Assembly: GCF_000265525.1 (NCBI RefSeq)
Contig: NC_018015.1
Location: 186,001 to 250,000, forward strand
Source: Thermococcus cleftensis
GTDB lineage: Archaea; Methanobacteriota_B; Thermococci; Thermococcales; Thermococcaceae
Length of the DNA stretch: 64,000 bases
Reading direction: 5' to 3'
How positions within the stretch are numbered: position 1 is the first letter of the stretch; each line of letters starts with the position of its first letter. The translations under genes and the position numbers were made by a program. The notes under the pieces were generated by a model, which saw only the letters and a program-made list of their open reading frames with translations, did no database searches and was not told the origin of the DNA. This document shows, in pieces, positions 1 through 64,000 of this stretch.

Positions 1-756
1 CTCTACACGCCGGGACAGTGGGCGGCAGCTTACCGCGAGCGCTTCATGCGCCTCTTTGAGGAGCTCACCGGCGGAAGGGTTTACCACATCTACACAGTTC
101 CGGGCGGTGTCAGAAGGGACATACCGGGGGACAAGTGGCTCCGCCAGCTCAGAGACACCGTCGAGTACATCAAGGGCAAGCTGAAGGACTTCGACGAGAT
201 ACTCTTTGACAACTACATCACCTTCGAGAGGACTGAGGGCGTTGGGGTCATGGACAAGAAGTTCGCCCTCAAGCACGCCGTCACCGGCCCGAACCTCAGG
301 GCCGTTGGAGTCCCCTACGACGTCAGAAAGGACGACCCCTACTACCTCTACCCCGAGCTTGATTTTGAAGTGCCGGTTCTCAAGGAAGGTGACAGCCTTG
401 CCAGGGTTCTCGTAAGGAGGTACGAGCTGGAGCAGGACCTCTACATACTGGAGCAGCTCCTTGACATGGGGCCGCCGAGCGGGCCATACATGGTCAAGGA
501 TCCGAAGCTCAAGAACCTGCCGAGGTTCAAGGTTCCGGCCGGAGATGCCTTTGCCCACGTCGAGAGCACCAAGGGCGATTTTGGAGCATACGTTGTCAGC
601 GATGGAAGCCACAAGCCATACCGCGTCCACATTAGAGGGCCAAGCCAGAGCCACGGCGTTACCGTGCTTGAAGAACTGCTCAAAGGCGCGCGCCTTGCCG
701 ATGTGCCGGTCATATTGAAGACCCTCGACAACTGCCCGCCCGACATAGACAGGTGA
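1..756 (+). CDS. mbxL: MbxL-like catalytic subunit of membrane-bound sulfane reductase (5'-truncated)
   Basis: This is the C-terminal ~251 residues of a NuoD / group 4 [NiFe]-hydrogenase large-subunit homologue; the window begins inside the gene, frame starting at base 1. Family hallmarks are the GVGVMDKKFALKHAVTGPNLRAVG-type stretch (about residues 80-105) and the R-GPSQSHG block near the end. True hydrogenases keep a C-terminal CxxC nickel ligand pair; here the tail reads NCPPDIDR, with only one cysteine, which argues against H2 chemistry and for the Mbx/MBS complex that reduces sulfane sulfur with ferredoxin. The partner ferredoxin-type subunit follows immediately. The assignment to Mbx rather than another Nuo-like complex is inferred from this motif and the gene order. 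Confidence 0.85.
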   Translation, partial: LYTPGQWAAAYRERFMRLFEELTGGRVYHIYTVPGGVRRDIPGDKWLRQLRDTVEYIKGKLKDFDEILFDNYITFERTEGVGVMDKKFALKHAVTGPNLRAVGVPYDVRKDDPYYLYPELDFEVPVLKEGDSLARVLVRRYELEQDLYILEQLLDMGPPSGPYMVKDPKLKNLPRFKVPAGDAFAHVESTKGDFGAYVVSDGSHKPYRVHIRGPSQSHGVTVLEELLKGARLADVPVILKTLDNCPPDIDR

Positions 757-761
757 TGGCA

Positions 762-1448
762 ATGCCGGCGAGAGTAGTGGGTGAGGAAAAGGTCAAGATC
801 AAGAAGTCCTTCGTCAAGCCCTGGATGGGGGTTAAGTACCTCTTCAAGAGGCCCGTCACTATAAAGATACCCTTCGAGAAGATAGACGCCGCACCAAAGT
901 ACAGGGGCTTTCACACCCTGGACTGGAAGAAGTGCGTTGGCTGTAACTTCTGCGGCCAGATATGCCCGGCAAGGGCAATAGAGATGACCTGGCTCGAAGT
1001 GGACGGAAAGATGGAGAAGAGGCCACACCCGAAGGTGGACTACGGCCGCTGTACCTTCTGCCAGTTCTGTGTTGACGTCTGTCCCACAGGGGCGCTCGGA
1101 TTCAGTGAGAACTACATACTCACGACGGACGGAACGGAGGACGCGCTGGAACTCTTCGACTGGGTGCCCATTCACCCGGACAAGGTCAGGGAGCTCAACG
1201 AGAAGTTTGGGGACTACTACTTCCCGGTCGTCAAGATCGAGAGGCTCGAGGACGACACCTACCGCTACCACCTCCGCGATGGTGACGTGATTGAGTTCAA
1301 GATACTCGGCTACGGCATAAGACCTCCCAAGAAGCCGGCGGCAAAGCCTTCACAGAAGTCGGTAGAGAAGAAAGAGGCCTCCACATCGGCGAAGAAGGAA
1401 GAGAAACCCGCCGGAAAGGCTGAGGCTAAATCTGGGGAGAAGAAGTGA
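762..1448 (+). CDS. mbxN: MbxN-like 2[4Fe-4S] ferredoxin subunit (NuoI-like)
   Basis: A NuoI-type subunit of about 228 aa that would pass electrons from ferredoxin to MbxL on the cytoplasmic side of the complex. Two classic clusters are visible, C-x2-C-x2-C-x3-CP at about residues 53-64 (CVGCNFCGQICP) and at about 93-104 (CTFCQFCVDVCP). The last ~40 residues are a Lys/Glu/Ala-rich low-complexity tail, absent from bacterial NuoI. The start is set at ATG 762 because AGGTGAT (751-757) lies 4 nt before it; ATG 756 and GTG 753 are also in frame. The gene is translationally coupled to mbxL, whose stop lies within that ribosome binding site. Confidence 0.85.
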   Translation: MPARVVGEEKVKIKKSFVKPWMGVKYLFKRPVTIKIPFEKIDAAPKYRGFHTLDWKKCVGCNFCGQICPARAIEMTWLEVDGKMEKRPHPKVDYGRCTFCQFCVDVCPTGALGFSENYILTTDGTEDALELFDWVPIHPDKVRELNEKFGDYYFPVVKIERLEDDTYRYHLRDGDVIEFKILGYGIRPPKKPAAKPSQKSVEKKEASTSAKKEEKPAGKAEAKSGEKK

Positions 1449-1546
1449 TCTTCTTCTTTTCTTTTGATCCCTTAGGTTTTCAGAAGCCCCTATGCTGGCG
1501 TAACCTTTTAAAGTGTTAAAGTCCAACAACCCATCGGGGTGATTCC

Positions 1547-2140
1547 GTGACAGTGAACATTAAGAGCGAAAAGAACTACGGATTGATAGGTTCAGTCCTT
1601 GTGATAGTCGGTGGGTTTCTGGGCATAATACCCTACATCGGGATAATAATGAGCACGGTTTCCCTCATTGGGCAGATTCTCATACTCCTCTCCCTCAAGG
1701 GAATAGGTGAAAAGCTCGGGGACGACAGGCCCTTTAAGTACTACCTTTATTCAGTCGTCTCGGGTATAGCAGGCGCCATCATCGCGATAGTCTTCATGGC
1801 CATTGGAATCCTCTCAATCCCGGCCTTCATCGATGAGGCCGACTCAATTTCCACCGTTGGAATAGCCTTCCTGGGCATCGGCGTCCTTGTCCTGCTGGCC
1901 GCGGCGATAGTTGGCATCTACTATGCCATCAAGACCTGGCGCACGATGTACGGGCTGACCGGCGTCGAGGAGTTCGATAAGACCGCGACGTGGATGCTGT
2001 GGGGTGCGGTGACCCTCGTCCTCTTCGGTCTCGGACTGATACTCCTCCTGGTTGCGGCCGTCTACCAGATACTGGCCTTCTCCAACCTCCCAGAGGAGAT
2101 AGAGACTGGGGAGATGGCAACATCTGGCCAGATATTCTGA
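1547..2140 (+). CDS. DUF996 family membrane protein
   Basis: A 197-aa integral membrane protein with about four or five hydrophobic segments (roughly residues 11-50, 65-90, 100-125 and 147-172) and the DUF996-style central motif Y-x-I-K-T-W-R followed by TGVEEFDKTA. It begins with GTG after GGGGTGAT. Two paralogues lie at 35962-36507 and 36576-37103 on the other strand, so this family is expanded here. Function is unknown; the family is mostly archaeal. It stands alone between the mbx operon and the uracil permease. Confidence 0.75.
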   Translation: MTVNIKSEKNYGLIGSVLVIVGGFLGIIPYIGIIMSTVSLIGQILILLSLKGIGEKLGDDRPFKYYLYSVVSGIAGAIIAIVFMAIGILSIPAFIDEADSISTVGIAFLGIGVLVLLAAAIVGIYYAIKTWRTMYGLTGVEEFDKTATWMLWGAVTLVLFGLGLILLLVAAVYQILAFSNLPEEIETGEMATSGQIF

Positions 2141-2231
2141 CACTTTTCCATTTTTTGAATAAAGCTTTGAGATCTGAGTAATTATGGTGCCAAGTTCCCT
2201 CCCCATTCAAAGGGCAACTAAAAAAGAAGGA

Positions 2232-3533
2232 TCAAATGATCCGATCCAGAACCATCGCGGTCAAAGCTCCAACTGCCATTCCGGATTCAAGTATGCTGGC
2301 TATCAACCTTGGAAAGCTGGCGAGGAACTCCGCCGGGAGCTGTGGAGCGCCGAGGCCCGCTATAAGCGAAGCGGCCAGTATCAGCGTGTTCCTGTCGTTG
2401 AACTCGACCCTCTCCTTTATCAGCCTCAGGCCGGTGACGCTTATCATGCCGTAGAGGGCCAGCGTGAGTCCGCCCAGCACCGGTGCGGGCATTGAGGCGA
2501 GAATCCCGGCGAACTTTGGAACCAGTGAGAGGAGTATGAGTATAACCGCTCCCACCCGAACCACGTGCCTGCTGCCCACCTTGGTGAGCGCAACGACGCC
2601 TATGTTCTCGGAGTAGCTCGTCGTCCCGCAGGCACCCAGAAGGCCCGCTATCGAACAGGCCAGGCCTTCGCTGCCGATTCCGCGCGCTATGTGCCTCTCG
2701 GTTATCTCCGAACCTGTGACGGTGGCTATGGCGTGATAGTCGCCCACACTCTCGATTATACTCACCATGAAGGCGAAGAGGAGCAGGACTATCGCCGTGG
2801 TGTCGAATATCGGCTCGCCCCACGGGAAGGGCCTTGGGACGCTCACGATGGGAAGGCTCCTCACGAGCCTGAAGTCCGTGAGGCCGAGGGGAACGCTCAC
2901 GGTGTAGCCCACCACCGCCCCCACGACGACCGGCATCGCTTTCAGGCTACCCTTCGCCCGCAGGGCAACGAAGACCGTCGTGAGGAAAGTTATGACCGCG
3001 ACCAGGGTCGCCCTGGCGATGGTCCCCCCGGCGGGATCTGCGTAGAAGTTGAAGAAGTTCTTAACCGCGACGTCGGCCAGGCTAAAACCTATCAGGGTTA
3101 TCGTAACTCCCGTCACGAGTGGAGTGAAGAGTCTCCTGACCTTTCCGATTATCCCGAGCCACCCGATGGCGGCCTCTATCAAACCGCCGACGATCAGTGC
3201 GCCCTGGACCGCGGCCATTCCGAGGCTTGAGCCAATCGCTATGAGGCCTGGAATAAAGGCGAAGCTTGAGCCCTGCACTATCGGGTAGCGCGAGCCTATA
3301 CTCGTCTGAAGCAGCGTGGCGATGCCCATCGCCAGCAGAACAGCCTGTATCATGAGAGCAATCTCGGAGCCGCTCAGTCCAACGGCGCCCCCAACGACGA
3401 GGGGCACAGTGACGGTGGCTCCAAACATCGCGAGAACGTGCTGAAGGCCAAAAACCAAAGCCTTGGAAGGTTCGACCTTATCCTCGATTCCTATTTTCAT
3501 TACCGGCTTTTCCACCATTTCAAGGGTTTCCAT
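2232..3533 (-). CDS. Uracil/xanthine permease, NCS2 family (UraA-like)
   Basis: A 433-aa polytopic membrane protein of the nucleobase:cation symporter-2 family, predicted to import uracil or a related base with a coupling ion. Typical signs are the start of the transport domain (GLQHVLAMFGATVTVPL, about residues 29-45), the QTSIGSRYPIVQGSSFAFIP block (about 75-95) and the late S-E-N-I-G-V motif (residues near 308) that contacts substrate in UraA. Length matches the family. A TATA-like TTTTTAAAC lies about 30 bp upstream, giving a short leader, and no strong ribosome binding site is visible. Exact substrate cannot be read from sequence. Confidence 0.88.
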   Translation of the reverse strand: METLEMVEKPVMKIGIEDKVEPSKALVFGLQHVLAMFGATVTVPLVVGGAVGLSGSEIALMIQAVLLAMGIATLLQTSIGSRYPIVQGSSFAFIPGLIAIGSSLGMAAVQGALIVGGLIEAAIGWLGIIGKVRRLFTPLVTGVTITLIGFSLADVAVKNFFNFYADPAGGTIARATLVAVITFLTTVFVALRAKGSLKAMPVVVGAVVGYTVSVPLGLTDFRLVRSLPIVSVPRPFPWGEPIFDTTAIVLLLFAFMVSIIESVGDYHAIATVTGSEITERHIARGIGSEGLACSIAGLLGACGTTSYSENIGVVALTKVGSRHVVRVGAVILILLSLVPKFAGILASMPAPVLGGLTLALYGMISVTGLRLIKERVEFNDRNTLILAASLIAGLGAPQLPAEFLASFPRLIASILESGMAVGALTAMVLDRII

Positions 3534-3609
3534 TGAAGCCCGCTCAAGCTGTGTGGAATTTTGTTTAAAAAGTTTTCGAGGAATTGAAAAATAAACAGAT
3601 TTATGTCAA

Positions 3610-4953
3610 TCACCAGCCCTGAACCTTCGTCAGGATCTCGTCCGGCACTTTCCCTTCCTCGACGTCGCTTATGGCCCGCTCTAGCCTGTTCAGACCTTCC
3701 TCCAGTAGTTCCTCCTCTATCGTCAGGGGTGGCTGAATCCTGAGCACGTTGCCCTGCAAAAAGGCCAGGACGAGACCGAGCTCATATGCCCGCCAGACGA
3801 CCTTCCTTGCCTCCTCGTAGGCCCTCTCCCTGGTTTCCCTGTTCCTCACGAGGTCAACACCGAGCATCAGGCCCAACCCCCGGACGTCGCCGATTAACTC
3901 GTGCTCTTCCTTCATCTTTTCGAGTCTCCTCTTTGCGTACCTTCCGAGCCTTTCCGCCCTCCTCAGCAGGTCTTTCTCCTCTATCTCCTCGATAACGGCA
4001 AGGGCCGCCCTGCTCGTCACCGGGTTACCGCTCAGGGTGAATGTGTGTCCAAGTGATGGAAGGGAATCCATGACCTCAGAGCGACCTATTATCGCACTTA
4101 TCGGAAGCCCGCCTCCGAGGGGCTTGGCCAGGGTTATTATGTCGGGCTCGACACCGAAGTGCTCCATCGCGAACCACTTCCCCGTCCTTCCGAGCCCGCT
4201 CTGGACTTCATCAACCGCCAGGAGGATTCCATACTCATCGAGGATCCTCTTCACCCTCCTGAAGTAGCCCTCCGGCGGGACAACCATTCCAGCGTCGCCT
4301 TGAATTGGCTCGGCGAAGAGGGCGGCGGTTCCTTCGGCGTAGACCTCCCCTTCGAACTTTTCTTTTAGATAGCTTACGCACTCCATTTTGCAGGTCTTTG
4401 GCTCCTTCCCGAAGGGGCAGCGATAGCAGTTCGGATACGGAACGTAGTGAACGTCGCTCAGCTCTCCGACTATGGAGCGAACCTCGAAGTCAAGGCCGGT
4501 TATGCTCATCGCCCCGTAGGTCGCCCCGTAATAGCTCCTGAGGTAGCTGAGTATTGTCCTTCTCCTCGTGTATGCCCTCGCAAGCTTTATCGCGCCATCG
4601 TTGGCGTCGCTACCAGTCATGCCGAGACTGACCTTCGGACGCTCAATCGGAGCTATCTCGGCGAGCTTCTCCGCAAGGAGAAGCGGCTCAACCGGAAAGC
4701 CGTAGATGAACGTGAAGTGGATTAGCTCCTCGGCCTGCTCTTTTATCGCCTGGACAACGCGGGGATTGTTGTGCCCGACGTTCTGAACTGCGGCATCGCT
4801 CAGGAAGTCTATGTACTCCCTCCCTTCGATGTCCCAGACGCGGGCGTTCTCGGCCTTAACCCCAACTATCGGAGCGTAGGTAACGCGCGCCGACCTCGGA
4901 AAAATCCGTGAGTATCGCTCCAGAACCTCCTCCTTGCTCGTGGGATAGTCCAT
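3610..4953 (-). CDS. Class III PLP-dependent aminotransferase (4-aminobutyrate/ornithine type or amino-acid racemase)
   Basis: A 447-aa fold-type I PLP enzyme. The cofactor signature is clear: [16 protein letters not shown] with the Asp that binds the pyridine nitrogen, then [17 protein letters not shown] with the Schiff-base lysine. A Cys-containing insertion ([17 protein letters not shown], about residues 177-193) is shared by archaeal members annotated as 4-aminobutyrate aminotransferase. In Thermococcales, enzymes of this family have turned out to be omega-aminotransferases or broad amino-acid racemases, so the substrate is open. It is divergent from an Lrp-type regulator at 5071, which probably controls it. 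Confidence 0.85.
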
Positions 4954-4990
4954 GCTCTCACCGTACTGCTATACGCGCTTGGAATTAATA

Positions 4991-5020
4991 GCAATTTCGC
5001 CCAAATTTTGCTAATTTCGC
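4991..5020. promoter_or_regulatory. Candidate Lrp-type operator in divergent promoter
   Basis: The 117-bp gap between the aminotransferase and the Lrp-type regulator contains GCAATTTCGC at 4991-5000 and CTAATTTCGC at 5011-5020, exactly 20 bp apart, with AAATTTTG between. The first box and the centre also form an imperfect inverted repeat (GCAATTT...AAATTTTGC). Two-turn spacing and A/T-rich centres suit Lrp/AsnC dimers. A TATA-like GATTAAAAG follows for the rightward gene. Function is inferred from position and repeat only. Confidence 0.45.
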
Positions 5021-5070
5021 AGAAAGGATTAAAAGAGTAGCAAGATAATGACAAAAATCGGGGTGAAAAA

Positions 5071-5532
5071 ATGCGTATTAATGAACACCTTGACGAACTC
5101 GACAGGATGATACTGCATGTCCTTCAGGAGGACGGAAGGGCCAGCTACTCCGAGATAGCGAGACGGCTGAAGGTGCCGGAATCGACCGTCAGATTAAGGG
5201 TGAAGAAGCTCGTCGAGAGGGGCGTCATAAGGAAGTTCTCGGCCCTTATAAATCCCTTCAAGGCGGGCTACTCCATCGTTGCTTTCATAGCGGTCGATGT
5301 CGAGCCGAGCAGGGTCAAGAAGGCCGCGGAGGAGCTGAGCAAGCTGCCGGAGGTGGACGTTCTGGGGATAGCCACTGGAGCCCATGACATACTCATGCAG
5401 GTGACCGTCAAGGACCTCCAGGAGCTTGAGAACTTCCTCATCGAGAAGCTCGGAAGAATAGAGGGGATAAGAAGCACGGAAACGTCAATCCTCACGAGCG
5501 TCAGGAAGTGGGGCTACGCGAGGGTGTTTTAG
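5071..5532 (+). CDS. Lrp/AsnC family transcriptional regulator
   Basis: A 153-aa protein with the full Lrp layout: N-terminal helix-turn-helix (LDELDRMILHVLQEDGRASY, then IARRLKVPESTVRLRVKKLVERGVI) and a C-terminal RAM ligand-binding domain (about residues 75-145, including the GAHDILMQV turn). It begins at ATG 5071 after GGGGTG. Lrp-type proteins sense amino acids and often control the gene beside them; the divergent aminotransferase is the obvious target, with repeats in the shared promoter. Its end overlaps the convergent M24 gene by 4 bp. Confidence 0.9.
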   Translation: MRINEHLDELDRMILHVLQEDGRASYSEIARRLKVPESTVRLRVKKLVERGVIRKFSALINPFKAGYSIVAFIAVDVEPSRVKKAAEELSKLPEVDVLGIATGAHDILMQVTVKDLQELENFLIEKLGRIEGIRSTETSILTSVRKWGYARVF

Positions 5533-6605
5533 GTCACCCTCTCCAGCCCGTTTTTCTTGACGATGTAGGTATCCTCGTGCTTTATGGCACCCTCGGGGAG
5601 CATCAGCGGGGAGTGTATTATGCTCAGCACCATGTTCTCCTGAACCTTCGCGGCCCTTTGAGGGACGACTATGGTGGCTATAGGCGGTTCCTCGATGAGC
5701 AGGCCAACGCCATGGGTGTAGCCAGCTATGTACGCATCTCCAAAGCCTTTATCCCTAAAAAAGCTCGCGAGCTTCTTCTCAACGGCGTTGATCGGCACTC
5801 CCACCTCTGTCTCATTCAGCGCAAGCCTGTAAGCCTCCTCCTTAACCTCGATGGCCTCCCTGACCCTTTCGCCCGGCTCTCCTACAACGAAAGTCCTGGC
5901 CATGTTTGCGTAGTAGTGGTTCCAGTCGGCCCCTATAACGACGGTAACAATGCCATTTTTGGGGACCCTAAGGTCGCGGAAGGGCTCGGCGTGTGCCCTC
6001 GGGGTTGTGGAGACATAGACCTTCGGGTCTTCACTGCCGCTTAGCATGAGCTCCCTAACCACTTCGGCCGCTATCTCAAGCTCGCTGAAACCGGGCCTTA
6101 TCACTTCCTCCGCCACCTTCATACCCTTCCTTGCCATCTTCCCGGCCTTTCTGATGTTCTCCAGCTCCCACTCGTCCTTTATCATTCTCAGCCCCATCGT
6201 GAGGTCTAGTATGTCCACTATCTCCACAGTCGGGTTGAGGCGCTCGAATATCTTGAGGAATATCAGGTAAGCGTCGCGCTCGATGCCGAACTCCAGGCCC
6301 ACGCGTTCCATACCGTTCCTGTGGATCCAACTCACGACGCCAGCCATAAGGTCCTCTACCTTCTGGAACTCCACGACGTTTTCAATCCAGCTTTTCTCCC
6401 TGAAAAGTTCCGCTTCACCTTTGACGACGTAAACCACCGGCTCACCCTCGGCTGGAATAAAAAGACTCGGACGGAGCCACTTTGTGCCCGTAAAATAGAT
6501 AAAGCTGGAGAGGGTCCTTATAACCGCCCCGTCGATGTCGTTCTCCCGTAACAGTTCCTGAAAGCGCTCCACTCTTCTCCTGAAGATTTCTTCGCCCCCT
6601 CTCAT
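5529..6605 (-). CDS. M24-fold (prolidase/creatinase-like) protein lacking most metal ligands
   Basis: A 358-aa protein with an N-terminal creatinase/prolidase domain and a C-terminal pita-bread fold (from about residue 145). Aligned by eye with prolidase, the dimetal ligands are mostly gone: the first Asp is Val223 (VVIGADWNHY), the second Asp is Asn234, and the first Glu is Ile330 (MVLSIIHSP). The His (His298, THGVGLLIEE) and last Glu (Glu344, KHEDTY) remain. So it is probably not a metallopeptidase; creatinase is a precedent for metal-free catalysis on this fold. It lies 9 nt after the DUF438 gene, with GAGGTGGG before the ATG, so the two are probably cotranscribed. Confidence 0.82.
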   Translation of the reverse strand: MRGGEEIFRRRVERFQELLRENDIDGAVIRTLSSFIYFTGTKWLRPSLFIPAEGEPVVYVVKGEAELFREKSWIENVVEFQKVEDLMAGVVSWIHRNGMERVGLEFGIERDAYLIFLKIFERLNPTVEIVDILDLTMGLRMIKDEWELENIRKAGKMARKGMKVAEEVIRPGFSELEIAAEVVRELMLSGSEDPKVYVSTTPRAHAEPFRDLRVPKNGIVTVVIGADWNHYYANMARTFVVGEPGERVREAIEVKEEAYRLALNETEVGVPINAVEKKLASFFRDKGFGDAYIAGYTHGVGLLIEEPPIATIVVPQRAAKVQENMVLSIIHSPLMLPEGAIKHEDTYIVKKNGLERVT

Positions 6606-6614
6606 CGTCCCACC

Positions 6615-7955
6615 TCAGTCCTTCCAGTCGAGCAGTCTCTTCTCGCCCTCGATCTTTTTATAGGGTGCGATGTCCATCGTCATCTCCAGCGTCCCCAGGT
6701 AGTTTCCGTTCTTGTCGAAGAGGGGCACGTACTTTATGTAAACGTACTTGGGGCCAAGCCTGAGCCAGAAGGTCGCCTCCTTCTTCCGCCCCTCCTTGAA
6801 GGCCTTGAGGATTTTGTTCACGATGTGGACGCTCTTCGGCGGGTGGCAGAGCTGAACGGGCCTTCCGAGGACTGAAGATGTTCTCGCGAATATTCTCTCA
6901 CCGGGCGAAAAGAACCTCACCCTGTCGTCCCTGTCTATGAAGGTAACATCAACGGGCAGGGCCTCCAATATCGCCTTCAACTCCTCGACGCTGACGTAGC
7001 CGGTTCCGAGGTCTATGTCCCCCTCGCGCCTCAGCTCTGTCCTGTCGAACTCCAGTGGCTGGCCCCTCAGTGCTTCCTGAACCTCCCTCGGAAGGGTGAG
7101 GAGTTCCTCGGCGCTCAGCTCGGGATCAATTTCCCAGGGGTGGAGGGGCTTAACCTCGTCCCCCGGATCCCATGCAGGAGGGTTTACCTTGTAAAACCCT
7201 ATCTCATCGTCTTGCATTCGTATCGCCTTCCACTCGCCGTCGCTCAGCAGAGCCTTCAGCGTGGGGTAATAGATGTTATTCTCCCTGAAGACCATGTCAC
7301 TCAGCGCAAATGAAGCCTCACCGGCCTTGTTCTTCAGCCTCTCGACGAACTCCTCCCAGGGCATCTCGTTTCTCTTTCTCAGGAGCTCGGCAAGGTACTT
7401 TATCATGAACCTTATCTCGTCGTGCTTCGTCCAGAGGACGGTGGCTATAGCGGTGAGACCGCGGCGCTCGATGTAGGGGAAGGTGAGCATCTCGTCGCGG
7501 TTGTAGTGGGTGAAGCCGACCTTTCTGAGGTTACCAACTATCTCCTCCAGAACGCCGAGGATTTCCTGTCGCATGCGTTCGTCCTTCGTCGTCGCGAGGG
7601 TTCTGGCGTAGAGGTTGAGCATCTCCGCGTCCTTCATTATCTCCCTGTTCTCGTCGTACCTTATCTTGAGCGGATGTCCGTCGGGCAGGCCCTTCTCCTC
7701 GAGCTCATCTGTCCCGGCGACGGCCTCCCTCACGAGCTCCACGTGCAGGTCGCACATCTTCGCTATGTCCTTGGCAGAAACGCCCTCCCTCACGAGCTCC
7801 TGCTCTATGATAGGAATCTCTAGGGGTGAGATCGAACTCAGTACCTCCCGGAACTCCTTCTTCAGGCTCTCAACACTCTCCCCCTCATGTATCCTCAGGA
7901 GAAGTGACTTGAGTGCCTCCTTTTTCTGCTCACGGGTCTTCAACAGCTCGCTCAT
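6615..7955 (-). CDS. DUF438 / hemerythrin-like / PAS-domain protein
   Basis: A 446-aa cytoplasmic protein. Residues ~15-85 match the DUF438 helical region; ~100-260 form a hemerythrin-like bundle with repeated His/Glu helices (FTHYNRDEMLTFPYIERRG, WTKHDEIRFMIKYL); ~335-440 form a PAS domain (VDVTFIDRDDRVRFFSPGER, then the LCHPPKSVHIVNKIL loop typical of this group). Such proteins are thought to sense redox state, O2/NO or heme, but no output domain is present. ATG 7955 is chosen over upstream in-frame ATGs because GGTGAT precedes it by 5 nt. It heads an operon with the M24-like gene, and its promoter carries two AAACGTTT boxes. Confidence 0.82.
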   Translation of the reverse strand: MSELLKTREQKKEALKSLLLRIHEGESVESLKKEFREVLSSISPLEIPIIEQELVREGVSAKDIAKMCDLHVELVREAVAGTDELEEKGLPDGHPLKIRYDENREIMKDAEMLNLYARTLATTKDERMRQEILGVLEEIVGNLRKVGFTHYNRDEMLTFPYIERRGLTAIATVLWTKHDEIRFMIKYLAELLRKRNEMPWEEFVERLKNKAGEASFALSDMVFRENNIYYPTLKALLSDGEWKAIRMQDDEIGFYKVNPPAWDPGDEVKPLHPWEIDPELSAEELLTLPREVQEALRGQPLEFDRTELRREGDIDLGTGYVSVEELKAILEALPVDVTFIDRDDRVRFFSPGERIFARTSSVLGRPVQLCHPPKSVHIVNKILKAFKEGRKKEATFWLRLGPKYVYIKYVPLFDKNGNYLGTLEMTMDIAPYKKIEGEKRLLDWKD

Positions 7956-7987
7956 TTTTATCACCTTCACAGTCACATTAAATTGGA

Positions 7988-8034
7988 CATTTTTAAACGT
8001 TTCTGGGCACGATTGGGTATGATAGAAAACGTTT
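7988..8034 (-). promoter_or_regulatory. Promoter of the DUF438 operon with two AAACGTTT palindromes
   Basis: On the minus strand a TATA-like TTTAAAAATG (7988-7997) lies about 33 bp before ATG 7955. The 8-bp palindrome AAACGTTT occurs at 7995-8002, touching that TATA box, and again at 8027-8034, exactly 32 bp farther upstream. The arrangement suggests a regulator binding on one face of the helix; the regulator is unknown. Confidence 0.45.
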
Positions 8035-8147
8035 AGTTCATTGGTTGTCCACCGCATGGGGAGCTTTTTCGGCTTCTCTAACCCCTCTCGGCCCAACTAA
8101 GGGAAGGTTTAATACCTTTCAATGCCTATTTTAGCCCGGTGATTGGC

Positions 8148-8960
8148 GTGAAAAGGGCACTCGTAACTTTAACCCCTCCAGAGAGCAAGAGACTTATCGC
8201 AAAGGCGGTCGTAGCTATGCCGGAAGTTCAGCGTGCCCTAAAGCACGGTTTCGTTTACATAGCGACCGGCACCACCGCTGCTTACATAGCGGAGGAGATA
8301 CTCGGTGAAAAAATCGAAAAGGAGAAGTGGACCGTTGGAGTGATAAGCAGGGGCAGAACCTGCGTTACGCCCAGGAAAACCTGGCCCAAGCACCTCGTCC
8401 TCTACAAGGGTGAACCCTTCGACGACCCTCTCGAAGCGCTCAAGCAGATGGGTCCGAAGGACGTCTTCATCAAAGGCGCCAACGCGATAGATATTAACTG
8501 GAACGTTGCCGTTTTTGCCGCCGCCCCCGACGGAGGGACGATAGGCAAGACCTTCGGCTGGACGATAACGAAAGGTGTCTTCACGATAACGCCGGTAAGC
8601 CTTGAGAAGTTCGTGCCAACACCCGTCGAGGAGAGTGCCAAGCTGACCGGAATCTACTCCTTCGACTGGGGGACCGGGCTTTATTCCGCTCTCGTGCCGA
8701 TACCCCACTCCCACCCGGTAACGGAGGTTGAAGCATACAGGATACTCGCCGGAGTTGAGGCAATTCCGATAGCGGCAGGAGGAACCGGTGGGGCCGAGGG
8801 GAGTGTCACCCTCGTGCTTCAAGGCGAGGACGAGGCAATGGAGAGGGCAAAAGAGATAACGAAGGCCGTTAAGGGAGAGCCATACCTCAAGCCCTACACC
8901 GAGGACTGCTCGGTCTGCCCGTTCGCGAAGATATGCGGACTTGGAAGCGGGGTGTTCTGA
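8148..8960 (+). CDS. Conserved archaeal protein with C-terminal cysteine cluster
   Basis: A 270-aa soluble protein I do not recognise as a characterised enzyme. It has a Gly-rich N-terminal region (YIATGTTAAYIAEEILG), a central KGANAID motif, a VPIPHSHPVTEVEAYRIL stretch and an AAGGTGGAEGSVTL loop, suggesting a nucleotide- or phosphate-binding alpha/beta fold. Near the C-terminus C-x2-C-x5-C (DCSVCPFAKIC) could bind zinc or an Fe-S cluster. Start GTG 8148 is preferred over GTG 8139 because CGGTGAT ends 4 nt before it. The next gene begins 1 nt after the stop, so the two are probably cotranscribed. Confidence 0.75.
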   Translation: MKRALVTLTPPESKRLIAKAVVAMPEVQRALKHGFVYIATGTTAAYIAEEILGEKIEKEKWTVGVISRGRTCVTPRKTWPKHLVLYKGEPFDDPLEALKQMGPKDVFIKGANAIDINWNVAVFAAAPDGGTIGKTFGWTITKGVFTITPVSLEKFVPTPVEESAKLTGIYSFDWGTGLYSALVPIPHSHPVTEVEAYRILAGVEAIPIAAGGTGGAEGSVTLVLQGEDEAMERAKEITKAVKGEPYLKPYTEDCSVCPFAKICGLGSGVF

Positions 8961-8961
8961 T

Positions 8962-9540
8962 ATGTCGAGGAAGAAAACGTTTTTCGCCCTTTTGCTTCTC
9001 GTGCTGCTGGTAAGCCCACTGGCGCTTGCAGATGACTACGAGGAAGAAGATGAGTATCAGGCACGCTACATACCTCTGGCGGTTCTGGGCGTCGCGATGA
9101 TAGCGATTGGAGTTGTCTACTACTCTCTGACGAAGAGAAAGCTAATAATAACTCATGAGACCTCGTCCGAGTGGGGCTTTAAGCTGAAGATGGAGAATCC
9201 CTACATGACTGTTATAGGCCCTGTTTCACCGATGACCGTTCACCACTTCTTCACGATAACTGGAACGGTACTTGCGCTGATTCACTTCTCCTCCTGCAAC
9301 AACTACACCGGGACCGCGGGCGCCACAGGACTCGGAATGGCCATTGTGCTGATCCTCCTGAATTCCACCGGATTTATAGGCCGCCACCTGAATCGGAAGA
9401 TCATAAGTGAAGCCAACGGTGGAGACATGGAAACCACCAAAAAGTACGTTGAGATATACGAGAAGTGGAAAAAGGTTCACATCATGCTGACTGTGATATT
9501 CGTGGTCCTGCTGATAGCACACATAAACGCAGTTGGTTGA
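8962..9540 (+). CDS. Secreted/membrane DUF4405-like protein with two H-x13-H pairs
   Basis: A 192-aa protein with a signal peptide (about residues 1-23, ending ALAD), an acidic patch, and about four membrane segments. Two helices carry the same pattern, VH-x13-H: one starting VHHFFTITG and one starting VHIMLTVIF. This His spacing is that of bis-histidine heme ligands in cytochrome b561/ferric reductase-like proteins, and the first motif aligns column by column with the protein at 30113-30751. Heme binding is inference; Thermococcales are not known for cytochromes, so another cofactor or metal is possible. Neighbours are thiol-redox proteins. Confidence 0.68.
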   Translation: MSRKKTFFALLLLVLLVSPLALADDYEEEDEYQARYIPLAVLGVAMIAIGVVYYSLTKRKLIITHETSSEWGFKLKMENPYMTVIGPVSPMTVHHFFTITGTVLALIHFSSCNNYTGTAGATGLGMAIVLILLNSTGFIGRHLNRKIISEANGGDMETTKKYVEIYEKWKKVHIMLTVIFVVLLIAHINAVG

Positions 9541-9600
9541 ATCTTTTTAAGATTTTTAAATTTTTTAAGCCAGTGCATTTCTATCCTTGAGGGGGATAAC

Positions 9601-9951
9601 ATGGACGAGCTCGAGATGATAAGGAGAAAGAAGATGCTCGAACTCATGAAGAGAGCCGGAATGATAGAGGTCAAACCAAAGGGGCCTAAGGTTGTAATTG
9701 AGGTCATAACTTCACCCGGTTGCCCCTACTGTCCGATAGCGTGGGCGATGGCTCAAGAGCTTGAGAGGAAATACGAAGGTGTAATAGCGAGGGAGTTGAG
9801 CGTTGCAACACCCGAAGGCCAGAGAAAGGCCATGGAGCACAACATAATGGGAACCCCCACCATACTCATAGACAACAGAGTGGAGTTCATAGGGGTTCCG
9901 AATTTTGCGGAATTTGAGAGAAGGGTGAGAGAAAAGCTCGGTTTACAGTGA
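9601..9951 (+). CDS. Glutaredoxin/thioredoxin-like protein, CPYC
   Basis: A 116-aa thioredoxin-fold protein: helical N-terminus, then VVIEVITSPGCPYCPIAW with the CPYC redox site at about residues 41-44, and the cis-proline loop GTPTILIDNR (about 84-93). Without a signal peptide it should work in the cytoplasm as a thiol-disulfide carrier. The upstream gap has TTTTTTAAG as TATA box, and GAGGGGGATAAC precedes the ATG. It overlaps the convergent CcdA gene by 9 bp. An electron-donor role toward CcdA is likely from proximity but not shown. Confidence 0.85.
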   Translation: MDELEMIRRKKMLELMKRAGMIEVKPKGPKVVIEVITSPGCPYCPIAWAMAQELERKYEGVIARELSVATPEGQRKAMEHNIMGTPTILIDNRVEFIGVPNFAEFERRVREKLGLQ

Positions 9952-10671
9952 AGCACCCGTAAGAACCCACACCCCTATCGCAATCAGTAGCGTTCCAGCT
10001 ATGACCGAAAGCTCCCTGCTGTGCCTCACCATCGCTTGCGAGAAGCGCTTGCTCTCGGTGACGCTTCCCATCGCCAGCAGGATTACAACGAGCGGGAGCA
10101 CGAAGACGAGGTTGTAGAGGGCAAGGAGAAGGAAGGCGAGAGCTTTCCCGGCCTTTGAGATTATTATGGCGTAGACGAGGTAGCTGCCGGCGGAGCACGG
10201 GAGCAGGGTCGTCGAGACGATGACTCCGAGCGTAAAAGCCCCGAGGGCGGTCGCGTCGCTGCTGAATATTTTCCTCCGGATTTTGCTTTTGTCGCCCACG
10301 CGGGACTTCTCCATCAGACCGGTTACTATCGTGTACCCTCCGAATACTATCGCCGCAATCCCTGCGACCCAAAGGGGCAGGTAGCCGGCGAAGTACAGCA
10401 AACCGACCCCCAGGAGATAGTAAGAGACGTAAACGGCAGCAATGAAGGCCGCACCGATGAGGTAGAGCCTTCTCTTCGACACCTCCCTGACGGAGAGTGC
10501 TATGAGAAGCATCGTGTAGATAACGAAGGTGCAGGGGTTTATCGAGTCGCTCATAGCGAGGGCAAAGAACTTTGGTACAAAGTCCACCATGCCCAGCGCC
10601 CACAGCGCGAGGGAGCTAACCCCAAAGGAGGCCAGAAGGATTATCGCCAGTCCCTTTACCTCACTTCTCAT
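9943..10671 (-). CDS. CcdA/DsbD-like transmembrane thiol-disulfide interchange protein
   Basis: A 242-aa membrane protein of the CcdA type with about six helices. The two conserved cysteines that shuttle electrons across the membrane are visible: SDSINPCTFVIYTMLL (about residues 42-57) and TTLLPCSAGSYLVY (about 154-167). It would take electrons from a cytoplasmic thioredoxin-like protein and pass them to an exported acceptor. The CPYC protein (9601-9951) and the CPHC lipoprotein (10735-11295) on either side fit the donor and acceptor roles. Thermococcales do not mature c-type cytochromes, so envelope disulfide reduction is the more likely job. Confidence 0.87.
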   Translation of the reverse strand: MRSEVKGLAIILLASFGVSSLALWALGMVDFVPKFFALAMSDSINPCTFVIYTMLLIALSVREVSKRRLYLIGAAFIAAVYVSYYLLGVGLLYFAGYLPLWVAGIAAIVFGGYTIVTGLMEKSRVGDKSKIRRKIFSSDATALGAFTLGVIVSTTLLPCSAGSYLVYAIIISKAGKALAFLLLALYNLVFVLPLVVILLAMGSVTESKRFSQAMVRHSRELSVIAGTLLIAIGVWVLTGASL

Positions 10672-10691
10672 GGTAGAAAGTTATCGCGGAC

Positions 10692-10718
10692 CTTTTTGTG
10701 GATTTCGAAAACAAAAAG
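10692..10718. promoter_or_regulatory. Inverted repeat upstream of the CcdA gene
   Basis: CTTTTTGT (10692-10699) and ACAAAAAG (10711-10718) form perfect 8-bp arms around an 11-bp centre, 20 bp before the CcdA start. It could be an operator for CcdA, or a termination hairpin for the lipoprotein gene, which reads on the same strand and stops at 10735. Nothing else in the gap explains it. Confidence 0.4.
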
Positions 10719-10734
10719 TTGGGAACAAAAGTAT

Positions 10735-11295
10735 TCAGCTGGAGTCAGGCATCTTGTGCTCGACGAAGAGGACGTAGAGTTCGTCTATTACCTTGGCCGA
10801 GTCCTCCTTGTCGCGCGGCAGTATGTATGCCTGGCCGCCAACAAAGAGTATCACGCCATTATCGCTCATGGCTGCCTGGATTATCCTAGGCGTTGCGGTG
10901 ACGTTGAACTCTCCTTCGATTATTGCGTAGAGAGTTCCGTTGTAGGTTATGGCTATTGCCGGGACGCCCTGTATTCCTGTCAGCTGGTAGATCTGCTGGA
11001 AGAGCTTTGTGTTCTCTTCGTTGTCCACCAGCTCGTAGTAGGTGAGGCTATCCTCTCCGTAGGTCTCAGGAATGAGCTTCTTCATGTTCTGACAGTGCGG
11101 ACAGGTCTTCATACCGTACATGTAGAAGTGAATCTCGTCGAGGTATATCTTCGTCCCGTTCACGACGACGTAATCAGGAATGCTTGAAGTGGTCGTCTGG
11201 GTCGCCGTTGGGCCATTGGAGTTCGAAATACAGCCTGAGGCCACCCCAACGATCAGAAGGAGGACCAGTACAACCCCGGTTTTTCTCAATTTCAT
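10735..11295 (-). CDS. Thioredoxin-fold lipoprotein, CPHC
   Basis: A 186-aa exported protein. The N-terminus is a lipoprotein signal with lipobox VGVASGC (Cys at about residue 22), followed by a Thr/Ser-rich linker. The redox motif CPHC sits at about residues 65-68 (GMKTCPHCQNMKKLIP), and the cis-proline region reads TGIQGVPAIAITYNG. ATG 11295 has GGTGAT 3 nt upstream; the ORF extends further but without signal features. It is probably the extracytoplasmic partner of the adjacent CcdA protein. The upstream gap is a divergent promoter with TATA boxes on both strands (GTTTATAA leftward, CTTAAAT rightward). Confidence 0.83.
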   Translation of the reverse strand: MKLRKTGVVLVLLLIVGVASGCISNSNGPTATQTTTSSIPDYVVVNGTKIYLDEIHFYMYGMKTCPHCQNMKKLIPETYGEDSLTYYELVDNEENTKLFQQIYQLTGIQGVPAIAITYNGTLYAIIEGEFNVTATPRIIQAAMSDNGVILFVGGQAYILPRDKEDSAKVIDELYVLFVEHKMPDSS

Positions 11296-11382
11296 CACCC
11301 TGTGATAGTTGTACCCCGGAGTTATAAACCTTGGCCGCGGAACCCTTAAATTCTTCAACATCGATTATTGTAGGGGGTAAAC

Positions 11383-11847
11383 ATGCAGGAGTGGTACCGC
11401 TCCAGGGCACTGTACGAGGCCGTTCAAAAGCTGGTGGAGTCAGGCAGGATCGATGAGGCTCTCGAAATGGCTGAGGGGATACCCGATGGCAACATACGAT
11501 CGAAGGCGTTCTCACACATAGCCGTGGAGGTGGCAAAGTCGGAAAGGGATTATCACGAGGCGCTGGAGAGGGCAGTTAAGGCGGCCCTCGACATCGACAA
11601 CCGCGACGAGAGCACAAAAGCCCTGATGAGCCTGGCCTTTGAGTTCCTGAACATGGGCAATCCGGAGGAAGCCCTCAGAATTTCCCGGTACATAACCGAC
11701 CTCCCGAATAAGTCAAAGGTCGAGGCGGAGGTGGCGCTGGTCCTCGCCAAATCCGGCAAGGTGAGCGAGGCGATGGAGATAATCAACGGCATCATGGACG
11801 ACGACGTCAAGACCTGGGCCATGTCGAGGCTCGCCAGCCAGCTTTAG
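11383..11847 (+). CDS. Helical-repeat (TPR-like) protein
   Basis: A 154-aa soluble all-helical protein with about four 30-35 residue repeats of the form E-A-L-x-x-A-x-x-I (SGRIDEALEMAEGIP, NPEEALRISRYIT, SGKVSEAMEIINGI). The repeats match in style those of the larger protein at 23753-24985, suggesting common descent. Such repeats usually bind protein partners; no enzyme motif is present. It is a single gene with CTTAAAT as TATA box and GGGGG upstream of the ATG. Confidence 0.75.
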   Translation: MQEWYRSRALYEAVQKLVESGRIDEALEMAEGIPDGNIRSKAFSHIAVEVAKSERDYHEALERAVKAALDIDNRDESTKALMSLAFEFLNMGNPEEALRISRYITDLPNKSKVEAEVALVLAKSGKVSEAMEIINGIMDDDVKTWAMSRLASQL

Positions 11848-11950
11848 CGCGAATCTGTATATTTTCTGCCGATTTCTCCAGAATTTTGACACCGGAGGGG
11901 CCACAAGACTTTTTTAAGCTTCCCCCCTCCAAGGAGGGAGGTGAGAAAAG

Positions 11951-12208
11951 GTGGAGAGCGGAGCGATAATCGGACTTATTGGAATGCTTCTCCTGGTCAG
12001 CTCATGGGTTCCGCAGACGATAGAGACCATAAAAACGAGGAAATGCCCCCTGAACATGCAGTTTATACTGATCTACGTCACCGCTTCGACGCTGCTAACT
12101 GTTTACTCCTACATCATAGGGGACTGGATATTCTTCGCCCTGAACTTCCTGGCGGCCTTCCAGAGCGCCATAAACCTCGTCGTGAAGCTGATGGAGAGGA
12201 AGGGGTAG
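11951..12208 (+). CDS. SemiSWEET-like PQ-loop membrane protein
   Basis: An 85-aa protein with three predicted helices, the size of a SemiSWEET half-transporter. The PQ motif is present in helix 1 (SSWVPQTIETIKTRKCP, about residues 16-32), then a short cytoplasmic loop and two more helices. SemiSWEETs work as dimers and move sugars or other small solutes; the substrate here is unknown. It starts with GTG after a strong GGAGGTGAG. A TATA box TTTTTTAAG lies about 35 bp upstream. The stop is 1 nt from the convergent PEBP gene. Confidence 0.8.
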   Translation: MESGAIIGLIGMLLLVSSWVPQTIETIKTRKCPLNMQFILIYVTASTLLTVYSYIIGDWIFFALNFLAAFQSAINLVVKLMERKG

Positions 12209-12209
12209 C

Positions 12210-12767
12210 TCACTCCCTTCCGTACAGTCCCACCAGCTCCCCCATCTGGATCACGTGGCCCTCCATGGCCCTCTCCAGCTCTTTTCTGCTCGCTCCCGGA
12301 TCAAGCTCGAGGACTGTGTCGAGGGCGTAAACCCTGAAGTGGTAGTGGTGTACCCCGTGACCCTTGGGCGGACACGGGCCACCGTAGCCGATCTTCCCGA
12401 AATCGTTCCTCCCCTGGACCATCTTCACAGGAGCATCAACGACGCCTTGGGGCGGAACGCCTTTGGGAATTTCCCCCAGCGGCGGTATGTTCCAGGCTAT
12501 CCAGTGGGTGAAGGTCCCTCCAGGTGCGTCGGGGTCGTCCATTATGATGACGAGACTTTTAGCGTTCGGATCTATGTGCCCTATGAATATCGGGGGGTTC
12601 ACGTTCTCACCGTCGCAGGTGAACTCGACGGGTATGTAGTCCCCGTTGTGAAACACTGAACCTATCTCAAGATCCATTTCTACCCCTCCATCGGGCTTTT
12701 TCTCGGCGGTACAGCCGGCAGTACCGGCAATAAAAACCAAGAGCAGCACCACCATCAACCTCTTCAT
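12210..12767 (-). CDS. PEBP / YbhB-YbcL family lipoprotein
   Basis: A 185-aa phosphatidylethanolamine-binding-protein fold with a lipoprotein signal (lipobox IAGTAGC, Cys at about residue 19). Family motifs: YTCDGEN-like FTCDGENVNPPI, the MDDPDAPGGTFTHWIAWNIPP anion-pocket block, and GYGGPCPPKGHGVHHYHFRVYALD. The pocket binds phosphate-like groups; the role of archaeal members is not known, though some have been proposed as serine protease inhibitors. Being lipid-anchored, it would face outside. The divergent gene at 12879 shares the upstream gap. Confidence 0.9.
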   Translation of the reverse strand: MKRLMVVLLLVFIAGTAGCTAEKKPDGGVEMDLEIGSVFHNGDYIPVEFTCDGENVNPPIFIGHIDPNAKSLVIIMDDPDAPGGTFTHWIAWNIPPLGEIPKGVPPQGVVDAPVKMVQGRNDFGKIGYGGPCPPKGHGVHHYHFRVYALDTVLELDPGASRKELERAMEGHVIQMGELVGLYGRE

Positions 12768-12878
12768 ATGAAGAAATTGATTTTCAAACGTAAAAACATT
12801 TCGGGACTAGACTTTTCAAAACTTCACTAGGCCGGGAATTGATTTTTAAAGATGTCACCCATATTCTTTTGATGCCCC

Positions 12879-13340
12879 ATGAAGGTGCTCTGGGAGAAGG
12901 AGATACCGGCGGAGAGCATGGTTGTCTCGCCAAGACCCGTCTGGAAGTGCAGAACTTGCCCGATGTACGGAAAGAGGCCAAGCTGTCCGCCCCACGCGCC
13001 GGACTGGAAGGAAACCAAAGAGTGGGTGCGGCACTTCAGGAGGGCCCTGATAATCAAGTTCGAAATCGACATGGAGCGCTTCGAGGAGGAGAAGCGGGAG
13101 GCGATCCTCTACCTGCTCAGGCGCGAGGCCGAGCTCTTCAGGGAGGGGAAGCTCTATGCGATGGCGCTCTTTCCCGGGAACTGCAACCTCTGCGACGACT
13201 GCCCCTTCGAGAGGGGGGAGCCGTGCAGGCTTCCAACGAAGGTCAGGCCGAGCATAGACGCTGTAGGGATTGAAATTGGGGAACTCGTCGAGATAGACTT
13301 CTCCGAAAGCGTTTTGTACGGGATGGTGCTAATTGAGTGA
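12879..13340 (+). CDS. DUF2284 predicted metal-binding protein
   Basis: A 153-aa protein with two cysteine clusters: WKCRTCPMYGKRPSCPPHAP (about residues 22-41) and NCNLCDDCPFERGEPC (about 101-116). The pattern is that of DUF2284, whose members are presumed to hold Fe-S clusters or zinc. TTTTTAAAG lies about 30 bp before the ATG and no clear ribosome binding site follows, so the mRNA may be leaderless. It is the first of four tightly packed genes ending in the CARF-like and PIN-domain genes. Confidence 0.83.
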   Translation: MKVLWEKEIPAESMVVSPRPVWKCRTCPMYGKRPSCPPHAPDWKETKEWVRHFRRALIIKFEIDMERFEEEKREAILYLLRREAELFREGKLYAMALFPGNCNLCDDCPFERGEPCRLPTKVRPSIDAVGIEIGELVEIDFSESVLYGMVLIE

Positions 13341-13350
13341 AGGTGGTAAG

Positions 13351-13806
13351 ATGAGGGAAAACGTTTCACCCCCGCGCCTGAAGTGGGGAATCTCGCTCAT
13401 CATGACGCTCGTCTACGCCTTCGGAGCCACGTGGTTCTACTACCTGCCGTCGAGGGGGGAGCCGGAGCTGGACGTCACGTTCTGGGGACTGCTCGCCCGG
13501 TTCCTCGTTTTGAGCTTCCTATTCTGGATAATCCTGATCCCGGAAAGAAGGTCAAGCAGGGCTCCCGATATGCTCATGCTCACGGTTCTAACCGTTCCAG
13601 CTGGAGTACTCGCGTCCCTGCTCTTCATCTTTGCGGTCACTTCCTTCGGGATTCACGAAACCTACGGCGCTGGCTACTTTGTCCTTGCCCTTGTGCCGTT
13701 TCTAATAGCCCACAAAACTGTGAAGAGTCGCATTTCCTGGATTCCATTTGCCCTTGCACTGGTTTATGGTCTCGTGGCGTACATATGGGGGAATATGCCA
13801 TGGTGA
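13351..13806 (+). CDS. Four-helix membrane protein of unknown function
   Basis: A 151-aa membrane protein with about four or five hydrophobic segments (residues ~13-33, 46-66, 76-103, 107-125, 130-148) and no motif I recognise. ATG 13351 follows AAGGTGGTAAG. It begins 10 nt after the DUF2284 stop, and its own stop codon overlaps the start of the CARF-like gene, so the four genes are almost certainly one transcript. It could anchor or regulate the soluble partners, but that is only context. Confidence 0.7.
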   Translation: MRENVSPPRLKWGISLIMTLVYAFGATWFYYLPSRGEPELDVTFWGLLARFLVLSFLFWIILIPERRSSRAPDMLMLTVLTVPAGVLASLLFIFAVTSFGIHETYGAGYFVLALVPFLIAHKTVKSRISWIPFALALVYGLVAYIWGNMPW

Positions 13807-14282
13807 AGGTGGCCTACATAACCCTTCTCGGCCGCTCCCCCTGGGCGGTCGTGAACACCTACTACAAGCTCCTGACGAGGGGCGGGAAGGCGGAGAGGAT
13901 ATACGTGTTCACTGAGGAGAGGTACAAGCACAACCTTCCAAAGGTGGTCTCGGCAATCAGGGCAATATCTGAGGCCTACAACCTCCACCCGAAGATAGAG
14001 ACCGAGGTGGTGCCGGACTACGGGTTCTTTGTGGCGGACAGGAAGTTCAGGGAACTTTTCTCGAAGCTGGAGCGCGAGGGCTACCGCATGGGTCTGGACA
14101 TAACCTCCGGCAGGAAGGCCCTCGTTGCAGCCGCCATAGTCCAGATAAAGGAGTTTCCGGTGTCGTTCATCGTCTACATGGGTCTCCTCGACACCGAGTT
14201 CCCGGACAGGCCCTACATGATGATTCCAACCCATCTCCAGCCGATAAAGAACTTCCTGGGTGATGAGAGTGAGGGAGATTAG
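13800..14282 (+). CDS. CARF-like Rossmann-fold protein
   Basis: A 160-aa protein resembling a stand-alone CARF domain, the fold that binds cyclic oligoadenylates in CRISPR type III accessory proteins. Evidence: an N-terminal strand and nucleotide loop (VAYITLLGRSPWAVVNTYYK), a middle helix pair, and LDITSGRKALVAAAIVQ (about residues 99-115), which sits where CARF proteins carry their TGG(T/R)K ligand loop, followed by the strand SFIVYMG. There is no effector domain in the chain; the overlapping next gene encodes a PIN nuclease-like protein. ATG 13800 overlaps the previous stop; ATG 13785 is an in-frame alternative. Ligand binding is inferred. Confidence 0.6.
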   Translation: MVKVAYITLLGRSPWAVVNTYYKLLTRGGKAERIYVFTEERYKHNLPKVVSAIRAISEAYNLHPKIETEVVPDYGFFVADRKFRELFSKLEREGYRMGLDITSGRKALVAAAIVQIKEFPVSFIVYMGLLDTEFPDRPYMMIPTHLQPIKNFLGDESEGD

Positions 14283-15264
14283 CGAGGTCATCGAAAAGCC
14301 GGAGCTCCAGATACTCCTCAACGTCCTGGGGGAAATAAGGGTCAGCTATCCCCTCTACGGCCTTCCCCTGCTGAGGGCGAAGCCGACGGAAACCGGCTAC
14401 CGCGTCGAGCTCACCGTGAGCAGGAGGGAGTTCAACGAGAGGGTCCCAGAAAGGCTCTCCAGCGAGCTTCCAACCTGGACCGACTTCTACGAGTGCTTCA
14501 TATCCGCCGGAATAGTGCGGTACGCGAACATCGACGAGTTCCTCCAGAACCTTGAACTCTACGAGAGGCTCAAGAAGGGCGTCGCCTTCGCGCCCGACAC
14601 CAACCTCTTCTACCACCGCTTCATCTCCGGGTTCAGGCCCCTCGACGGGTACCAGATAGTCGTGGCCGAGGGGGTCAAGAAGGAGATAGAGAACGCGATG
14701 AACTACAAGTACAGGCACAGGGAGCTGGAGGAGATAAGGCGCGAGGTGAGGAACGCGAGCCTGCTCCGGGAGTTCAGCAACAGGAGAACGAAGAGGAGCA
14801 GGAAGGCTGCCTACATAGCCCTCAAGGAGTTCGAGAGGCTGAAGGACAGGATAATCATAGCCGAGAGCGTTAAGGAGCCGGCCCACAACAACGACGAGAT
14901 AATCGTCAAGTCCCTGAAGCACTACGACAACATGACGCCCACGCTTCTCGTCTTCCTTACCGCCGACATAGCAATAACCGATGTGGCCGAGATGGAAGGC
15001 CTAGAGTACTTCCTCTTCAGGTACCCCCGGCAGGAGATTGGAAGGCACGAGGTTTCGGCCTACCAGCTCAGGACGCTCCTCTTCAACCTCGCGGCCGTCT
15101 TCGGCGTCATAGAGGTGAACGGGATAACCGTCTTCGGCGAGTTCGGCGGCAAGCAGGGTCTCAACGAACTGAAGCTCGTCTTTCCGGCCGAGAACAGGGC
15201 CTATCACGAGTTCGAATTCCACCTCAAGCTGTCAAGGAAGCTGATGGAGATAATGAACGGTTAA
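14263..15264 (+). CDS. PIN-domain protein, partner of the CARF-like protein
   Basis: A 333-aa protein. Residues 1-105 have no known match; ~107-250 form a PIN-like nuclease domain with the acidic set in order: Asp112 (FAPDTNLFYH), Glu141 (EGVKKEIEN), Asp211 (HNNDEIIVKSL), Asp235 (FLTADIAITD). The rest (~250-333) is a beta-rich tail. PIN domains cleave RNA with Mg2+ or Mn2+. The gene overlaps the CARF-like gene by ~20 bp with GGGTGAT internal to it; GTG 14269 is another possible start. No antitoxin is nearby, so this is not a standard VapBC pair; control by the CARF-like partner is the inference. Confidence 0.68.
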   Translation: MRVREISEVIEKPELQILLNVLGEIRVSYPLYGLPLLRAKPTETGYRVELTVSRREFNERVPERLSSELPTWTDFYECFISAGIVRYANIDEFLQNLELYERLKKGVAFAPDTNLFYHRFISGFRPLDGYQIVVAEGVKKEIENAMNYKYRHRELEEIRREVRNASLLREFSNRRTKRSRKAAYIALKEFERLKDRIIIAESVKEPAHNNDEIIVKSLKHYDNMTPTLLVFLTADIAITDVAEMEGLEYFLFRYPRQEIGRHEVSAYQLRTLLFNLAAVFGVIEVNGITVFGEFGGKQGLNELKLVFPAENRAYHEFEFHLKLSRKLMEIMNG

Positions 15265-15548
15265 GCCTTCAGCTTGAATTTCACGAAAAGGGCCGCCAGC
15301 TCGAGCACGAACATGAAAACGGCCAGGAACTCCGCGAGGGTCTGGCTGATGGGGAGGAGAAGCAGGGGCACCGAGACCCCGAGCGCAACCAGCTCCTCCC
15401 CTTCCTCGCTCCCGCCACCGTAGCGGTACTCCAGCGCGAAGGTGAGCCAGCTAAGGGGAACGATAACGATCCTCGCGACCGTGGGCTCCCAGAACAGCAG
15501 GCCCAGCCCGAGGACGAGGAACGGGAGCGCATAGAGAAGCCTCCTCAT
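15261..15548 (-). CDS. Small membrane protein of unknown function
   Basis: A 95-aa protein with about three or four hydrophobic segments and an RYGGGSEEGEEL loop at about residues 42-53. I do not recognise the family. Its start overlaps the stop of the upstream secreted-protein gene by 4 bp (ATGA), so the two form an operon. It overlaps the convergent PIN-domain gene by 4 bp. Confidence 0.6.
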   Translation of the reverse strand: MRRLLYALPFLVLGLGLLFWEPTVARIVIVPLSWLTFALEYRYGGGSEEGEELVALGVSVPLLLLPISQTLAEFLAVFMFVLELAALFVKFKLKA

Positions 15549-16198
15549 TGGTTCACCCCCAGTATTCCAGAGGACACCTCTGTGCCGTTGTGGAGTACCA
15601 CAAACTTGAAGCGGTTGGGTTCCGTGACGTTGAGGACAAGCTCAAGCTCCCCAGCCTCCAGAAGAACACTCCCCGAGGCGTCGTTCAGGTACTCCGCGCT
15701 CCACCTGCCTGACACTGCCTTTTCGTCCTCCGGGTGAACTGCGAGGTATGAAGTCGTCTCAAGGCTTCCTTCCGCCGACCAGACCGCGACGGGAAGCCTC
15801 TCGGCGTAGGGGACGTAGGTGACGCCCGTAACCATGTGCCCGTTGATGCTCACGTTGAAGTCCCTCAGAACGAAGGTCGGAGAGAGCCTAAGGACGGGAA
15901 TGCTCATGCTCGCGTTTAGCTCCTTCCCCGTCACCTCGACGGTAAAGACGTAAAGGGTGATGTTAAGGGAGTTGAGAAATGCGTCCGTTTCGTTTAGGAA
16001 CCTCCTCGGGACGGTGAGGTAGCCCGTGAAGGGGCCGTTGATCCCAACGGTGGCAACAGAGACCGTCACGTTGGAGTTCCAGTGAGAGGATGCGTTTTCA
16101 AATTCTCCCTTGGGAAAACCGCCGTCGATGTGGGTCCACCCAACGAGCAGGACACCGACGAGCAGAAGGGCCACGACCGTTAAAACTCCTCCCCGCAT
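15545..16198 (-). CDS. Secreted, membrane-anchored protein of unknown function
   Basis: A 217-aa protein with an uncleaved-looking N-terminal hydrophobic helix (about residues 4-22) and a beta-rich extracellular part with many N-x-S/T sequons (NSNVTV, LNVTEPN, NASMS), as expected for glycosylated envelope proteins of Thermococcales. No catalytic motif. It is first in a two-gene operon with the small membrane protein. A TATA-like CTTTTAAGT lies just upstream on the minus strand. Confidence 0.65.
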   Translation of the reverse strand: MRGGVLTVVALLLVGVLLVGWTHIDGGFPKGEFENASSHWNSNVTVSVATVGINGPFTGYLTVPRRFLNETDAFLNSLNITLYVFTVEVTGKELNASMSIPVLRLSPTFVLRDFNVSINGHMVTGVTYVPYAERLPVAVWSAEGSLETTSYLAVHPEDEKAVSGRWSAEYLNDASGSVLLEAGELELVLNVTEPNRFKFVVLHNGTEVSSGILGVNQ

Positions 16199-16268
16199 TA
16201 TCCCACCGGAAGTGTTAAGGTGTCAAGACTTAAAAGTATTACTCCAAAAACGAGTGGAAAGAGGAAAA

Positions 16269-17591
16269 TCAGCTGAGCATGCCCTCCAGCTTCTCCACGA
16301 ACTCCATGCTCCTCCTGAGGTCGGCGAAGTAGTCCTTGGCCTTTTCGATGTGCTCCCTCTCCACCCTTCCGCCCCTCGCGAGGACGCTCGCCGGGGCGAG
16401 GAGCTGGACGGCGTAGCGGAGGCTGGTCTTCTCGCCGAGCTCCGCGAGGTACTCGATGGCCTCCTCGCTCACTTCAATCTTCTCCTCCCTCGCGCGGATC
16501 TTAACTATCTCCCGAATCTCCTCCTTCTTGTAGGGCTCGGTGTTGATTATGAGAAGCCTGTCGAGCATGTCAATCGGTATTCCGTGCGGCGCCTCTATGT
16601 CTGTGCCCCTTATCTTTGTCCTTCCCCTGTTGGTGGCGAGGATAAGAATCGGCGCCAGCTCGCTCTCCATCGCCCTCGCGAGGAAGGAGAAGGCCTCGAT
16701 GTCGAGCATGTGGCACTCGTCTATGAAGAGCACCCCCGGCACGAGCGTCGCCTTCCCCTCCTCTATCCACCCCTTGACGGTCTCGTCAACGCGCTGCCTT
16801 ATCTCGTCGCTTATTTCCATGCCAGTGCTAAAGAGCAGTCCGAAGATGTTACCGCGGGCGTTGGCAACGTCGAGGTCGTGGAGGGTAACGGTGTAGGTGA
16901 ACTCCTTTATCTTGAGCACCGGCCCGCTCGGGAGGTTCACCTTGCGCTTGAAGAAGAGGCCTTCTTCCTCCTTCGTGGTGCCTATCTTCGAAATCCTGCC
17001 CGTCTCGGCGTCTATCTGTATAACGTCGCCCTCCTCGACGCCCATCTCCATGAGCTGATAGGCTATCTCCCTGCCAGCCCTAATCGTCTTCTCGTCGTCC
17101 TTTGTGCGGAGGGTTATGATGACGCTCTCGGGGATTTCGACGTAGGGGTTGAAGGGGTGTCTCGTCCTGTTGATTTTAATCTCCCTGACCTCTCCCTCGT
17201 AGACCTTCCTCTCCTCGCTGATTCTAACTCCAATCGCCCTCCTGAGGGCCTCCTTCAGGAACTCGGTCTTCTTGACCTCGGCCGAGTATATCTCGCTCCC
17301 CGCTATCTGGACGAAGGGGACATCTTCACCGAGCTCCCTCGCTATGCCCATGGCTATTGCCGTCTTACCGCTCCCGGTCGGACCAACGAGGAGGATTCCC
17401 TTGCCGGCGAGCTTGCCGCGCTTGATGAGTTCGACCGCTATCCCCGCCGCTTCCCTCGCCTTGACCTGCCCGACCATTCCGTCGGCCATGAACTTCGCCT
17501 TTCCGTTCTCGTCGAGACCGAGGCCCCTTATGTGGGAGTGCATGCCGACCCTCTCGAAGCTCCTGGGAGCCACTTCCTCTATCACCGGCAT
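16269..17591 (-). CDS. TIP49/RuvB-like AAA+ ATPase (pontin/reptin homologue)
   Basis: A 440-aa AAA+ protein of the archaeal TIP49 family. Walker A is LLVGPTGSGKTAIAMGIA (about residues 67-84); an OB-like insertion follows (about 120-250), as in RuvBL1/2; Walker B is LFIDECHMLDIEAF (about 288-301), with sensor I LATNRG and a C-terminal sensor II region. Eukaryotic relatives act in chromatin remodelling and box C/D snoRNP assembly; the archaeal role is not settled. The Walker A has GPTGSGKT rather than the usual GPPGTGKT. A box C/D sRNA lies just upstream on the same strand. A TATA-like ATTTTTAAAT sits ~45 bp before the ATG. Confidence 0.92.
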   Translation of the reverse strand: MPVIEEVAPRSFERVGMHSHIRGLGLDENGKAKFMADGMVGQVKAREAAGIAVELIKRGKLAGKGILLVGPTGSGKTAIAMGIARELGEDVPFVQIAGSEIYSAEVKKTEFLKEALRRAIGVRISEERKVYEGEVREIKINRTRHPFNPYVEIPESVIITLRTKDDEKTIRAGREIAYQLMEMGVEEGDVIQIDAETGRISKIGTTKEEEGLFFKRKVNLPSGPVLKIKEFTYTVTLHDLDVANARGNIFGLLFSTGMEISDEIRQRVDETVKGWIEEGKATLVPGVLFIDECHMLDIEAFSFLARAMESELAPILILATNRGRTKIRGTDIEAPHGIPIDMLDRLLIINTEPYKKEEIREIVKIRAREEKIEVSEEAIEYLAELGEKTSLRYAVQLLAPASVLARGGRVEREHIEKAKDYFADLRRSMEFVEKLEGMLS

Positions 17592-17653
17592 GACACCACC
17601 CCCTTAATCTTTCCAGGGGTTACTAAAAGAGAGAGATTTAAAAATTTGACGGA

Positions 17654-17710
17654 GGCTCAGGCCGTCGATCCCGGGCATCGTTCACCCCAAAGGCCAATGT
17701 CATCATCGCC
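17654..17710 (-). ncRNA. Candidate box C/D guide sRNA
   Basis: On the minus strand a 57-nt stretch has every landmark of an archaeal C/D sRNA: terminal GGC/GCC pairing (17708-17710 with 17654-17656), box C ATGATGA (17700-17706), D'-like GTGA (17682-17685), degenerate C' ACGATGC (17675-17681) and box D CTGA (17657-17660). Both guide regions are 14 nt (17686-17699 and 17661-17674), as expected. A TATA-like TTTTTAAG lies ~25 bp upstream. By the N+5 rule the D' guide would methylate an A in CCCAAAGGCC and the D guide a U in GCCGUCGAUCC. Targets were not searched. Confidence 0.72.
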
Positions 17711-17739
17711 ATGGACCGTTTCGTCGGGAGCTTAAAAAC

Positions 17740-18180
17740 TCACCTGTACCTGAGCCAGAAGTACAGGGAGGCGGTTCCGACCACGATGGAAACCGCGATC
17801 AGGAAGGCACCGACGAACCTTGCAACGGAAGAGTTCTCCCCCATCGCCAGCCAGCCCATCAGTAGGCCCGCGGGAACGAGCAGCAAAACCGCCTTCTCGG
17901 ATTTCCAGAAGAAGGCCGGTATCAGGAAAGCCCCTGCCAGGAGGTAGAGCGGGTTTCCATAGTTCAGGAACAGCAGGATTGGCAGGAGAATGCCGAGAAT
18001 TAGGTGGGCGTCTCCAGCGCGCTTCGATGGCCTTGAGCGGTTAAGCTCCCGAACCCCCGCGAGGAGCACGAAGAACGCCACCAGGAGAAGCGCGAGGGAT
18101 AATCCGCCGCCCGAATTCTGGAAATACGCCGAGAGGGCCACGAGGAAGAAGGAGAGCACGATGAGTACCTCGCCCCTCAC
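17740..18180 (-). CDS. Polytopic membrane protein of unknown function
   Basis: A 146-aa protein that is nearly all hydrophobic, with about five helices and a basic loop ELNRSRPSKRAGDAH at about residues 45-59. No family recognised. It follows queE by 9 nt on the same strand, with a GAGGTGGGAGC ribosome binding site overlapping the queE stop region, so it is probably cotranscribed with queE. Confidence 0.65.
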   Translation of the reverse strand: MRGEVLIVLSFFLVALSAYFQNSGGGLSLALLLVAFFVLLAGVRELNRSRPSKRAGDAHLILGILLPILLFLNYGNPLYLLAGAFLIPAFFWKSEKAVLLLVPAGLLMGWLAMGENSSVARFVGAFLIAVSIVVGTASLYFWLRYR

Positions 18181-18189
18181 GCTCCCACC

Positions 18190-18951
18190 TCAGAGGACGT
18201 TGAGGTACTTGTGAACCTGAAAGCTCAGCCCGACGTTCTTTCTCCCCATAACCAGAGCCGCCTCGCGATAAAGGTTCATCAGTTTTTCCTGGTTTATCTC
18301 TATTGGCTCCCTCGGCTGAATGACGAGGGGGGCCAGGCCTTTTAAGAGCTCCGCGTACCAGCGGACGTTCCCGGGCTTCGTCTCGGAAGTAACGACGAGC
18401 TTGGCGTAAACCTTGGCCCCGGCTTCCTTCAGGATCCTTATGCTCTCGACCTCGCGGAGAACCAACGAGCGCCAGTCTTCGGTTGCCCTGGCCGTCTCGT
18501 CCTTTATGTCCACGCTCGCGTAATCTGTTAGATCGGCAACCTCCTTGATCAGCTCCGGAAGGCCGCCGTGCGTCTCCAGAAAGTTGTCGAAGCCGAGGCT
18601 TCTCATCTCCTCCATGAGGGCCTTTAGAGGCTTCACCTGAAGGGTCGGCTCGCCCCCGGTGTAGCTTATCGAGTGTATATCGCCGGTATCAAGGCGGAGT
18701 ATCGCTTCAACGACCTCATCGAGTGAAGCGGGGTTCGGCCTGTACTCGAACTTCCCGGTGAAGGGTTCAACCTCGGAGCGCCAGCGGAAAACGCGGGAGG
18801 CGTTGATGTACTCCCGGGAGTCGCACCAGAGACAGTCGAGGTCGCAGCCGGCGAACCTTACGAAAATCTGCCTCCTGCCAAATGCTGAGCCTTCAACGCT
18901 CCCCCCTTCACCCTGCCAGCTGTTAAAGACCTCGGCCATTATCAGCTTCAT
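18190..18951 (-). CDS. queE: 7-carboxy-7-deazaguanine synthase
   Basis: A 253-aa radical-SAM enzyme of the QueE family that makes 7-carboxy-7-deazaguanine, a precursor of archaeosine in tRNA. The start EVFNSWQGEG is the QueE substrate-binding signature; the Fe-S motif is CDLDCLWC (C-x3-C-x2-C, about residues 36-43); the SAM-binding Gly-rich motif is SYTGGEPTLQ. Length fits. It begins 4 nt after the small gene 18956-19216, and a membrane-protein gene follows. The other archaeosine-pathway genes are not in this window. Confidence 0.9.
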   Translation of the reverse strand: MKLIMAEVFNSWQGEGGSVEGSAFGRRQIFVRFAGCDLDCLWCDSREYINASRVFRWRSEVEPFTGKFEYRPNPASLDEVVEAILRLDTGDIHSISYTGGEPTLQVKPLKALMEEMRSLGFDNFLETHGGLPELIKEVADLTDYASVDIKDETARATEDWRSLVLREVESIRILKEAGAKVYAKLVVTSETKPGNVRWYAELLKGLAPLVIQPREPIEINQEKLMNLYREAALVMGRKNVGLSFQVHKYLNVL

Positions 18952-18955
18952 CTTT

Positions 18956-19216
18956 TCACAGCCCCTCCACGTCGATTCCTTTAATCTTCTCGCTCACGTA
19001 GCCCTCGAGTATCTCGACCCTAACCTCGCGCTCCTCCCCCGTCAGGTCAGCCATCAGCTTGACGGCCCTCGCGTAATCCCACAATCTTCTCTTCGCCTCA
19101 TCTGTGATCCTATCCGCCATGACTATTAGTTCCCCCTCCTCCGGCCTCGCACTGGCAAACTCGATGACCTTCCTGGCGTCCTCCTCGGTGAAGGTTCCCT
19201 TCTTCTTGAAGAGCAA
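18956..19216 (-). CDS. Small conserved protein upstream of queE
   Basis: An 86-aa charged alpha/beta protein (MLFKKKGTFTEEDARKVIEF..., then EREVRVEILEGYVSEKIKGI). I do not recognise it. GGGGGTGG precedes the start, and queE begins 4 nt after its stop, so they are coexpressed. The promoter gap before it carries A/T-rich ATTGC repeats. A role linked to queE is only a guess from spacing. Confidence 0.6.
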   Translation of the reverse strand: MLFKKKGTFTEEDARKVIEFASARPEEGELIVMADRITDEAKRRLWDYARAVKLMADLTGEEREVRVEILEGYVSEKIKGIDVEGL

Positions 19217-19230
19217 GCGACCACCCCCAC

Positions 19231-19262
19231 AATTGCATAATTATGTGATTGCGTAATTGCAT
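19231..19262 (-). promoter_or_regulatory. ATTGC repeats over the queE-operon promoter
   Basis: Within 32 bp there are ATTGCATAATT (19232-19242), ATTGCGTAATT (19248-19258) and ATTGCAT (19256-19262), the first two 16 bp apart, plus the perfect palindrome CATAATTATG (19236-19245), which probably doubles as the TATA region for the minus-strand gene starting at 19216. The density suggests an operator. No regulator can be named. Confidence 0.35.
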
Positions 19263-19275
19263 GGTTAATGGAGGC

Positions 19276-19776
19276 TCAAAGGTACCGCATCAGCAGTTCA
19301 ACGGCCTCCTCAAATATCTCCCTGTCCCCTCCGTCGAGAACGCTCTCGAGGTAGTTGAGCGAGACGAGGTTGAGGATTATGTAGGCCGTGTTTCTGTCCA
19401 GGCCGAGTGAGTAGGCGTCGTAGTAAACGCGCTGCTCGCCGAGGGCCTCGTTGAGCATCTCGACGAAGTAGTTTATCTCCTCGACCGTCAGCTCGTCCCA
19501 CCTGCTCTCCATCTCGTCGAAGTAGCGCTCCATCGTGCGGAGCGTTTCGAGGTCAAGCTTCAACGTCCCCTCGAAGTAGGGAAACTCCCCGACGCGGAAG
19601 ACCTTTATCCCCTCGTCGTCCCGGATTCCAACATAGTCCCACAGGAGAACGCCTTCTATGGGATTGTGGCCGTACTTGCTCGCCAGGTAGGAGAAGCGCT
19701 CCATCACCGCGTCCATATCCTCCAGGAACTCCTCCTCATCATGGAAGTGGATTATCTTGCTTATCGTTCCTGCCAT
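19276..19776 (-). CDS. Conserved acidic protein of unknown function
   Basis: A 166-aa soluble, strongly acidic and helical protein (HDEEEFLEDMDAVMERF, TMERYFDEMESRWDEL, EIFEEAVELLMRYL). No known domain recognised; probably restricted to Thermococcales. ATG 19776 is chosen because AGGTG lies 6 nt upstream; a GTG at 19785 is in frame. It is a single gene with the large gene-free stretch behind it; a TATA-like TTATAA sits about 35 bp before the start. Confidence 0.62.
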   Translation of the reverse strand: MAGTISKIIHFHDEEEFLEDMDAVMERFSYLASKYGHNPIEGVLLWDYVGIRDDEGIKVFRVGEFPYFEGTLKLDLETLRTMERYFDEMESRWDELTVEEINYFVEMLNEALGEQRVYYDAYSLGLDRNTAYIILNLVSLNYLESVLDGGDREIFEEAVELLMRYL

Positions 19777-19837
19777 GTCTTGCACCTATGGGGGAGTAGG
19801 GCCAACTGTTATAAGGTTTTATGCATAGGGACGAATG

Positions 19838-19869
19838 CCCGACGAGTATTGGGTTGCGATGACGTCGGG
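19838..19869. other. Hairpin in the gene-free stretch
   Basis: CCCGACG (19838-19844) and CGTCGGG (19863-19869) are perfectly complementary around an 18-nt loop containing GCGATGA, and a second G/C hairpin (CCCCC-A-GGGGG, 19870-19881) follows. It could be the core of a small structured RNA or a terminator region. I could not fit it to a box C/D or H/ACA plan, so no function is given. Together with the element at 19907-20200 and the eL43 promoter, this accounts for most of the 501 bp without genes (19777-20277). Confidence 0.35.
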
Positions 19870-19906
19870 ACCCCCAGGGGGGCGACAGCTCAAATGCCCC
19901 CCTTAC

Positions 19907-20200
19907 AAACTTCGCCTGCGCGAAGTTTGATCAAGGTTCGTGATTCCTTTTGGAATGACTATCAAGAGTGGATTTCTTCGAGAGTTATCTTTGAGTGTGG
20001 ATTCTCTCATAGAAATGCTTTTTTGGAAGGGTTCAAGTTTTTAGCGCTCCGTAGGAGCGCGGTTTAAGTGGAACCCGTGTGGGAAAAACTCCGTCTAGTG
20101 AATCCTCTTTCCAAGGACTAAATTGGGTGTTGAAATCCCTTTTCAAAGGAGCCTCGGGGAGGAATCACACCCTTTTATGAAACCTTGCCCGGCAAAGTTT
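19907..20200. mobile_element. MITE-like element with ~40-bp terminal inverted repeats
   Basis: The left end (19907-19947) and the reverse complement of the right end (20161-20200) align over about 40 nt: both start AAACTT, pass through GCC and AAG, and finish in GTGATTCC. Each end is also nearly self-complementary; the left one folds as a perfect 10-bp stem with CTGC loop (19906-19929). A further 7-bp hairpin, GCGCTCC-GTA-GGAGCGC, lies in the middle (20044-20060). No ORF of substance is inside, so this resembles a non-autonomous element or the remnant of one. I cannot see a target-site duplication with confidence. Confidence 0.55.
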
Positions 20201-20211
20201 CCAGGCAAAGG

Positions 20212-20220
20212 TTTATAAAA
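20212..20220 (+). promoter_or_regulatory. TATA box of the eL43 superoperon
   Basis: TTTATAAAA with purine-rich AAAGG just upstream is a strong archaeal BRE/TATA pair. Transcription should start near 20245, leaving a leader of about 30 nt with AGGGGTGAT before the eL43 ATG. It lies 12 bp outside the right end of the MITE-like element. Confidence 0.65.
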
Positions 20221-20277
20221 CGTCCCCGGAAACACTCTCCAGTCGTGAAAATCGGTTGGTAATTAGGGGTGATGCTC

Positions 20278-20538
20278 ATGGGAAGGACTACCAAGGTCGG
20301 TTCCGCTGGAAGGTTCGGTCCAAGGTACGGTCTCAAGATTAGAAGAAGAGTGGCCGCCGTTGAGGCCAAGATGAAGCAGAAGCACGTCTGCCCGGTCTGC
20401 GGAAGGAAGGCCGTCAGGAGGATAAGCACAGGCATATGGCAGTGCCAGAAGTGCGGTGCCACCTTCGCCGGCGGTGCCTACCTGCCGACCACTCCGGCGG
20501 GAAAGGTCGCCAAGCGTGTCACGGCCTCCAAGGCCTGA
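20278..20538 (+). CDS. rpl37ae: 50S ribosomal protein eL43 (L37Ae)
   Basis: An 86-aa ribosomal protein with the family start [18 protein letters not shown] and the zinc ribbon [25 protein letters not shown] split as C-x2-C (about residues 40-43) and C-x2-C (about 58-61). Basic throughout. ATG 20278 is preferred over ATG 20272 because AGGGGTGAT ends 4 nt before it. It leads the informational gene group that runs to 25520. Confidence 0.96.
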
Positions 20539-20572
20539 TTCCTTTCCTTTACCTGGTTTTAGGGTGATAAAC

Positions 20573-20722
20573 ATGGTGATGGCCGTTTACCGCTGCGCGA
20601 AGTGCGGAAGGGAGGTCGAGCTCGACCTCGAGAACACCAGGGAAGTCCGCTGCCCCTACTGCGGCAGCAAGATACTCTACAAGCCCAGGCCGAGGGTGGC
20701 CAGGCGCGTAAAGGCGATCTGA
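20573..20722 (+). CDS. rpoP: DNA-directed RNA polymerase subunit P (Rpb12-like)
   Basis: A 49-aa polymerase subunit, normal length for the archaeal protein. The zinc-binding cysteines are YRCAKCGREV (C-x2-C) and VRCPYCGSKIL (C-x2-C), and the basic C-terminus PRPRVARRVKAI is typical. AGGGTGAT lies 4 nt before ATG 20573. It follows eL43 by 34 nt and is followed by a short hairpin. Confidence 0.95.
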   Translation: MVMAVYRCAKCGREVELDLENTREVRCPYCGSKILYKPRPRVARRVKAI

Positions 20723-20724
20723 TT

Positions 20725-20739
20725 CTTTCGTTTCGAAAG
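20725..20739 (+). terminator. Short hairpin with downstream T run after rpoP
   Basis: CTTTCG (20725-20730), loop TTT, CGAAAG (20734-20739), then CCTTTTAT. It starts 3 nt after the rpoP stop. It could end or attenuate the eL43-rpoP transcript; archaeal terminators mainly need the T run, so the stem may be incidental. GGTTTTAAGT further on could serve as a TATA box for the Brix gene. Confidence 0.35.
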
Positions 20740-20775
20740 CCTTTTATCGACCAAAGCGGGTTTTAAGTGAGGACC

Positions 20776-21417
20776 ATGATGCTGATAACGACTTCCCACA
20801 GACCCACCAGAAGAACGAGGAGCTTCGGGCACGACCTGGAGAAGGTGTTCCCCAACTCCCTCTACCTGACAAGGGGAAAGAAGACGATACAAGATTTGCT
20901 CATGGAGGCCTACGATAGGAACTACGAGAGACTCTTGATAATCAACGTCTGGAAGGGCAACCCGCTTAAGATGACCTTCATCAAGGTCGACCCCGAGGAC
21001 TGGGGCTACCTCGGCTACCTCTACCTCCACGGCATAAAGCTCCAGCGCGAGATCGGTTTCAGGGACGTAAGGCCGATACGGGAGGAGATGCCCCTCGTGG
21101 TGACCACAGCCAAGCGCGTCGGCCTCGACCACGTTGCCTTCGCCCAGGTTTTTGCAGAACTCACCGGTGGAGTGTTCGTCCCGAGGAAGGAGCGCTCGCT
21201 CCTCGGCATAGCCGACAGGTACAACACCAACGTCCTGAGCGTCATCGAGAGGCACCCGCGCGGAATGGCGATTAACTTCTACCGCCTGGACGTCAGCAGG
21301 GAGAAGGCCGTCGGCCCTCTCATAAGCGTCAAGATATGGATAATGGAGGACGGGCGGAGATGGGACTACAAGGAGGCGTCATGGCTGAAGAGGAAAACTG
21401 GCCCATCGAAGGAGTGA
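20776..21417 (+). CDS. Brix-domain rRNA-processing protein (Imp4-like)
   Basis: A 213-aa protein that is essentially one Brix domain, the archaeal form of Imp4/Brx1 proteins that help assemble ribosomal subunits by binding pre-rRNA. It opens MMLITTSHRPTRRTRSFGHDL, with the conserved TTS-RPS/T start, and has the second-half repeat VVTTAKRVGLDHVAFAQVFAELTGG. Starts at ATG 20776 or 20779. Its 3' end overlaps pcc1 by 37 bp. Confidence 0.9.
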   Translation: MMLITTSHRPTRRTRSFGHDLEKVFPNSLYLTRGKKTIQDLLMEAYDRNYERLLIINVWKGNPLKMTFIKVDPEDWGYLGYLYLHGIKLQREIGFRDVRPIREEMPLVVTTAKRVGLDHVAFAQVFAELTGGVFVPRKERSLLGIADRYNTNVLSVIERHPRGMAINFYRLDVSREKAVGPLISVKIWIMEDGRRWDYKEASWLKRKTGPSKE

Positions 21418-21638
21418 TAGAGCTGTCCTTTCCAGATGAAGAGGTCGCCAGGGTCATCTATGAAAGCGTCCTCTACGAGCACGAGAGCGTGCCTTACCGG
21501 AGAAGCAGGATAGAGTTCCTCCGCGAGGGGAACAGGATAGTAATCCGCTTTCTCGCCAGGGACAACTCGGCCCTGCGCGGAACGCTGAACTCCTACCTCC
21601 GGTGGATAAAGGTGGCTATGGATTCCCTGGAAGTTTAG
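21381..21638 (+). CDS. pcc1: KEOPS complex subunit Pcc1
   Basis: An 85-aa subunit of KEOPS, the complex that adds threonylcarbamoyl to A37 of tRNAs; Pcc1 dimerises and docks Kae1. The domain reads IELSFPDEEVARVIYESVLYEHE, then RSRIEFLREGNRIVIRFLARDNSALRGTLNSYLRWI, a good match in length and motif. ATG 21381 follows AAGGAGGC inside the Brix gene. Other KEOPS genes are not in the window. Confidence 0.9.
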   Translation: MAEEENWPIEGVIELSFPDEEVARVIYESVLYEHESVPYRRSRIEFLREGNRIVIRFLARDNSALRGTLNSYLRWIKVAMDSLEV

Positions 21639-21701
21639 CCGAAACTATTTAAAGCCAGCCCCTTATTCTAACCCGGCATCGCGATTACGGAGGTGTTGTT
21701 A

Positions 21702-22052
21702 ATGCAGAACATTCCGCCCCAGGTTCAGGCCATGCTCGGTCAGCTTGAGAGCTACCAGCAGCAGCTCCAGCTCGTCATTCAGCAGAAGCAGAAGGTCCAG
21801 CTCGAGCTCACCGAGGCAAAGAAGGCCCTCGAAGAGATCGAGAAGGTCGATGATGGAGCTACCATATACAAGACCGTCGGAACGCTCATCGTCAGGACCG
21901 AGAAGGGCAAGGCCGTCGAGGAGCTGAAGGAGAAGGTCGAGACGCTGGAGGTCAGGCTCAACGCCCTCGAGAGGCAGGAGAAGAAGCTCAACGAGAAGCT
22001 CAAGGAACTCACCGCTCAGATACAGTCCGCCCTCAGGCCCACCGCGGGCTGA
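21702..22052 (+). CDS. pfdB: Prefoldin subunit beta
   Basis: A 116-aa chaperone subunit: two long coiled-coil helices (about residues 5-45 and 70-110) joined by the short beta hairpin DDGATIYKTVGTLIVRTEKG. Four beta and two alpha subunits form the jellyfish-shaped hexamer that passes unfolded proteins to the thermosome. GGAGGTG lies upstream of ATG 21702. Its conserved position beside pcc1 is seen in other Thermococcales. Confidence 0.94.
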   Translation: MQNIPPQVQAMLGQLESYQQQLQLVIQQKQKVQLELTEAKKALEEIEKVDDGATIYKTVGTLIVRTEKGKAVEELKEKVETLEVRLNALERQEKKLNEKLKELTAQIQSALRPTAG

Positions 22053-22082
22053 CCTCTTCTCTTTTCCTTCGGGGTGAGAGCG

Positions 22083-22415
22083 ATGGACGAGGGAAGCAGC
22101 GGAAGGAGGGTTATCCACATCGGTCTGCCGAAGCTGAGCGAGGAGCAGCTGATGGAGATAGGCGAGATCGCCCAGGAGACTGTGATAAAGCACGTCTTCG
22201 ACACCCTCAACCGGAGCGACGTGAAGGACATCGAGGTGACGATGAGGATAAACCGCGAAGAAACGCTCGACCTTGAGATGGAGGTTTACCTGGAGGTTCC
22301 GGTCTTCGTCAGGGTGGACGTCGATGGGCTGATAGAGGAGGCCGTCGAGAGGGCCTACGAGGCCGTTGAGAGGAAGCTGAGGGAGATTGCCAATGAAGGG
22401 AAAACTCAAACTTAA
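22083..22415 (+). CDS. DUF3194 family protein
   Basis: A 110-aa acidic protein with the DUF3194 pattern: helical start LPKLSEEQLMEIGEIAQETV, then alternating strands (KDIEVTMRINREETLDLEMEVYLEVP) and a C-terminal helix DGLIEEAVERAYEAVERK. No function is known; the family is archaeal and linked to prefoldin beta. ATG 22083 has GGGGTGAG upstream. It overlaps the DHH gene by 23 bp. Confidence 0.83.
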   Translation: MDEGSSGRRVIHIGLPKLSEEQLMEIGEIAQETVIKHVFDTLNRSDVKDIEVTMRINREETLDLEMEVYLEVPVFVRVDVDGLIEEAVERAYEAVERKLREIANEGKTQT

Positions 22416-23376
22416 ACGCTTCCTTGAAGGCTCAAGGGACAGGTCCTTCCTGCTTCTCTGCCACCACAACGCCGACCCCGACTCCCTCGGCTCGGCGATA
22501 GCCTTCGCCCTCTACCTCAAATCAATCGGGGTCGAGAGGATTAGAATAGGCGTCGCCCAGAGCGTCTCCTCCTACGCCAAGCGGCTTTTAGCGTTCTCCC
22601 CCGTTCCCGTTGAGAAGAACCCGGCGGTTAAAGAAGATGTGGTTGTAATCTTCGATACCTCCTCCCTCGAACAGCTCGAGCCGATTGAAATCCCGCGCGG
22701 GAAGTTCGTCGTTCTCATCGACCACCACATCGAGAAGGAGAGACCGATTAGAGCTGACATAGCGGTCGTTGATTCATCGCGCACCTCAACTGCCGAGATA
22801 GTCTGGGAGCTGTTCAAATACTTCGGCTTCTACGACGAGACCGCCGTTAAAGCCCTCCTGGCGGGAATAGTCACCGACACCGCCAACTTCCGCTTCGCCA
22901 ACGCGAGGACCTTCAAAGCGGTAAGTGAGATGCTGGAGCGCTTCCCGGTTCAGATGGGTGAGATTTTCCAGCTTGTAGCCCCTGCCAGCGACGAGAACAT
23001 CGACCAAGCAAAGCGCATGGCGGTCCTAAAGGCCTGCCAGAGAATGGAGATAAGGAAGTTCAGGAGGTACATCATTGCCGTCTCGAAGGTTTCCGCCTAC
23101 GAGTCGCTCGCCTGCAAGGTCTTCCTCCAGCTCGGGGCCGATATAGCGGTTGTGGGGAGTGAGAAGAAGGGAGTGAGGATTTCGGCGAGGGCAAAGGAGA
23201 GTCTCGTCAAGAAGGGCCTTCACCTCGGTAAAATCATGGAAAAGGTCGGACCGGTGATAGAGGGCTCAGGTGGTGGACACGCGGGAGCGGCCGGGGCAAA
23301 CGGTAAGGCCAACCTTGATAAGGCGATAAAGCTAATCCTTAAGGAGATTGAGAAGTTCCTCAGGGAGGTGGACTGA
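22393..23376 (+). CDS. DHH-family phosphoesterase (NrnA/RecJ-like)
   Basis: A 327-aa Mn2+ phosphoesterase with all DHH/DHHA1 motifs: HHNADPDSLGSA (about residues 24-35), VVVIFDTSS, VVLIDHHIEKE (the DHH core, about 110-120), GIVTDTANFRF, and the C-terminal GSGGGHAGAAGA of DHHA1. Relatives hydrolyse short oligonucleotides, cyclic dinucleotide products or pAp. Archaeal members also act on single-stranded nucleic acid, so the exact substrate is open. It overlaps the genes on both sides (last base shared with the zinc-ribbon gene). Confidence 0.88.
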   Translation: MKGKLKLKRFLEGSRDRSFLLLCHHNADPDSLGSAIAFALYLKSIGVERIRIGVAQSVSSYAKRLLAFSPVPVEKNPAVKEDVVVIFDTSSLEQLEPIEIPRGKFVVLIDHHIEKERPIRADIAVVDSSRTSTAEIVWELFKYFGFYDETAVKALLAGIVTDTANFRFANARTFKAVSEMLERFPVQMGEIFQLVAPASDENIDQAKRMAVLKACQRMEIRKFRRYIIAVSKVSAYESLACKVFLQLGADIAVVGSEKKGVRISARAKESLVKKGLHLGKIMEKVGPVIEGSGGGHAGAAGANGKANLDKAIKLILKEIEKFLREVD

Positions 23377-23702
23377 TGGCGAAGTGCCCGCTCTGCGGAA
23401 CGGCCCTTGACTGGGGGGAGCTGATCGAGCAGATGCTCGTCATTGAGGACGCCGAGGGACTTTTCAAGGACCGTGAACGGTTCATGGCGACCTTCGAGTC
23501 CTTTGTCTTCAGGTGCCCTCACTGCGGCGAGGAGTTCTACGGGAAAAATCTGCCGACGAGGGAAGCGGAGAAGGTGTTTGCACTGCTCAACGAGTTTAAA
23601 GGCTCCATAGACTGGGAGAACAAGAAGGTCCGCCTGAGGCTCAACAGCCTTCTCGCCTTGGACACGATGCTCGAACAGTGGGATAAAAAGGTTAAAGGGT
23701 AG
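23376..23702 (+). CDS. Zinc-ribbon protein
   Basis: A 108-aa protein with C-x2-C at the start (MAKCPLCGTALDW) and C-x2-C at about residues 47-50 (FRCPHCGEEFYGKN), forming a zinc ribbon, then a helical tail. Zinc ribbons often mediate protein or nucleic-acid contacts; no specific role is known. Its ATG shares a base with the DHH stop (TGATGG), so expression is coupled. Confidence 0.75.
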   Translation: MAKCPLCGTALDWGELIEQMLVIEDAEGLFKDRERFMATFESFVFRCPHCGEEFYGKNLPTREAEKVFALLNEFKGSIDWENKKVRLRLNSLLALDTMLEQWDKKVKG

Positions 23703-23752
23703 CGATAGCCTTTTTTACTTTCGCCCCCTATTTCTACCGGCTGGTGGTTCTC

Positions 23753-24985
23753 GTGGAGGCCGTTGAGCTTTACGTGTCGAAGGGCGACTACCGGGGCGCC
23801 CTCAAAAGCGCGTTGGAAATAACAGACCCAATAAAACGCCTTATAGCCTTAACAGAAGTCCTGACGGCCTTCCCGCGGGACGAGGTTCTGAGCCATATGC
23901 TCGATGCCCTGGAATCCACAGGTGGGGCACCCGAGAGGGCCCTGGCATATTCAATCCTCGGAAGGGCGCTCTACACGCTTGACAGGGATCGGGACGCCGA
24001 GACGTACTTAGAGAACGCTATTGTCATAGCGAGGAGCATAGACTCGCCGAGGGTCCGGGGAGAGGTTCTGGCGGGAATAGCGAGGAACCTCGTCCTTTCC
24101 GACCGTTACAGGGACGGACTGGAGCTGTTCAGGGGGGCCGTTGAGCTGCTCCAGGCTTCTCGGGGACTATCATCTGCGGCAACGTCATCGCTCATAAAGG
24201 TCGCCCGGCTAATTGAGAAGAGCGCCGACGAGATACCCAATGAGATGGCGCTGGAGTTCTACGGGCTGGCCAGGGACGTTTACGCCTCAATATTCTTCAA
24301 ACTCCAGGCGAGATACATCGAAGACAAAATGAGGCTCATCAGAAACGTTCTGAAGAGGGGCAAGGCCGCGGTGGAGGAGCTCCTTGAGATGGGAGAAGTC
24401 GAGCTCGCAATCTCGATGATGCGCTTCCTCCCGCTGGAGGGAAGAGCTATAGCCATGTTTGAGCTGGCATACTGGCTTTTCCTCCACGAGCAGCCCAGGC
24501 TCGGGAGGAGGGTCTTTGACGACGCCCTTGAGATAGTTCTCGTCGGCAAGTTCAGACCTACCGATAGAGAGCTGGGGGGAATAGCAAGACGCTTCCTGCG
24601 CATAGGCTTCCTGGAGGAGCCGCTGGTTCTGGCCGGCGTCATCAGGGACGATAGAATCGCCTCGGAGCTCCTTGGAGAGGTGGCCTTGGCCTACGCTCGC
24701 TGGGGCGATAGGACTAGAGCCCGTTCGATAGCCGAGGGTATACGGGACGAAAGCGTTAAGAACCGCGTTTTAGAGGCACTGGAGGGTGAGAGCTATGTGG
24801 GACACGAGCAAGGATTACCGCTTACTGGTGGCGGAGAAATCGGTGGAGCTGTTCCTGAAGACGGTGGAGGGCGCGAAGTTCAAGGGGAAGTGGAACAAGA
24901 AGGGAGCGATTCAACTGGCGAAGGAGATGATTCCCGAGATACAGGCGATGAGGTACAGCTACGTGGAGCCGAAGGAGCTGATTGA
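23753..24985 (+). CDS. Helical-repeat (TPR-like) protein with out-of-frame C-terminal extension
   Basis: A 410-aa ORF. Residues ~1-345 are all-helical repeats of about 35 residues ([48 protein letters not shown]), related to 11383-11847. The last ~65 residues, from about position 24790, read the MetRS-beta gene in another frame and are Gly/Glu/Ser-rich without repeat pattern, so the original stop has probably been lost near 24785 (or a frameshift lies there). GTG 23753 follows GGTGGT by 4 nt. Function unknown, probably scaffolding. Confidence 0.72.
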
Positions 24986-25520
24986 GACCCCTCAGATGAA
25001 AGCTTTGAAGGAAAAGGCCAACGGTATAATCGAGGCTCTCGGCGGGGAGGACTGGCACCACAAGTTCATCAGCCTGGCAGACAAGAGCGAGCGCGAGAAG
25101 GTCGAGGAGCAGGTTGCGAAGGTCCGCTTCTTCCTCAACACCATCCTTGGTCTTGACAAGCGCCTCGCCCTCGGGAAGATAAACGACCCGGTCATAGCGG
25201 TGGACATCAAGGTAGGTGAAGTCATGAGCGTTGGCAAGCACCCGAACGCCGACAGGCTTCTCGTCACCAACGTGAACATCGGCGACAGAGCCATTACCGT
25301 TGTTACGAACGACCTGACCGTCAAGGAGGGCAACCGCGTGGCCGTCGCTCTGCTCCCACCGGCCAACTTCCGCGGAATAGTCAGTGAGGGCATGTTCCTT
25401 GGCGCTGGCGAAGGCGTCCTCAAGGACGTGAAAGGAGAAATAGGTGGTCTGCCAAAGGGTGTCCCCCTGGAGGCCTTCAACGAGACGAGAAACCTCGTGG
25501 AGGCGTTTCTGAAGGGGTGA
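24795..25520 (+). CDS. MetRS beta-subunit-like tRNA-binding protein
   Basis: A 241-aa protein. The N-terminal half is helical ([21 protein letters not shown]...); the C-terminal half (about residues 130-241) is an EMAP/Trbp111-type OB-fold: [29 protein letters not shown], then REVVTN-like [28 protein letters not shown] and [11 protein letters not shown]. It binds the tRNA elbow and, as a free subunit, assists methionyl-tRNA synthetase. ATG 24795 follows GGTGAG by 4 nt. It overlaps the extended helical-repeat ORF by 191 bp. Confidence 0.87.
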
Positions 25521-25578
25521 TTTTTTACGCAATCAAAAAATTTTTAACTTTTTGGCTTGAGATAGTAACGTGATAAAT

Positions 25579-26118
25579 GTGAGAAAATTCATCTCGTCCA
25601 TGCTCATACTGGTGATGGTGCTATCCCTCCTCTGGGCGCTTCATTCAAGAGGAGATTCCGAACCGGAGAGGGTTTCTCCGATTCTCTCCGCGTACTTTCA
25701 GATTCAGGGACTGCTGGAGGAAGAGTATGGAATCCACGTGGAGATTGCTCCACTATACACCACCCTCTGGGTAAGGGGCGAATGTCCAAACTGCACGGTG
25801 GTGAAGGCGGAAGGTCTGGTAAACCGCTCGAACGAAACTTATTTGGTGTCTGTTGATTTAGAAAACGAAAGTGTGAGACTAATTCTGGCGAACGAAAGCG
25901 TGAGGGAGAGTTATATTCACTTCTTCATGGAGCACGGCGGGAAAGTCTCCGACTGTAATTCAGTCGTGAAAAGCGCCTATAACGAAAACTGGACCGCAAG
26001 AGATGTCAATGGAACATGCGTTGTTCCAGCCATAATAAAGGTTGAAGAGAGGATAAAGAAGGCTAAACTCCCACCCTCTTCCTCACGACCTCCAGTGCCC
26101 TCTCCGCATCTCCCCTGA
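25579..26118 (+). CDS. Secreted protein of unknown function
   Basis: A 179-aa ORF with an N-terminal hydrophobic helix (FISSMLILVMVLSLLWAL) and an extracellular part with several N-x-S/T sites and four cysteines (CPNC at about residues 75-78). No family recognised. The last ~20 residues (KLPPSSSRPPVPSPHLP) read the antisense of the oxidoreductase 3' end, suggesting loss of an earlier stop. GTG 25579 is chosen because CGTGAT lies 4 nt before it; GTG 25570 is possible. Confidence 0.58.
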   Translation: MRKFISSMLILVMVLSLLWALHSRGDSEPERVSPILSAYFQIQGLLEEEYGIHVEIAPLYTTLWVRGECPNCTVVKAEGLVNRSNETYLVSVDLENESVRLILANESVRESYIHFFMEHGGKVSDCNSVVKSAYNENWTARDVNGTCVVPAIIKVEERIKKAKLPPSSSRPPVPSPHLP

Positions 26119-27919
26119 ACTCCCCATAACCGAGCTCCTCCATCGTCTCCGGCAATGGAACGCCAAGCTCCTCGTGCCAGCCCCTGAGCCTGTAGAACTC
26201 CCTCCTAGCCTCAAGGAAGTCGTTGTGGTCAGTGAAAGCTTTGTTGCCCTCCGCCGGCCCGTCCGGCTCCGGCTCCCACCAGCGCGGCGGAATTACATCG
26301 TCGAGCGGCGGCGTGACCCAGTCGAGGGCGTCGTGTATGCGCGCGATGCTCTCAACCGCCCAGGCCCTTTTTCTAAGCTCCTCCACTGTCCACTCCTCGC
26401 CCGTCGCGAGGGAGTAGAACCTGGCCAGGTCTTCCATCTTGTAGGACACGAACTTGCAGGTTCCGAGCATGTCGGTGATGTAGCTCTCGTCCCTCGCCTC
26501 GATGAGCGAGGGCACCAGCTCCTTCGCAGGCCCCTGGTTGGGGAGCTGGTGGGGCCTCGGCCAGCCACGGAGGTGGCTCGCTCCGACGTCTGCCGTGGCG
26601 TAGCTTAAAGCGTAGGTTCTCCTTCCGCGCGGGTCCCAGGCGGGGCTTTCCATGCCCTTGACGTGTACCGCGAACTCACAACCTCTACCCAGGCGCTCGC
26701 AGGCCCTCTTCACACCGTCCGCCAGAACCGCGCCGATGCCCTTCCTCTCGGCCATCAGCCTTATGAGCCTCTCCTCGGCCTCCTCGTCGCCCCAGCCTTT
26801 AACGGGGAAGCCTATCTCCTCCTTCCCGACGAGACCGCGCTCTACCATCTCGAAGAGCCAGCCGATGGTGTTACCGGTAGCTATGCTGTCCAGCCCGAGG
26901 TCGTTCACCAGCCAGTTGAAGTACGCAACGGCTGGAAAGTTGAACACTCCGGTTGCTGCTCCGAGCATGGCTATGCTCTCGTACTCGGGCTTGACGCGGA
27001 TTTTTCTTCCCCTGTATTCCACCTCGACGTAACGGGCGCACTTTATCGGACAGCTCTTGCCGTGGACGAACCACTCCGGCTCAACCTCGTACTTCTTGAC
27101 CTCGTCTCCAGCCAGTTTGCTCGCAAGCTCGTCCGGTATGTGGGGCCTCGAGAAGTTGTAGGCCGGGCTCATTCCGAGGGAAGCTGAGCTCCTCAGGCCA
27201 TCGCTCGTGCCGTAGTTCCTGCTGTGCTCGTACTTGGGGTCTGTGGCGAAGTGGTCGTAGAACTCCCGCCAGAGCCTCTGGAACTCCTCCGGCTCCGCAA
27301 CCCCGGGCTTTTCACCCGGCTCGACGACAACAGCTTTGACCTTCTTGCTCCCGAGAACGGCGCCGAGACCGCCCCTGCCGCTGGCCCTCTCGGTGTCGTA
27401 GATAACGTTGGCTATCCTGCTCAGCTTTTCGCCGGCGGGGCCTATCGAGGCTATGCTCGCCTTAGGATATTCTTTCCACAGCTCCCCGGCAACCTCGTAG
27501 TTGCCCTTCCCCCAGAGATGCTTCGCGTCCCTGATCTCGACCTCCCCGTCGTGAACGTGGAGGTAAACCGGCTCCTCGGCCTTTCCCTCTATGACCAGCG
27601 CATCGAAGTGGCCCTTGAGCTTGGGCCCGAAGGCGTCCCCGCCGCTGGAGTCGCTTATCAGGCGCGTCTCGGGACTCTTGCTCACCGCTATGACCTTGCT
27701 TGAGCCAGGAATGAGGCCGGTCAATCCCCCGGGGGCGAAGACAAACTTGTTCGCCTCGCTCAGCGGGTCGGTTCCCGGCGGAACCTCGCGGTAGATCAGG
27801 TAGTAGCCGAGGCCCTTCCCGCCGATGAACTTCCTTGTGACATCATCGGGGAGTTCCTCGTAGGTAACCTTTCCAGTTGTCAGATTTACCCGCGCTATTT
27901 TGTTGTGGTAGGCAAACAT
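26063..27919 (-). CDS. Tungsten aldehyde:ferredoxin oxidoreductase family protein, WOR4-like
   Basis: A 618-aa enzyme of the AOR/FOR/WOR family that oxidises aldehydes with a tungstopterin and ferredoxin. Pterin motifs are DPRGRRTYALSYAT (first) and NDLGLDSIATG (second). The Fe-S binding site has only three cysteines: Cys290 and Cys294 (SCPIKC) and a later one (LGTCKF); the position of the first AOR cysteine is Gly287. This suggests a [3Fe-4S] or altered cluster, as I recall being discussed for WOR4. ATG 27919 follows GGGGGTG, and its first base is the last base of the aldo/keto reductase stop, so the two are cotranscribed. Confidence 0.85.
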   Translation of the reverse strand: MFAYHNKIARVNLTTGKVTYEELPDDVTRKFIGGKGLGYYLIYREVPPGTDPLSEANKFVFAPGGLTGLIPGSSKVIAVSKSPETRLISDSSGGDAFGPKLKGHFDALVIEGKAEEPVYLHVHDGEVEIRDAKHLWGKGNYEVAGELWKEYPKASIASIGPAGEKLSRIANVIYDTERASGRGGLGAVLGSKKVKAVVVEPGEKPGVAEPEEFQRLWREFYDHFATDPKYEHSRNYGTSDGLRSSASLGMSPAYNFSRPHIPDELASKLAGDEVKKYEVEPEWFVHGKSCPIKCARYVEVEYRGRKIRVKPEYESIAMLGAATGVFNFPAVAYFNWLVNDLGLDSIATGNTIGWLFEMVERGLVGKEEIGFPVKGWGDEEAEERLIRLMAERKGIGAVLADGVKRACERLGRGCEFAVHVKGMESPAWDPRGRRTYALSYATADVGASHLRGWPRPHQLPNQGPAKELVPSLIEARDESYITDMLGTCKFVSYKMEDLARFYSLATGEEWTVEELRKRAWAVESIARIHDALDWVTPPLDDVIPPRWWEPEPDGPAEGNKAFTDHNDFLEARREFYRLRGWHEELGVPLPETMEELGYGEFRGDAERALEVVRKRVGV

Positions 27920-28746
27920 CAGACGCACCCCCTCGCTTTCTCCCTGTCTTCCTTACTCAGCCTCCAGCCCATCGCCCCGGCGTTTTCCTCGACGTGCTCC
28001 TTTCGTCCTGCCTTGGGAATTGCAATAACGTTCTCCTCCCAGATGAGGTAGTTGAGCGCAACCTGAGAAGCTGTTTTACCGTACTTTCTACCTATCTCCG
28101 CCAGGCAGGGGTTCCTTGCGAGCGAGCCCTTTTCAAGGGGCGTGTAGGCTATGAGTGCAATCTTCTCCCGCTTCATGTAGTCGAGCAGACCGCTCGTCTC
28201 GGGCCAGCGGTCTTTCAGGGAATACTTCACCTCGTTGGCGACTATCTCGTACCTCCTCATTGCCTCCTGAGAGCGTCTGAGTAGCTCAAGGTCGAAGTTG
28301 CTCACACCGATGTACCTTATCAGACCCTCATCGACCAGCTCCTCCAGCGCGTGGAGCGTCTCCTCTATTTTCCTCCAGCTATCCCCGGGCCAGTGGAGGA
28401 GGTAGAGGTCAATGTAGGTGCCGAGCCTCTTTGCACTCGCCCTCGCGGCCCTCTTGGCTTGACTGTAACCGAAGTGGCTCGGCCAGACCTTGCTGACTAT
28501 GAAGAGCTCCTCCCTGTCGAAGCCCCTGATTGCCCTCCCGACGAGCTCCTCGGAATGGCCTGCCCCGTAGAACTCGGCCGTGTCGATGAGGTTGATCCCC
28601 AGCTCAAGGCCGTGCCTCAGAACCTCGACGCTCTCATCGTCTCGGGAGTAGTCAGGGCTCTCGTAGCCACCAATCCCCCAAGTTCCCAGACCTATGGCCG
28701 TTACCCTATCATCGCCGACAACCTTCAAGTCCCTAAAAGCGCTCAA
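27919..28746 (-). CDS. Aldo/keto reductase
   Basis: A 275-aa NAD(P)H-dependent (beta/alpha)8-barrel reductase. The tetrad is complete: Asp and Tyr in LIDTAEFYGAGHSE, Lys in IVSKVWP, His in LYLLHWPG. Late cofactor-binding residues are in IPKAGRKEHVEENAGA. It overlaps the downstream WOR-type gene by one base, so aldehydes may be handled from both sides: oxidation to acid via ferredoxin and reduction to alcohol via NADPH. Substrate unknown. Upstream TATA-like TTTTAAAG at ~28779. Confidence 0.92.
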   Translation of the reverse strand: MSAFRDLKVVGDDRVTAIGLGTWGIGGYESPDYSRDDESVEVLRHGLELGINLIDTAEFYGAGHSEELVGRAIRGFDREELFIVSKVWPSHFGYSQAKRAARASAKRLGTYIDLYLLHWPGDSWRKIEETLHALEELVDEGLIRYIGVSNFDLELLRRSQEAMRRYEIVANEVKYSLKDRWPETSGLLDYMKREKIALIAYTPLEKGSLARNPCLAEIGRKYGKTASQVALNYLIWEENVIAIPKAGRKEHVEENAGAMGWRLSKEDREKARGCV

Positions 28747-28829
28747 GCTATCACCTAATAAACAGAAGCGCTTAACCTCTTTTAAAGTTTCTGTCTGAAC
28801 GCTAAAATGTGGGGTACAAAAGTGGGGAA

Positions 28830-29018
28830 TCAGACTTCCTCAAGCTTTTTCTTAACCTCCTCGGTGTTCCTCCTCGTCTCTTCAAGGGCGCTCTTCAGCT
28901 TCTCGAGCTCGACCTTGAACTCGCCCAGGGTCTTGTTCACCTGGTAGAACGCGAATATGAGCACGACGAGGATTATCAGGCCCAGGATTATGCTTATCCA
29001 CCCGCTCGGGGTTGTCAT
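28830..29018 (-). CDS. Small membrane-anchored coiled-coil protein
   Basis: A 62-aa protein: one transmembrane helix (SIILGLIILVVLIFAFY, about residues 8-24) followed by a charged coiled coil (GEFKVELEKLKSALEETRRN...). GGGGAGGTGAGCC precedes ATG 29018, a near-perfect ribosome binding site. It follows the ArsR-type gene by 24 nt on the same strand. It may act as a membrane tether; function unknown. Confidence 0.7.
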   Translation of the reverse strand: MTTPSGWISIILGLIILVVLIFAFYQVNKTLGEFKVELEKLKSALEETRRNTEEVKKKLEEV

Positions 29019-29042
29019 TGGCTCACCTCCCCACGGCATTTA

Positions 29043-29339
29043 TTACACCTCCTCCAGCTTCTTCAACAGCTCGTTGTCGATGACTATCCTGAACTGCTTC
29101 GCGCGGTAGTATTTCTTCGCCCTCGGGTCGCCAGGCTCGAGGCGGAGCTCGCTTTCCACCAGCCCGGCCTTTTCGAGCTTCTTGAGGTGGAGGTAAAGGA
29201 GCTGTCGTGATATGCCAAGCTTCTTGGCCAGCTCGTAGACGTACCACTCCTTTTCGCAGAGCATCTTGAGTATCCTGACCCTTACAGGATTGCCGAGGGC
29301 TTCGCCCACCTTAACGAGCTCCTCGATCGTCTGTACCAT
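29043..29339 (-). CDS. ArsR-type winged-helix regulator
   Basis: A 98-aa DNA-binding protein with the HTH_20/ArsR pattern: ALGNPVRVRILKMLCEKEWYVYELAKKLGISRQLLYLHLKKLEKAGLV, then a beta wing ending in RAKKYYRAK. No metal-binding cysteine pair (only one Cys), so it is not a classic metal sensor. ATG 29339 is preferred for its AGTGAT 4 nt upstream. It sits next to the small coiled-coil protein and downstream of the DUF2202 genes, which it may control. Confidence 0.85.
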   Translation of the reverse strand: MVQTIEELVKVGEALGNPVRVRILKMLCEKEWYVYELAKKLGISRQLLYLHLKKLEKAGLVESELRLEPGDPRAKKYYRAKQFRIVIDNELLKKLEEV

Positions 29340-29417
29340 GGCTATCACTCTTGACCACTGTATAATTGAAGCACCAAATAAAAATCAGGAAAGGAAGGGA
29401 TAAAAAGGTTTCCGGTC

Positions 29418-30116
29418 TCAGCGGCCCACTATGCTGAGGTACTCCTCCTGGCTCAGAACCTGGGGGGAATAGGTTACGTCGTACCGGTTCTCTAGCAGCC
29501 TCGTGAAGGCCCTGAGGTGGTTCTCGCTGCCGGCCATGAGGCTCTCGAAGACCGCCTTTACGTCCTCGTTGTCGGTTCTCTTCAGCCACTCCTCAAGGTC
29601 CTTGATGTCTATCTCCTCTATCAGCGCGCCGACCTTGAGGGCCTCAACCTCGTTCACACTTCCCTTGGAGACCAGCTCTTCGTAGAGGTTTTGCATCTCG
29701 GTACTTTTGAACTCCCCGACCCCCATTCCCTCCACCGGGTCGGTGAGGTTGTACTTCTCTATGAGCGAGAGCACCATATCCATGTGGGTCTGTTCGCTCT
29801 TCGCTATGTTCTGGAACACCGGAAGTCCAGTCTTATTGTACAGCACGAGGTAGACGTCTCTGGCGAGCTTCTCCTCCTCTCGCATGTAGAGTATGGCGTC
29901 AATTTCGTCTTGGCTCAGCTCTTGATAGGGCATCGCCGAGACGTTGGGAACTTCCGAGTAGCCTTCCCCAGGAATTCCACCGTACCCCCTGTCCTCGGGA
30001 GGTCCTCCGCTGGGGGAAACCGTCGTAGTTTCCATCGTTGAGTCTCCCGTTATACAACCAGCACCCAATACCGCGAGTAGGAGCAGGCCAGCTACCAGGA
30101 TGCCCAGCTTCTTCAC
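29418..30116 (-). CDS. DUF2202 ferritin-like lipoprotein
   Basis: A 232-aa lipoprotein (lipobox AVLGAGC, Cys at about residue 21), a Pro/Gly-rich linker to about residue 60, then a four-helix ferritin-like domain. Candidate metal ligands: EEEKLARDVY, SEQTHMD, VGALIEEID, and GSENHLRAF, an E-x6-Y or E-x2-H style set seen in di-iron bundles. It would work outside the membrane, perhaps in iron or peroxide handling. The start overlaps the DUF4405 stop by 4 bp (ATGA). A close paralogue is at 31334-32137. Confidence 0.83.
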   Translation of the reverse strand: MKKLGILVAGLLLLAVLGAGCITGDSTMETTTVSPSGGPPEDRGYGGIPGEGYSEVPNVSAMPYQELSQDEIDAILYMREEEKLARDVYLVLYNKTGLPVFQNIAKSEQTHMDMVLSLIEKYNLTDPVEGMGVGEFKSTEMQNLYEELVSKGSVNEVEALKVGALIEEIDIKDLEEWLKRTDNEDVKAVFESLMAGSENHLRAFTRLLENRYDVTYSPQVLSQEEYLSIVGR

Positions 30117-30751
30117 CCCTCTTCACCCCTCAGCTCGGTTATTATCTCCTCGAGCATCGCCTTGAACTCCTCCCTGTCAAGGTCATATTCATACTCTATT
30201 TCGGCTAGGGTGTCGTTGGCGCTAGCTTCTATCCCACGCTCCTTTAGCTGTTCCAGCAGATCAGTAACCGGGACGTTGAACTCCTGGGCGAGCTGCTCAA
30301 AGGTGTAGTACTTCATCATCGTGCCCGTTATGTACACAGTGGTGTTGTCCTCGTAGGAATAGTCCTCGTAAGTGTAGTCGGTGCTCTCCTCCTCTTCCTC
30401 CACGACGTACGTTGCAAAGGCCTGGTAGCCAGCGGCGAGCAGGAGCAGTGGAATCACGAAGGCCGCGGCCACCTTGAACCTGGATCCCCTGAAAGCTGAC
30501 TTCAGCATCACCCACATGCTCTTCAGGCCTATTGCCAGGTGTATTGACACCAAGCCCGCCATGGCGAAGCCGAAGTAGGTGTGAACGTTGGTGAGTGTGT
30601 CCTTGTCCATGCCCAGGAAGGTCCAGCCGATGGTATCGGCGATTCTGCCGCTGGGTGCAAGGTACAGTCCTATTCCGGTCACCAGCACAATAGCGAACAC
30701 GACCGTCAGCAGGAGGTCGATGACACCCCTGACGAGGGCCGAGGCTCTCAT
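30113..30751 (-). CDS. DUF4405-like membrane protein with H-x13-H motif
   Basis: A 212-aa protein. Three hydrophobic segments lie at about residues 8-32, 56-78 and 92-110; a long acidic, Tyr/Glu-rich loop (EEEEESTDYTYEDYSYEDN) follows, then a helical domain resembling a small DUF4405-linked tail. The second helix reads VHTYFGFAMAGLVSIH, with two His 14 residues apart, aligned with the same motif in 8962-9540. This is a heme-b-like ligand spacing, but cofactor binding is inferred. ATG 30751 follows GGAGGTGGG and overlaps the 15-codon ORF before it. Confidence 0.75.
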   Translation of the reverse strand: MRASALVRGVIDLLLTVVFAIVLVTGIGLYLAPSGRIADTIGWTFLGMDKDTLTNVHTYFGFAMAGLVSIHLAIGLKSMWVMLKSAFRGSRFKVAAAFVIPLLLLAAGYQAFATYVVEEEEESTDYTYEDYSYEDNTTVYITGTMMKYYTFEQLAQEFNVPVTDLLEQLKERGIEASANDTLAEIEYEYDLDREEFKAMLEEIITELRGEEG

Positions 30752-30795
30752 TCTCCCACCTCCGGTGGGCATTTAAAGTTGCAGTTCTTTTTCAT
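30748..30795 (-). CDS. Putative 15-aa leader peptide
   Basis: A 16-codon ORF, MKKNCNFKCPPEVGE, with an excellent GAGGTGAT 4 nt upstream and a stop that overlaps the next start as ATGA. Because it is this short, chance is a real possibility; but the ribosome binding site, spacing and overlap are all as for real genes. The two cysteines (C-x3-C) are notable. It might be a translated leader coupling expression of the downstream membrane protein. Confidence 0.35.
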   Translation of the reverse strand: MKKNCNFKCPPEVGE

Positions 30796-30805
30796 CTCAA
30801 TCACC

Positions 30806-30979
30806 TCATCTCTTCATTATTGCATACAGCAACGCTCCCAGGAGCAGGAACGGGAGCAGGAGGAATGCAAGTTTTGCGAACATGATGAAGACGGCAAATA
30901 TCCCGAGGCCCCACCAGCCGAATCCCCAGCCGCGCCTTCCGTGCATGGGGCCCAGTGCAGGACCGAATCCCCTCGGCAT
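30806..30979 (-). CDS. 57-aa hydrophobic protein
   Basis: A short gene missed by usual length limits. The protein starts MPRGFGPALGPMHGRRGWG, continues with FGWWGLGIFAVFIMF, and has a hydrophobic stretch LAFLLLPFLLLGALLYAIM ending in KR: one or two membrane helices with a Gly/Trp/His-rich head. GGGGGTGTGAAG precedes ATG 30979, 3 nt from the stop of the gene before it, which supports a real gene in this operon. Function unknown. Confidence 0.65.
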   Translation of the reverse strand: MPRGFGPALGPMHGRRGWGFGWWGLGIFAVFIMFAKLAFLLLPFLLLGALLYAIMKR

Positions 30980-30981
30980 CT

Positions 30982-31287
30982 TCACACCCCCAGGTAGAGC
31001 CAGCCGACGATTTTATCCCCACAGTCCAGGGTGACCTTGACTCCGAAGGGCGTCTGATAGGCGCTTCCTATGGTGACACTGGAGAGCTCACAGCCGACCA
31101 CCTTGCCGATGTAGTTGCCGTACTCGTCGAGCAGCTTGAGCACCGTTCCCTTCGAAGTCTCGTAGCGCTCCACCTTAACGCGTCCGAGCAGGGTCAGGGC
31201 ATCTTCCCTTACCTCTTCAACGTCTATCTCCTCGAGCGGAAACTCACCATACTCAACGAAGTGCCAGACCCGGGACTTGACTTCCAT
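30982..31287 (-). CDS. Conserved protein of unknown function in the DUF2202 cluster
   Basis: A 101-aa soluble beta-rich protein (EVKSRVWHFVEYGEFPLEEIDV..., VTLDCGDKIVGWLYLGV), no signal peptide. I do not recognise it. It lies between the DUF2202 gene (46 nt away) and the 57-aa gene (2 nt), on the same strand, so it belongs to the operon. Two cysteines are present, without a metal-binding pattern. Confidence 0.62.
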   Translation of the reverse strand: MEVKSRVWHFVEYGEFPLEEIDVEEVREDALTLLGRVKVERYETSKGTVLKLLDEYGNYIGKVVGCELSSVTIGSAYQTPFGVKVTLDCGDKIVGWLYLGV

Positions 31288-31333
31288 AAGGTTCGCCTCC
31301 CGAAAAGTTAGAGAAAGTTAGAAAGGAAAAACG

Positions 31334-32137
31334 TCAGATGGGTATACCAACCCTCTGGGCGAGTCCGTTCATCCAGCCCCAGGCGTGCCTGAATGCGTTC
31401 ATTATGCCGGTGACTATCCCAGTATCCTGCGCGGGCTGGGTTGTCCACATCGGGCCCCCAAAACCGTGGGCGGGAGCGGAGTTTATGACGCTCTGGTAGT
31501 AGTCCTCGCTGACGACCTGGGGCTCGTAGGTCACGCCGTAGGCCTCAAGCTGGCTCACGAAGGCCCTGAGGTGGTTCTCGCTGCCGGCCATGAGGCTCTC
31601 GTAGACCTGCTTAATGTCCTCATTGTCGGTCTGGGCTATCCTCTCCTGGAGATCGACGATGTCGGTCTCCTCTATCAGCGCGCCAACCTTGAGGGCATCA
31701 ACGACGCTCTGGCTCCCCATCTCAACCAGCTGGTCGTAGAGGGCCTGAAGGTCGGGGTTGGTGAAGACCCCAATCTCGTCGCTGGCAGGATCTGTCAGGT
31801 TGTACTTCTCTATCAGGCTCAGCACGGTATCGGTGTGAGTCTGCTCGCTCTGGGCTATGTTGTAGAATATCTGGAGCCCATAGATCTCGTAGAGCGTCAG
31901 GTAGACGTCTCTGGCGAGCTTCTCCTCCTCTCGCATGTAGAGCAGCCCATCTATCTCTTCCTGGCTCAGGTCAGAGTAGTAGCTCGTGAGCGTGCTGTTG
32001 ATCATCGGGGCCGTCTGGACGGCGCCCTGTTGGGTGTATGGGTTCGGTCCTGGCTGTCCACGCCACGCCGAGACCGCCCCCAGGGACATTCCTATCAACA
32101 GGGCAATAAGCCCAAGTCCAAACCACATTTTTCTCAT
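31334..32137 (-). CDS. DUF2202 ferritin-like secreted protein
   Basis: A 267-aa protein with a Sec signal (residues ~1-24, ending AVSA) but no lipobox cysteine, a short linker, then a ferritin-like four-helix bundle. It shares long blocks with 29418-30116: YMREEEKLARDVY, SEQTHTDTVLSLIEKYNLTDP, LKVGALIEETDI, YESLMAGSENHLRAF. A C-terminal Gly/Trp-rich tail of ~50 residues is unique to this copy. ATG 32137 follows GGAGGAGG. It is first in the minus-strand operon, with a strong TATA box and a SurR-like site upstream. Confidence 0.85.
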   Translation of the reverse strand: MRKMWFGLGLIALLIGMSLGAVSAWRGQPGPNPYTQQGAVQTAPMINSTLTSYYSDLSQEEIDGLLYMREEEKLARDVYLTLYEIYGLQIFYNIAQSEQTHTDTVLSLIEKYNLTDPASDEIGVFTNPDLQALYDQLVEMGSQSVVDALKVGALIEETDIVDLQERIAQTDNEDIKQVYESLMAGSENHLRAFVSQLEAYGVTYEPQVVSEDYYQSVINSAPAHGFGGPMWTTQPAQDTGIVTGIMNAFRHAWGWMNGLAQRVGIPI

Positions 32138-32185
32138 GTTCTCAACCTCCTCCATGTGTAAGTTCAATATTACATATGTGTGCTG

Positions 32186-32218
32186 GCTTTATAAATTTTT
32201 CGGTTGAGAACCCTTTTT
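32186..32218. promoter_or_regulatory. Divergent promoter with SurR-like half site
   Basis: The minus strand has TATA box TTTATAAAGC (plus 32186-32195) for the DUF2202 operon. GTTGAGAAC (32203-32211) fits GTTn3AAC, the core of the SurR motif; the extra n5-GTT found at strong sites is absent on both strands. CTTTTTAAG to the right serves the gene at 32253. If SurR binds here the cluster would respond to sulfur. Confidence 0.4.
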
Positions 32219-32252
32219 AAGCCGAATGTCTAGTATACGCCTGGTGGGTGTA

Positions 32253-32543
32253 ATGATCTCAGGGGGAGAAATCGCTTCATATCTAGCGATTGCCATGGGG
32301 ATCGTTTACCTGATTGTGGAACTCAGGAGCAAAAGGCTGGCACAGAGGGATAAGATTTCAATGATTTTTACAATAGAGGTGGGCGCATACCTCATAATCG
32401 TTGGAATACTGGCACTTCTACTGAGGCAGGGCAGAATCGACGCGGGCCTCTACGCCCCGGTGATATGGGTCTTTGCCCTGACCCTCCTCCTGATGTTCAT
32501 CTACATCATGGAGAAAAAAGGAACTAAGGGCGGACCAACTTAG
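32253..32543 (+). CDS. Small three-helix membrane protein
   Basis: A 96-aa membrane protein with three predicted helices (about residues 6-22, 38-58, 66-87) and basic loops (ELRSKRLAQRDK). No family recognised. ATG 32253 follows GGTGGGTG. It is transcribed away from the DUF2202 operon and overlaps the phosphoglycerate mutase gene by 4 bp at their 3' ends. Confidence 0.62.
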   Translation: MISGGEIASYLAIAMGIVYLIVELRSKRLAQRDKISMIFTIEVGAYLIIVGILALLLRQGRIDAGLYAPVIWVFALTLLLMFIYIMEKKGTKGGPT

Positions 32544-33775
32544 GCCCCGAACTTCTCACTCCTGTTCATCAGATCCATCATAATGGGCACGATATCGTGG
32601 CCCTTGATCCTTCCGAGGCCACCGCGCATGCACTCGCGCTCACCAAAGCTCTCGGTGTAGTCTGTCCTGATTCCCCCGCCAGCTATGAGAACCGGAACAG
32701 GATCGCCACTGTGGTTCATGACCTCACATGGCGTTGAGTGGTCGCCCGTTATCGCTATGACAACGTCCTCAAGGTTGATGTGATCGATGATGTAGCCTAT
32801 CATTCTGTCCGCCTTCTCGATCATCTCTGCCTTGAGCCTTGGATTGTTGTCGTGACCTGCTGCATCTGTCGGCTTGAAGTGGAGGAAGACGAAGTCGTAG
32901 TCATTCAAAAGCTCGATTACTTTCCTTGCCTTGGCCATCTCATCGGTGTTGTATTCCCCAGTCGCGCCCTCTGGAGTATACACGTCGAAACCTATCGCCC
33001 TCGCGACTCCTTTGACGAGAGAGACGGCTATAACGGCAGCGGCCTTAACTTTCCACTGCTCGGTAAACTTCATCGGGATTCCGGGGTAGGTCCCAGCACC
33101 GCGAATGAGCAGGTAGTTAGCTACCTGCTTGCCCTCCTTCCTGCGCTTCTCATTGACCGGGTGCTTTTCAAGAACCTCGTGGGCCTTCTGGACGAACTCC
33201 TCAAGGATTTCGGCAACTTTCCTGCTCTCTTCGTCCTCCCAGGTGAACTTGTGCGGTGGTTTTCCGGCCTCGTGGGGATCGTTCTCCCCGACGCGATAAC
33301 CGGAAGCCATGCCTTTGAGCACAAGAACTGCCCTGTGGCCGGTGGCGCCAACGAAGATGAAATCAACCGGGAGCTTAACGTTCTCCTGAACTGCCTTCGC
33401 AAGCTCGTGGGCCTCTTCGGTGCTTATTCTGCCAGCTCTCCTGTCGGTGATGACTCCGTTCTCTATGGTCGCAAAGTTCACGCGGAAAGCTAGGTCGTCC
33501 TCACTCAGGTCAAGGCCCACTCCCATCGCCTCGAGGTAGCCCCTGCCGCGGTAGACCTCGTACGGATCGTAGCCGAAGATGCTCAGGTGAGCTGTGTCAC
33601 TCCCGGCAGGCTGTCCGGGCTTTATCGGGTCCTGCTGGCCGAGGATTCCTATCTTAGCGAGCCTGTCCATGTTCGGGGTGTCTGCGTACTCCAGCGGGGT
33701 CTTCCCCCCGAACTCCTCTATCGGCCTGTCGCCGAGGCCGTCTAGGATTATAAGAAGTCCCTTCCTCTTCTTCAT
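32540..33775 (-). CDS. apgM: 2,3-bisphosphoglycerate-independent phosphoglycerate mutase (archaeal type)
   Basis: A 411-aa metalloenzyme interconverting 3- and 2-phosphoglycerate. Metal and active-site motifs of the alkaline-phosphatase superfamily are visible: LLIILDGLGDRP, the catalytic Ser in PAGSDTAHLSIFGYDPYEVYRGRG, HFKPTDAAGHDNNP and ITGDHSTPCEVMNHSGDPVP. ATG 33775 is set by GGTGAT upstream and by MKKRKG, the usual start; the ORF's 55 extra N-terminal codons lack a ribosome binding site. The promoter has a TATA box and a partial TGR-like palindrome. Confidence 0.94.
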   Translation of the reverse strand: MKKRKGLLIILDGLGDRPIEEFGGKTPLEYADTPNMDRLAKIGILGQQDPIKPGQPAGSDTAHLSIFGYDPYEVYRGRGYLEAMGVGLDLSEDDLAFRVNFATIENGVITDRRAGRISTEEAHELAKAVQENVKLPVDFIFVGATGHRAVLVLKGMASGYRVGENDPHEAGKPPHKFTWEDEESRKVAEILEEFVQKAHEVLEKHPVNEKRRKEGKQVANYLLIRGAGTYPGIPMKFTEQWKVKAAAVIAVSLVKGVARAIGFDVYTPEGATGEYNTDEMAKARKVIELLNDYDFVFLHFKPTDAAGHDNNPRLKAEMIEKADRMIGYIIDHINLEDVVIAITGDHSTPCEVMNHSGDPVPVLIAGGGIRTDYTESFGERECMRGGLGRIKGHDIVPIMMDLMNRSEKFGA

Positions 33776-33778
33776 ACC

Positions 33779-33815
33779 TATCACCCGGGGTGAGTAGAGG
33801 GTGGAGGTTAAAAAG
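33779..33815 (-). promoter_or_regulatory. apgM promoter with TGR-like element
   Basis: TATCAC-CCGGG-GTGAGTA (33779-33796) resembles the Thermococcales glycolytic motif TATCAC-N5-GTGATA, with one inserted base in the second half. It lies between the TATA box (minus strand CTTTTTAA, 33808-33815) and the ATG, where repressor sites of glycolytic genes are found. Caution: the TATCAC half is also the ribosome binding site complement. Confidence 0.35.
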
Positions 33816-33894
33816 CTTTGTTGGGCGGCTTTGGGCGTTGGGCATTCGAAAAAGCTTTTAACCTGCCCCGTTTCCCCTATCCTGAGGTGAGAAG

Positions 33895-34404
33895 ATGAAG
33901 GTCCTCTGGGCACCGTGGAGAATCGAGTACATACGCTCACCCAAGCACGACGGTTGTATATTCTGCGACTTCCCGCGGGAGAACAGGGACAGGGAGAGGC
34001 TGATTCTCTACCGCGGGAAGTACAGCTTCGTGATAATGAACAACTACCCGTACAACCCCGGCCACGTCATGGTGGCTCCCTACCGGCACGTCGCCAACTG
34101 GGAGGAACTCACGGAGGAGGAACTCCTCGAGATAATGAAGCTCACCCAGCTGATGATCAGGGCCATAAAGAAGGTTATGAGTCCTCACGGCTTCAACCTT
34201 GGCGTGAACCTCGGTAGGGTCGCCGGCGCTGGAATAGACGACCACGTGCACCTCCACATCGTCCCGCGCTGGAACGGAGACACCAACTTCATGCCGGTGA
34301 TAGCGGACACCAAGGTTATCCCGGAGTCACTGGAAGAAGCCTACGACGAGCTTAAGAGGGCAATAGATGAAATAACCGGTGAGGGGGCGGCTAAAGCTCC
34401 CTGA
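33895..34404 (+). CDS. HIT family nucleotide hydrolase/phosphorylase
   Basis: A 169-aa histidine-triad protein; the catalytic motif is HVHLHIVPRW (about residues 119-128). CIFCDFP near the start supplies a C-x2-C and, with a His later, may hold zinc as in related ADP/Ap4A phosphorylases. NYPYNPGHVMVAPYRH is the conserved nucleotide pocket. It would cleave or phosphorolyse dinucleoside polyphosphates or ADP. GAGGTGAG precedes ATG 33895. It is divergent from apgM and overlaps the next convergent gene by 14 bp. Confidence 0.9.
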   Translation: MKVLWAPWRIEYIRSPKHDGCIFCDFPRENRDRERLILYRGKYSFVIMNNYPYNPGHVMVAPYRHVANWEELTEEELLEIMKLTQLMIRAIKKVMSPHGFNLGVNLGRVAGAGIDDHVHLHIVPRWNGDTNFMPVIADTKVIPESLEEAYDELKRAIDEITGEGAAKAP

Positions 34405-35086
34405 CCTTTATCTCAAACCTTTTTTCGAGGGGGAGTCCCCTGAACACCTCCCCATCGAGCTCCAGAACTGGGACGTCCGACTCTATGACGCTCCTTCTGC
34501 CGGAGGGATCCTCCACCACCAGCCTGACGAGCTTTCCTCCCCTGACCTCCGCGGACAGACGGGTACCGTCCTCGGCCTTGCCCTCCAGAAGGAAGTCCCT
34601 CCCTTCCAACTCCCAGGAAACTCTCTTTATCAGGGCAGGGGCGGTTTCTGGTGTTATGTGCTCCACTACGCCTTCGTTTCCGGATATCTTGGCAACGGGA
34701 CAGCTGGCCTGCGCGCTGCAGAAGTCCCTTATCGCCTCGGCTATACCTCTGGCAAAGTTCTCCAAGGGTTTCCCCATGAACGCCTCTCCAAATCCAGCCC
34801 AGCTCGCGGTTACCCTTAGCCTTTTCCCCTCCATCTCAAAAGTTATCGTCAGTATTCCCTTGTCCCCAGTGAAGGTGTAAACAGCGCGCCCCTCCTGAAA
34901 CCCAACGGCCAGGTCAAACTCGTAGCCGAAGTTGAAGATGAAGCGGGGCACTTTAAAGCGAACCTTCGTCCCGCTGATGCTTTCGAAGTACGGGAAGAAA
35001 GGGAGGGTTTTCTCGGGCTCGCTGAGGACTACCTGCAGGCTCTCCCAGGGGTAGGGAAGTTCAATCTCCCAGCTCTTTGTTTTCAT
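34391..35086 (-). CDS. SRPBCC/START-like protein (DUF3211-like)
   Basis: A 231-aa soluble protein. The first ~130 residues have the strand pattern of an SRPBCC domain (SWEIELPYPWESLQVVLSEPEKTLPFFPYF..., VRFKVPRFIF, VYTFTGDKGILTITFEMEG), like archaeal DUF3211 proteins; the rest is beta-rich and of unknown type. Such folds bind hydrophobic ligands. No active-site residues are evident. The DUF3211 link is from memory and weak. Confidence 0.5.
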   Translation of the reverse strand: MKTKSWEIELPYPWESLQVVLSEPEKTLPFFPYFESISGTKVRFKVPRFIFNFGYEFDLAVGFQEGRAVYTFTGDKGILTITFEMEGKRLRVTASWAGFGEAFMGKPLENFARGIAEAIRDFCSAQASCPVAKISGNEGVVEHITPETAPALIKRVSWELEGRDFLLEGKAEDGTRLSAEVRGGKLVRLVVEDPSGRRSVIESDVPVLELDGEVFRGLPLEKRFEIKVREL

Positions 35087-35132
35087 CTCTATCCACCGGA
35101 GGATTATTGGAGGAAGGCATAAAAAGGGTTTC

Positions 35133-35885
35133 CTAAACCGTTGGTTTGGAACTCTCCACGAGGGATTTCCACTTTTCCCGGGTTCTCTTCCAGCAGCCAG
35201 GAGGCATCAGCTCTCCCTCGGGACAGTAGCCCAGCTGGACGCATCTGGGCCCGAGCCTTGCCCACTTAATTATGGGCCTCAGGTCGTCGTTTTTAGCTAT
35301 CTCCTCCAGCATCTTCCAGGCGACCTCGCGAATCTCCCACTGCGCCCGTTCGCAGGCACGGAGGCCAAAGAAGTGCTTGAGTTCACGGAGGTTCATCGTC
35401 ACGACAAGCTTAGTTCTCACCGCCTGGGGCAGAATGAAACGCGCATCTTCCTGATGGACACCTGCCTTATAGCTTTCCTCGTATAGCTCTATCGCATTTC
35501 TCATCAGCTCCTTCCACTTCTCATAGATCTCAGGCCTTTTCTTCACGCTCTCAGGGATTATGAAGGTTTCCTCAACGTCGTCAGCGTTGAGCTTGATATA
35601 ACGCTGGCTCTGCTGGGTGTAACTCGCTATCCTGTGTCGCACGAGCTGATGGGAACACACGCGAGAACAGCCCTCAATTGAGAACGTCAGAACCGCGTGC
35701 TCCAAGATTGACTCGTGGCCGTAGCCGAGAACCCTCGGCAGGTGCATCTCGACGTCCTTCTCGGCAATTCTCTCGAAGGTCTCGCTCTCCCAGCCGTCCC
35801 AGTAGCTTATAAGCGCTGACCAAGTGACAGTTTCCAGGGGTTTTTTCGTATAATTGACGAGCCTGACCTTGATTCCACTGCCCAT
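35133..35885 (-). CDS. thyX: Flavin-dependent thymidylate synthase ThyX
   Basis: A 250-aa FAD-dependent enzyme that makes dTMP from dUMP with NADPH and methylene-tetrahydrofolate-type cofactor. The ThyX motif RHRIASYTQQSQR (about residues 84-96) is complete, and the C-terminal GPRCVQLGYCPEGELMPP closes the active site. ATG 35885 gives MGSGIKVRLVNYTKKP; the ORF runs on upstream without a ribosome binding site. No thyA in this window. Gap to the DUF996 gene is 76 bp, enough for its own promoter. Confidence 0.95.
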   Translation of the reverse strand: MGSGIKVRLVNYTKKPLETVTWSALISYWDGWESETFERIAEKDVEMHLPRVLGYGHESILEHAVLTFSIEGCSRVCSHQLVRHRIASYTQQSQRYIKLNADDVEETFIIPESVKKRPEIYEKWKELMRNAIELYEESYKAGVHQEDARFILPQAVRTKLVVTMNLRELKHFFGLRACERAQWEIREVAWKMLEEIAKNDDLRPIIKWARLGPRCVQLGYCPEGELMPPGCWKRTREKWKSLVESSKPTV

Positions 35886-35961
35886 GACCGCCACCGGAGG
35901 AGAAAGAGTTCCTAGTTTATTAGGTTTACTTCCAGAGAATAAGGAAAATTGAAACGAGACT

Positions 35962-36507
35962 TCACTGGGCAGAATCGCTCTGCACCTCTTCTGACCCCTC
36001 TGGAAGCTCCTCGGGAAGCCCAAAGAACGCCATGGCCTCGAGAACCGCCGCTGCGACAATCAGCAGGTAGCCTATAAAGAAGAATATGAACACCGTTCCC
36101 CAGAGGTAAAGGAGCCCCGCGGTGCTGAAGGTCTTGACGCCCGTCTCGGACGCTATCGTGTCGTAGCTCCTCCTCAGGAACCAGACGCCTATGAGCATTA
36201 TGAGCGCGCCGAGGAAGAACCACCAGTTGAGGCTCCTGAATATGGCGTTGATCTCCTCGGGGTTGCCGATGACGTCCTGCATCTGGTCCCAGGCGCTGTA
36301 GAATGCCCCGAGCATTATCAGGTTTCCGATGATGTTCAGCATAGCTGCCCACAAGTAGTCCTTCATAACCTGCTCCTTCTTGAGGTACACCGATATCTCC
36401 TTGACTGCAAAGAGCTTCATGATGAAGCCCAGGAAGTAGGTAAAGTAGAACATGCTGAGAACTGCCCCGAATCCACCCCATGTCCTTGCGGTTTTTAGAC
36501 TGGCCAT
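35962..36507 (-). CDS. DUF996 family membrane protein
   Basis: A 181-aa membrane protein with about four or five hydrophobic segments and the DUF996 landmarks SYDTIASETGVKTFSTAGLLYLWG and a C-terminal EAMAFFGLPEELPEG. Next to a second copy (36576-37103) in tandem, sharing the S-Y-D-x-I-x-x-E-T-G-V-K-T-F block. ATG 36507 follows GGTGAG by 4 nt; ATG 36519 is in frame but without a good site. Function unknown. Confidence 0.75.
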   Translation of the reverse strand: MASLKTARTWGGFGAVLSMFYFTYFLGFIMKLFAVKEISVYLKKEQVMKDYLWAAMLNIIGNLIMLGAFYSAWDQMQDVIGNPEEINAIFRSLNWWFFLGALIMLIGVWFLRRSYDTIASETGVKTFSTAGLLYLWGTVFIFFFIGYLLIVAAAVLEAMAFFGLPEELPEGSEEVQSDSAQ

Positions 36508-36575
36508 CTGACTCACCATAGATAGTGGACATTGAAGGTTATAAACGTTGCCTCATGAACATAATTGAAAGAGGT

Positions 36576-37103
36576 TCAATAAACCTCTTCAGGAACCTCA
36601 AGGGGCCCGCTCTCCTGCTCCACTGAGTCAGGGAGCGAGAAGAAGGCTATTATCTCGAGTATCGCCGCAACCACGATGAGGAGGAGGCCTATCACGATTA
36701 TCGACAGCACGGCGCCGACGATGTAGAGCAGGCCGACCGTGTGGAAGGTCTTAACGCCGGTCTCTTCGGAGATCATGTCATAACTCTGCTTCAGAAACCA
36801 CATTCCTGCTATCATAAGCAGCGCCGCCACGAGTCCCCCGATGCCCATCATTCCCAGGCCCATCTCGGGGGAGCTGTTCATGCCCATAATCGAGCCGAAT
36901 ATCGTCCCAAACCAGACAAGGCTAGCTATTATGGCCAGAATAGCGGCCCAGAGGTACTTACTGAATATCTCCTCCCTCCCGGTGGCCTCGGCGATGTTCT
37001 TGACCGCCAGGAGCTTCAGGATAAAGCCTATGAAGCCAATACCGACGACGGTCAGGATAGCACCTATGCCACCAAGGAGTTTGGCATTTTTCAAATCTGT
37101 CAT
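36576..37103 (-). CDS. DUF996 family membrane protein
   Basis: A 175-aa membrane protein with an N-terminal amphipathic start (MTDLKNAKLLGGIGAILTVVG), about five hydrophobic segments and the shared SYDMISEETGVKTFHTVGLLYIVG motif. It precedes its paralogue by 68 bp on the same strand; the pair arose by tandem duplication. GAGGTG lies upstream and TTATATTATAAA about 40 bp before the ATG is a strong TATA box. Confidence 0.76.
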   Translation of the reverse strand: MTDLKNAKLLGGIGAILTVVGIGFIGFILKLLAVKNIAEATGREEIFSKYLWAAILAIIASLVWFGTIFGSIMGMNSSPEMGLGMMGIGGLVAALLMIAGMWFLKQSYDMISEETGVKTFHTVGLLYIVGAVLSIIVIGLLLIVVAAILEIIAFFSLPDSVEQESGPLEVPEEVY

Positions 37104-37299
37104 GGAAAATTCACCTCAAAACTGAATGCGACATTTATATTATAAAAAGTTTTTCACGCCCTCCAACAAAATCACGAAGCGTTTACCCGGAAATACCTGA
37201 AGTCCCGGGAAGATGAAGCGCAGGCATTACGTTTGGAAAGTAAGCACCCCTGGACCCTCAAAAGATTTCAGCTGAGTACAGGTTTATCCGACGAAAGGG

Positions 37300-37337
37300 T
37301 TATTAAATTCGCCGTCCAGCTCTGAACGGTGATGCAC
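37300..37337 (+). promoter_or_regulatory. argF promoter and leader
   Basis: TTATTAAATT (37300-37309) is a good TATA box ending 28 bp before the argF ATG, so the mRNA leader is only a few nucleotides if present; GGTGAT (37328-37333) lies 4 nt before the ATG. The 234 bp between 37104 and 37337 otherwise holds the DUF996 promoter and nothing else I can assign. Confidence 0.5.
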
Positions 37338-38285
37338 ATGGTGGTTAGCCTCGCCGGAAGGGACGTTCTCTGCCTTCAGGACTTCACGAGGGAGGAGATT
37401 GAGACCATTCTCAAGACGGCCGAGATGATGAAGATTTGGAACAAAATCGGCAAGCCGCACCGTGTTCTTGAGGGAAAAACCCTCGCCATGATCTTCCAGA
37501 AGCCCTCAACCAGGACGAGGATATCCTTCGAGGTCGGCATATACCAGCTCGGAGGCTACGGTCTCTACCTCAACGCCAACGACCTTCAGCTCAGGCGCGG
37601 TGAGACGATAGCAGATACCGCCCGCGTCCTCAGCAGGTACGTGGACGGAATAATGGCGAGAGTTTTTGACCACAAGGACGTTGAGGACCTCGCCAAGTAC
37701 GCGAGCGTCCCGGTCATCAACGGCCTCTCGGACTTCTCCCACCCGTGCCAGGCTTTAGCGGATTATCAGACCATACTCGAGAAGAAGGGCAGGATTCAGG
37801 GGCTTAAGATAGTCTACGTTGGAGATGGAAACAACGTCGCCCACTCCCTCATGATAGCCGGAACCAAGCTTGGAGCGAACGTCGTCGTTGCCACGCCCGA
37901 GGGCTACGAGCCGGACAAGCGCGTCATCAAGTGGGCCGAGCAGAACGCGGCCGAGAGCGGCGGAAGCTTCGAGCTCCTGCACGACCCGGTCAAGGCCGTC
38001 AAAGATGCAGACGTCATCTACACCGACGTCTGGGCCTCGATGGGACAGGAGGCCGAGGCCGAGGAGAGGAGGAAGATATTCCAGCCGTTCCAGGTGAACA
38101 GGGAGCTCGTCAAGCACGCGAAGCCTGACTACATCTTCATGCACTGCCTCCCGGCCCACCGCGGCGAGGAGGTCACCGATGACGTCGTCGACTCACCGAA
38201 CAGCGTCGTCTTCGACGAGGCCGAGAACCGCTTGCACGCTCAGAAAGCTGTTATGGCCCTCGTCATGGGTGGGATAAAGGTTTGA
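37338..38285 (+). CDS. argF: Ornithine carbamoyltransferase
   Basis: A 315-aa enzyme that joins ornithine and carbamoyl phosphate to citrulline. Motifs are complete: the carbamoyl-phosphate loop STRTRISFE (about residues 54-62), FSHPCQALADYQT, YVGDGNNVAHS, and the ornithine-binding MHCLPAHRGEEV. The start MVVSLAGRDVLCLQD is the usual Thermococcales one. It is a single gene; other arginine genes are not in the window. It can serve arginine synthesis or citrulline/arginine breakdown, and sequence alone does not decide. Confidence 0.95.
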   Translation: MVVSLAGRDVLCLQDFTREEIETILKTAEMMKIWNKIGKPHRVLEGKTLAMIFQKPSTRTRISFEVGIYQLGGYGLYLNANDLQLRRGETIADTARVLSRYVDGIMARVFDHKDVEDLAKYASVPVINGLSDFSHPCQALADYQTILEKKGRIQGLKIVYVGDGNNVAHSLMIAGTKLGANVVVATPEGYEPDKRVIKWAEQNAAESGGSFELLHDPVKAVKDADVIYTDVWASMGQEAEAEERRKIFQPFQVNRELVKHAKPDYIFMHCLPAHRGEEVTDDVVDSPNSVVFDEAENRLHAQKAVMALVMGGIKV

Positions 38286-38373
38286 GGGCCTTTCTTTCCT
38301 TTTCTGTTGCTGGGCGAGATATTTCAAAATGCCCCCGGAAGTCTTAAATATTCGAATCGTGTTTATTATAATC

Positions 38374-39723
38374 ATGATCCGTAAATTCGTGGACAGGAAA
38401 GGGGAACTTGAGGCACTCGAAAAGGCGTATCAAAAGGGTGTGAATCTGTTCATCGTCTACGGGAGGAGGCGGGTTGGCAAGACGGCACTCCTCAGAAAGT
38501 TTCTTGAGGACAAATGGGGCATCTACTTCCTATGCTCACAGAGGGGCTATGAGAAGGACGTTGAGAGGTTTTCTGTAGAGGTCAGCAAACTGTTCAATCT
38601 GCCCCTAAAGTTCAAAGATTTTGGGGAAGCCTTTGAATTTCTGGTGAAGCAAGGAAAGCTCGTGGTGGTAATCGACGAGTTTCCCTACCTCATTGAAGCA
38701 TACAAGCCAATAGTCTCTGTGTTTCAGCGCATAGTGGACTTAACGCTTGAGAATTCCGAGATTATGCTCGTTCTTTCAGGTTCAAGCGTTGGAATGATGG
38801 AACGAGAGGTTTTGAGTTACAAGGCCCCCCTGTATGGGAGGGCAGGGGGGATAATGAAGGTAAAGCCGTTCCGCTTTTTCGACATGGTGGAGTGGTACGG
38901 GGGAGACTTTGAAAAACTCGTTCGCATCTACGGTGTCACATGGGGTGTTCCGAGGTACATGGAGCTGATACGGGAGGGAAGCGATGAGGAGATAATCCAG
39001 AACTTCTTCGAACCAACGGCGTTCCTCTTCAACGAAGGGAGGCTTCTTCTGATGGAGGAGCTGAGAAGCCCAACGACCTACGGCCAGATAATAGAAGCGA
39101 TAGCCCTAGGGAAGACGCGATTAAGTGAGATAGCGAGCTATGTTATGATGGAGCCGAAGGACCTGCCGGCTTACCTGCGGGTTCTGTCCGACCTCGGCAT
39201 CGTGAAGAGGGAGACACCCGTGACCAAGAAAACCGCCAAGAGGGGAATCTACGTCATTGAAGACGAGTACTTCAGGTTCTACTACCGCTTCGTCAGCCCC
39301 CACTACGAGGAGATAGAGGCATTGAACCCGGAGCCGGCGATAGAGGACTTCCGCAGGAATTTCAACGCGTACCTCGGGAAAACCTTCGAGAAAGTGGCAA
39401 GAGAGTTCATAATTCGGCTGATTAAAGGGCAGGAGATCCCCACTTATACCAGATTCGGCCGCTGGTGGCACAAGGGTGAGGAGATTGACCTCGTCGCCCT
39501 GAACGAGCGTGAGAAAAGGGTTCTGTTCGTGGAGGTCAAGTGGAAAGACCTGAGCGAGAGGAAAGCGCGGGGGATTCTCAAAGACCTGAAGAGAAAGAGT
39601 AAGCTCGTCGGTCTCGATGATTGGGAGAAAAGCTACGGTCTTGTGGTGAAGGACGTTGAGGAGAAGGCAGAGTTGAGAGCGGAGGGCTGGCAGGTTTGGG
39701 ATTTGGAGGACTTCAAAACGTGA
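38374..39723 (+). CDS. Archaeal STAND-like ATPase with DUF234 nuclease-like domain
   Basis: A 449-aa protein of the archaeal ATPase family: Walker A NLFIVYGRRRVGKTALLRKFL (about residues 23-43), Walker B LVVVIDEFPYL, a winged-helix part, and C-terminal DUF234 with a PD-(D/E)xK-like core (KGEEIDLVALN then RVLFVEVKWK). These genes are numerous and mobile in archaea; the cell role is unknown, perhaps defence or plasmid-related. TTAAATA lies about 25 bp before the ATG with no ribosome binding site, suggesting a leaderless mRNA. The gene looks more A/T-rich than its neighbours. Confidence 0.85.
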   Translation: MIRKFVDRKGELEALEKAYQKGVNLFIVYGRRRVGKTALLRKFLEDKWGIYFLCSQRGYEKDVERFSVEVSKLFNLPLKFKDFGEAFEFLVKQGKLVVVIDEFPYLIEAYKPIVSVFQRIVDLTLENSEIMLVLSGSSVGMMEREVLSYKAPLYGRAGGIMKVKPFRFFDMVEWYGGDFEKLVRIYGVTWGVPRYMELIREGSDEEIIQNFFEPTAFLFNEGRLLLMEELRSPTTYGQIIEAIALGKTRLSEIASYVMMEPKDLPAYLRVLSDLGIVKRETPVTKKTAKRGIYVIEDEYFRFYYRFVSPHYEEIEALNPEPAIEDFRRNFNAYLGKTFEKVAREFIIRLIKGQEIPTYTRFGRWWHKGEEIDLVALNEREKRVLFVEVKWKDLSERKARGILKDLKRKSKLVGLDDWEKSYGLVVKDVEEKAELRAEGWQVWDLEDFKT

Positions 39724-39791
39724 TGCTTGGGGGGTGGAATACCTCCCATACTCAATGTCAGATGTGGCCACACACCACTCAAACCCCCCGT

Positions 39792-39875
39792 TGTGAAAGC
39801 CGGTTTTCATAAATGGTGCAATCTATGAAAGTGCACTTTCATAAAATGGCCGTTTTGTGAAAATTGGCTTTCACA
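39792..39875. promoter_or_regulatory. Three operator-like palindromes at exact 32-bp period
   Basis: Three copies of T(G/A)TGAAA-N6-TTTCA(T/C)A occur at 39792-39811, 39824-39843 and 39856-39875. The middle copy is a perfect 20-bp palindrome (TATGAAAGTGCACTTTCATA). Starts are 32 bp apart, about three helical turns, so all sites face the same side of DNA. They lie just before a TATA-like TATTTTAAA (39883-39891) of the methyltransferase gene and just after the ATPase gene. Likely cooperative regulator sites; an iteron array is the alternative. Confidence 0.65.
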
Positions 39876-39913
39876 AAACGAAGTATTTTAAACCCCTCTC
39901 CCTACTCCCCATC

Positions 39914-40843
39914 ATGCTTGAAAGGTTGTTTTCCCTCGGCTACTCAAAGACCTTCGCGGAGCGCTATTACGAGCTCTGGGGCGAGAGAGCCTTAGCGATA
40001 GCGGAGGCGATGGAGAGGCCCCTGCCAAGGTGTTTCCGCGTGAACACGCTCCGCATCGAGGTTCCAAGGCTCACCAAGCTCCTCAATAAGAAGGGCTTCC
40101 AGTTCAGGCGCGTCCCCTGGGCCAGGGAAGGTTTCTGTCTCACGCGCGAGCCGTTCTCGATAACCTCGACCCCCGAATACCTGAGCGGACTGCTCTACAT
40201 TCAGGAGGCGAGCTCGATGTATCCGCCCGTCGCCCTTGAACCCGGACCCGGTGAAACCGTCGCGGACATGGCCGCCGCCCCAGGTGGGAAGACGAGCCAC
40301 ATGGCCCAGCTGATGGAGAACAGGGGCATAATCTACGCCTTCGACGTCGGCGAGGAGAGGCTCAAAGAGACGCGCCTGAACCTCTCCCGCCTCGGCGTCA
40401 CCAACGCCGTGCTCTTCCACAAATCCTCGCTCCACATAGATGAACTCGGCGTCGAATTCGATAAAATTCTTCTCGATGCCCCCTGCACCGGCTCCGGGAC
40501 GATACACAAGAACCCCGAGCGAAAGGCAAACAGGACGATGGACGACGTCAAGTTCTGCCAGGGACTGCAGATGAAGCTCATCGAGAAGGCCCTCGAAGTC
40601 CTGAAAAGGGGAGGGGTTCTCGTCTACTCCACGTGCTCCCTCGAGCCGGAGGAGAACGAGTTCGTAATCCAGTGGGTTCTTGATAACTTCGACGTTGAGC
40701 TCCTGCCCCTCCGCCACGGCGAGCCGGCTTTAACGAAGCCCTTCGGCGTTGAGCTGAGTGAAGAAATCAAAAAGGCGAGGCGCTTCTACCCGGACAGACA
40801 CGGCACGAGCGGCTTCTTCGTGGCGAAGATTAAAAAGCTCTAA
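39914..40843 (+). CDS. RNA m5C methyltransferase, NOL1/NOP2/Sun family
   Basis: A 309-aa SAM-dependent enzyme that methylates cytosine C5 in rRNA or tRNA. SAM motif: VADMAAAPGGKTSHMAQL (about residues 113-130), and both catalytic cysteines are present: LLDAPCTGSGTIHKNPE and VYSTCSLEPEENEF. The N-terminal part is the short RNA-binding helical region. ATG 39914 lies ~23 bp after TATTTTAAA, giving a leaderless or near-leaderless mRNA; an in-frame GTG at 39857 lies in palindrome 3 and is not believed. The substrate RNA is not identifiable by sequence here. Confidence 0.92.
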   Translation: MLERLFSLGYSKTFAERYYELWGERALAIAEAMERPLPRCFRVNTLRIEVPRLTKLLNKKGFQFRRVPWAREGFCLTREPFSITSTPEYLSGLLYIQEASSMYPPVALEPGPGETVADMAAAPGGKTSHMAQLMENRGIIYAFDVGEERLKETRLNLSRLGVTNAVLFHKSSLHIDELGVEFDKILLDAPCTGSGTIHKNPERKANRTMDDVKFCQGLQMKLIEKALEVLKRGGVLVYSTCSLEPEENEFVIQWVLDNFDVELLPLRHGEPALTKPFGVELSEEIKKARRFYPDRHGTSGFFVAKIKKL

Positions 40844-41814
40844 TCCCTGGCTTCACTTACTAGGACTTCCTCTATCCTGTGCAGTCTCTCCAGGACGTCC
40901 CCGCTGAGATTCTTCTCCAGCTCCTCACGGGCGGCCTTGGCCAGCTCGAACTTTGAGTCGTACTTCCCGAGGGACGTCCAGTGAATCTTCTTGCCCTCTA
41001 CGAAGACGTCGATGTCGCAGAGGCGCTTGTAGCCCCTGTACTCCAGCCCCTTCAGGAGGAACTTGACGCGCACCGGGTCCTCCCACGTCAGGAGCTTGAG
41101 CTTGTAGACGGGAACGCGCATGAAGGGCCGCGGGTAGTCCCAGTCCCAGCCCTCGCCGACGACGAAACCGAGGTCGAGGTCCTCGATCACCATCATGAGA
41201 CGCTCTATGTTCTCCTCATAGCGCTTGTCAGTGTCGTAGATTTTAATCGTAATCTCGTTCCACTCGGGCATCAGCTTAAGAAGCAGAACGGGAAGGTCGA
41301 TGCTCAGCTCGCGGTAGACGCTCAGGAAGTCCCTGCGGACGAGGACGGCACCATCGATGTCCTCCGGCCCGATCGGAGAGTTGAGCTTCTTCCGGGTCAC
41401 GCCGATTATCGTGTCCCCGGTCTCGCCCTCATCGAGGGCGGTTCGTATATCCATTATCACTCCGCCGTACTTTTCGGAGAGAAGCTTCAGGCCCTCCTCC
41501 ACCCTGCTGGGTACCCTTATGAAGATCAGCGTGCTCTCGACGTGAACCTTCTCAACCGGCAGGCCCGCGTTGATTATTCCGCTCAGGACGACCGGGGCGT
41601 GGAAGCCGATAAGAAAAGCCGTCTCCGGTGGAATCGTTTCCTTCTTCCACTCCTCAGTAACGAAGACTATCGTCTCGAACTCACTGCTCATCTTTATGGC
41701 CTCGTCGGTTGGCATCTCCTCCACTCCAAACATCTCCGCCAGGGCTCCGCGGACGGCTTCCGCGTGGGGAGTCCTGAGGAAGAGGATCGAGGGACCGAAG
41801 CGGAGTATCCTCAT
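40840..41814 (-). CDS. Conserved protein of unknown function
   Basis: A 324-aa soluble alpha/beta protein (FGPSILFLRTPHAEAVRGALAEMF..., FLIGFHAPVVLSGIINAG, KLMPEWNEITIKIYDTDKRYEENIERLM). No known domain recognised. ATG 41814 is one base into the stop of the upstream phosphoesterase gene (TGATG), so the two are cotranslated and probably work in one process. It overlaps the convergent methyltransferase gene by 4 bp. Confidence 0.65.
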   Translation of the reverse strand: MRILRFGPSILFLRTPHAEAVRGALAEMFGVEEMPTDEAIKMSSEFETIVFVTEEWKKETIPPETAFLIGFHAPVVLSGIINAGLPVEKVHVESTLIFIRVPSRVEEGLKLLSEKYGGVIMDIRTALDEGETGDTIIGVTRKKLNSPIGPEDIDGAVLVRRDFLSVYRELSIDLPVLLLKLMPEWNEITIKIYDTDKRYEENIERLMMVIEDLDLGFVVGEGWDWDYPRPFMRVPVYKLKLLTWEDPVRVKFLLKGLEYRGYKRLCDIDVFVEGKKIHWTSLGKYDSKFELAKAAREELEKNLSGDVLERLHRIEEVLVSEARD

Positions 41815-42392
41815 CACAGCCCCCTCCACATTTTGTATCCCCTGTCAAAGTCCGTCCCGCCAGGGTACTTCACACGGTACGTCCTCCTGCTCGGAAGAAG
41901 AATGAAATTGACGCCGAGAACACCATTCAGGCCCCTCTCAATGAGCTTGAAGTTGTGGCCGTAGAGTCTGAAGTCGGCATTGAGGTTCACGACGTCCTTC
42001 CACGTGTGACCGAGGGCAAGCTTTGTCCCCTCTATCTCGACGACGGTTCCAGGATCGACCACGGATTCGCCAAAGAACTCATTGACGGTTTCGTAATCGT
42101 CCTCGTTTCCCGGAACGACGTAAAGCTTTGCGCCCGAGGACTTGAGAACCCTAGCCAGCTTTCGGACGGCCCCGATGTAGAGGGGCTTTAATTCCGGCCT
42201 CCTCTCCAGCTTTATGTTGTCCGCCAGATCGCCGGTGTGAACTATGTGATCCGGCTGGGTTTTCTCAATAACCTCACCGATGAAGCGGTAGACGCTCTCC
42301 GGTGTGTCGCTGACGTGCATCACCTTGGTCTCGTCAGAGGAGGCGAGCAGGTCGAGCACCTTCTTCCTGAAGAGGGGGAGTCTTATCGGCAT
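41814..42392 (-). CDS. Calcineurin-like metallophosphoesterase, degenerate metal site
   Basis: A 192-aa protein of the MPE fold. Motifs: HVSDTPES (the D-x-H motif has Pro in place of His), HTGDLADN, VPGNEDDYE, ALGHTWKD and YGHNF. The missing first-motif His and altered GN(H/E) make the metal site doubtful or different. Small archaeal members act as phosphodiesterases. It begins at ATG 42392 and drives the overlapping unknown gene; substrate unknown. Confidence 0.75.
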   Translation of the reverse strand: MPIRLPLFRKKVLDLLASSDETKVMHVSDTPESVYRFIGEVIEKTQPDHIVHTGDLADNIKLERRPELKPLYIGAVRKLARVLKSSGAKLYVVPGNEDDYETVNEFFGESVVDPGTVVEIEGTKLALGHTWKDVVNLNADFRLYGHNFKLIERGLNGVLGVNFILLPSRRTYRVKYPGGTDFDRGYKMWRGL

Positions 42393-42451
42393 TGAAATAA
42401 GTTGGGGCAGGGCTTATATATACCTTCTCTAAGTTACTTCTGGGGGTTAGC

Positions 42452-44177
<1,726 letters not shown>

Positions 44178-44278
44178 TCCTGGCCAAAGGACTACACAAT
44201 GTTTTTATATTTTGCCGCTGTTTACTTTTCTGCCGCTCTAGATCAATACGGAAAAAGCGATATCGGAGGTGCCGGTTC

Positions 44279-45658
44279 ATGCGAAAAATAAGCTTCCTGA
44301 TGGCGTTTTTGATAACCGGATACATCTTGGGAATATGGAACTTCCTGGTTCTACCGAAGTACTACATAACCTTTGGACTTAAGGGATTTCTAATCTCCCT
44401 CGTCCCGATGCTGGTGGCGATGTTCCTCATTTACAGTGAGGCAGAGAGCACCAAAAAAACCCGCTACCTAATCTACGAGCTGTTCTTCAAGATAGCTAGA
44501 ACACCAGCACTGATATTCACCCTGCTGATGTTCCTGATGATAATGCTGGGCGTCACGACCTACTATTCCGCATACGGGATTGCCCTCCTCGCCGGAGTGG
44601 GTTCGATTTACGTGCCGGTTATCGCAGTGGGAACCGTTCTGCTCTCGGTGTTTCTGCTGGTGATGGCCAAGGGCAGAACCCTAGAGTTCATATCGATCAT
44701 ATCAATCCTCTTCGTCCTCTTCGCCATAGTCTCTGCGGTTCTCATCAGGGGACAGGCGCTTGACACCGTTACCGACCCGCAGGCCGTTCAGTACATGGAG
44801 CGCGCCGTGTCAGCGATAACTTCCCTTGACCTGCCTCTCACCACAAAGGGAATCCTCTTTATGATCGTCTCAGTCTTCATCTCCTTCGGCCTTGGAACTG
44901 GAGTTTACTACGTCATAGGCAGCTTCACCCCCGAGGAGCTCGACCTTAAGAAAGTTCTCGCGGCGGTGTTCGTACTCCAGATAATCCTGAGCTTCGCGGC
45001 GGCCTTCACGGTCGCCTACTCCATAGGCGCCGCTTACCAGGCGTACGGCGAGGCCTTCCAGAATCCAGACATTCCAGCGGACGAGTCTATGAAGCTCTTC
45101 CTGAAGTTCAACGACCTAAAGGACTACGCCACCAACAGCGAGAAGAGCCCAATGGATTCCATCGAGGTGTTTTACTCGATTCCCGAGATACTGAGGGGCA
45201 ACGTGCCCAACGACACCACCCTCATAGCCCTGCTGATGCTCTCCCTCTACCTCGCGGGTCTGACCACCATAATAGTCCTCATCGAGATGGGAAGCCAGAT
45301 GCTATCGGAGGTCATGCAGCTCGGCAGGGGGCAGAGCCTGGGCTTCGTTGCACTCCTGGGAGCCATAATCGCGGGCTCGATGGTCATAGGGGACATTAGA
45401 ACAATGTTCGTCGTCGTTCCATTCGCAGTGGCCGCCCTCATAGCCGCGGTTGAAGGCTACCCTCTGCTCTCTTCAGAACTGACCCACAACAAGGCGATAA
45501 TCGCGGCAGTGATGGTCGTGCTCTTCGTCAGCGGCATGGCGGTGCTCTACTACTCCCTGACGGCTCCCAAGATGCCGGTGAAGATAGGTGCCCTCCTCGG
45601 CCTGGTTCTCCTAGTGCCGGTTCTCATGAACAACATGCTCCTGAAGTCCCGCCGCTGA
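44279..45658 (+). CDS. Multispan transporter, divergent sodium:solute (NSS/LeuT-like)
   Basis: A 459-aa membrane protein with about 12 helices. The first (LITGYILGIWNFLVLPKYYI) looks like the broken helix 1 of neurotransmitter:sodium symporters (GxGNxxRFPY), with a few key positions changed, and helix 6/8-like Gly-rich breaks (FGLGTGVYYVIGSF, GSMVIGDIRTMF) are in place. Substrate unknown; I cannot exclude another APC-type family. GGAGGTG precedes ATG 44279. TTTTTATATTTTG upstream is a TATA box. Confidence 0.62.
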   Translation: MRKISFLMAFLITGYILGIWNFLVLPKYYITFGLKGFLISLVPMLVAMFLIYSEAESTKKTRYLIYELFFKIARTPALIFTLLMFLMIMLGVTTYYSAYGIALLAGVGSIYVPVIAVGTVLLSVFLLVMAKGRTLEFISIISILFVLFAIVSAVLIRGQALDTVTDPQAVQYMERAVSAITSLDLPLTTKGILFMIVSVFISFGLGTGVYYVIGSFTPEELDLKKVLAAVFVLQIILSFAAAFTVAYSIGAAYQAYGEAFQNPDIPADESMKLFLKFNDLKDYATNSEKSPMDSIEVFYSIPEILRGNVPNDTTLIALLMLSLYLAGLTTIIVLIEMGSQMLSEVMQLGRGQSLGFVALLGAIIAGSMVIGDIRTMFVVVPFAVAALIAAVEGYPLLSSELTHNKAIIAAVMVVLFVSGMAVLYYSLTAPKMPVKIGALLGLVLLVPVLMNNMLLKSRR

Positions 45659-45731
45659 GTTTTCCCGTTTCAAAAATTTTTTAAAGACCCTTCCCAATCG
45701 GTTTTAGAACGCTTATTAGGAGGTCTGAAAA

Positions 45732-46142
45732 ATGGGAGACAAGACCAAGGTTCAGGTTAGCAAGCTCAAGCCGGGAAGGTACATACTCATCGACGGCGAG
45801 CCCTGCAGGATAGCCAACATAACCGTTTCCTCGCCCGGAAAGCACGGCTCCGCCAAGGCCAGAATCGAGGCCGTTGGAATCTTCGACGGCAAGGTCAGGA
45901 GCATTGTCAAGCCCACCAGCGCCGAGGTCGATGTCCCGATCATCGACAAGAGAACCGCCCAGATCATCGCCATGACCCCCGACACCGTCCAGATCATGGA
46001 CATGGAAACCTACGAGCTCTACGACATACCGATCGAGACCGGCGTCGCCGACGAGATCAAGGACCAGCTCAGGGAGGGCATCAACGTCGAGTACTGGGAG
46101 ACCCTCGGCAGGATCAAGATCATGAAGCTCAAGGGCGAGTGA
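45732..46142 (+). CDS. eif5a: Translation initiation factor 5A (aIF5A)
   Basis: A 136-aa elongation/initiation factor. SH3-like N-terminal domain with the hypusine loop [11 protein letters not shown] (the Lys at about residue 37 is modified), then an OB-fold ([26 protein letters not shown]...). It promotes peptide-bond formation on difficult sequences. AGGAGG lies 11 nt upstream. The polyamine-type gene that follows may supply the aminobutyl donor path. Confidence 0.96.
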
Positions 46143-46209
46143 GCCTCTGGCTCTTCTGTTTCCCCTAACCTTTTAAGCAGGCGCTCCAATTCTTCCAGGA
46201 GGTGCCCTC

Positions 46210-47067
46210 ATGGATTTCCTCTACACCTACGAGACGCTTAAACTGGAATTTCCTCTCGTCGGGCCTGAAAGAGCGAGATTCGTAATCCTCGGCGTTCCAT
46301 TTGACGGCACGACCAGCTTCAAGGCCGGCGCGAGGTTCGGGCCAACCCTTATCAGGCACGCCACCCTCAACCTCGAGAGCTACGTGCTTGACTACGACGT
46401 GGATATAGCCGAACTCCCCATAGCAGACATAGGGGACGTTGCCGTTGTCGCCGGGGATCCGAGGAGAACCGCGGACAGAGTGCGGGAGACCATCGAGGAG
46501 CTGAAGCGCATAAACCCCGACGCCCTGCCGGTGCTCCTCGGCGGCGAGCACTCCCAAACCCTCGGGGCTGTGGAAGCACTAAAACCTGCCAGCTACGTCG
46601 TCTTCGACGCCCATCTGGATCTCCGCGAGAGCTACGAGGACAATCCCTACAACCACGCATGCGTGGCGAGGAGAATATCGGAGCTCGGGGTCAAGGAGGC
46701 GATGTTCGGAATCCGGAGCGGAACCAGGGAGGAAGTCTCTTACGCCCAGGAAAAGGGGATTCCCTGGGTTCACGCGAGGGACTACAGCTTTGACGCCTTC
46801 ATCGAGCTTGTCAAGCCCCTCCCCGAGCCGGTTTACCTGTCCGTGGACATAGATGTATTTGATCTGTCCCTGGTTCCATCAACAGGAACACCAGAAGCCG
46901 GCGGCCTGGGCTTCTGGGACGTGATAAAGGCCCTTGAATGGCTGGCAGAAAACAAGAAGATAGCAGGTTTTGACATAATGGAGGTGGCAGGGGAAAACCT
47001 TGGGAATCCGACCTCACTAACCGCCGCAAAGCTCTTGTTCTATTTCATAGGAATGATGGGGGTGTAG
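46210..47067 (+). CDS. speB: Agmatinase / aminopropylagmatine ureohydrolase family
   Basis: A 285-aa binuclear Mn ureohydrolase. Metal motifs are all present: GGEHSQTLG, DAHLDLRES, and SVDIDVFDLSLVPSTGTPEAGG. In Thermococcus the reported substrate of such an enzyme is N1-aminopropylagmatine, giving spermidine directly; agmatine is the alternative. It follows aIF5A by 67 bp on the same strand; spermidine is needed for hypusine formation, a link that fits the gene order. GGAGGTG precedes the ATG. Confidence 0.92.
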   Translation: MDFLYTYETLKLEFPLVGPERARFVILGVPFDGTTSFKAGARFGPTLIRHATLNLESYVLDYDVDIAELPIADIGDVAVVAGDPRRTADRVRETIEELKRINPDALPVLLGGEHSQTLGAVEALKPASYVVFDAHLDLRESYEDNPYNHACVARRISELGVKEAMFGIRSGTREEVSYAQEKGIPWVHARDYSFDAFIELVKPLPEPVYLSVDIDVFDLSLVPSTGTPEAGGLGFWDVIKALEWLAENKKIAGFDIMEVAGENLGNPTSLTAAKLLFYFIGMMGV

Positions 47068-47754
47068 TCACCCCCTGAGTTTTTCCGGACTTGATAGCGT
47101 GCCGACGGAAGATTTCTTGAGCTCCGGGCCGTTCGGAAATGGTTTGATCATGGAGTACGGGTATTCAAGGCGGTAAACTAGCAAGATTCCAGTCAGGAAT
47201 CCAAGAACCTCCATCACAACGTCCTGGGTTTTATTTCTCAGACTCTCGTAGAGCCAGGGCATCGCGGGCTGCATGGCCACCTCAAAAAACTCCCAGACAA
47301 CACCAACCAGAAGGAGGGCAAAGAAACTTATGCCGATGATCCTCCGGTGGCTCCAGTTTAGGTTGTAGGTTCTTGAGGACTCCAGAACGACCTCATTGAA
47401 TATAACCCACGTGACCAGGCCCCCAAGGTAGTGGCTGGGAACGTCGGCGTAGCCCCAGACCTGGTTGTAGAGGTCAAGGTGAACAAAGGGCACGTTGAGG
47501 AAGGTTATATGGGCCGCCATGAAGATCGAGAAGAGAGTGTAAATTCCATCGTTGTAGAAGGGACTTATCCAGGGCCAGATCCTTCTGCTGGGGTGCGGAT
47601 AGATCCTGCGAACGATGCTCGGGACGAAGAGGGCCACGAAGCCCGCAGCAGCGGCTATGATCTGGTCGAATTTGCCGTACATCAATGTACTTATGAGACC
47701 AAAGAAGACGAGCGTTCTTGCTGCAAGGATAACGGCTTTTTCCCAGGCTTTCAT
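47068..47754 (-). CDS. DUF2238-like membrane protein
   Basis: A 228-aa protein with about six helices. Features that recall DUF2238: VPSHYLGGLVTWVIFNEV, WEFFEVAMQP, and NKTQDVVMEVLGFLTGILLVY, i.e. His, Glu and Asp set at helix ends that might bind metal. The last ~30 residues are soluble. It abuts the ureohydrolase gene (stops 1 bp apart). A minus-strand TATATAAG lies about 45 bp before the ATG. Function unknown. Confidence 0.66.
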   Translation of the reverse strand: MKAWEKAVILAARTLVFFGLISTLMYGKFDQIIAAAAGFVALFVPSIVRRIYPHPSRRIWPWISPFYNDGIYTLFSIFMAAHITFLNVPFVHLDLYNQVWGYADVPSHYLGGLVTWVIFNEVVLESSRTYNLNWSHRRIIGISFFALLLVGVVWEFFEVAMQPAMPWLYESLRNKTQDVVMEVLGFLTGILLVYRLEYPYSMIKPFPNGPELKKSSVGTLSSPEKLRG

Positions 47755-48025
47755 AGGGCAACCCCCTTATTCACAACGTGAAGTTTAGCAACTCAAGCTT
47801 ATATAGTTATCTCTGCCATAGCGGCCTTCCTTTGAAAGTCTCGCCCTTGAAGATGAAGTATGAGTCGATGATTGGGAAGTATGGAAAACGAACCTGCCGC
47901 CCGTAGTCCAAAATTCAAGTCCCTGAAGAACACTGGTACAATGTTCTAACCGTGTCCCCTGTGCTCCTTGCGCCCCGCAAATCCTTAAATAGAACTTTTT
48001 TCATCAGTTGGAAGTGGTGGTGACG

Positions 48026-48520
48026 ATGGACATCGAAGCGGCCCTTGAGAGGTTTCACTCGCTTAAACTGACCGACATCATGCCCAGGCTCGAGAGCATG
48101 CCCGTGGTCACCGCAGATGCAGATCTCCTCAGCGTCCTCAAGGTACTCCGCACGAGGCACCACGTTTGGGTTGTGAAGGACAGGGATAGTATGGAGCTGG
48201 TTGGGTTTATCCGTTATATAGACGTCATCGACGTCCTCCTGCCACCCGGGGCCCACAAGTTCAAGCTGGGGATAACGAGCAAGACCATGAAATCCATGCT
48301 CGGCGGCGCGGCAAGGGCCGAGGACATCGCCGAGAGGCATGCACTGACGATAGAGGAAAACGCCACGGTTCTTGAAGCCCTCGTGAAGATGAGAAAGTAC
48401 AGGACACAGGTTCTGGCCGTCGTCGAGGGGAAGAAGCTCGTAGGTGAGGTGAGCCTCCGCATACTGATAGACGAGCTGCTGAGACTGCTCCGGGTGGGTG
48501 GTGCACAATGGAAACCGTGA
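48026..48520 (+). CDS. CBS-domain protein, likely antiporter regulator
   Basis: A 164-aa protein of two CBS motifs (about residues 15-70 LKLTDIMPRLESMPVVTADADLLSVLKVLR, and about 100-155 IEENATVLEALVKMRKYRTQVLAVVEGKKLVGEVS). CBS pairs bind adenosyl ligands. Its end overlaps the antiporter start by 13 bp, so it is probably a nucleotide-sensing control subunit of that transporter. TTAAATA before a 40-nt leader is the TATA box. The 271-bp gap behind it holds only this promoter, the promoter of the minus-strand gene, and a weak GAACA...TGTTC inverted repeat at 47928-47946. Confidence 0.85.
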   Translation: MDIEAALERFHSLKLTDIMPRLESMPVVTADADLLSVLKVLRTRHHVWVVKDRDSMELVGFIRYIDVIDVLLPPGAHKFKLGITSKTMKSMLGGAARAEDIAERHALTIEENATVLEALVKMRKYRTQVLAVVEGKKLVGEVSLRILIDELLRLLRVGGAQWKP

Positions 48521-49827
48521 CGTGGCTGCTGTTCGCCATCGGCATCTCACTGATTCTGGCAAAGATCGGAGACAGCATAATAGAGCGCTTTGAGCTTCCA
48601 GGAGTTCTCGGAGAGCTTCTCATGGGAATGCTTCTCGGCAACCTCGTCTACTTCGGCATAGTTGCGCCCCAGTACCTGCCCATCGTCAGCGGCGAGGGCT
48701 TCACCACGGACCTGACGGTCGTCTCCAACTTCCTGGCAAAGCTGGGCATAATATTCCTGCTCTTCCTCGGCGCCCTCGACGCCGACCTTGAACAGCTGAA
48801 GAAGACAGGTCTGACGGCAACGGTCTCGACGATTCTAGGTGTCTTCGTTCCCCTTGTTCTCGGCTGGTTTGCCCTCATGGAGCTTGGCTACGACAGCAGG
48901 GAAGCCTTCGCCGGCGGCGTTCTGCTCACAGCAACGAGCATAGGCCTAACCGTCAGGGTGATGATGGATTTAGGCGTGCTCAAGAGCGAGGTGGGAGCGG
49001 CTTCGCTTAGCGCGAGCGTCATGGACGATTTCCTTGGTATAGCGCTCGTGATATTCGCCGTTGGGAGCGGGAGCTTGATAGAGCTGAGCGCCAAGATAGT
49101 AGCGTTTTTCGTGATAACCGGGGTGATATGGTGGTTCCTGGTTGATTATTACATAAGGTTCGCCGAGAGGCTCCACGTTGAGAAGGGAATCCTCGGAATG
49201 GTCCTCGGAATGACCTTCCTTTTTGCGGCTCTGGCGGAGGGCTGGTTTGCCGCTGCCATAGAGGGCGCCTTCATGATGGGCCTCGTCCTTTCGAGGCTTC
49301 CTGAGGGAAAGAGGCTCATGGACGACGTGAGGGCCATAGGCTACGGCCTGCTGATACCGTTCTTCTTCGTGCACACGGGGGCGATGCTAAACCTGACCGT
49401 TTTTGAAAACGCCGACGCACTGATCCTGGCGGGAGTTTTAACTGTCGTTGCCGTCTTTGGAAAGGTGTTCGGAAGGGGAATCGGAGCGTGGATAACCGCA
49501 TGGGGGCGCGGAAGGGATTTCCTCTTCACCCGGGAGAACTTCATGATGTCGCTCCAGATGGGCATAGGCTCGGTGCCGAGGACGGAGGTTGCACTCGTCG
49601 ATTTGATGGTGGCGATACACGGGGGGGCGATAAGCCCGGAGCACGCCCCGGAGTTCATAGCGGCGACGCTGATATTCATAACCGTCTCAGTGCTGATAAC
49701 GCCGCCGCTCCTCAAGTGGGCGTTCAGGCAGGAGATTGAAGAGAAGAGAAGCACGAAAGCGGCCCAGAAGGTAGAGAGAATCCAGGAAACCAAGAGGAGG
49801 ATAAGGGAAGTTAAGGGCTCCGGCTAG
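48508..49827 (+). CDS. Cation:proton antiporter, CPA2 family
   Basis: A 439-aa membrane protein with about 12-13 helices, of the NapA/KefB type. The electrogenic pair Asp-Asp sits in SVMDDFLGIALVIF (about residues 170-183), and ELPGVLGELLMGMLLGN starts the core. A charged tail (EIEEKRSTKAAQKVERIQETKRRIREVK) follows. It should exchange Na+ or K+ for H+, and is likely controlled by the CBS protein encoded just before it. Confidence 0.9.
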   Translation: METVTWLLFAIGISLILAKIGDSIIERFELPGVLGELLMGMLLGNLVYFGIVAPQYLPIVSGEGFTTDLTVVSNFLAKLGIIFLLFLGALDADLEQLKKTGLTATVSTILGVFVPLVLGWFALMELGYDSREAFAGGVLLTATSIGLTVRVMMDLGVLKSEVGAASLSASVMDDFLGIALVIFAVGSGSLIELSAKIVAFFVITGVIWWFLVDYYIRFAERLHVEKGILGMVLGMTFLFAALAEGWFAAAIEGAFMMGLVLSRLPEGKRLMDDVRAIGYGLLIPFFFVHTGAMLNLTVFENADALILAGVLTVVAVFGKVFGRGIGAWITAWGRGRDFLFTRENFMMSLQMGIGSVPRTEVALVDLMVAIHGGAISPEHAPEFIAATLIFITVSVLITPPLLKWAFRQEIEEKRSTKAAQKVERIQETKRRIREVKGSG

Positions 49828-49830
49828 TTT

Positions 49831-50298
49831 TCAACCGAAGAATGCCCCCATAACCTCCATCTGCTCCTCGCTCATGGACTTTATTTTGAACTCAGGCATC
49901 TCGGCCTTGAGATCCTCGTACTCCTTTTTCGTTATCTCCTTGGCTTCGCCGTTCTCGACAAGGTAGAAGACCCCGTAATCCGGGTCGCGGTAGGCAACGA
50001 GGAATCTCTCAACCTCGATGTCGTCGAAGTTCACGAATATGACGTTTCCGCCGGTGTAGGGCCTCTTGCACTTGAAGGGGAAGCTCGAGGAGTTGAGCAT
50101 CGCATCGCCGAGGGCCTGATTGGCCTTCTCGCCGTTTATCTCTGTCCAGAAGGGCCTCCCCTCAAAGTCGCCCTCAACCACTATCAGAAACCTCTGGCCG
50201 TCCAGCTCAACGAGGGGGCCCTTCTCGTCCAGTATCTTGAAAAGCTCGCCGATTGTCTCGGCATTCCTGAGAGATGCTATGAAACCTTCAACCTTCAT
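49831..50298 (-). CDS. Conserved protein of unknown function
   Basis: A 155-aa soluble protein of mixed alpha/beta pattern (VEGFIASLRNAETIGELFKILDEKGPLVELDGQRFLIV, YTGGNVIFVNFDDIEVERFLVAYRDPDYGVFYLVENGEAKEI). I do not recognise a family. ATG 50298 gives MKVEGF; the ORF extends upstream over the ClC promoter, unlikely to be coding. It converges with the antiporter gene 3 bp apart. Confidence 0.62.
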   Translation of the reverse strand: MKVEGFIASLRNAETIGELFKILDEKGPLVELDGQRFLIVVEGDFEGRPFWTEINGEKANQALGDAMLNSSSFPFKCKRPYTGGNVIFVNFDDIEVERFLVAYRDPDYGVFYLVENGEAKEITKKEYEDLKAEMPEFKIKSMSEEQMEVMGAFFG

Positions 50299-50373
50299 AA
50301 TCTTCCACCAACCGGTCTTCGGGCCAGGGGTATAAAAGCTTAAGCTTTTTATTCCCCAAGCTAATTTCATGTG

Positions 50374-52095
50374 ATGGCCTCCGAAACGGGAGCGTACCTC
50401 AGGAAGTGGGGCGTGGTGATAGTTTTCTCCATACTGGCCGGCATAGTCGGTGGCATCGGGGCCATAGCCTTCAGGATCGCCATAGGCATCGTCCACGAGC
50501 TGTTCTTCGGAAAACTCCTCCCGGTGGTCTCCTACGAACTGGCCGGCCTCAACGTCGGGTACGTTCTACTCCCCACCCTGGGGGCGCTCGTGGTTTCCCT
50601 CTTCATCGCCAGGTGCCCCGAAATCCGGGGCAACGGGGTTCCCGAAGTCATCGAGGCGGTGATATTCAAGGGCGGCAACATTCCGGGCAAGTTCGCGGTT
50701 CTGAAGACGATAGCGACGGCAGTAACGATAGGCTCCGGCGGAAGCGTTGGGAGGGAGGGACCGATAGGCTTCATCGGCGCGTCGCTGACGTCAATCCTGG
50801 CAAGGTGGTTCAACCTCTCGCGCGAGATGAGGAAGCTCCTCGTCACCTGCGGCCTCGCGGCGGGAATAGCGGGAACTTTCAACACCCCGCTGGCCGGGGC
50901 AATGTTCGCGCTCGAGGTAGTCTACATGGGGGCCTTCTCGATAAACCTCGTTCCCATCTTCATCGCCGCCGTCACTGGAAACGCCGTGACGATGGCGGTT
51001 CTTGAGAGGGCCGTGGAGATCGACATACCCGGAGGAATTGCCCACACACTCCCCGAGCTTCCCTTCTTCTTCATGACCGGCTTAATCCTTGGAACCCTGG
51101 CGGCATTCTACGCCCGCTTCCTCTACCGCGTGGCGGACGGCTTCTCCGGCTCGGGGATTCCAGAGACTATCAAGCCCGTCATAGGAGGCCTCGGCGTCGG
51201 CCTGCTTGGAATGCTCTTCCCCGCCTACGGGATCTTCGGCATAGGCTACGAGGGAATGAGAATGGCCTTCTACGGGGAGCTGGCGGTGGGTCTGCTCGTA
51301 ACCCTCGGGCTGGTAAAGATGCTCGCCACCGCGCTGACCGTCGGCTCCGGCCAGAGCGGCGGCGTCTTCGCCCCGAGCCTCTACATAGGGACGATGTTCG
51401 GGGCCGCCTTTGGCGCCATCGTGAGCTCCCTCTTCCCCTCCCTCGGTGCCAATCCGGCCGTTTATGCTCTGGCGGGAATGGCGGCCTTCTTCAGCGGAAT
51501 GACGCAGGCCCCGCTGACCCAGATACTGATGGTCACGGAGCTGACGAGGAGCTACGCGGTTCTTCCTGCCGTCATGACGTCCGCAACGATGGGTTTCCTG
51601 ACGGCCAGGTTCTTCCTCGGGGGAGAGTCCATCTACACCCTCAAGCTCATCAGAAAGGGCTACCGCGTCAAGACAGGGAAGCCCGTAATCCTAGAAACTA
51701 TATCCGTGGGCGAGATAATGACCCGCGAGCCGGTCTACGTCACCCCGGAGATGACGCTCTTCGAGGTGGAGCATTTAATAGGCGAAACCGGCCACGACTG
51801 CTTCCCGGTGGTCGATTCCAAGGGACGGGTCGTGGGCATAATCGGCGTCAAGGACATACTGAAGAAGTCCTCCTCGCTGAAGAGAATGAAGGTGAGGCGC
51901 TTCCTCCGCAGGGCCTACGGAATCACATACCCCACCGAAACGGCCGAGGAGGCACTGGAGAAGCTAATGGCCTACGACCAGAACCTTCTCCCAGTCGTGG
52001 AGAGTCCGGAAAGCAGGAAGCTGGTTGGTGTGATAACCAAAAGGGACATATACCGCGCCTACTACCGCGGGCTGGAGGGAATGTACATAGACTGA
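50374..52095 (+). CDS. ClC-family chloride channel/transporter with CBS domains
   Basis: A 573-aa protein. The ClC core (about residues 10-420) has the anion-binding motifs GSGGSVGREGP (with the gating Glu) and GGVFAPSLYIG; ITEPETIK-like GIPETIKPVIGG is between. The tail has two CBS motifs (MTREPVYVTPEMTLFEVEHL and TAEEALEKLMAYDQNLLPV). It should pass Cl- or exchange it for H+ across the membrane; the gating Glu favours exchange or a gated channel. No ribosome binding site is evident before ATG 50374, and TTAAGCTTTTTATT upstream supports a short leader. Confidence 0.93.
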   Translation: MASETGAYLRKWGVVIVFSILAGIVGGIGAIAFRIAIGIVHELFFGKLLPVVSYELAGLNVGYVLLPTLGALVVSLFIARCPEIRGNGVPEVIEAVIFKGGNIPGKFAVLKTIATAVTIGSGGSVGREGPIGFIGASLTSILARWFNLSREMRKLLVTCGLAAGIAGTFNTPLAGAMFALEVVYMGAFSINLVPIFIAAVTGNAVTMAVLERAVEIDIPGGIAHTLPELPFFFMTGLILGTLAAFYARFLYRVADGFSGSGIPETIKPVIGGLGVGLLGMLFPAYGIFGIGYEGMRMAFYGELAVGLLVTLGLVKMLATALTVGSGQSGGVFAPSLYIGTMFGAAFGAIVSSLFPSLGANPAVYALAGMAAFFSGMTQAPLTQILMVTELTRSYAVLPAVMTSATMGFLTARFFLGGESIYTLKLIRKGYRVKTGKPVILETISVGEIMTREPVYVTPEMTLFEVEHLIGETGHDCFPVVDSKGRVVGIIGVKDILKKSSSLKRMKVRRFLRRAYGITYPTETAEEALEKLMAYDQNLLPVVESPESRKLVGVITKRDIYRAYYRGLEGMYID

Positions 52096-52104
52096 GGTGG
52101 TTCC

Positions 52105-53367
52105 ATGCTGGTTGATGCGGACCTTCACATTCACTCGCGCTATTCGAAGGCGGTCTCGAAGGCAATGACCATAGCCAACTTGGCCGAAAACGCGCGCTTC
52201 AAGGGACTCGGCATAGTAGGGACCGGTGACATACTCAATCCGAAGTGGGAGGAAGAACTGCTGAGGAACGCGGAAAGGGTGGACGAGGGAACCTACGAGA
52301 GGAACGGAATCCGCTTCCTCCTCACGGCCGAGGTTGAGGACGGCAAGAGGGTGCACCACGTTCTAATCTTTCCGAGCATCTCCACGGTCCGGGAGATGAG
52401 GGAGGAGCTGAGGAAGCACTCCCATGACATCGACACCGAAGGAAGACCCCACCTCAACCTCCCGGCGGCCGAGATAGCAGACCTGGCCAACGAGCTCGGC
52501 GTTCTAATAGGCCCTGCCCACGCATTCACGCCATGGACGAGCCTCTACAAGGAGTACGACAGCCTTAAGGAGGCCTATGATGGGGCAAAAATCCAGTTCC
52601 TTGAGCTTGGCCTCTCCGCCGACAGCGAGATGGCCGACAGGATAAAGGCCCATCACTCCCTAACATACCTCAGCAACAGCGACGCGCACTCGCCGATGCC
52701 CCACCGCCTCGGGAGGGAGTTCAACCGCTTCGAGGTCAGAGATGCCACCTTCGAGGAGATCCGGAAGGCGATTCTCCGGAGAGGGGGAAGAAAGATAGTC
52801 CTCAACGCTGGCCTCGACCCCCGCTTAGGAAAGTACCATTTGACCGCCTGCTCCCGCTGCTACGCGAAGTATTCCCCGGAGGAGGCAAGGGCCTTCAGGT
52901 GGAAGTGTCCGAAGTGTGGCGGCAGGATAAAGAAGGGTGTCCGCGACAGGATCCTTGAACTGGCGGACACCGACGAGAGGCCGAAGGACAGGCCGCCTTA
53001 CCTCCGTTTAGCCCCACTCGCAGAGATAATAGCGATGGTGATAGGCAAAGGCGTGGAGACAAAGGCGGTAAGGCTAATCTGGGAGCGCTTTTTGAGGGAG
53101 TTCGGGAGCGAGATAAGGGTTCTCGTCGATGTGCCGCTGGAAAGCCTGGCTGAAGTCCACGAGGAAGTTGCCAAAGCGGTGTGGGCATACAGGGAAGGCA
53201 AGCTTATCGTTATCCCCGGCGGTGGGGGGAAGTACGGCGAGATAAAGCTCCCGGAGGAGATAAGGAAGGCGAGCGTCGAGGAGCTTGAAAGCGTTGAGGT
53301 TTCCGTCCCGGAGGAGGGGAAGCCGAGACAGAGGAGCATAACCGAGTTCCTGAAGAATGCCGGGTGA
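52105..53367 (+). CDS. Endonuclease Q (PHP-type DNA repair nuclease)
   Basis: A 420-aa DNA repair enzyme. The PHP metal site is complete: VDADLHIHSRYS, AEVEDGKRVHH, GPAHAFTPW and SNSDAHSPMPHR. A zinc finger follows at about residues 252-275 (ACSRCYAKYSP, then WKCPKCGGRIKK), and helical C-terminal region. EndoQ cleaves 5' of uracil, hypoxanthine or xanthine and at AP sites. The end QRSITEFLKNAG is like a PIP box, so PCNA binding is expected. GAGGTGG precedes the ATG. Next is thiL, 6 nt away. Confidence 0.9.
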   Translation: MLVDADLHIHSRYSKAVSKAMTIANLAENARFKGLGIVGTGDILNPKWEEELLRNAERVDEGTYERNGIRFLLTAEVEDGKRVHHVLIFPSISTVREMREELRKHSHDIDTEGRPHLNLPAAEIADLANELGVLIGPAHAFTPWTSLYKEYDSLKEAYDGAKIQFLELGLSADSEMADRIKAHHSLTYLSNSDAHSPMPHRLGREFNRFEVRDATFEEIRKAILRRGGRKIVLNAGLDPRLGKYHLTACSRCYAKYSPEEARAFRWKCPKCGGRIKKGVRDRILELADTDERPKDRPPYLRLAPLAEIIAMVIGKGVETKAVRLIWERFLREFGSEIRVLVDVPLESLAEVHEEVAKAVWAYREGKLIVIPGGGGKYGEIKLPEEIRKASVEELESVEVSVPEEGKPRQRSITEFLKNAG

Positions 53368-53373
53368 GTTCAA

Positions 53374-54342
53374 ATGAGGGAATCCGAGATTATAAATCTC
53401 TTCCTCAGGCACCTCAAGAGGCAGGGAAATCTGCCCCTGGGCGACGACGCTGGGGCAATCAAGCTCGGCGACGAATGGCTGGTAGCAACGAACGACATGC
53501 TGGTCAGAAAGACCGACGTGCCGGGGATAATGACGCCGGAGCAGGTCGGCTTTAAGGCCGTCACGATGAACGTGAGCGATGTAGCGGCAATGGGTGCCAG
53601 GCCTATCGGTTTTCTCTTCTCCCTCGGCGTTCCCGGGGACGTTAATGTGGAGTACCTGGAAGGCGTCGCGAGGGGAATAGGAAAGGCCCTCGAGTTCTAC
53701 GGCATTCCGGTTCTCAGTGCCGACACCAACGAGGCTGATGATTTGATAATAGACGGAATCGCCCTCGGAAGAACGAGGAGACTGCTCACGAGGAGCGGGG
53801 CGAGGCCAGGGGATTTAGTCTGCGTTACCGGTGACCTCGGCAGGGCTTTGGCTGGACTTCTCGTCTGGAAGCATGAGCTTAAAGTTAAAGCCAGAGTTAG
53901 GAATGCCCTCTACGAGAAGCTCCTAGAACCAAGGGCCAGGGTGGAGGAGGGAACGGCCCTCAGCGGGGTTGCCACCTCAGCCATAGACGTGAGCGACGGC
54001 CTGAGCAAGGAGCTTCACGTCATAGCTGAAATGAGCGGTGTTGGAATAGAGGTTGAGGCTGAGAGGATCCCCGTGAGGAGGGAGGTGCTGGAAGCCGCGG
54101 AGGTAATTGGGGCTGAACCGCTCTCTCTCGCCCTTGCCAGTGGGGAGGAATTCGAACTAACCTTCACAATAAGGCCAGAGCTCGCTGAGAGCCTGGATTT
54201 CGAGTGCACGGTCATAGGAAGGGTTTTCAGCGGAGCGGGAGTCTACATTACCACGGAAGGAAAAAGACAGGAGATGCCCGTTCTCGGCTGGGAACACCTC
54301 AGCAGGGGAGAAAATGGGACGTATAGAGGTGTGTTCCGATAA
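53374..54342 (+). CDS. thiL: Thiamine-monophosphate kinase
   Basis: A 322-aa ATP-dependent enzyme that makes thiamine diphosphate from the monophosphate. The PurM-like motifs are all here: LPLGDDAGAI, MNVSDVAAMGARPIG, SADTNEADDLIIDG, GDLGRALAGL, SAIDVSDGLSKELH. Length normal. It follows EndoQ by 6 nt, with GGGTGAG, so probably cotranscribed. Confidence 0.93.
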   Translation: MRESEIINLFLRHLKRQGNLPLGDDAGAIKLGDEWLVATNDMLVRKTDVPGIMTPEQVGFKAVTMNVSDVAAMGARPIGFLFSLGVPGDVNVEYLEGVARGIGKALEFYGIPVLSADTNEADDLIIDGIALGRTRRLLTRSGARPGDLVCVTGDLGRALAGLLVWKHELKVKARVRNALYEKLLEPRARVEEGTALSGVATSAIDVSDGLSKELHVIAEMSGVGIEVEAERIPVRREVLEAAEVIGAEPLSLALASGEEFELTFTIRPELAESLDFECTVIGRVFSGAGVYITTEGKRQEMPVLGWEHLSRGENGTYRGVFR

Positions 54343-54382
54343 CGTTTTAAAACCCTCGACCGACTATGGTTAGGTCTTGACT

Positions 54383-55264
54383 ATGCTCGAGAGTCTCACC
54401 GCTTCCGCGGAGCAGTACTTTTCGGTGGTGAGCGCGGCCTCGCTAAGGTACCTTTTCTTAGCTTTCCTTACATACTACGTCAGCGTGGTCATTTACGGAA
54501 TCAGGTGGAAGCTCGTTCTGAGGGGCGTCGGGAGGGACGCGCCCCTGTGGGAGCTGGTCAAGGCAATACTGGCGTCAATCTTCATGAACAACGTTACTCC
54601 CATGAGCAGGAGTGGAGGAGAGCTCCTCAGAATGGCCTGGGTCTCAAAGAGGGCCAACATTCCAGCTGGAGTCTCGGCCGTCAGCATAATCTACGAGAGG
54701 ATACTCGAAACGATACCTGTCTTTGCCCTCTTCCTCCTGGGAATGAGCTACTTCTCCTCGGACGAACCCCTGCCATTCCTCCTTTTTGTGGTGGGGGGAA
54801 TAGCGCTCATCTGGATCAAGTGGGACGCCTTCGTCAGGCTCTCCCTCCGCCTGTTCCGCACCCCCATAACGGAGGAGGAAATGGACAGAATTTCCTCCCT
54901 CAGGGGTATGCACAACCTCAACATCATTGCCATAGCATTAAGCTCAGCCGTCTGGCTCCTCGACGTTGCCAGGCTGAAGCTCATAACCCTCGCCTTCGGC
55001 CTGAACTTAACCTGGAGCTTCATAGCACTTATCTCAATAGCCAACCTGCTCTTCGGCCTCGTCGCCTTCACCCCAGGTGGCGTGGGGATAATCGAGGGCG
55101 GGTTAATCGGAACGCTAACGTACTTCGGCATTCCAACGGCCCTCGCCGTCTCCATAACCCTCTTAGAGCGCTTCGTTTCATACGTTGCCAGCAGCATCGT
55201 GGGCTTCGCGGTCCTGCTCTCCTCCGGAGGGGTTGAAATATGGAAAGCCTTAAAATCGCAATAG
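54383..55264 (+). CDS. Flippase-like LPG synthase/AglD-type membrane protein (UPF0104)
   Basis: A 293-aa protein with about eight helices of the lysylphosphatidylglycerol-synthase TM/UPF0104 family: the landmarks are NNVTPMSRSGGELLRMAW (about residues 68-85), SAVSIIYERILE, FTPGGVGIIEGGLIG and ITLLERFVSYVASSIVG. In archaea such domains accompany glycosyltransferases and may flip lipid-linked sugars. It overlaps the GT4 gene by 25 bp. TTTTAAAA about 30 bp before ATG 54383 is the TATA box, leaving little leader. Confidence 0.86.
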   Translation: MLESLTASAEQYFSVVSAASLRYLFLAFLTYYVSVVIYGIRWKLVLRGVGRDAPLWELVKAILASIFMNNVTPMSRSGGELLRMAWVSKRANIPAGVSAVSIIYERILETIPVFALFLLGMSYFSSDEPLPFLLFVVGGIALIWIKWDAFVRLSLRLFRTPITEEEMDRISSLRGMHNLNIIAIALSSAVWLLDVARLKLITLAFGLNLTWSFIALISIANLLFGLVAFTPGGVGIIEGGLIGTLTYFGIPTALAVSITLLERFVSYVASSIVGFAVLLSSGGVEIWKALKSQ

Positions 55265-56463
55265 CAAGCGACTGGTTCTACCCCAAGGTCGGCGGAATCG
55301 AGTCGCACATCGACGAGCTTGCCCGGAATCTCATGAACCTCGGCCACCAGCCCCACATAATAACCCACGACTACAGGTACATGAAGCCCTACATCGACAG
55401 CTTTCCCTATCCCGTGGACAGGTTTCCCGCGTCGCTGTACTTTCGGAAGTACCACGTGAGCGTCGGCTTCGGTCAGTTCTGGCGGATAAATGAGCTTTAC
55501 AAGAGAACAAACTTCGACTTGACCCACGTCCACAGCATCTACTCCCCCCTCGCGGTGGCTGTCTCCAAGATATCACGCGGGATAAGGGGCGTTCCGGTCG
55601 TCGCCACCAACCACTCCTTCTTCGGTGAACCTCCCCTAGGCAAGCTCGTTAGGGCCTTCGTGAGACACCACCTGAAGAAGGTGGACACCTTCGTGGCCGT
55701 CAGCAGTCCGGTTGCCGAGGACACCAGAAAGCTGCTCGGAAAGGACCTCAACGGCCGGCCGGTGGTGGTCGTTCCCAACGGCATAGATGTTAGAAAGTGG
55801 CGCCCGCCGGAGCCGGAGGAGCGGGAGAAGGCGAGGAGAGAGTTGGGTGTCGGCGATGAGATAGTGATCCTGTACCTCGGGAGAATGACCGAGAGGAAGC
55901 AGGCCCACAGGATTCCCGTGATGGTGAAGAAAGCGCTGGAGAAAAGCGGAATGTCCGAGAGAAAGGTCCGACTGGTGATGATAGGCAACGGTCCCATGAG
56001 GCCCGTCCTTGAGGAGAACCTCAGGAGAACGGGGCTCGGGGAGATAGCGGAGCTCTACGACTTTATGGAGAGGGGAAGGTTGTTGCCCCTCTACTGGGCG
56101 GCCGACCTCGTTCTCATGCCCGGAATATTGGAGGCCTTCCCGGTGGTAGGTCTCGAGGCAATGGCAACGGGCAATCCCGTCATTGGAAGAAACGAGAGCG
56201 GGCTATCAGACATGGTGGTTCAAGGCATCACTGGCCTTCTGGCTGTCAGCGAGGAGGAAATGGCAGAAAACCTCGCGAAGGTCTTTGAGGAGCCCGAACT
56301 TTTGGTGGAGATGGGAGCGTGCGCGAGAGAAAGGGCCGAAAGGGATTTCTCGTGGGAAGTCGTGTTGAGGAGGCTCCTTCGGATTTACAGAATGACGATC
56401 GAGATGGGCGAGGAAGCGGACAGGCTTTACCTGGCATACAAGCTTATGAGGAGGCTGTCGTGA
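55240..56463 (+). CDS. Glycosyltransferase family 4
   Basis: A 407-aa GT-B fold enzyme: N-terminal Gly-rich acceptor loop SDWFYPKVGGIESHIDELA, linker VVPNGIDVRKW, C-terminal donor part with LYLGRMTERK and the E-x7-E signature EAFPVVGLEAMATGNPVIG. It would transfer a sugar from a nucleotide donor to a lipid or glycan. Encoded between a flippase-like gene and a polysaccharide deacetylase, with overlaps on both sides, so the three form one pathway for a glycolipid or envelope glycan. Confidence 0.92.
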   Translation: MESLKIAIASDWFYPKVGGIESHIDELARNLMNLGHQPHIITHDYRYMKPYIDSFPYPVDRFPASLYFRKYHVSVGFGQFWRINELYKRTNFDLTHVHSIYSPLAVAVSKISRGIRGVPVVATNHSFFGEPPLGKLVRAFVRHHLKKVDTFVAVSSPVAEDTRKLLGKDLNGRPVVVVPNGIDVRKWRPPEPEEREKARRELGVGDEIVILYLGRMTERKQAHRIPVMVKKALEKSGMSERKVRLVMIGNGPMRPVLEENLRRTGLGEIAELYDFMERGRLLPLYWAADLVLMPGILEAFPVVGLEAMATGNPVIGRNESGLSDMVVQGITGLLAVSEEEMAENLAKVFEEPELLVEMGACARERAERDFSWEVVLRRLLRIYRMTIEMGEEADRLYLAYKLMRRLS

Positions 56464-57185
56464 TGAAAGTAGCGATAACCTTTGACGTTGAACATGACTG
56501 CCCGCCTTACCTAACAACCACGAGGGGAATGGAGGAGGGGCTGCCGAAGCTCCTAGACCTGATGGCGGAGAAGAGGATAAAGGCGACCTTCTTCTTCACC
56601 GCGGAGATGGCGAAGCGCTTTCCCGAGCTGGTCAGGCGTGTAATCGACGAAGGCCACGAGCTTGGAAGCCACAACTACAACCATGAGAGACTCGACAAGC
56701 TGAGCTTTGAAGAAGGGAAGAGAGCAATCGAGAAGTCCTTCAAGGTTCTCCGCGAGTTCGGGGAGGTCGTCTCCTTCCGCGCTCCGAACCTCCAGTTCCC
56801 GAACGAGTACTACCGCGTCCTCGAGGAGAACGGAGTCCTCGTTGATTCCTCCAAGGCGACCTACAAGGGCTACCGCTCTGGAGTGAAGTTCTTCGGGAAC
56901 GTCCTTGAGGTGCCCGCGTCGACTACAAGCTCCGTCATAAGGCTCCCCTGGAGGTTTCAGAGGATTATCCACCTCCACCTAAAGGAGCCGAAGGTTTACT
57001 TCGCCCACCCGTGGGAGTTCGTCCCGATGCAGAGGGAAAAGATAAGGTGGGACTGCAGGTTTAACACTGGGGATAGGGCCATAGAGCTCCTCGGAACGCT
57101 CATCGACCACTATAGAAAGGAGGGTGCAAGGTTCTACACAATGCGGGAGTTCTACGGGGAATACGGAAAGCTTAAACGTGGTTAA
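56463..57185 (+). CDS. Polysaccharide deacetylase family (NodB-like)
   Basis: A 240-aa NodB-fold protein: start VAITFDVEHDCPPY (metal Asp), ATFFFTAEMA, and GHELGSHNYNHERL with the H-x3-H metal pair, RAPNLQF, and a late EFVPMQREK part. It would remove acetyl groups from GlcNAc-like sugars. ATG 56463 shares a base with the GT4 stop (TGATG). With GT4 and the flippase-like protein, it resembles GlcNAc-PI or chitobiose-type glycolipid steps, though the true substrate is unknown. Confidence 0.88.
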   Translation: MKVAITFDVEHDCPPYLTTTRGMEEGLPKLLDLMAEKRIKATFFFTAEMAKRFPELVRRVIDEGHELGSHNYNHERLDKLSFEEGKRAIEKSFKVLREFGEVVSFRAPNLQFPNEYYRVLEENGVLVDSSKATYKGYRSGVKFFGNVLEVPASTTSSVIRLPWRFQRIIHLHLKEPKVYFAHPWEFVPMQREKIRWDCRFNTGDRAIELLGTLIDHYRKEGARFYTMREFYGEYGKLKRG

Positions 57186-57211
57186 GCTTAGTCATATTCT
57201 AGGTGAGAACC

Positions 57212-58258
57212 ATGCGTGAGGCCCTTTACTGGGAGCCCCTTGAAGGGGGCAAGGTGAGGTGTAAGCTCTGTCCGCTCAACTGCATCATCAGCGATGGGAA
57301 GAGGGGCTCCTGCAGGATAAGGAAGAACATCGGGGGCAAGCTCTACACCCTTAACTACGGAAAGGTATCGGCCATCGGGGCGGACCCTGTTGAGAAGAAA
57401 CCTTTATTCCACTTCTGGCCCGGTTCGTGCGCCCTCTCGATAAGCACCGTCGGCTGCAACATGCACTGCAAGCACTGCCAGAACTGGGAGATAAGCCAGG
57501 CCGACGAGAGCTTTCCCTATCTCCACGACATGACGCCCGAGATGGTCGTGGCGATGGCAAAGCGCTACTCCTGCGAGAGCATAGCCTACACCTACAACGA
57601 GCCGGTCATCTGGTACGAGTTCGTCCTCGACACAGCAAAGCTCGCTAAAAGGGAGGGGATTTACAACCTCCTCATAACCAACGGCTATATAAATGAAGAG
57701 CCCTTCAGGGAGCTGGCGCCGTACATAGATGCCATGAACATCGACATCAAGGCGTTCGATGACACCTTCTACATGAAGATAGCGAGCGTCCCGAGCGGCG
57801 AGCCGAGCAGGAGAACCGCTGTTATAGCGAAGAAAGACTTTGGAATCCACGTCGAGCTGACCTACCTAATAATCCCGACGCTCAACGACGGGGAGGAGGA
57901 AATCAGAGCTTTCGCGCGCTGGGTGGTGGAGGAACTCGGAGACGACACACCGGTTCACTTCTCGCGCTTCTTCCCCCACTACAAGCTCTCCCACCTGCCG
58001 CCAACGCCGGTTGAGACCGTCGAGATGGCCTACCGCGTTGCCAGGGAAGAAGGATTAAAGTTCGTCTACATCGGCAACGTGCCGGGACATGAGGGGGAAA
58101 ACACATACTGCCCGAAGTGCGGCAAACCTTTAATAGTCCGCTGGGGTTTCGAGATTACCGAGTACAGCATCACGGACGACGGAAGATGTAAGTACTGCGG
58201 TGAACGTATCCCGGTCGTTGGGACGTACACGAAAAAGCGATATGAAAGAACGTGGTGA
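57212..58258 (+). CDS. AmmeMemoRadiSam-type radical SAM enzyme (AmrS-like)
   Basis: A 348-aa radical-SAM protein. N-terminal C-x2-C-x3-C block (RCKLCPLNCIISDGKRGSC), the SAM cluster motif CNMHCKHC (C-x3-C-x2-C, about residues 83-90), and two C-terminal rubredoxin-like C-x2-C pairs (YCPKCGKP, CKYCGERI). It is the AmmeMemoRadiSam type; other parts (AmmeMemo) are not in the window. Reaction unknown, once annotated as pyruvate-formate-lyase activator. AGGTGAG precedes ATG 57212. Coupled to the next gene. Confidence 0.88.
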   Translation: MREALYWEPLEGGKVRCKLCPLNCIISDGKRGSCRIRKNIGGKLYTLNYGKVSAIGADPVEKKPLFHFWPGSCALSISTVGCNMHCKHCQNWEISQADESFPYLHDMTPEMVVAMAKRYSCESIAYTYNEPVIWYEFVLDTAKLAKREGIYNLLITNGYINEEPFRELAPYIDAMNIDIKAFDDTFYMKIASVPSGEPSRRTAVIAKKDFGIHVELTYLIIPTLNDGEEEIRAFARWVVEELGDDTPVHFSRFFPHYKLSHLPPTPVETVEMAYRVAREEGLKFVYIGNVPGHEGENTYCPKCGKPLIVRWGFEITEYSITDDGRCKYCGERIPVVGTYTKKRYERTW

Positions 58259-59088
58259 TGAAATTGGAGGAGATTGAGGTTATTTTCTACATCGAAGGCC
58301 TGGGAAGCGACAAGAAAGTTTTAGAAAGGGCTATGAGGGAAACCGCAGAGAACCTCAAGGGAGAGAAGGACGTTAGGGTCAGACGCGTTCTGGTCGAGGA
58401 CGTGCTCGAAAACGAAAACGAGGAGCTCCTAAAGTATTCCAGTGTCATAGAGGCAGAGCTGGCGGGCGATCTTGCCAGCATCGTGAGGCTCGTCCTCCGC
58501 TACTCCCCGGCCATGGTGGAGGTTCTCGGACCTGGCAAGATCGAGGTGGAGTCCCAGGAGCTCATGAAGATTCTCGGAGAGGTGTCCCTGTTCCTGGGAA
58601 AGCTGATGAAGCAGTTCGGTGGCCTTGCCGTTTATCCCAAGCTTGACGACGTCCCGGTTCCAAGAATCGGGTACGAGCGGGAGGAGATAGAGGAGCTGAT
58701 AGTCGAGGACAGGAATGTCCTCTACCGCATGGTCATAGAGGTCTTCGGGGAGAGTGAGGAGGGAATAAGGGAAACCATGGCCAAGGCCCTCTCGCTCGAG
58801 GGCTGCAGGATAAACAAGCTGGTCGTGCAGGGCGAGACGGAGGACGGGAAGTTCAAGGGGCTTCTCGCGGCGGAGCTACTCTCTCCATTCGAGACGCTGT
58901 TCCAGCTCACCGGAAAGTACGCACCAGTTGCGATTTCAATCATCGAGCCGGAGATAATAGACATCACGGCCAACGAACTCCAGAACGCCCTCACCGACCT
59001 CGGCGGCTTCGTGAACGAACTGGTCACGAGGCCCGTCAAGAGGCAGATAATGGAAAGGAAGAACACCGAGTTCAAGCTGAACCCGTGA
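58258..59088 (+). CDS. Conserved protein of unknown function
   Basis: A 276-aa acidic soluble protein (EEIEVIFYIEGLGSDKKVLERAMRETAENL, ENEELLKYSSVIEAELAGDLASIVRLVLRYSPAMVEVLGPGK). The two halves look like repeats of one domain, each with a conserved PAMVEVLGP/APVAISIIEP strand. No known family. Its ATG shares a base with the AmrS stop, so expression is coupled. Confidence 0.68.
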   Translation: MKLEEIEVIFYIEGLGSDKKVLERAMRETAENLKGEKDVRVRRVLVEDVLENENEELLKYSSVIEAELAGDLASIVRLVLRYSPAMVEVLGPGKIEVESQELMKILGEVSLFLGKLMKQFGGLAVYPKLDDVPVPRIGYEREEIEELIVEDRNVLYRMVIEVFGESEEGIRETMAKALSLEGCRINKLVVQGETEDGKFKGLLAAELLSPFETLFQLTGKYAPVAISIIEPEIIDITANELQNALTDLGGFVNELVTRPVKRQIMERKNTEFKLNP

Positions 59089-59198
59089 TATTATCGGCAA
59101 AAGGCGAAAAAGGTATAGGCATTTAATTAAGCTCCCTTTCATTTTTACGGCAATGAGCGAGCTTCTTTTAAGCGGAGAAAGGGTCTGAAAGCGAAAAG

Positions 59199-59287
59199 TA
59201 TATATACCCGAAGTCGGTAGAAAGTCATTGACAACACATATTAGACCATCTCAGGGCGTAAGCCCAAAACCAAGGAGGTGTTGGGAG
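59199..59287 (+). promoter_or_regulatory. S-layer gene promoter and leader
   Basis: TATATATA (59199-59206) with the purine-rich GCGAAAAG upstream is the strongest-looking BRE/TATA in the window. Transcription should start near 59230, giving a leader of about 58 nt, longer than most here. Two ribosome binding candidates, GGAGGTG (59276-59282) and GGGAG (59283-59287), lie before ATG 59288. Upstream, 59089-59190 is A/T-rich and unassigned. Confidence 0.65.
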
Positions 59288-61069
59288 ATGAAAGTTAAGA
59301 AGATCGCGGCGCTCGCTGTTGGTGCCGCTATGGTTGGAGCCACCATGGGCTTTGCCAGCGCTCAGCCGACCGTCCCGAACATACCGAAGGACTTCTTCGT
59401 TAACGCCGATGGAACCCCGAACGTTAAAATCGTCGTTGGAAGTACCGCTGCTGCTATGGACGTTGCAAGCGCCGCTGACATAGCCGTTGCCCTTGGAAGC
59501 CTGCTCTACACCGAGGAGCAGGTTGACGTCCAGGGCGACTACGTCAAGATCAAGGCCGAGTACCCGCCCGAGACCATCGACAGCTGGACCATCTACGCTT
59601 ACAACGCCAGCACCATAAGGAACCAGACCGCCTGGGCCACCAAGTATGAGGAGCTTCCGGGCGACTACTGGTACAACGGTGCCGGCGGATACGACGTTTC
59701 CTACAGCGACTGGATGAGCAACTTCCAGGTCACCACCACCATAGCTGACAAGGACAAGATCGGCGACGAGCAGCTCATCGACTGGCACGTCACCCTCAAG
59801 AACATACAGCTCAAGTCCAAGGACCCGAGCGACTGGGACGGAAGCATGCCGCCCAAGAGCGCTGACCTCCTCGTCACCCCGGGCAACGTCACCGTCTTCG
59901 TTGACTACGTCCTCTACAACTACACCGTGACTGAAGAGCAGGAAGTCAGGCCCGCCTACCCGGAGTGGGGCGTTCCGGCCGAGTACGAGAACGTCACCAG
60001 CTGGTACATTGGCGACACCCTCCAGGGCACCGGTGGAACCCTCTACAAGCCGGGTGTCAGCGCTGGCGAGACCTTCACCGTCTTCGGTGAGACCTACTAC
60101 GTCCTCAGCGTCGGAAACGACACCTTCACCGCCGGTCTCGACAAGGGTCAGGCCTGGTACCAGGTCGGCCAGCCGCAGGCCATTGAGGGCACCGACTGGG
60201 TCGTCACCGTCCTCGACATAAGCATCATCGACCAGAGGGCCCTCGTCACCGTCAAGAACGCCGTCACCGGCACCGAGAGCGACCAGATAATCCTCGAGAA
60301 GGACACCCCCGTTGATGTCTTCGGCGACGGTGCCGTCATACTGACCCTCAGGGACACCTTCGTCGGTATCGATGGCCACCTCATCGCCGCCATCGAGGCC
60401 CAGGTCGATGTGGACACCTACGAGAGCGGCAGGACCATCACCTACGACGGCAAGGAGTGGGAGATGACCATCAACACCGACGGTACTTACATCACCAACA
60501 TCACCCTCACCAACAAGGCTGAGCTCGAGGGCAACCCGGTCGACATCTTCGGCACCTACGACCTCTGGTACAAGTTCGAGATGAAGACCCTCAACGAGGC
60601 AGACGTCGGCTACGACATCAACGGCAACGGCACCATCGACAACGTTGACCGCGTCGTTGCCTACGCTTACATCTGCCTCAAGGAGAAGGAGGGCGCCGTT
60701 GTTGAGAAGGAGCTCAAGGTCGGCGACCAGGTCCTTGACACCGAGTACGTCGTCAGCGAGATCCACGCCACCGCCGAGAAGATAAACATCAAGCCTGTCA
60801 CCGCCCCGATAACCGTCATGGACTACGAGGTCAGCATGGAGGATCCGGGAGCCAACCTCATACTCGTCGGCGGTCCGGTCGCCAACAGCCTCACCAAGTA
60901 CCTCGTCGAGAACAACATCAGCAAGGTCGACTGGTACAACAGCCCCGGTGAGATCGAGTACATCGAGGACGCCCTTGGCGGCTACGACGTCGTCATCGTC
61001 GCCGGTGCCACCAGGAACGAGACCAGGGTTGCCGCCGAGGCCCTCATGGAGTACCTTGCTGGCCTCTGA
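59288..61069 (+). CDS. S-layer protein
   Basis: A 593-aa surface protein: signal peptide (MKVKKIAALAVGAAMVGATM to FASAQ), N-terminal KIVVGSTAAAMDVASAADIAVALGSLLY, typical of Thermococcales S-layer subunits, a long beta-rich middle with many N-x-S/T sites, a Ca-binding dockerin-like loop DINGNGTIDNVD (about residues 450-461), and the end LVGGPVANSLTKYLVENNISKVDWY. Codon use is strongly biased to C/G third bases, as in highly expressed genes. It forms the cell-surface lattice. A long reverse-strand ORF over it is a by-product of this codon bias. Confidence 0.93.
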   Translation: MKVKKIAALAVGAAMVGATMGFASAQPTVPNIPKDFFVNADGTPNVKIVVGSTAAAMDVASAADIAVALGSLLYTEEQVDVQGDYVKIKAEYPPETIDSWTIYAYNASTIRNQTAWATKYEELPGDYWYNGAGGYDVSYSDWMSNFQVTTTIADKDKIGDEQLIDWHVTLKNIQLKSKDPSDWDGSMPPKSADLLVTPGNVTVFVDYVLYNYTVTEEQEVRPAYPEWGVPAEYENVTSWYIGDTLQGTGGTLYKPGVSAGETFTVFGETYYVLSVGNDTFTAGLDKGQAWYQVGQPQAIEGTDWVVTVLDISIIDQRALVTVKNAVTGTESDQIILEKDTPVDVFGDGAVILTLRDTFVGIDGHLIAAIEAQVDVDTYESGRTITYDGKEWEMTINTDGTYITNITLTNKAELEGNPVDIFGTYDLWYKFEMKTLNEADVGYDINGNGTIDNVDRVVAYAYICLKEKEGAVVEKELKVGDQVLDTEYVVSEIHATAEKINIKPVTAPITVMDYEVSMEDPGANLILVGGPVANSLTKYLVENNISKVDWYNSPGEIEYIEDALGGYDVVIVAGATRNETRVAAEALMEYLAGL

Positions 61070-61115
61070 AGGCCTTTTCCTTCCCTTTTAATTCTCTCTT
61101 CTGGGGGTTTTAGCA

Positions 61116-61913
61116 TTGGATAACAGAAGACTTGCCGCAGTTCTGATAGTCCTTCTGGTCATCATCGCTCCAATCAGCTACGTTGCATATTCGTATCACA
61201 GCTTCAACGGACTTATCAACCCTGGGACGCCGAAGACTTCGGCAGAGTACGTGGTCGTGTACACGCCGTCGGCCCAGTTTTACACCTTGACTGCAGAGGA
61301 GTACAGGCAGCTTCTGGAAAGCGGCGAGAAGCTCCCTCCGGGTTCAAAGCTCTTCAACGTCACGGTGGACAGCTACATAACCGGCAGCCCAGGGGTTGAT
61401 CTCAACCTGACCCTGAGGAGCGTTTACAGGCAGTTCACCATCGTCATGGGCGATCCATCGGTCATCAACTGCAAGGACAACCCCCAGCTCTACGTGGGTG
61501 ACTGCAGGTACAGGACGCTCGCGGTTTCGGAGATATCCGGAGTCGTGGCGAGCATCTTTGCGGCCAACTACTACTTGAAGGGCATCAACATGGGCTACGA
61601 CAACGTCACGGCCAAGCAGTACGCCTTCAATCAGACCCAGCTGGGGTACAGAAAAACCTATCTGAACTTCTGGACCAAGGTAGACCTCGGCAGGGGCAAG
61701 ATTGGAAACGAGGAGCACCTGGCGGTTCTCCTGATCGGGCCCGCGGAGGGAGCGAAGGAGAACAGAATATTCACCCCCCGCAGGGGAGTTCTCGTCATCG
61801 AGGGAACCACCGACGAGACCCTCAGGGCGGAGGTAGTGCTCATAGAGAACATAATAAGCTTCAAGTGGCCGGAAGGAAACGAGACAAAGACCATCAACAT
61901 CACAGGCGGATAA
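61116..61913 (+). CDS. Secreted/membrane-anchored protein after the S-layer gene
   Basis: A 265-aa protein with an N-terminal signal-anchor (LAAVLIVLLVIIAPISYVAY) and an extracellular part with N-glycosylation sites; cysteines at about residues 126 and 136 (INCKDNPQLYVGDC) may form a disulfide. No family recognised. The best start is TTG 61116, preceded by GGGGG at 8 nt spacing. It lies 46 bp after the S-layer stop, which has a T-rich tail, so it may be read-through or have its own weak promoter. It converges with and overlaps the radical SAM gene by 14 bp. Confidence 0.65.
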   Translation: MDNRRLAAVLIVLLVIIAPISYVAYSYHSFNGLINPGTPKTSAEYVVVYTPSAQFYTLTAEEYRQLLESGEKLPPGSKLFNVTVDSYITGSPGVDLNLTLRSVYRQFTIVMGDPSVINCKDNPQLYVGDCRYRTLAVSEISGVVASIFAANYYLKGINMGYDNVTAKQYAFNQTQLGYRKTYLNFWTKVDLGRGKIGNEEHLAVLLIGPAEGAKENRIFTPRRGVLVIEGTTDETLRAEVVLIENIISFKWPEGNETKTINITGG

Positions 61914-63645
61914 TTCCCCCAAGCATTTCCCTTTTATCCTCCCCAACCACGCTGAAAAACTCGTCCTTGTTCTTGAACGGCCTCTTTGAAAGTATCTTCA
62001 CCGCGGTCTTCTTGCCGATTCCGGGGAGGTACTGAAGAAGCTTGGGACTCTCGCGGTTGATATCTACCGGAATCGGAATCCCGGTTATGCTCCTGAAGCC
62101 ATGATCCACGATGAGGACGTTGTAGAACCTGTTGAGGGGAACTTCCTTTGGAATGCCGACGATGAGGGGATAGCTCCCGATCTGCCTCCCGTAGGTCAGA
62201 CCGTTGTCGAAAACTTCCGCGCGAACGTCTATGAGAACCGTCCCGACGGGAACGACGCGCTTCAGCATCGGCAGGTCTATCTCGTGCCTTATCTTGTACC
62301 GGTAGTGCTGAATGAGCTTCCCGTGCTTTTCGGTCTTGACCCTGTTCCTCATGTGCCAGAGTGGAGTGCCGGGGAAGACGACGACCTGGCGAATGTTTAT
62401 CCTCCTCACCATCAGCCCATCGTCGAGGAGTTTCTTGAGGAACTGGAAGGTCAGCTCGTAGCTCTTCTTCGTCTCACCCGGAAGGCCAAAGATTATGTTT
62501 ATCCCCGGCAGGAGCCAGGGCATTCCGTTGGGGCCCCTTCTCGCGCCGACCTCGTTGAGAAGCTTCACCGCCTCGTACGTTTCCTCGGCAGTTGCGTTCA
62601 GGTTGTTGAGCTTTGCCACCTTCGGGTCGGCACTCTCAAGGCCAAACGCCACCACGTTGCCCGGCGTCCCATACTTTATGAGGGTCTTCGCTATCCTGAG
62701 GCTCTCCTCTGGGTAGTTCGCTATGACAGCTGGATTGGCGTTGTCCACGTGGAGCGTCTTCACGTCAGGCGCGACCGAGCGGATTCCGGCGAAGAGCTTC
62801 TCTATTGCCTCGGGGTTTGGAACGGGAACGCGACCGTTCGGTTTCGCCATGTAGGAGAATATACAGCTCTGCCTCCCAACCCTGAAGTGCCTGACGCCCA
62901 GCCCGTAGAGGGCCTTAACCTCGGCAACGACATCTTCTATTGGCCTGTCTTCAACGGTTTTATAGCGAACTGGCTCTGTGCAGAAGGAGCAACCGCCTAT
63001 TCCCATCGCCTTGGGGCAACCGCGCTGGGTCTCAATCTCGACGATGACGAAGTCCGGGAAATCCGGGAACTGCCTCACGACCTCGGCCCCAAGAATTGCA
63101 TAATCGCGTAATTCACTATAATCCCTGAACCTGAAAGGGTCGGCGTCTTTAGGGTTCCTCAGGTAGTCGAATAGGAACGCCTCCAGATCACCGTAAACGA
63201 CGTGGTCAAAAACCGACTGGGCAAGGAGGAGCTCGCGGGAGGTTATCCTGGTTCCCCCGGCGTGGGCGGAACCCATGAACGCCGGTCCTCCGAGAACCTT
63301 GATCCCTCCAAAGGGCCTGAGAAACCTCGCGACCTCTTCGACCTGGGACGGAACGGCGGACAGGTACTTACCAGGCGTGTGGAGGCCGCCGATGTAAACG
63401 ATGAGGCTGGCCTTCTCAAGTATTTCACGCGTTTTGGGGAAGTTAGGGGTCTTGTTCCTCGTTGCCACACCTTTCTCGCCCTCGAAGGTGGCCCTCAGGT
63501 CGTCTATCGTCAGGTAAAAGATGCGGGCATCTTTTCTAGCCTTCTTTATCGCGCCGTAGGCGTAGCGGGGGTAGATTCCCATATAGGGCGGTACCCCCAA
63601 GCCCGCGGGCTCGTCGGTGTACCCGTCGATGATGGCGACTATCAT
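61900..63645 (-). CDS. Radical SAM protein with C-terminal helix-hairpin-helix (COG1031 type)
   Basis: A 581-aa protein. N-terminal B12-binding-like region (residues 1-180, with GGIKVLGGPAFMG), radical SAM domain with CPKAMGIGGCSFC (C-x7-C-x2-C, about residues 210-222), the GLESADP and FGLPGETKKSY motifs, and a C-terminal HhH (LQYLPGIGKKTAVKIL, about 545-560). The layout matches COG1031. HhH suggests nucleic-acid contact, and the reaction is unknown. ATG 63645 is chosen since MIVAIIDGYTDEPAGLG is the family start. Confidence 0.86.
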   Translation of the reverse strand: MIVAIIDGYTDEPAGLGVPPYMGIYPRYAYGAIKKARKDARIFYLTIDDLRATFEGEKGVATRNKTPNFPKTREILEKASLIVYIGGLHTPGKYLSAVPSQVEEVARFLRPFGGIKVLGGPAFMGSAHAGGTRITSRELLLAQSVFDHVVYGDLEAFLFDYLRNPKDADPFRFRDYSELRDYAILGAEVVRQFPDFPDFVIVEIETQRGCPKAMGIGGCSFCTEPVRYKTVEDRPIEDVVAEVKALYGLGVRHFRVGRQSCIFSYMAKPNGRVPVPNPEAIEKLFAGIRSVAPDVKTLHVDNANPAVIANYPEESLRIAKTLIKYGTPGNVVAFGLESADPKVAKLNNLNATAEETYEAVKLLNEVGARRGPNGMPWLLPGINIIFGLPGETKKSYELTFQFLKKLLDDGLMVRRINIRQVVVFPGTPLWHMRNRVKTEKHGKLIQHYRYKIRHEIDLPMLKRVVPVGTVLIDVRAEVFDNGLTYGRQIGSYPLIVGIPKEVPLNRFYNVLIVDHGFRSITGIPIPVDINRESPKLLQYLPGIGKKTAVKILSKRPFKNKDEFFSVVGEDKREMLGGIIRL

Positions 63646-63732
63646 GGTTGGGAGTCCAGAAAACCGCTTAAAAATCAATCGATGACGAAAGGTATAAACG
63701 CCCAATCACCGTAATAACAACCGGTGTGAACT

Positions 63733-64000
63733 ATGGGTGCGGTCCGCTACCGGGAGGTTGAAAAAACCCGCTTCAAGAAAATCCTGAAGGAAATTGGAAA
63801 GCTGAATTACAAGGAGCTGATGGCATACTGGATGGACCAGGAAGTGCAAGAAGCGGAGATGTACCACAAGCTGTACCAGATGAGCAGGGAGGTAAACTGG
63901 GACGAACGCGTTTCTAAGCTGTTCTACGAGCTTTACAAAGAAAGCCTCGGGCATGCGGAGGCGCTGCTGAAGATGTTCAAGGAGATGTTCCCCGGGGAAA
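63733..64000 (+). CDS. Ferritin-like (rubrerythrin/VIT-type) protein, 3'-truncated
   Basis: The first 89 codons of a gene that runs off the window. The helical protein has DQEVQEAEMYHKLY and FYELYKESLGHAEALLKMF, the E-x6-Y and E-x2-H spacing of a di-iron four-helix bundle. It may lead into a membrane VIT1-type domain, but that lies outside. GGTGTG precedes ATG 63733 and GGTATAAAC ~40 bp upstream is the TATA box. Confidence 0.7.
   Translation, partial: MGAVRYREVEKTRFKKILKEIGKLNYKELMAYWMDQEVQEAEMYHKLYQMSREVNWDERVSKLFYELYKESLGHAEALLKMFKEMFPGE

Follow-up and report, generated by a model that had tools for sequence, protein, structure and literature searches.

An orphan array of three palindromes in Thermococcus cleftensis belongs to a class of probable palindrome-pair operators at the promoters of mobile AAA_14–DUF4143 ATPase genes

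The three regularly spaced palindromes that lie in front of an RNA methyltransferase gene in Thermococcus cleftensis are an orphan member of a class of palindrome-pair operators, and the usual owner of such arrays is a mobile gene, referred to here as c5, which encodes an ATPase of about 439 residues with AAA_14 (PF13173) and DUF4143 (PF13635) domains, rather than the neighboring DUF234 ATPase gene. We consider it probable (about 0.7) that the array is the multi-site operator of c5, that c5 itself cooperatively represses its own gene there, and that this design is shared by most of the AAA_14–DUF4143 genes examined in the Thermococcaceae.

In the window, i.e., the whole stretch of 64,000 nucleotides that was analyzed, the motif TRTGAAA-N6-TTTCAYA occurs three times with zero mismatches, at 39792–39811 (TGTGAAAGCCGGTTTTCATA), 39824–39843 (TATGAAAGTGCACTTTCATA), and 39856–39875 (TGTGAAAATTGGCTTTCACA), with a step of exactly 32 bp. 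The middle palindrome is a perfect 20-bp inverted repeat, and the first has an orthologous site in other genomes that lack c5. The three sites, their spacing, and the perfect middle copy were thereby confirmed as described in the initial annotation. The intervening 12-bp spacers are aatggtgcaatc (39812–39823), which is of the AAATGGTGCAATC type with a conserved length and a variable middle, and aaatggccgttt (39844–39855). When up to two mismatches were allowed, the motif count in the window consisted of the three array sites only (0.28 expected; a count of three was reached in 0 of 100 shuffles), and no further copy with 0 or 1 mismatch was found in the 1.95-Mb genome.

The array (39792–39875) lies, as annotated, between an ATPase gene and the promoter of the methyltransferase gene. 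The upstream border of the conserved locus is argF, encoding ornithine carbamoyltransferase (37329–38285, forward strand; PF00185/PF02729), which adjoins the methyltransferase gene also in genomes that have no array. The DUF234 ATPase gene (38374–39723, forward strand; ATPase_2 and DUF234, PF03008/PF01637; a match to PADLOC PDC-S27, E 1e-40) is inserted between argF and the array, with a gap of 69 bp from its stop at 39723 to the first palindrome. The third palindrome abuts the BRE and the TATA box (TTTTAAA, about 39886–39892, forward strand) of the methyltransferase gene, the BRE being just upstream of a TATA box that is aligned in all argF–methyltransferase loci. The downstream neighbor itself encodes an RsmB/F-type RNA methyltransferase (39914–40843, forward strand; PF01189, E 1e-57) with an ortholog in 89 of 94 genomes. 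The nearest relatives of the DUF234 ATPase (70–87% identity) were seen in G025, G011, G022, G020, G010, G013, and G024.

The array is conserved in the family. The two-site pattern in the 32-bp register, with at most one mismatch, was observed in 37 of 94 Thermococcaceae genomes, compared to 0 of 94 for the reversed control pattern, with essentially one array per carrying genome, and the interval between consecutive good sites was exactly 32 bp in 72 of 77 cases, which is far above what chance would give. The array thus survived the comparison with close relatives, in which loss of the sites or of their spacing had been named as a refutation. The half-sites TGAAA/TTTCA are nearly invariant, while the bases of the central N6 vary, as does the middle part of the 12-bp spacer. 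The four combinations of bases at positions 2 (A/G) and 19 (C/T) were seen 35, 28, 27, and 27 times, that is, in free combination, indicating that the constraint acts on each half-site as DNA and excluding RNA pairing as its object. The motif search across Thermococcales promoters that the initial annotation had proposed revealed no regulon: in each of the eight genomes checked, the strict motif was present at one locus, and the extra 1-mismatch sites, at most one per genome, were at chance level. Viral contigs gave five pattern matches, none of which had TRTGAAA-type full sites or c5.

The gene c5 was found by fetching the array loci and clustering the neighboring genes, and it directly follows the array in 15 loci. 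When the 94 genomes were searched for c5, four genera yielded full-length orthologs, 15 in all and each at least 74% identical, and the array lies on the c5 promoter in 15 of these 15 genomes, a one-to-one link. The order of elements in the c5 promoter is site, 12 bp, site, AATCTTATAAAC (TATA), site, C, and ATG; the TATA box lies within the 12-bp spacer between the final two palindromes, the second of which takes up the stretch from the TATA box to the ATG. Where c5 is present, its stop codon in most cases runs directly into the methyltransferase TATA. In the window genome, the same search did not detect c5, the nearest relative being a 35%-identical paralog. Because the array is present and the c5 gene is absent, the window holds an orphan copy. 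The proposed link of the array to the neighboring ATPase did not hold: that protein is of the DUF234 family, its gene is missing beside most arrays, and palindrome pairs, scored as described below, were found in only 1 of 17 DUF234 ATPase genes, which are likewise mobile. In L092, L114, and L173, where c5 is intact or broken, a stretch like ttaggcacctcctgcttaa occurs twice within about 170 bp upstream of the methyltransferase TATA.

The layout recurs with different palindromes in the c5 paralogs of the Thermococcaceae, where one copy precedes the TATA box and the other lies between it and the ATG, for example TTGGTAAT-N3-ATTACCAA twice, or TTGATA...TATCAA twice. Each gene was scored for the best two copies of one inverted repeat, 26–40 bp apart, in the region from −130 to +20; the threshold was chosen after the first 31 genes, and 40 genes fetched later were scored with it unchanged. 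A palindrome pair was found at the start of 72 of 101 Thermococcaceae AAA_14–DUF4143 genes, compared to 7 of 293 controls (P about 2e-46), which were other genes in the same loci and of whose positives two were the array itself. Scores above the threshold were obtained for 75 of the 101, from which L257, L259, and L278 were discounted for TATA-like sequence in the scored sites. Without the c5 family, the pair was still present in 57 of 86 genes (P about 1e-39). The spacing was 32–35 bp in 72 of 72 pairs, although 26–40 bp was permitted. A few subfamilies had few or no pairs (fam2, 3 of 15; fam9, 0 of 2; fam14, 0 of 1).

The mean operator similarity was 10.5 between genomes for sites of one protein family and 4.8 within a genome for sites of different families (P 8e-10), a comparison in which 4.8 equals the value for unrelated genomes and the pairs are non-independent. 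As judged from the sequences, operator specificity tracks the protein family and not the host. Since different families in one host have different palindromes, a single host regulator would be unable to read all of them, and each ATPase could read its own. That most of the archaeal family genes checked carry their own version of the palindrome suggests self-regulation.

The design extends beyond the Thermococcaceae. A scan of the collection by pattern only revealed TGAAA-N6-TTTCA pairs next to AAA_14-type or c5-like genes in a micrarchaeon, a Thermoplasmata MAG, a euryarchaeon, a WOR-3 MAG, and a Sphingobacteriaceae MAG. Among ten plasmid-borne homologs, chosen on protein similarity alone, the pair scores of L290, L292, L294, L295, L297, L298, and L299 were beaten by 0–2 of 100 shuffles, with a spacing of 32–33 bp in the two archaeal homologs and 39–40 bp in the bacterial ones; the second copy in L295 is partly palindromic. 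For homologs from other bacterial genomes, a clear pair was found in 6 of 23, all at 32–33 bp, compared to 1 of 27 controls. The palindrome-pair design therefore occurs in bacteria, where it is far from universal at the sensitivity used. The other bacterial matches of the scan were read as unrelated, the recurrent Bacteroidales pairs lying beside a ParA-like gene and others beside RpiR-like or HTH genes.

In the structure model of c5, for which the mean pLDDT is 86, an AAA+ core is followed by a predicted winged helix at about residues 248–302 (helices 248–261, 268–275, and 279–291, then strands 295–302) and then by a nuclease-like end. Against the PDB, the model is closest to Orc1/Cdc6 on origin DNA, with RuvB and STAND ATPases such as NLR resistosomes next; the whole-chain similarity is weak (TM about 0.3), and a search of the PDB by the c5 sequence gave no relative. 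Residues 215–299 gave weak but concordant profile hits to the HTH parts of Csa3, LrpA1, and CasR. The modeled AAA+ core and winged helix would be like those of the Orc1/Cdc6 initiators, unlike which c5 has a nuclease-like end and its sites lie on promoters, not origins. In addition, c5 matches the PADLOC PDC-S01 models (E 7e-33) with its AAA ATPase and PD-(D/E)XK-type end (PF13173 and PF13635), as do four other subfamily members (E 6e-37 to 8e-109). PDC-S01 is a candidate defense system, reported as the fourth most common across prokaryotes, and its ATPase and PD-(D/E)XK domains are those shared by c5; for most PDCs, validation is pending (PMC12988326). By this match, c5 is a PDC-S01-type candidate defense ATPase with a putative antiviral role. 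The open-access literature on defense and DUF4143 yielded no account of promoter palindromes or regulation of PDC-S01.

Four features point to c5 as the protein that would bind the array: its association with the array, the pattern of specificity, the constant spacing, and the fold. In the proposed mechanism, c5 dimers would use the winged helix behind the ATPase core to bind cooperatively on one face of the DNA, at sites three turns apart. Bound c5 would shut its own promoter by blocking TBP/TFB and the polymerase, and the repression would be relieved once c5 is titrated or triggered. The initial reading of the palindromes as cooperative regulator sites stands insofar as a multi-site operator is the best reading, and the cooperativity itself we infer.

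An AAA+ ATPase with a nuclease-like end would be unusual as a multi-site autoregulator, for which the archaeal precedent is the small Lrp proteins. Ss-LrpB of Sulfolobus solfataricus binds its own control region as three cooperating dimers, at three palindromic sites that follow each other at regular intervals (PMC4046817), and archaeal Lrp proteins have sites two or three helical turns apart (PMC2995911). The array shares with the Ss-LrpB operator the several regularly spaced palindromes, located in the c5 loci likewise at the control region of the gene itself. The two differ in that Ss-LrpB is a small Lrp protein with 15-bp sites, whereas the array has 20-bp sites at 32 bp, the TATA box inside the array in c5 loci, and an AAA+ ATPase with a nuclease-like end. 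The array thus resembles Lrp-type operators, as regularly spaced palindromes over a promoter, by layout only, and no Lrp-family gene was found in the part of the annotated array neighbors that was searched (argF, methyltransferase, and ATPases). The FL11 half-site is likewise TGAAA/TTTCA, which serves as a lead only. FL11 and the other feast/famine (Lrp-like) regulators of Pyrococcus show multi-site assembly in archaeal promoters, to which the array is similar, and for FL11 the control of about 200 units is predicted (PMC2995911). Unlike FL11, the array motif occurs at one locus per genome and has six bases between the half-sites.

A broader proposal, which we regard as tentative and on balance doubtful, is that PDC-S01-type ATPases combine repressor and effector in one chain, each subfamily keeping its own promoter shut through a private palindrome pair with a step of three DNA turns; engagement of the protein elsewhere, e.g., on invading DNA, would free the promoter, and orphan arrays in c5-less genomes would be kept as operators or decoys for the mobile gene. 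If the ATPases do read their own pairs, the DNA target of a subfamily could be read from its promoter, allowing an in vitro assay for proteins without a known substrate. It would also provide a concrete hypothesis for the silencing and induction of such genes, and the palindromes could be used to classify subfamilies and to locate orphan loci, at which the gene was lost or never arrived.

In the array-less Thermococcus species and in genus g14, argF and the methyltransferase gene are often adjacent with a short gap, indicating that the array and c5 are additions to the locus. The array and c5 travel together: the segment from about 70 bp upstream of the array to 11 bp past c5 is 94.7% identical between G004 and G069, which belongs to another genus, and the methyltransferases of these two hosts are far more diverged than this segment. 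Fragments of the methyltransferase gene behind c5 in G069 indicate that the array–c5 segment there came from a Thermococcus locus.

About 22 array genomes, the window genome included, lack c5 (a count in which the loci were inspected except that of G116, the only genus g14 genome with an array, and in which the array of G091 lies at a contig end), and their conserved half-sites are left unexplained by autoregulation through c5 alone. In these arrays, the last site is 10–12 bp upstream of the methyltransferase TATA, with a BRE-like sequence as in array-less genomes. Half-site differences amounted to 0.6% in the derived set and 8% in the early-branching set, compared to 30–52% for the central six bases, 39–48% for the middle of the spacer, and 40–46% for 4-fold degenerate sites, an estimate of constraint in which detection itself favors conserved sites. 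So many genomes with at least two intact sites would not be expected from long neutral drift. Either something still binds the orphan sites, or c5 turnover is fast enough to maintain selection. If the window array is still bound, it could affect the methyltransferase promoter that it abuts.

For the orphan state, the explanation to which we give slightly less than even odds is that c5 is gained and lost within species, so that a genome without c5 would be one that lost it recently or recombined, and its array a passive remnant of the c5 operator. The three-site arrays of G086, which has c5, and G073, which lacks it, are identical; G033 and G073 differ by a clean presence or absence of the last spacer, the last site, and c5; G021 retains a broken c5 (a pseudogene); and the arrays in G002, G078, and G095 are partly decayed. 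On the other hand, only one c5 pseudogene was seen beside a Thermococcus methyltransferase, and in a tree of the methyltransferase and argF the early-branching array genomes are all without c5, which is scattered among the remainder, and yet their sites are constrained. This explanation is compatible with the array as a c5 operator and bears on the orphan state alone. The same early-branching, c5-less arrays would also fit a host operator of the methyltransferase, read by a Thermococcus regulator (e.g., an Lrp-like protein), whose array was borrowed by a c5 inserted later; that c5-less arrays are common, with constrained half-sites, a maintained distance to the methyltransferase TATA, and the old BRE, agrees with it. 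We nevertheless judge it improbable, because beyond genus g1 every inspected array of the family has c5 and never the methyltransferase promoter, many Thermococcus with the methyltransferase are array-less, the genome has no further site for the motif, and paralogous ATPases in the same hosts share the layout with other palindromes that one host regulator could not read.

Two further readings concern elements other than an operator. The variety of unrelated genes in the argF–methyltransferase interval (c5, the DUF234 ATPase gene, c13, and a DUF4932 gene) could reflect an iteron or recombination (att-like) site that draws mobile genes into it. We consider this very unlikely: no recombinase is linked, insertions occur on either side and also in array-less loci, and the palindromes are neither split nor duplicated around the inserted genes. 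The iteron array suggested in the initial annotation finds no support as a plasmid-type element, since the array site is the chromosomal interval and no replication initiator is among the Pfam-scanned neighbors. Still further down in probability, close to negligible, are RNA hairpins that would terminate or attenuate the transcript on either side of the array, as the location of the palindromes between genes might suggest. The lack of compensatory pairing at positions 2 and 19, which combine freely, and the lack of an Rfam family at the gathering threshold for the array argue against an RNA element; there is also no T-run, and the sites overlap the TATA box and the start in c5 loci. The c5 operator remains the preferred reading of the array.

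Several minor observations were made at the array loci and in the scan. A DUF4932 gene lies between the array and the methyltransferase gene in L111, L112, and L120, and in L111 the start of the methyltransferase gene persists as a short copy (ATGCTCGAAAAG...) behind the array, which suggests insertion with partial duplication. Contigs end 0–300 bp from the array in several assemblies (L118, L121, L110, and L115), perhaps because strains differ at the site. In the Bacteroidales (L211, L218, L223, L228, L232, L236, L240, L245, and L248), TTGAAA-N5/6-TTTCAA pairs are flanked by a ParA-like gene and by a small conserved one whose product begins METRK, and are possibly a mobile-element operator or a partition site. 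In the proteobacterial L212, L225, L227, and L243, TGAAA-N6-TTTCA pairs are directly 5' of RpiR-type regulator-like genes. In Photobacterium galatheae, two separate TGAAACTATGATTTCA pairs (L210:5518 and L210:5755) precede a pair of genes, a small XRE-like one and a HipA-like one, arranged much as in a toxin-antitoxin system.
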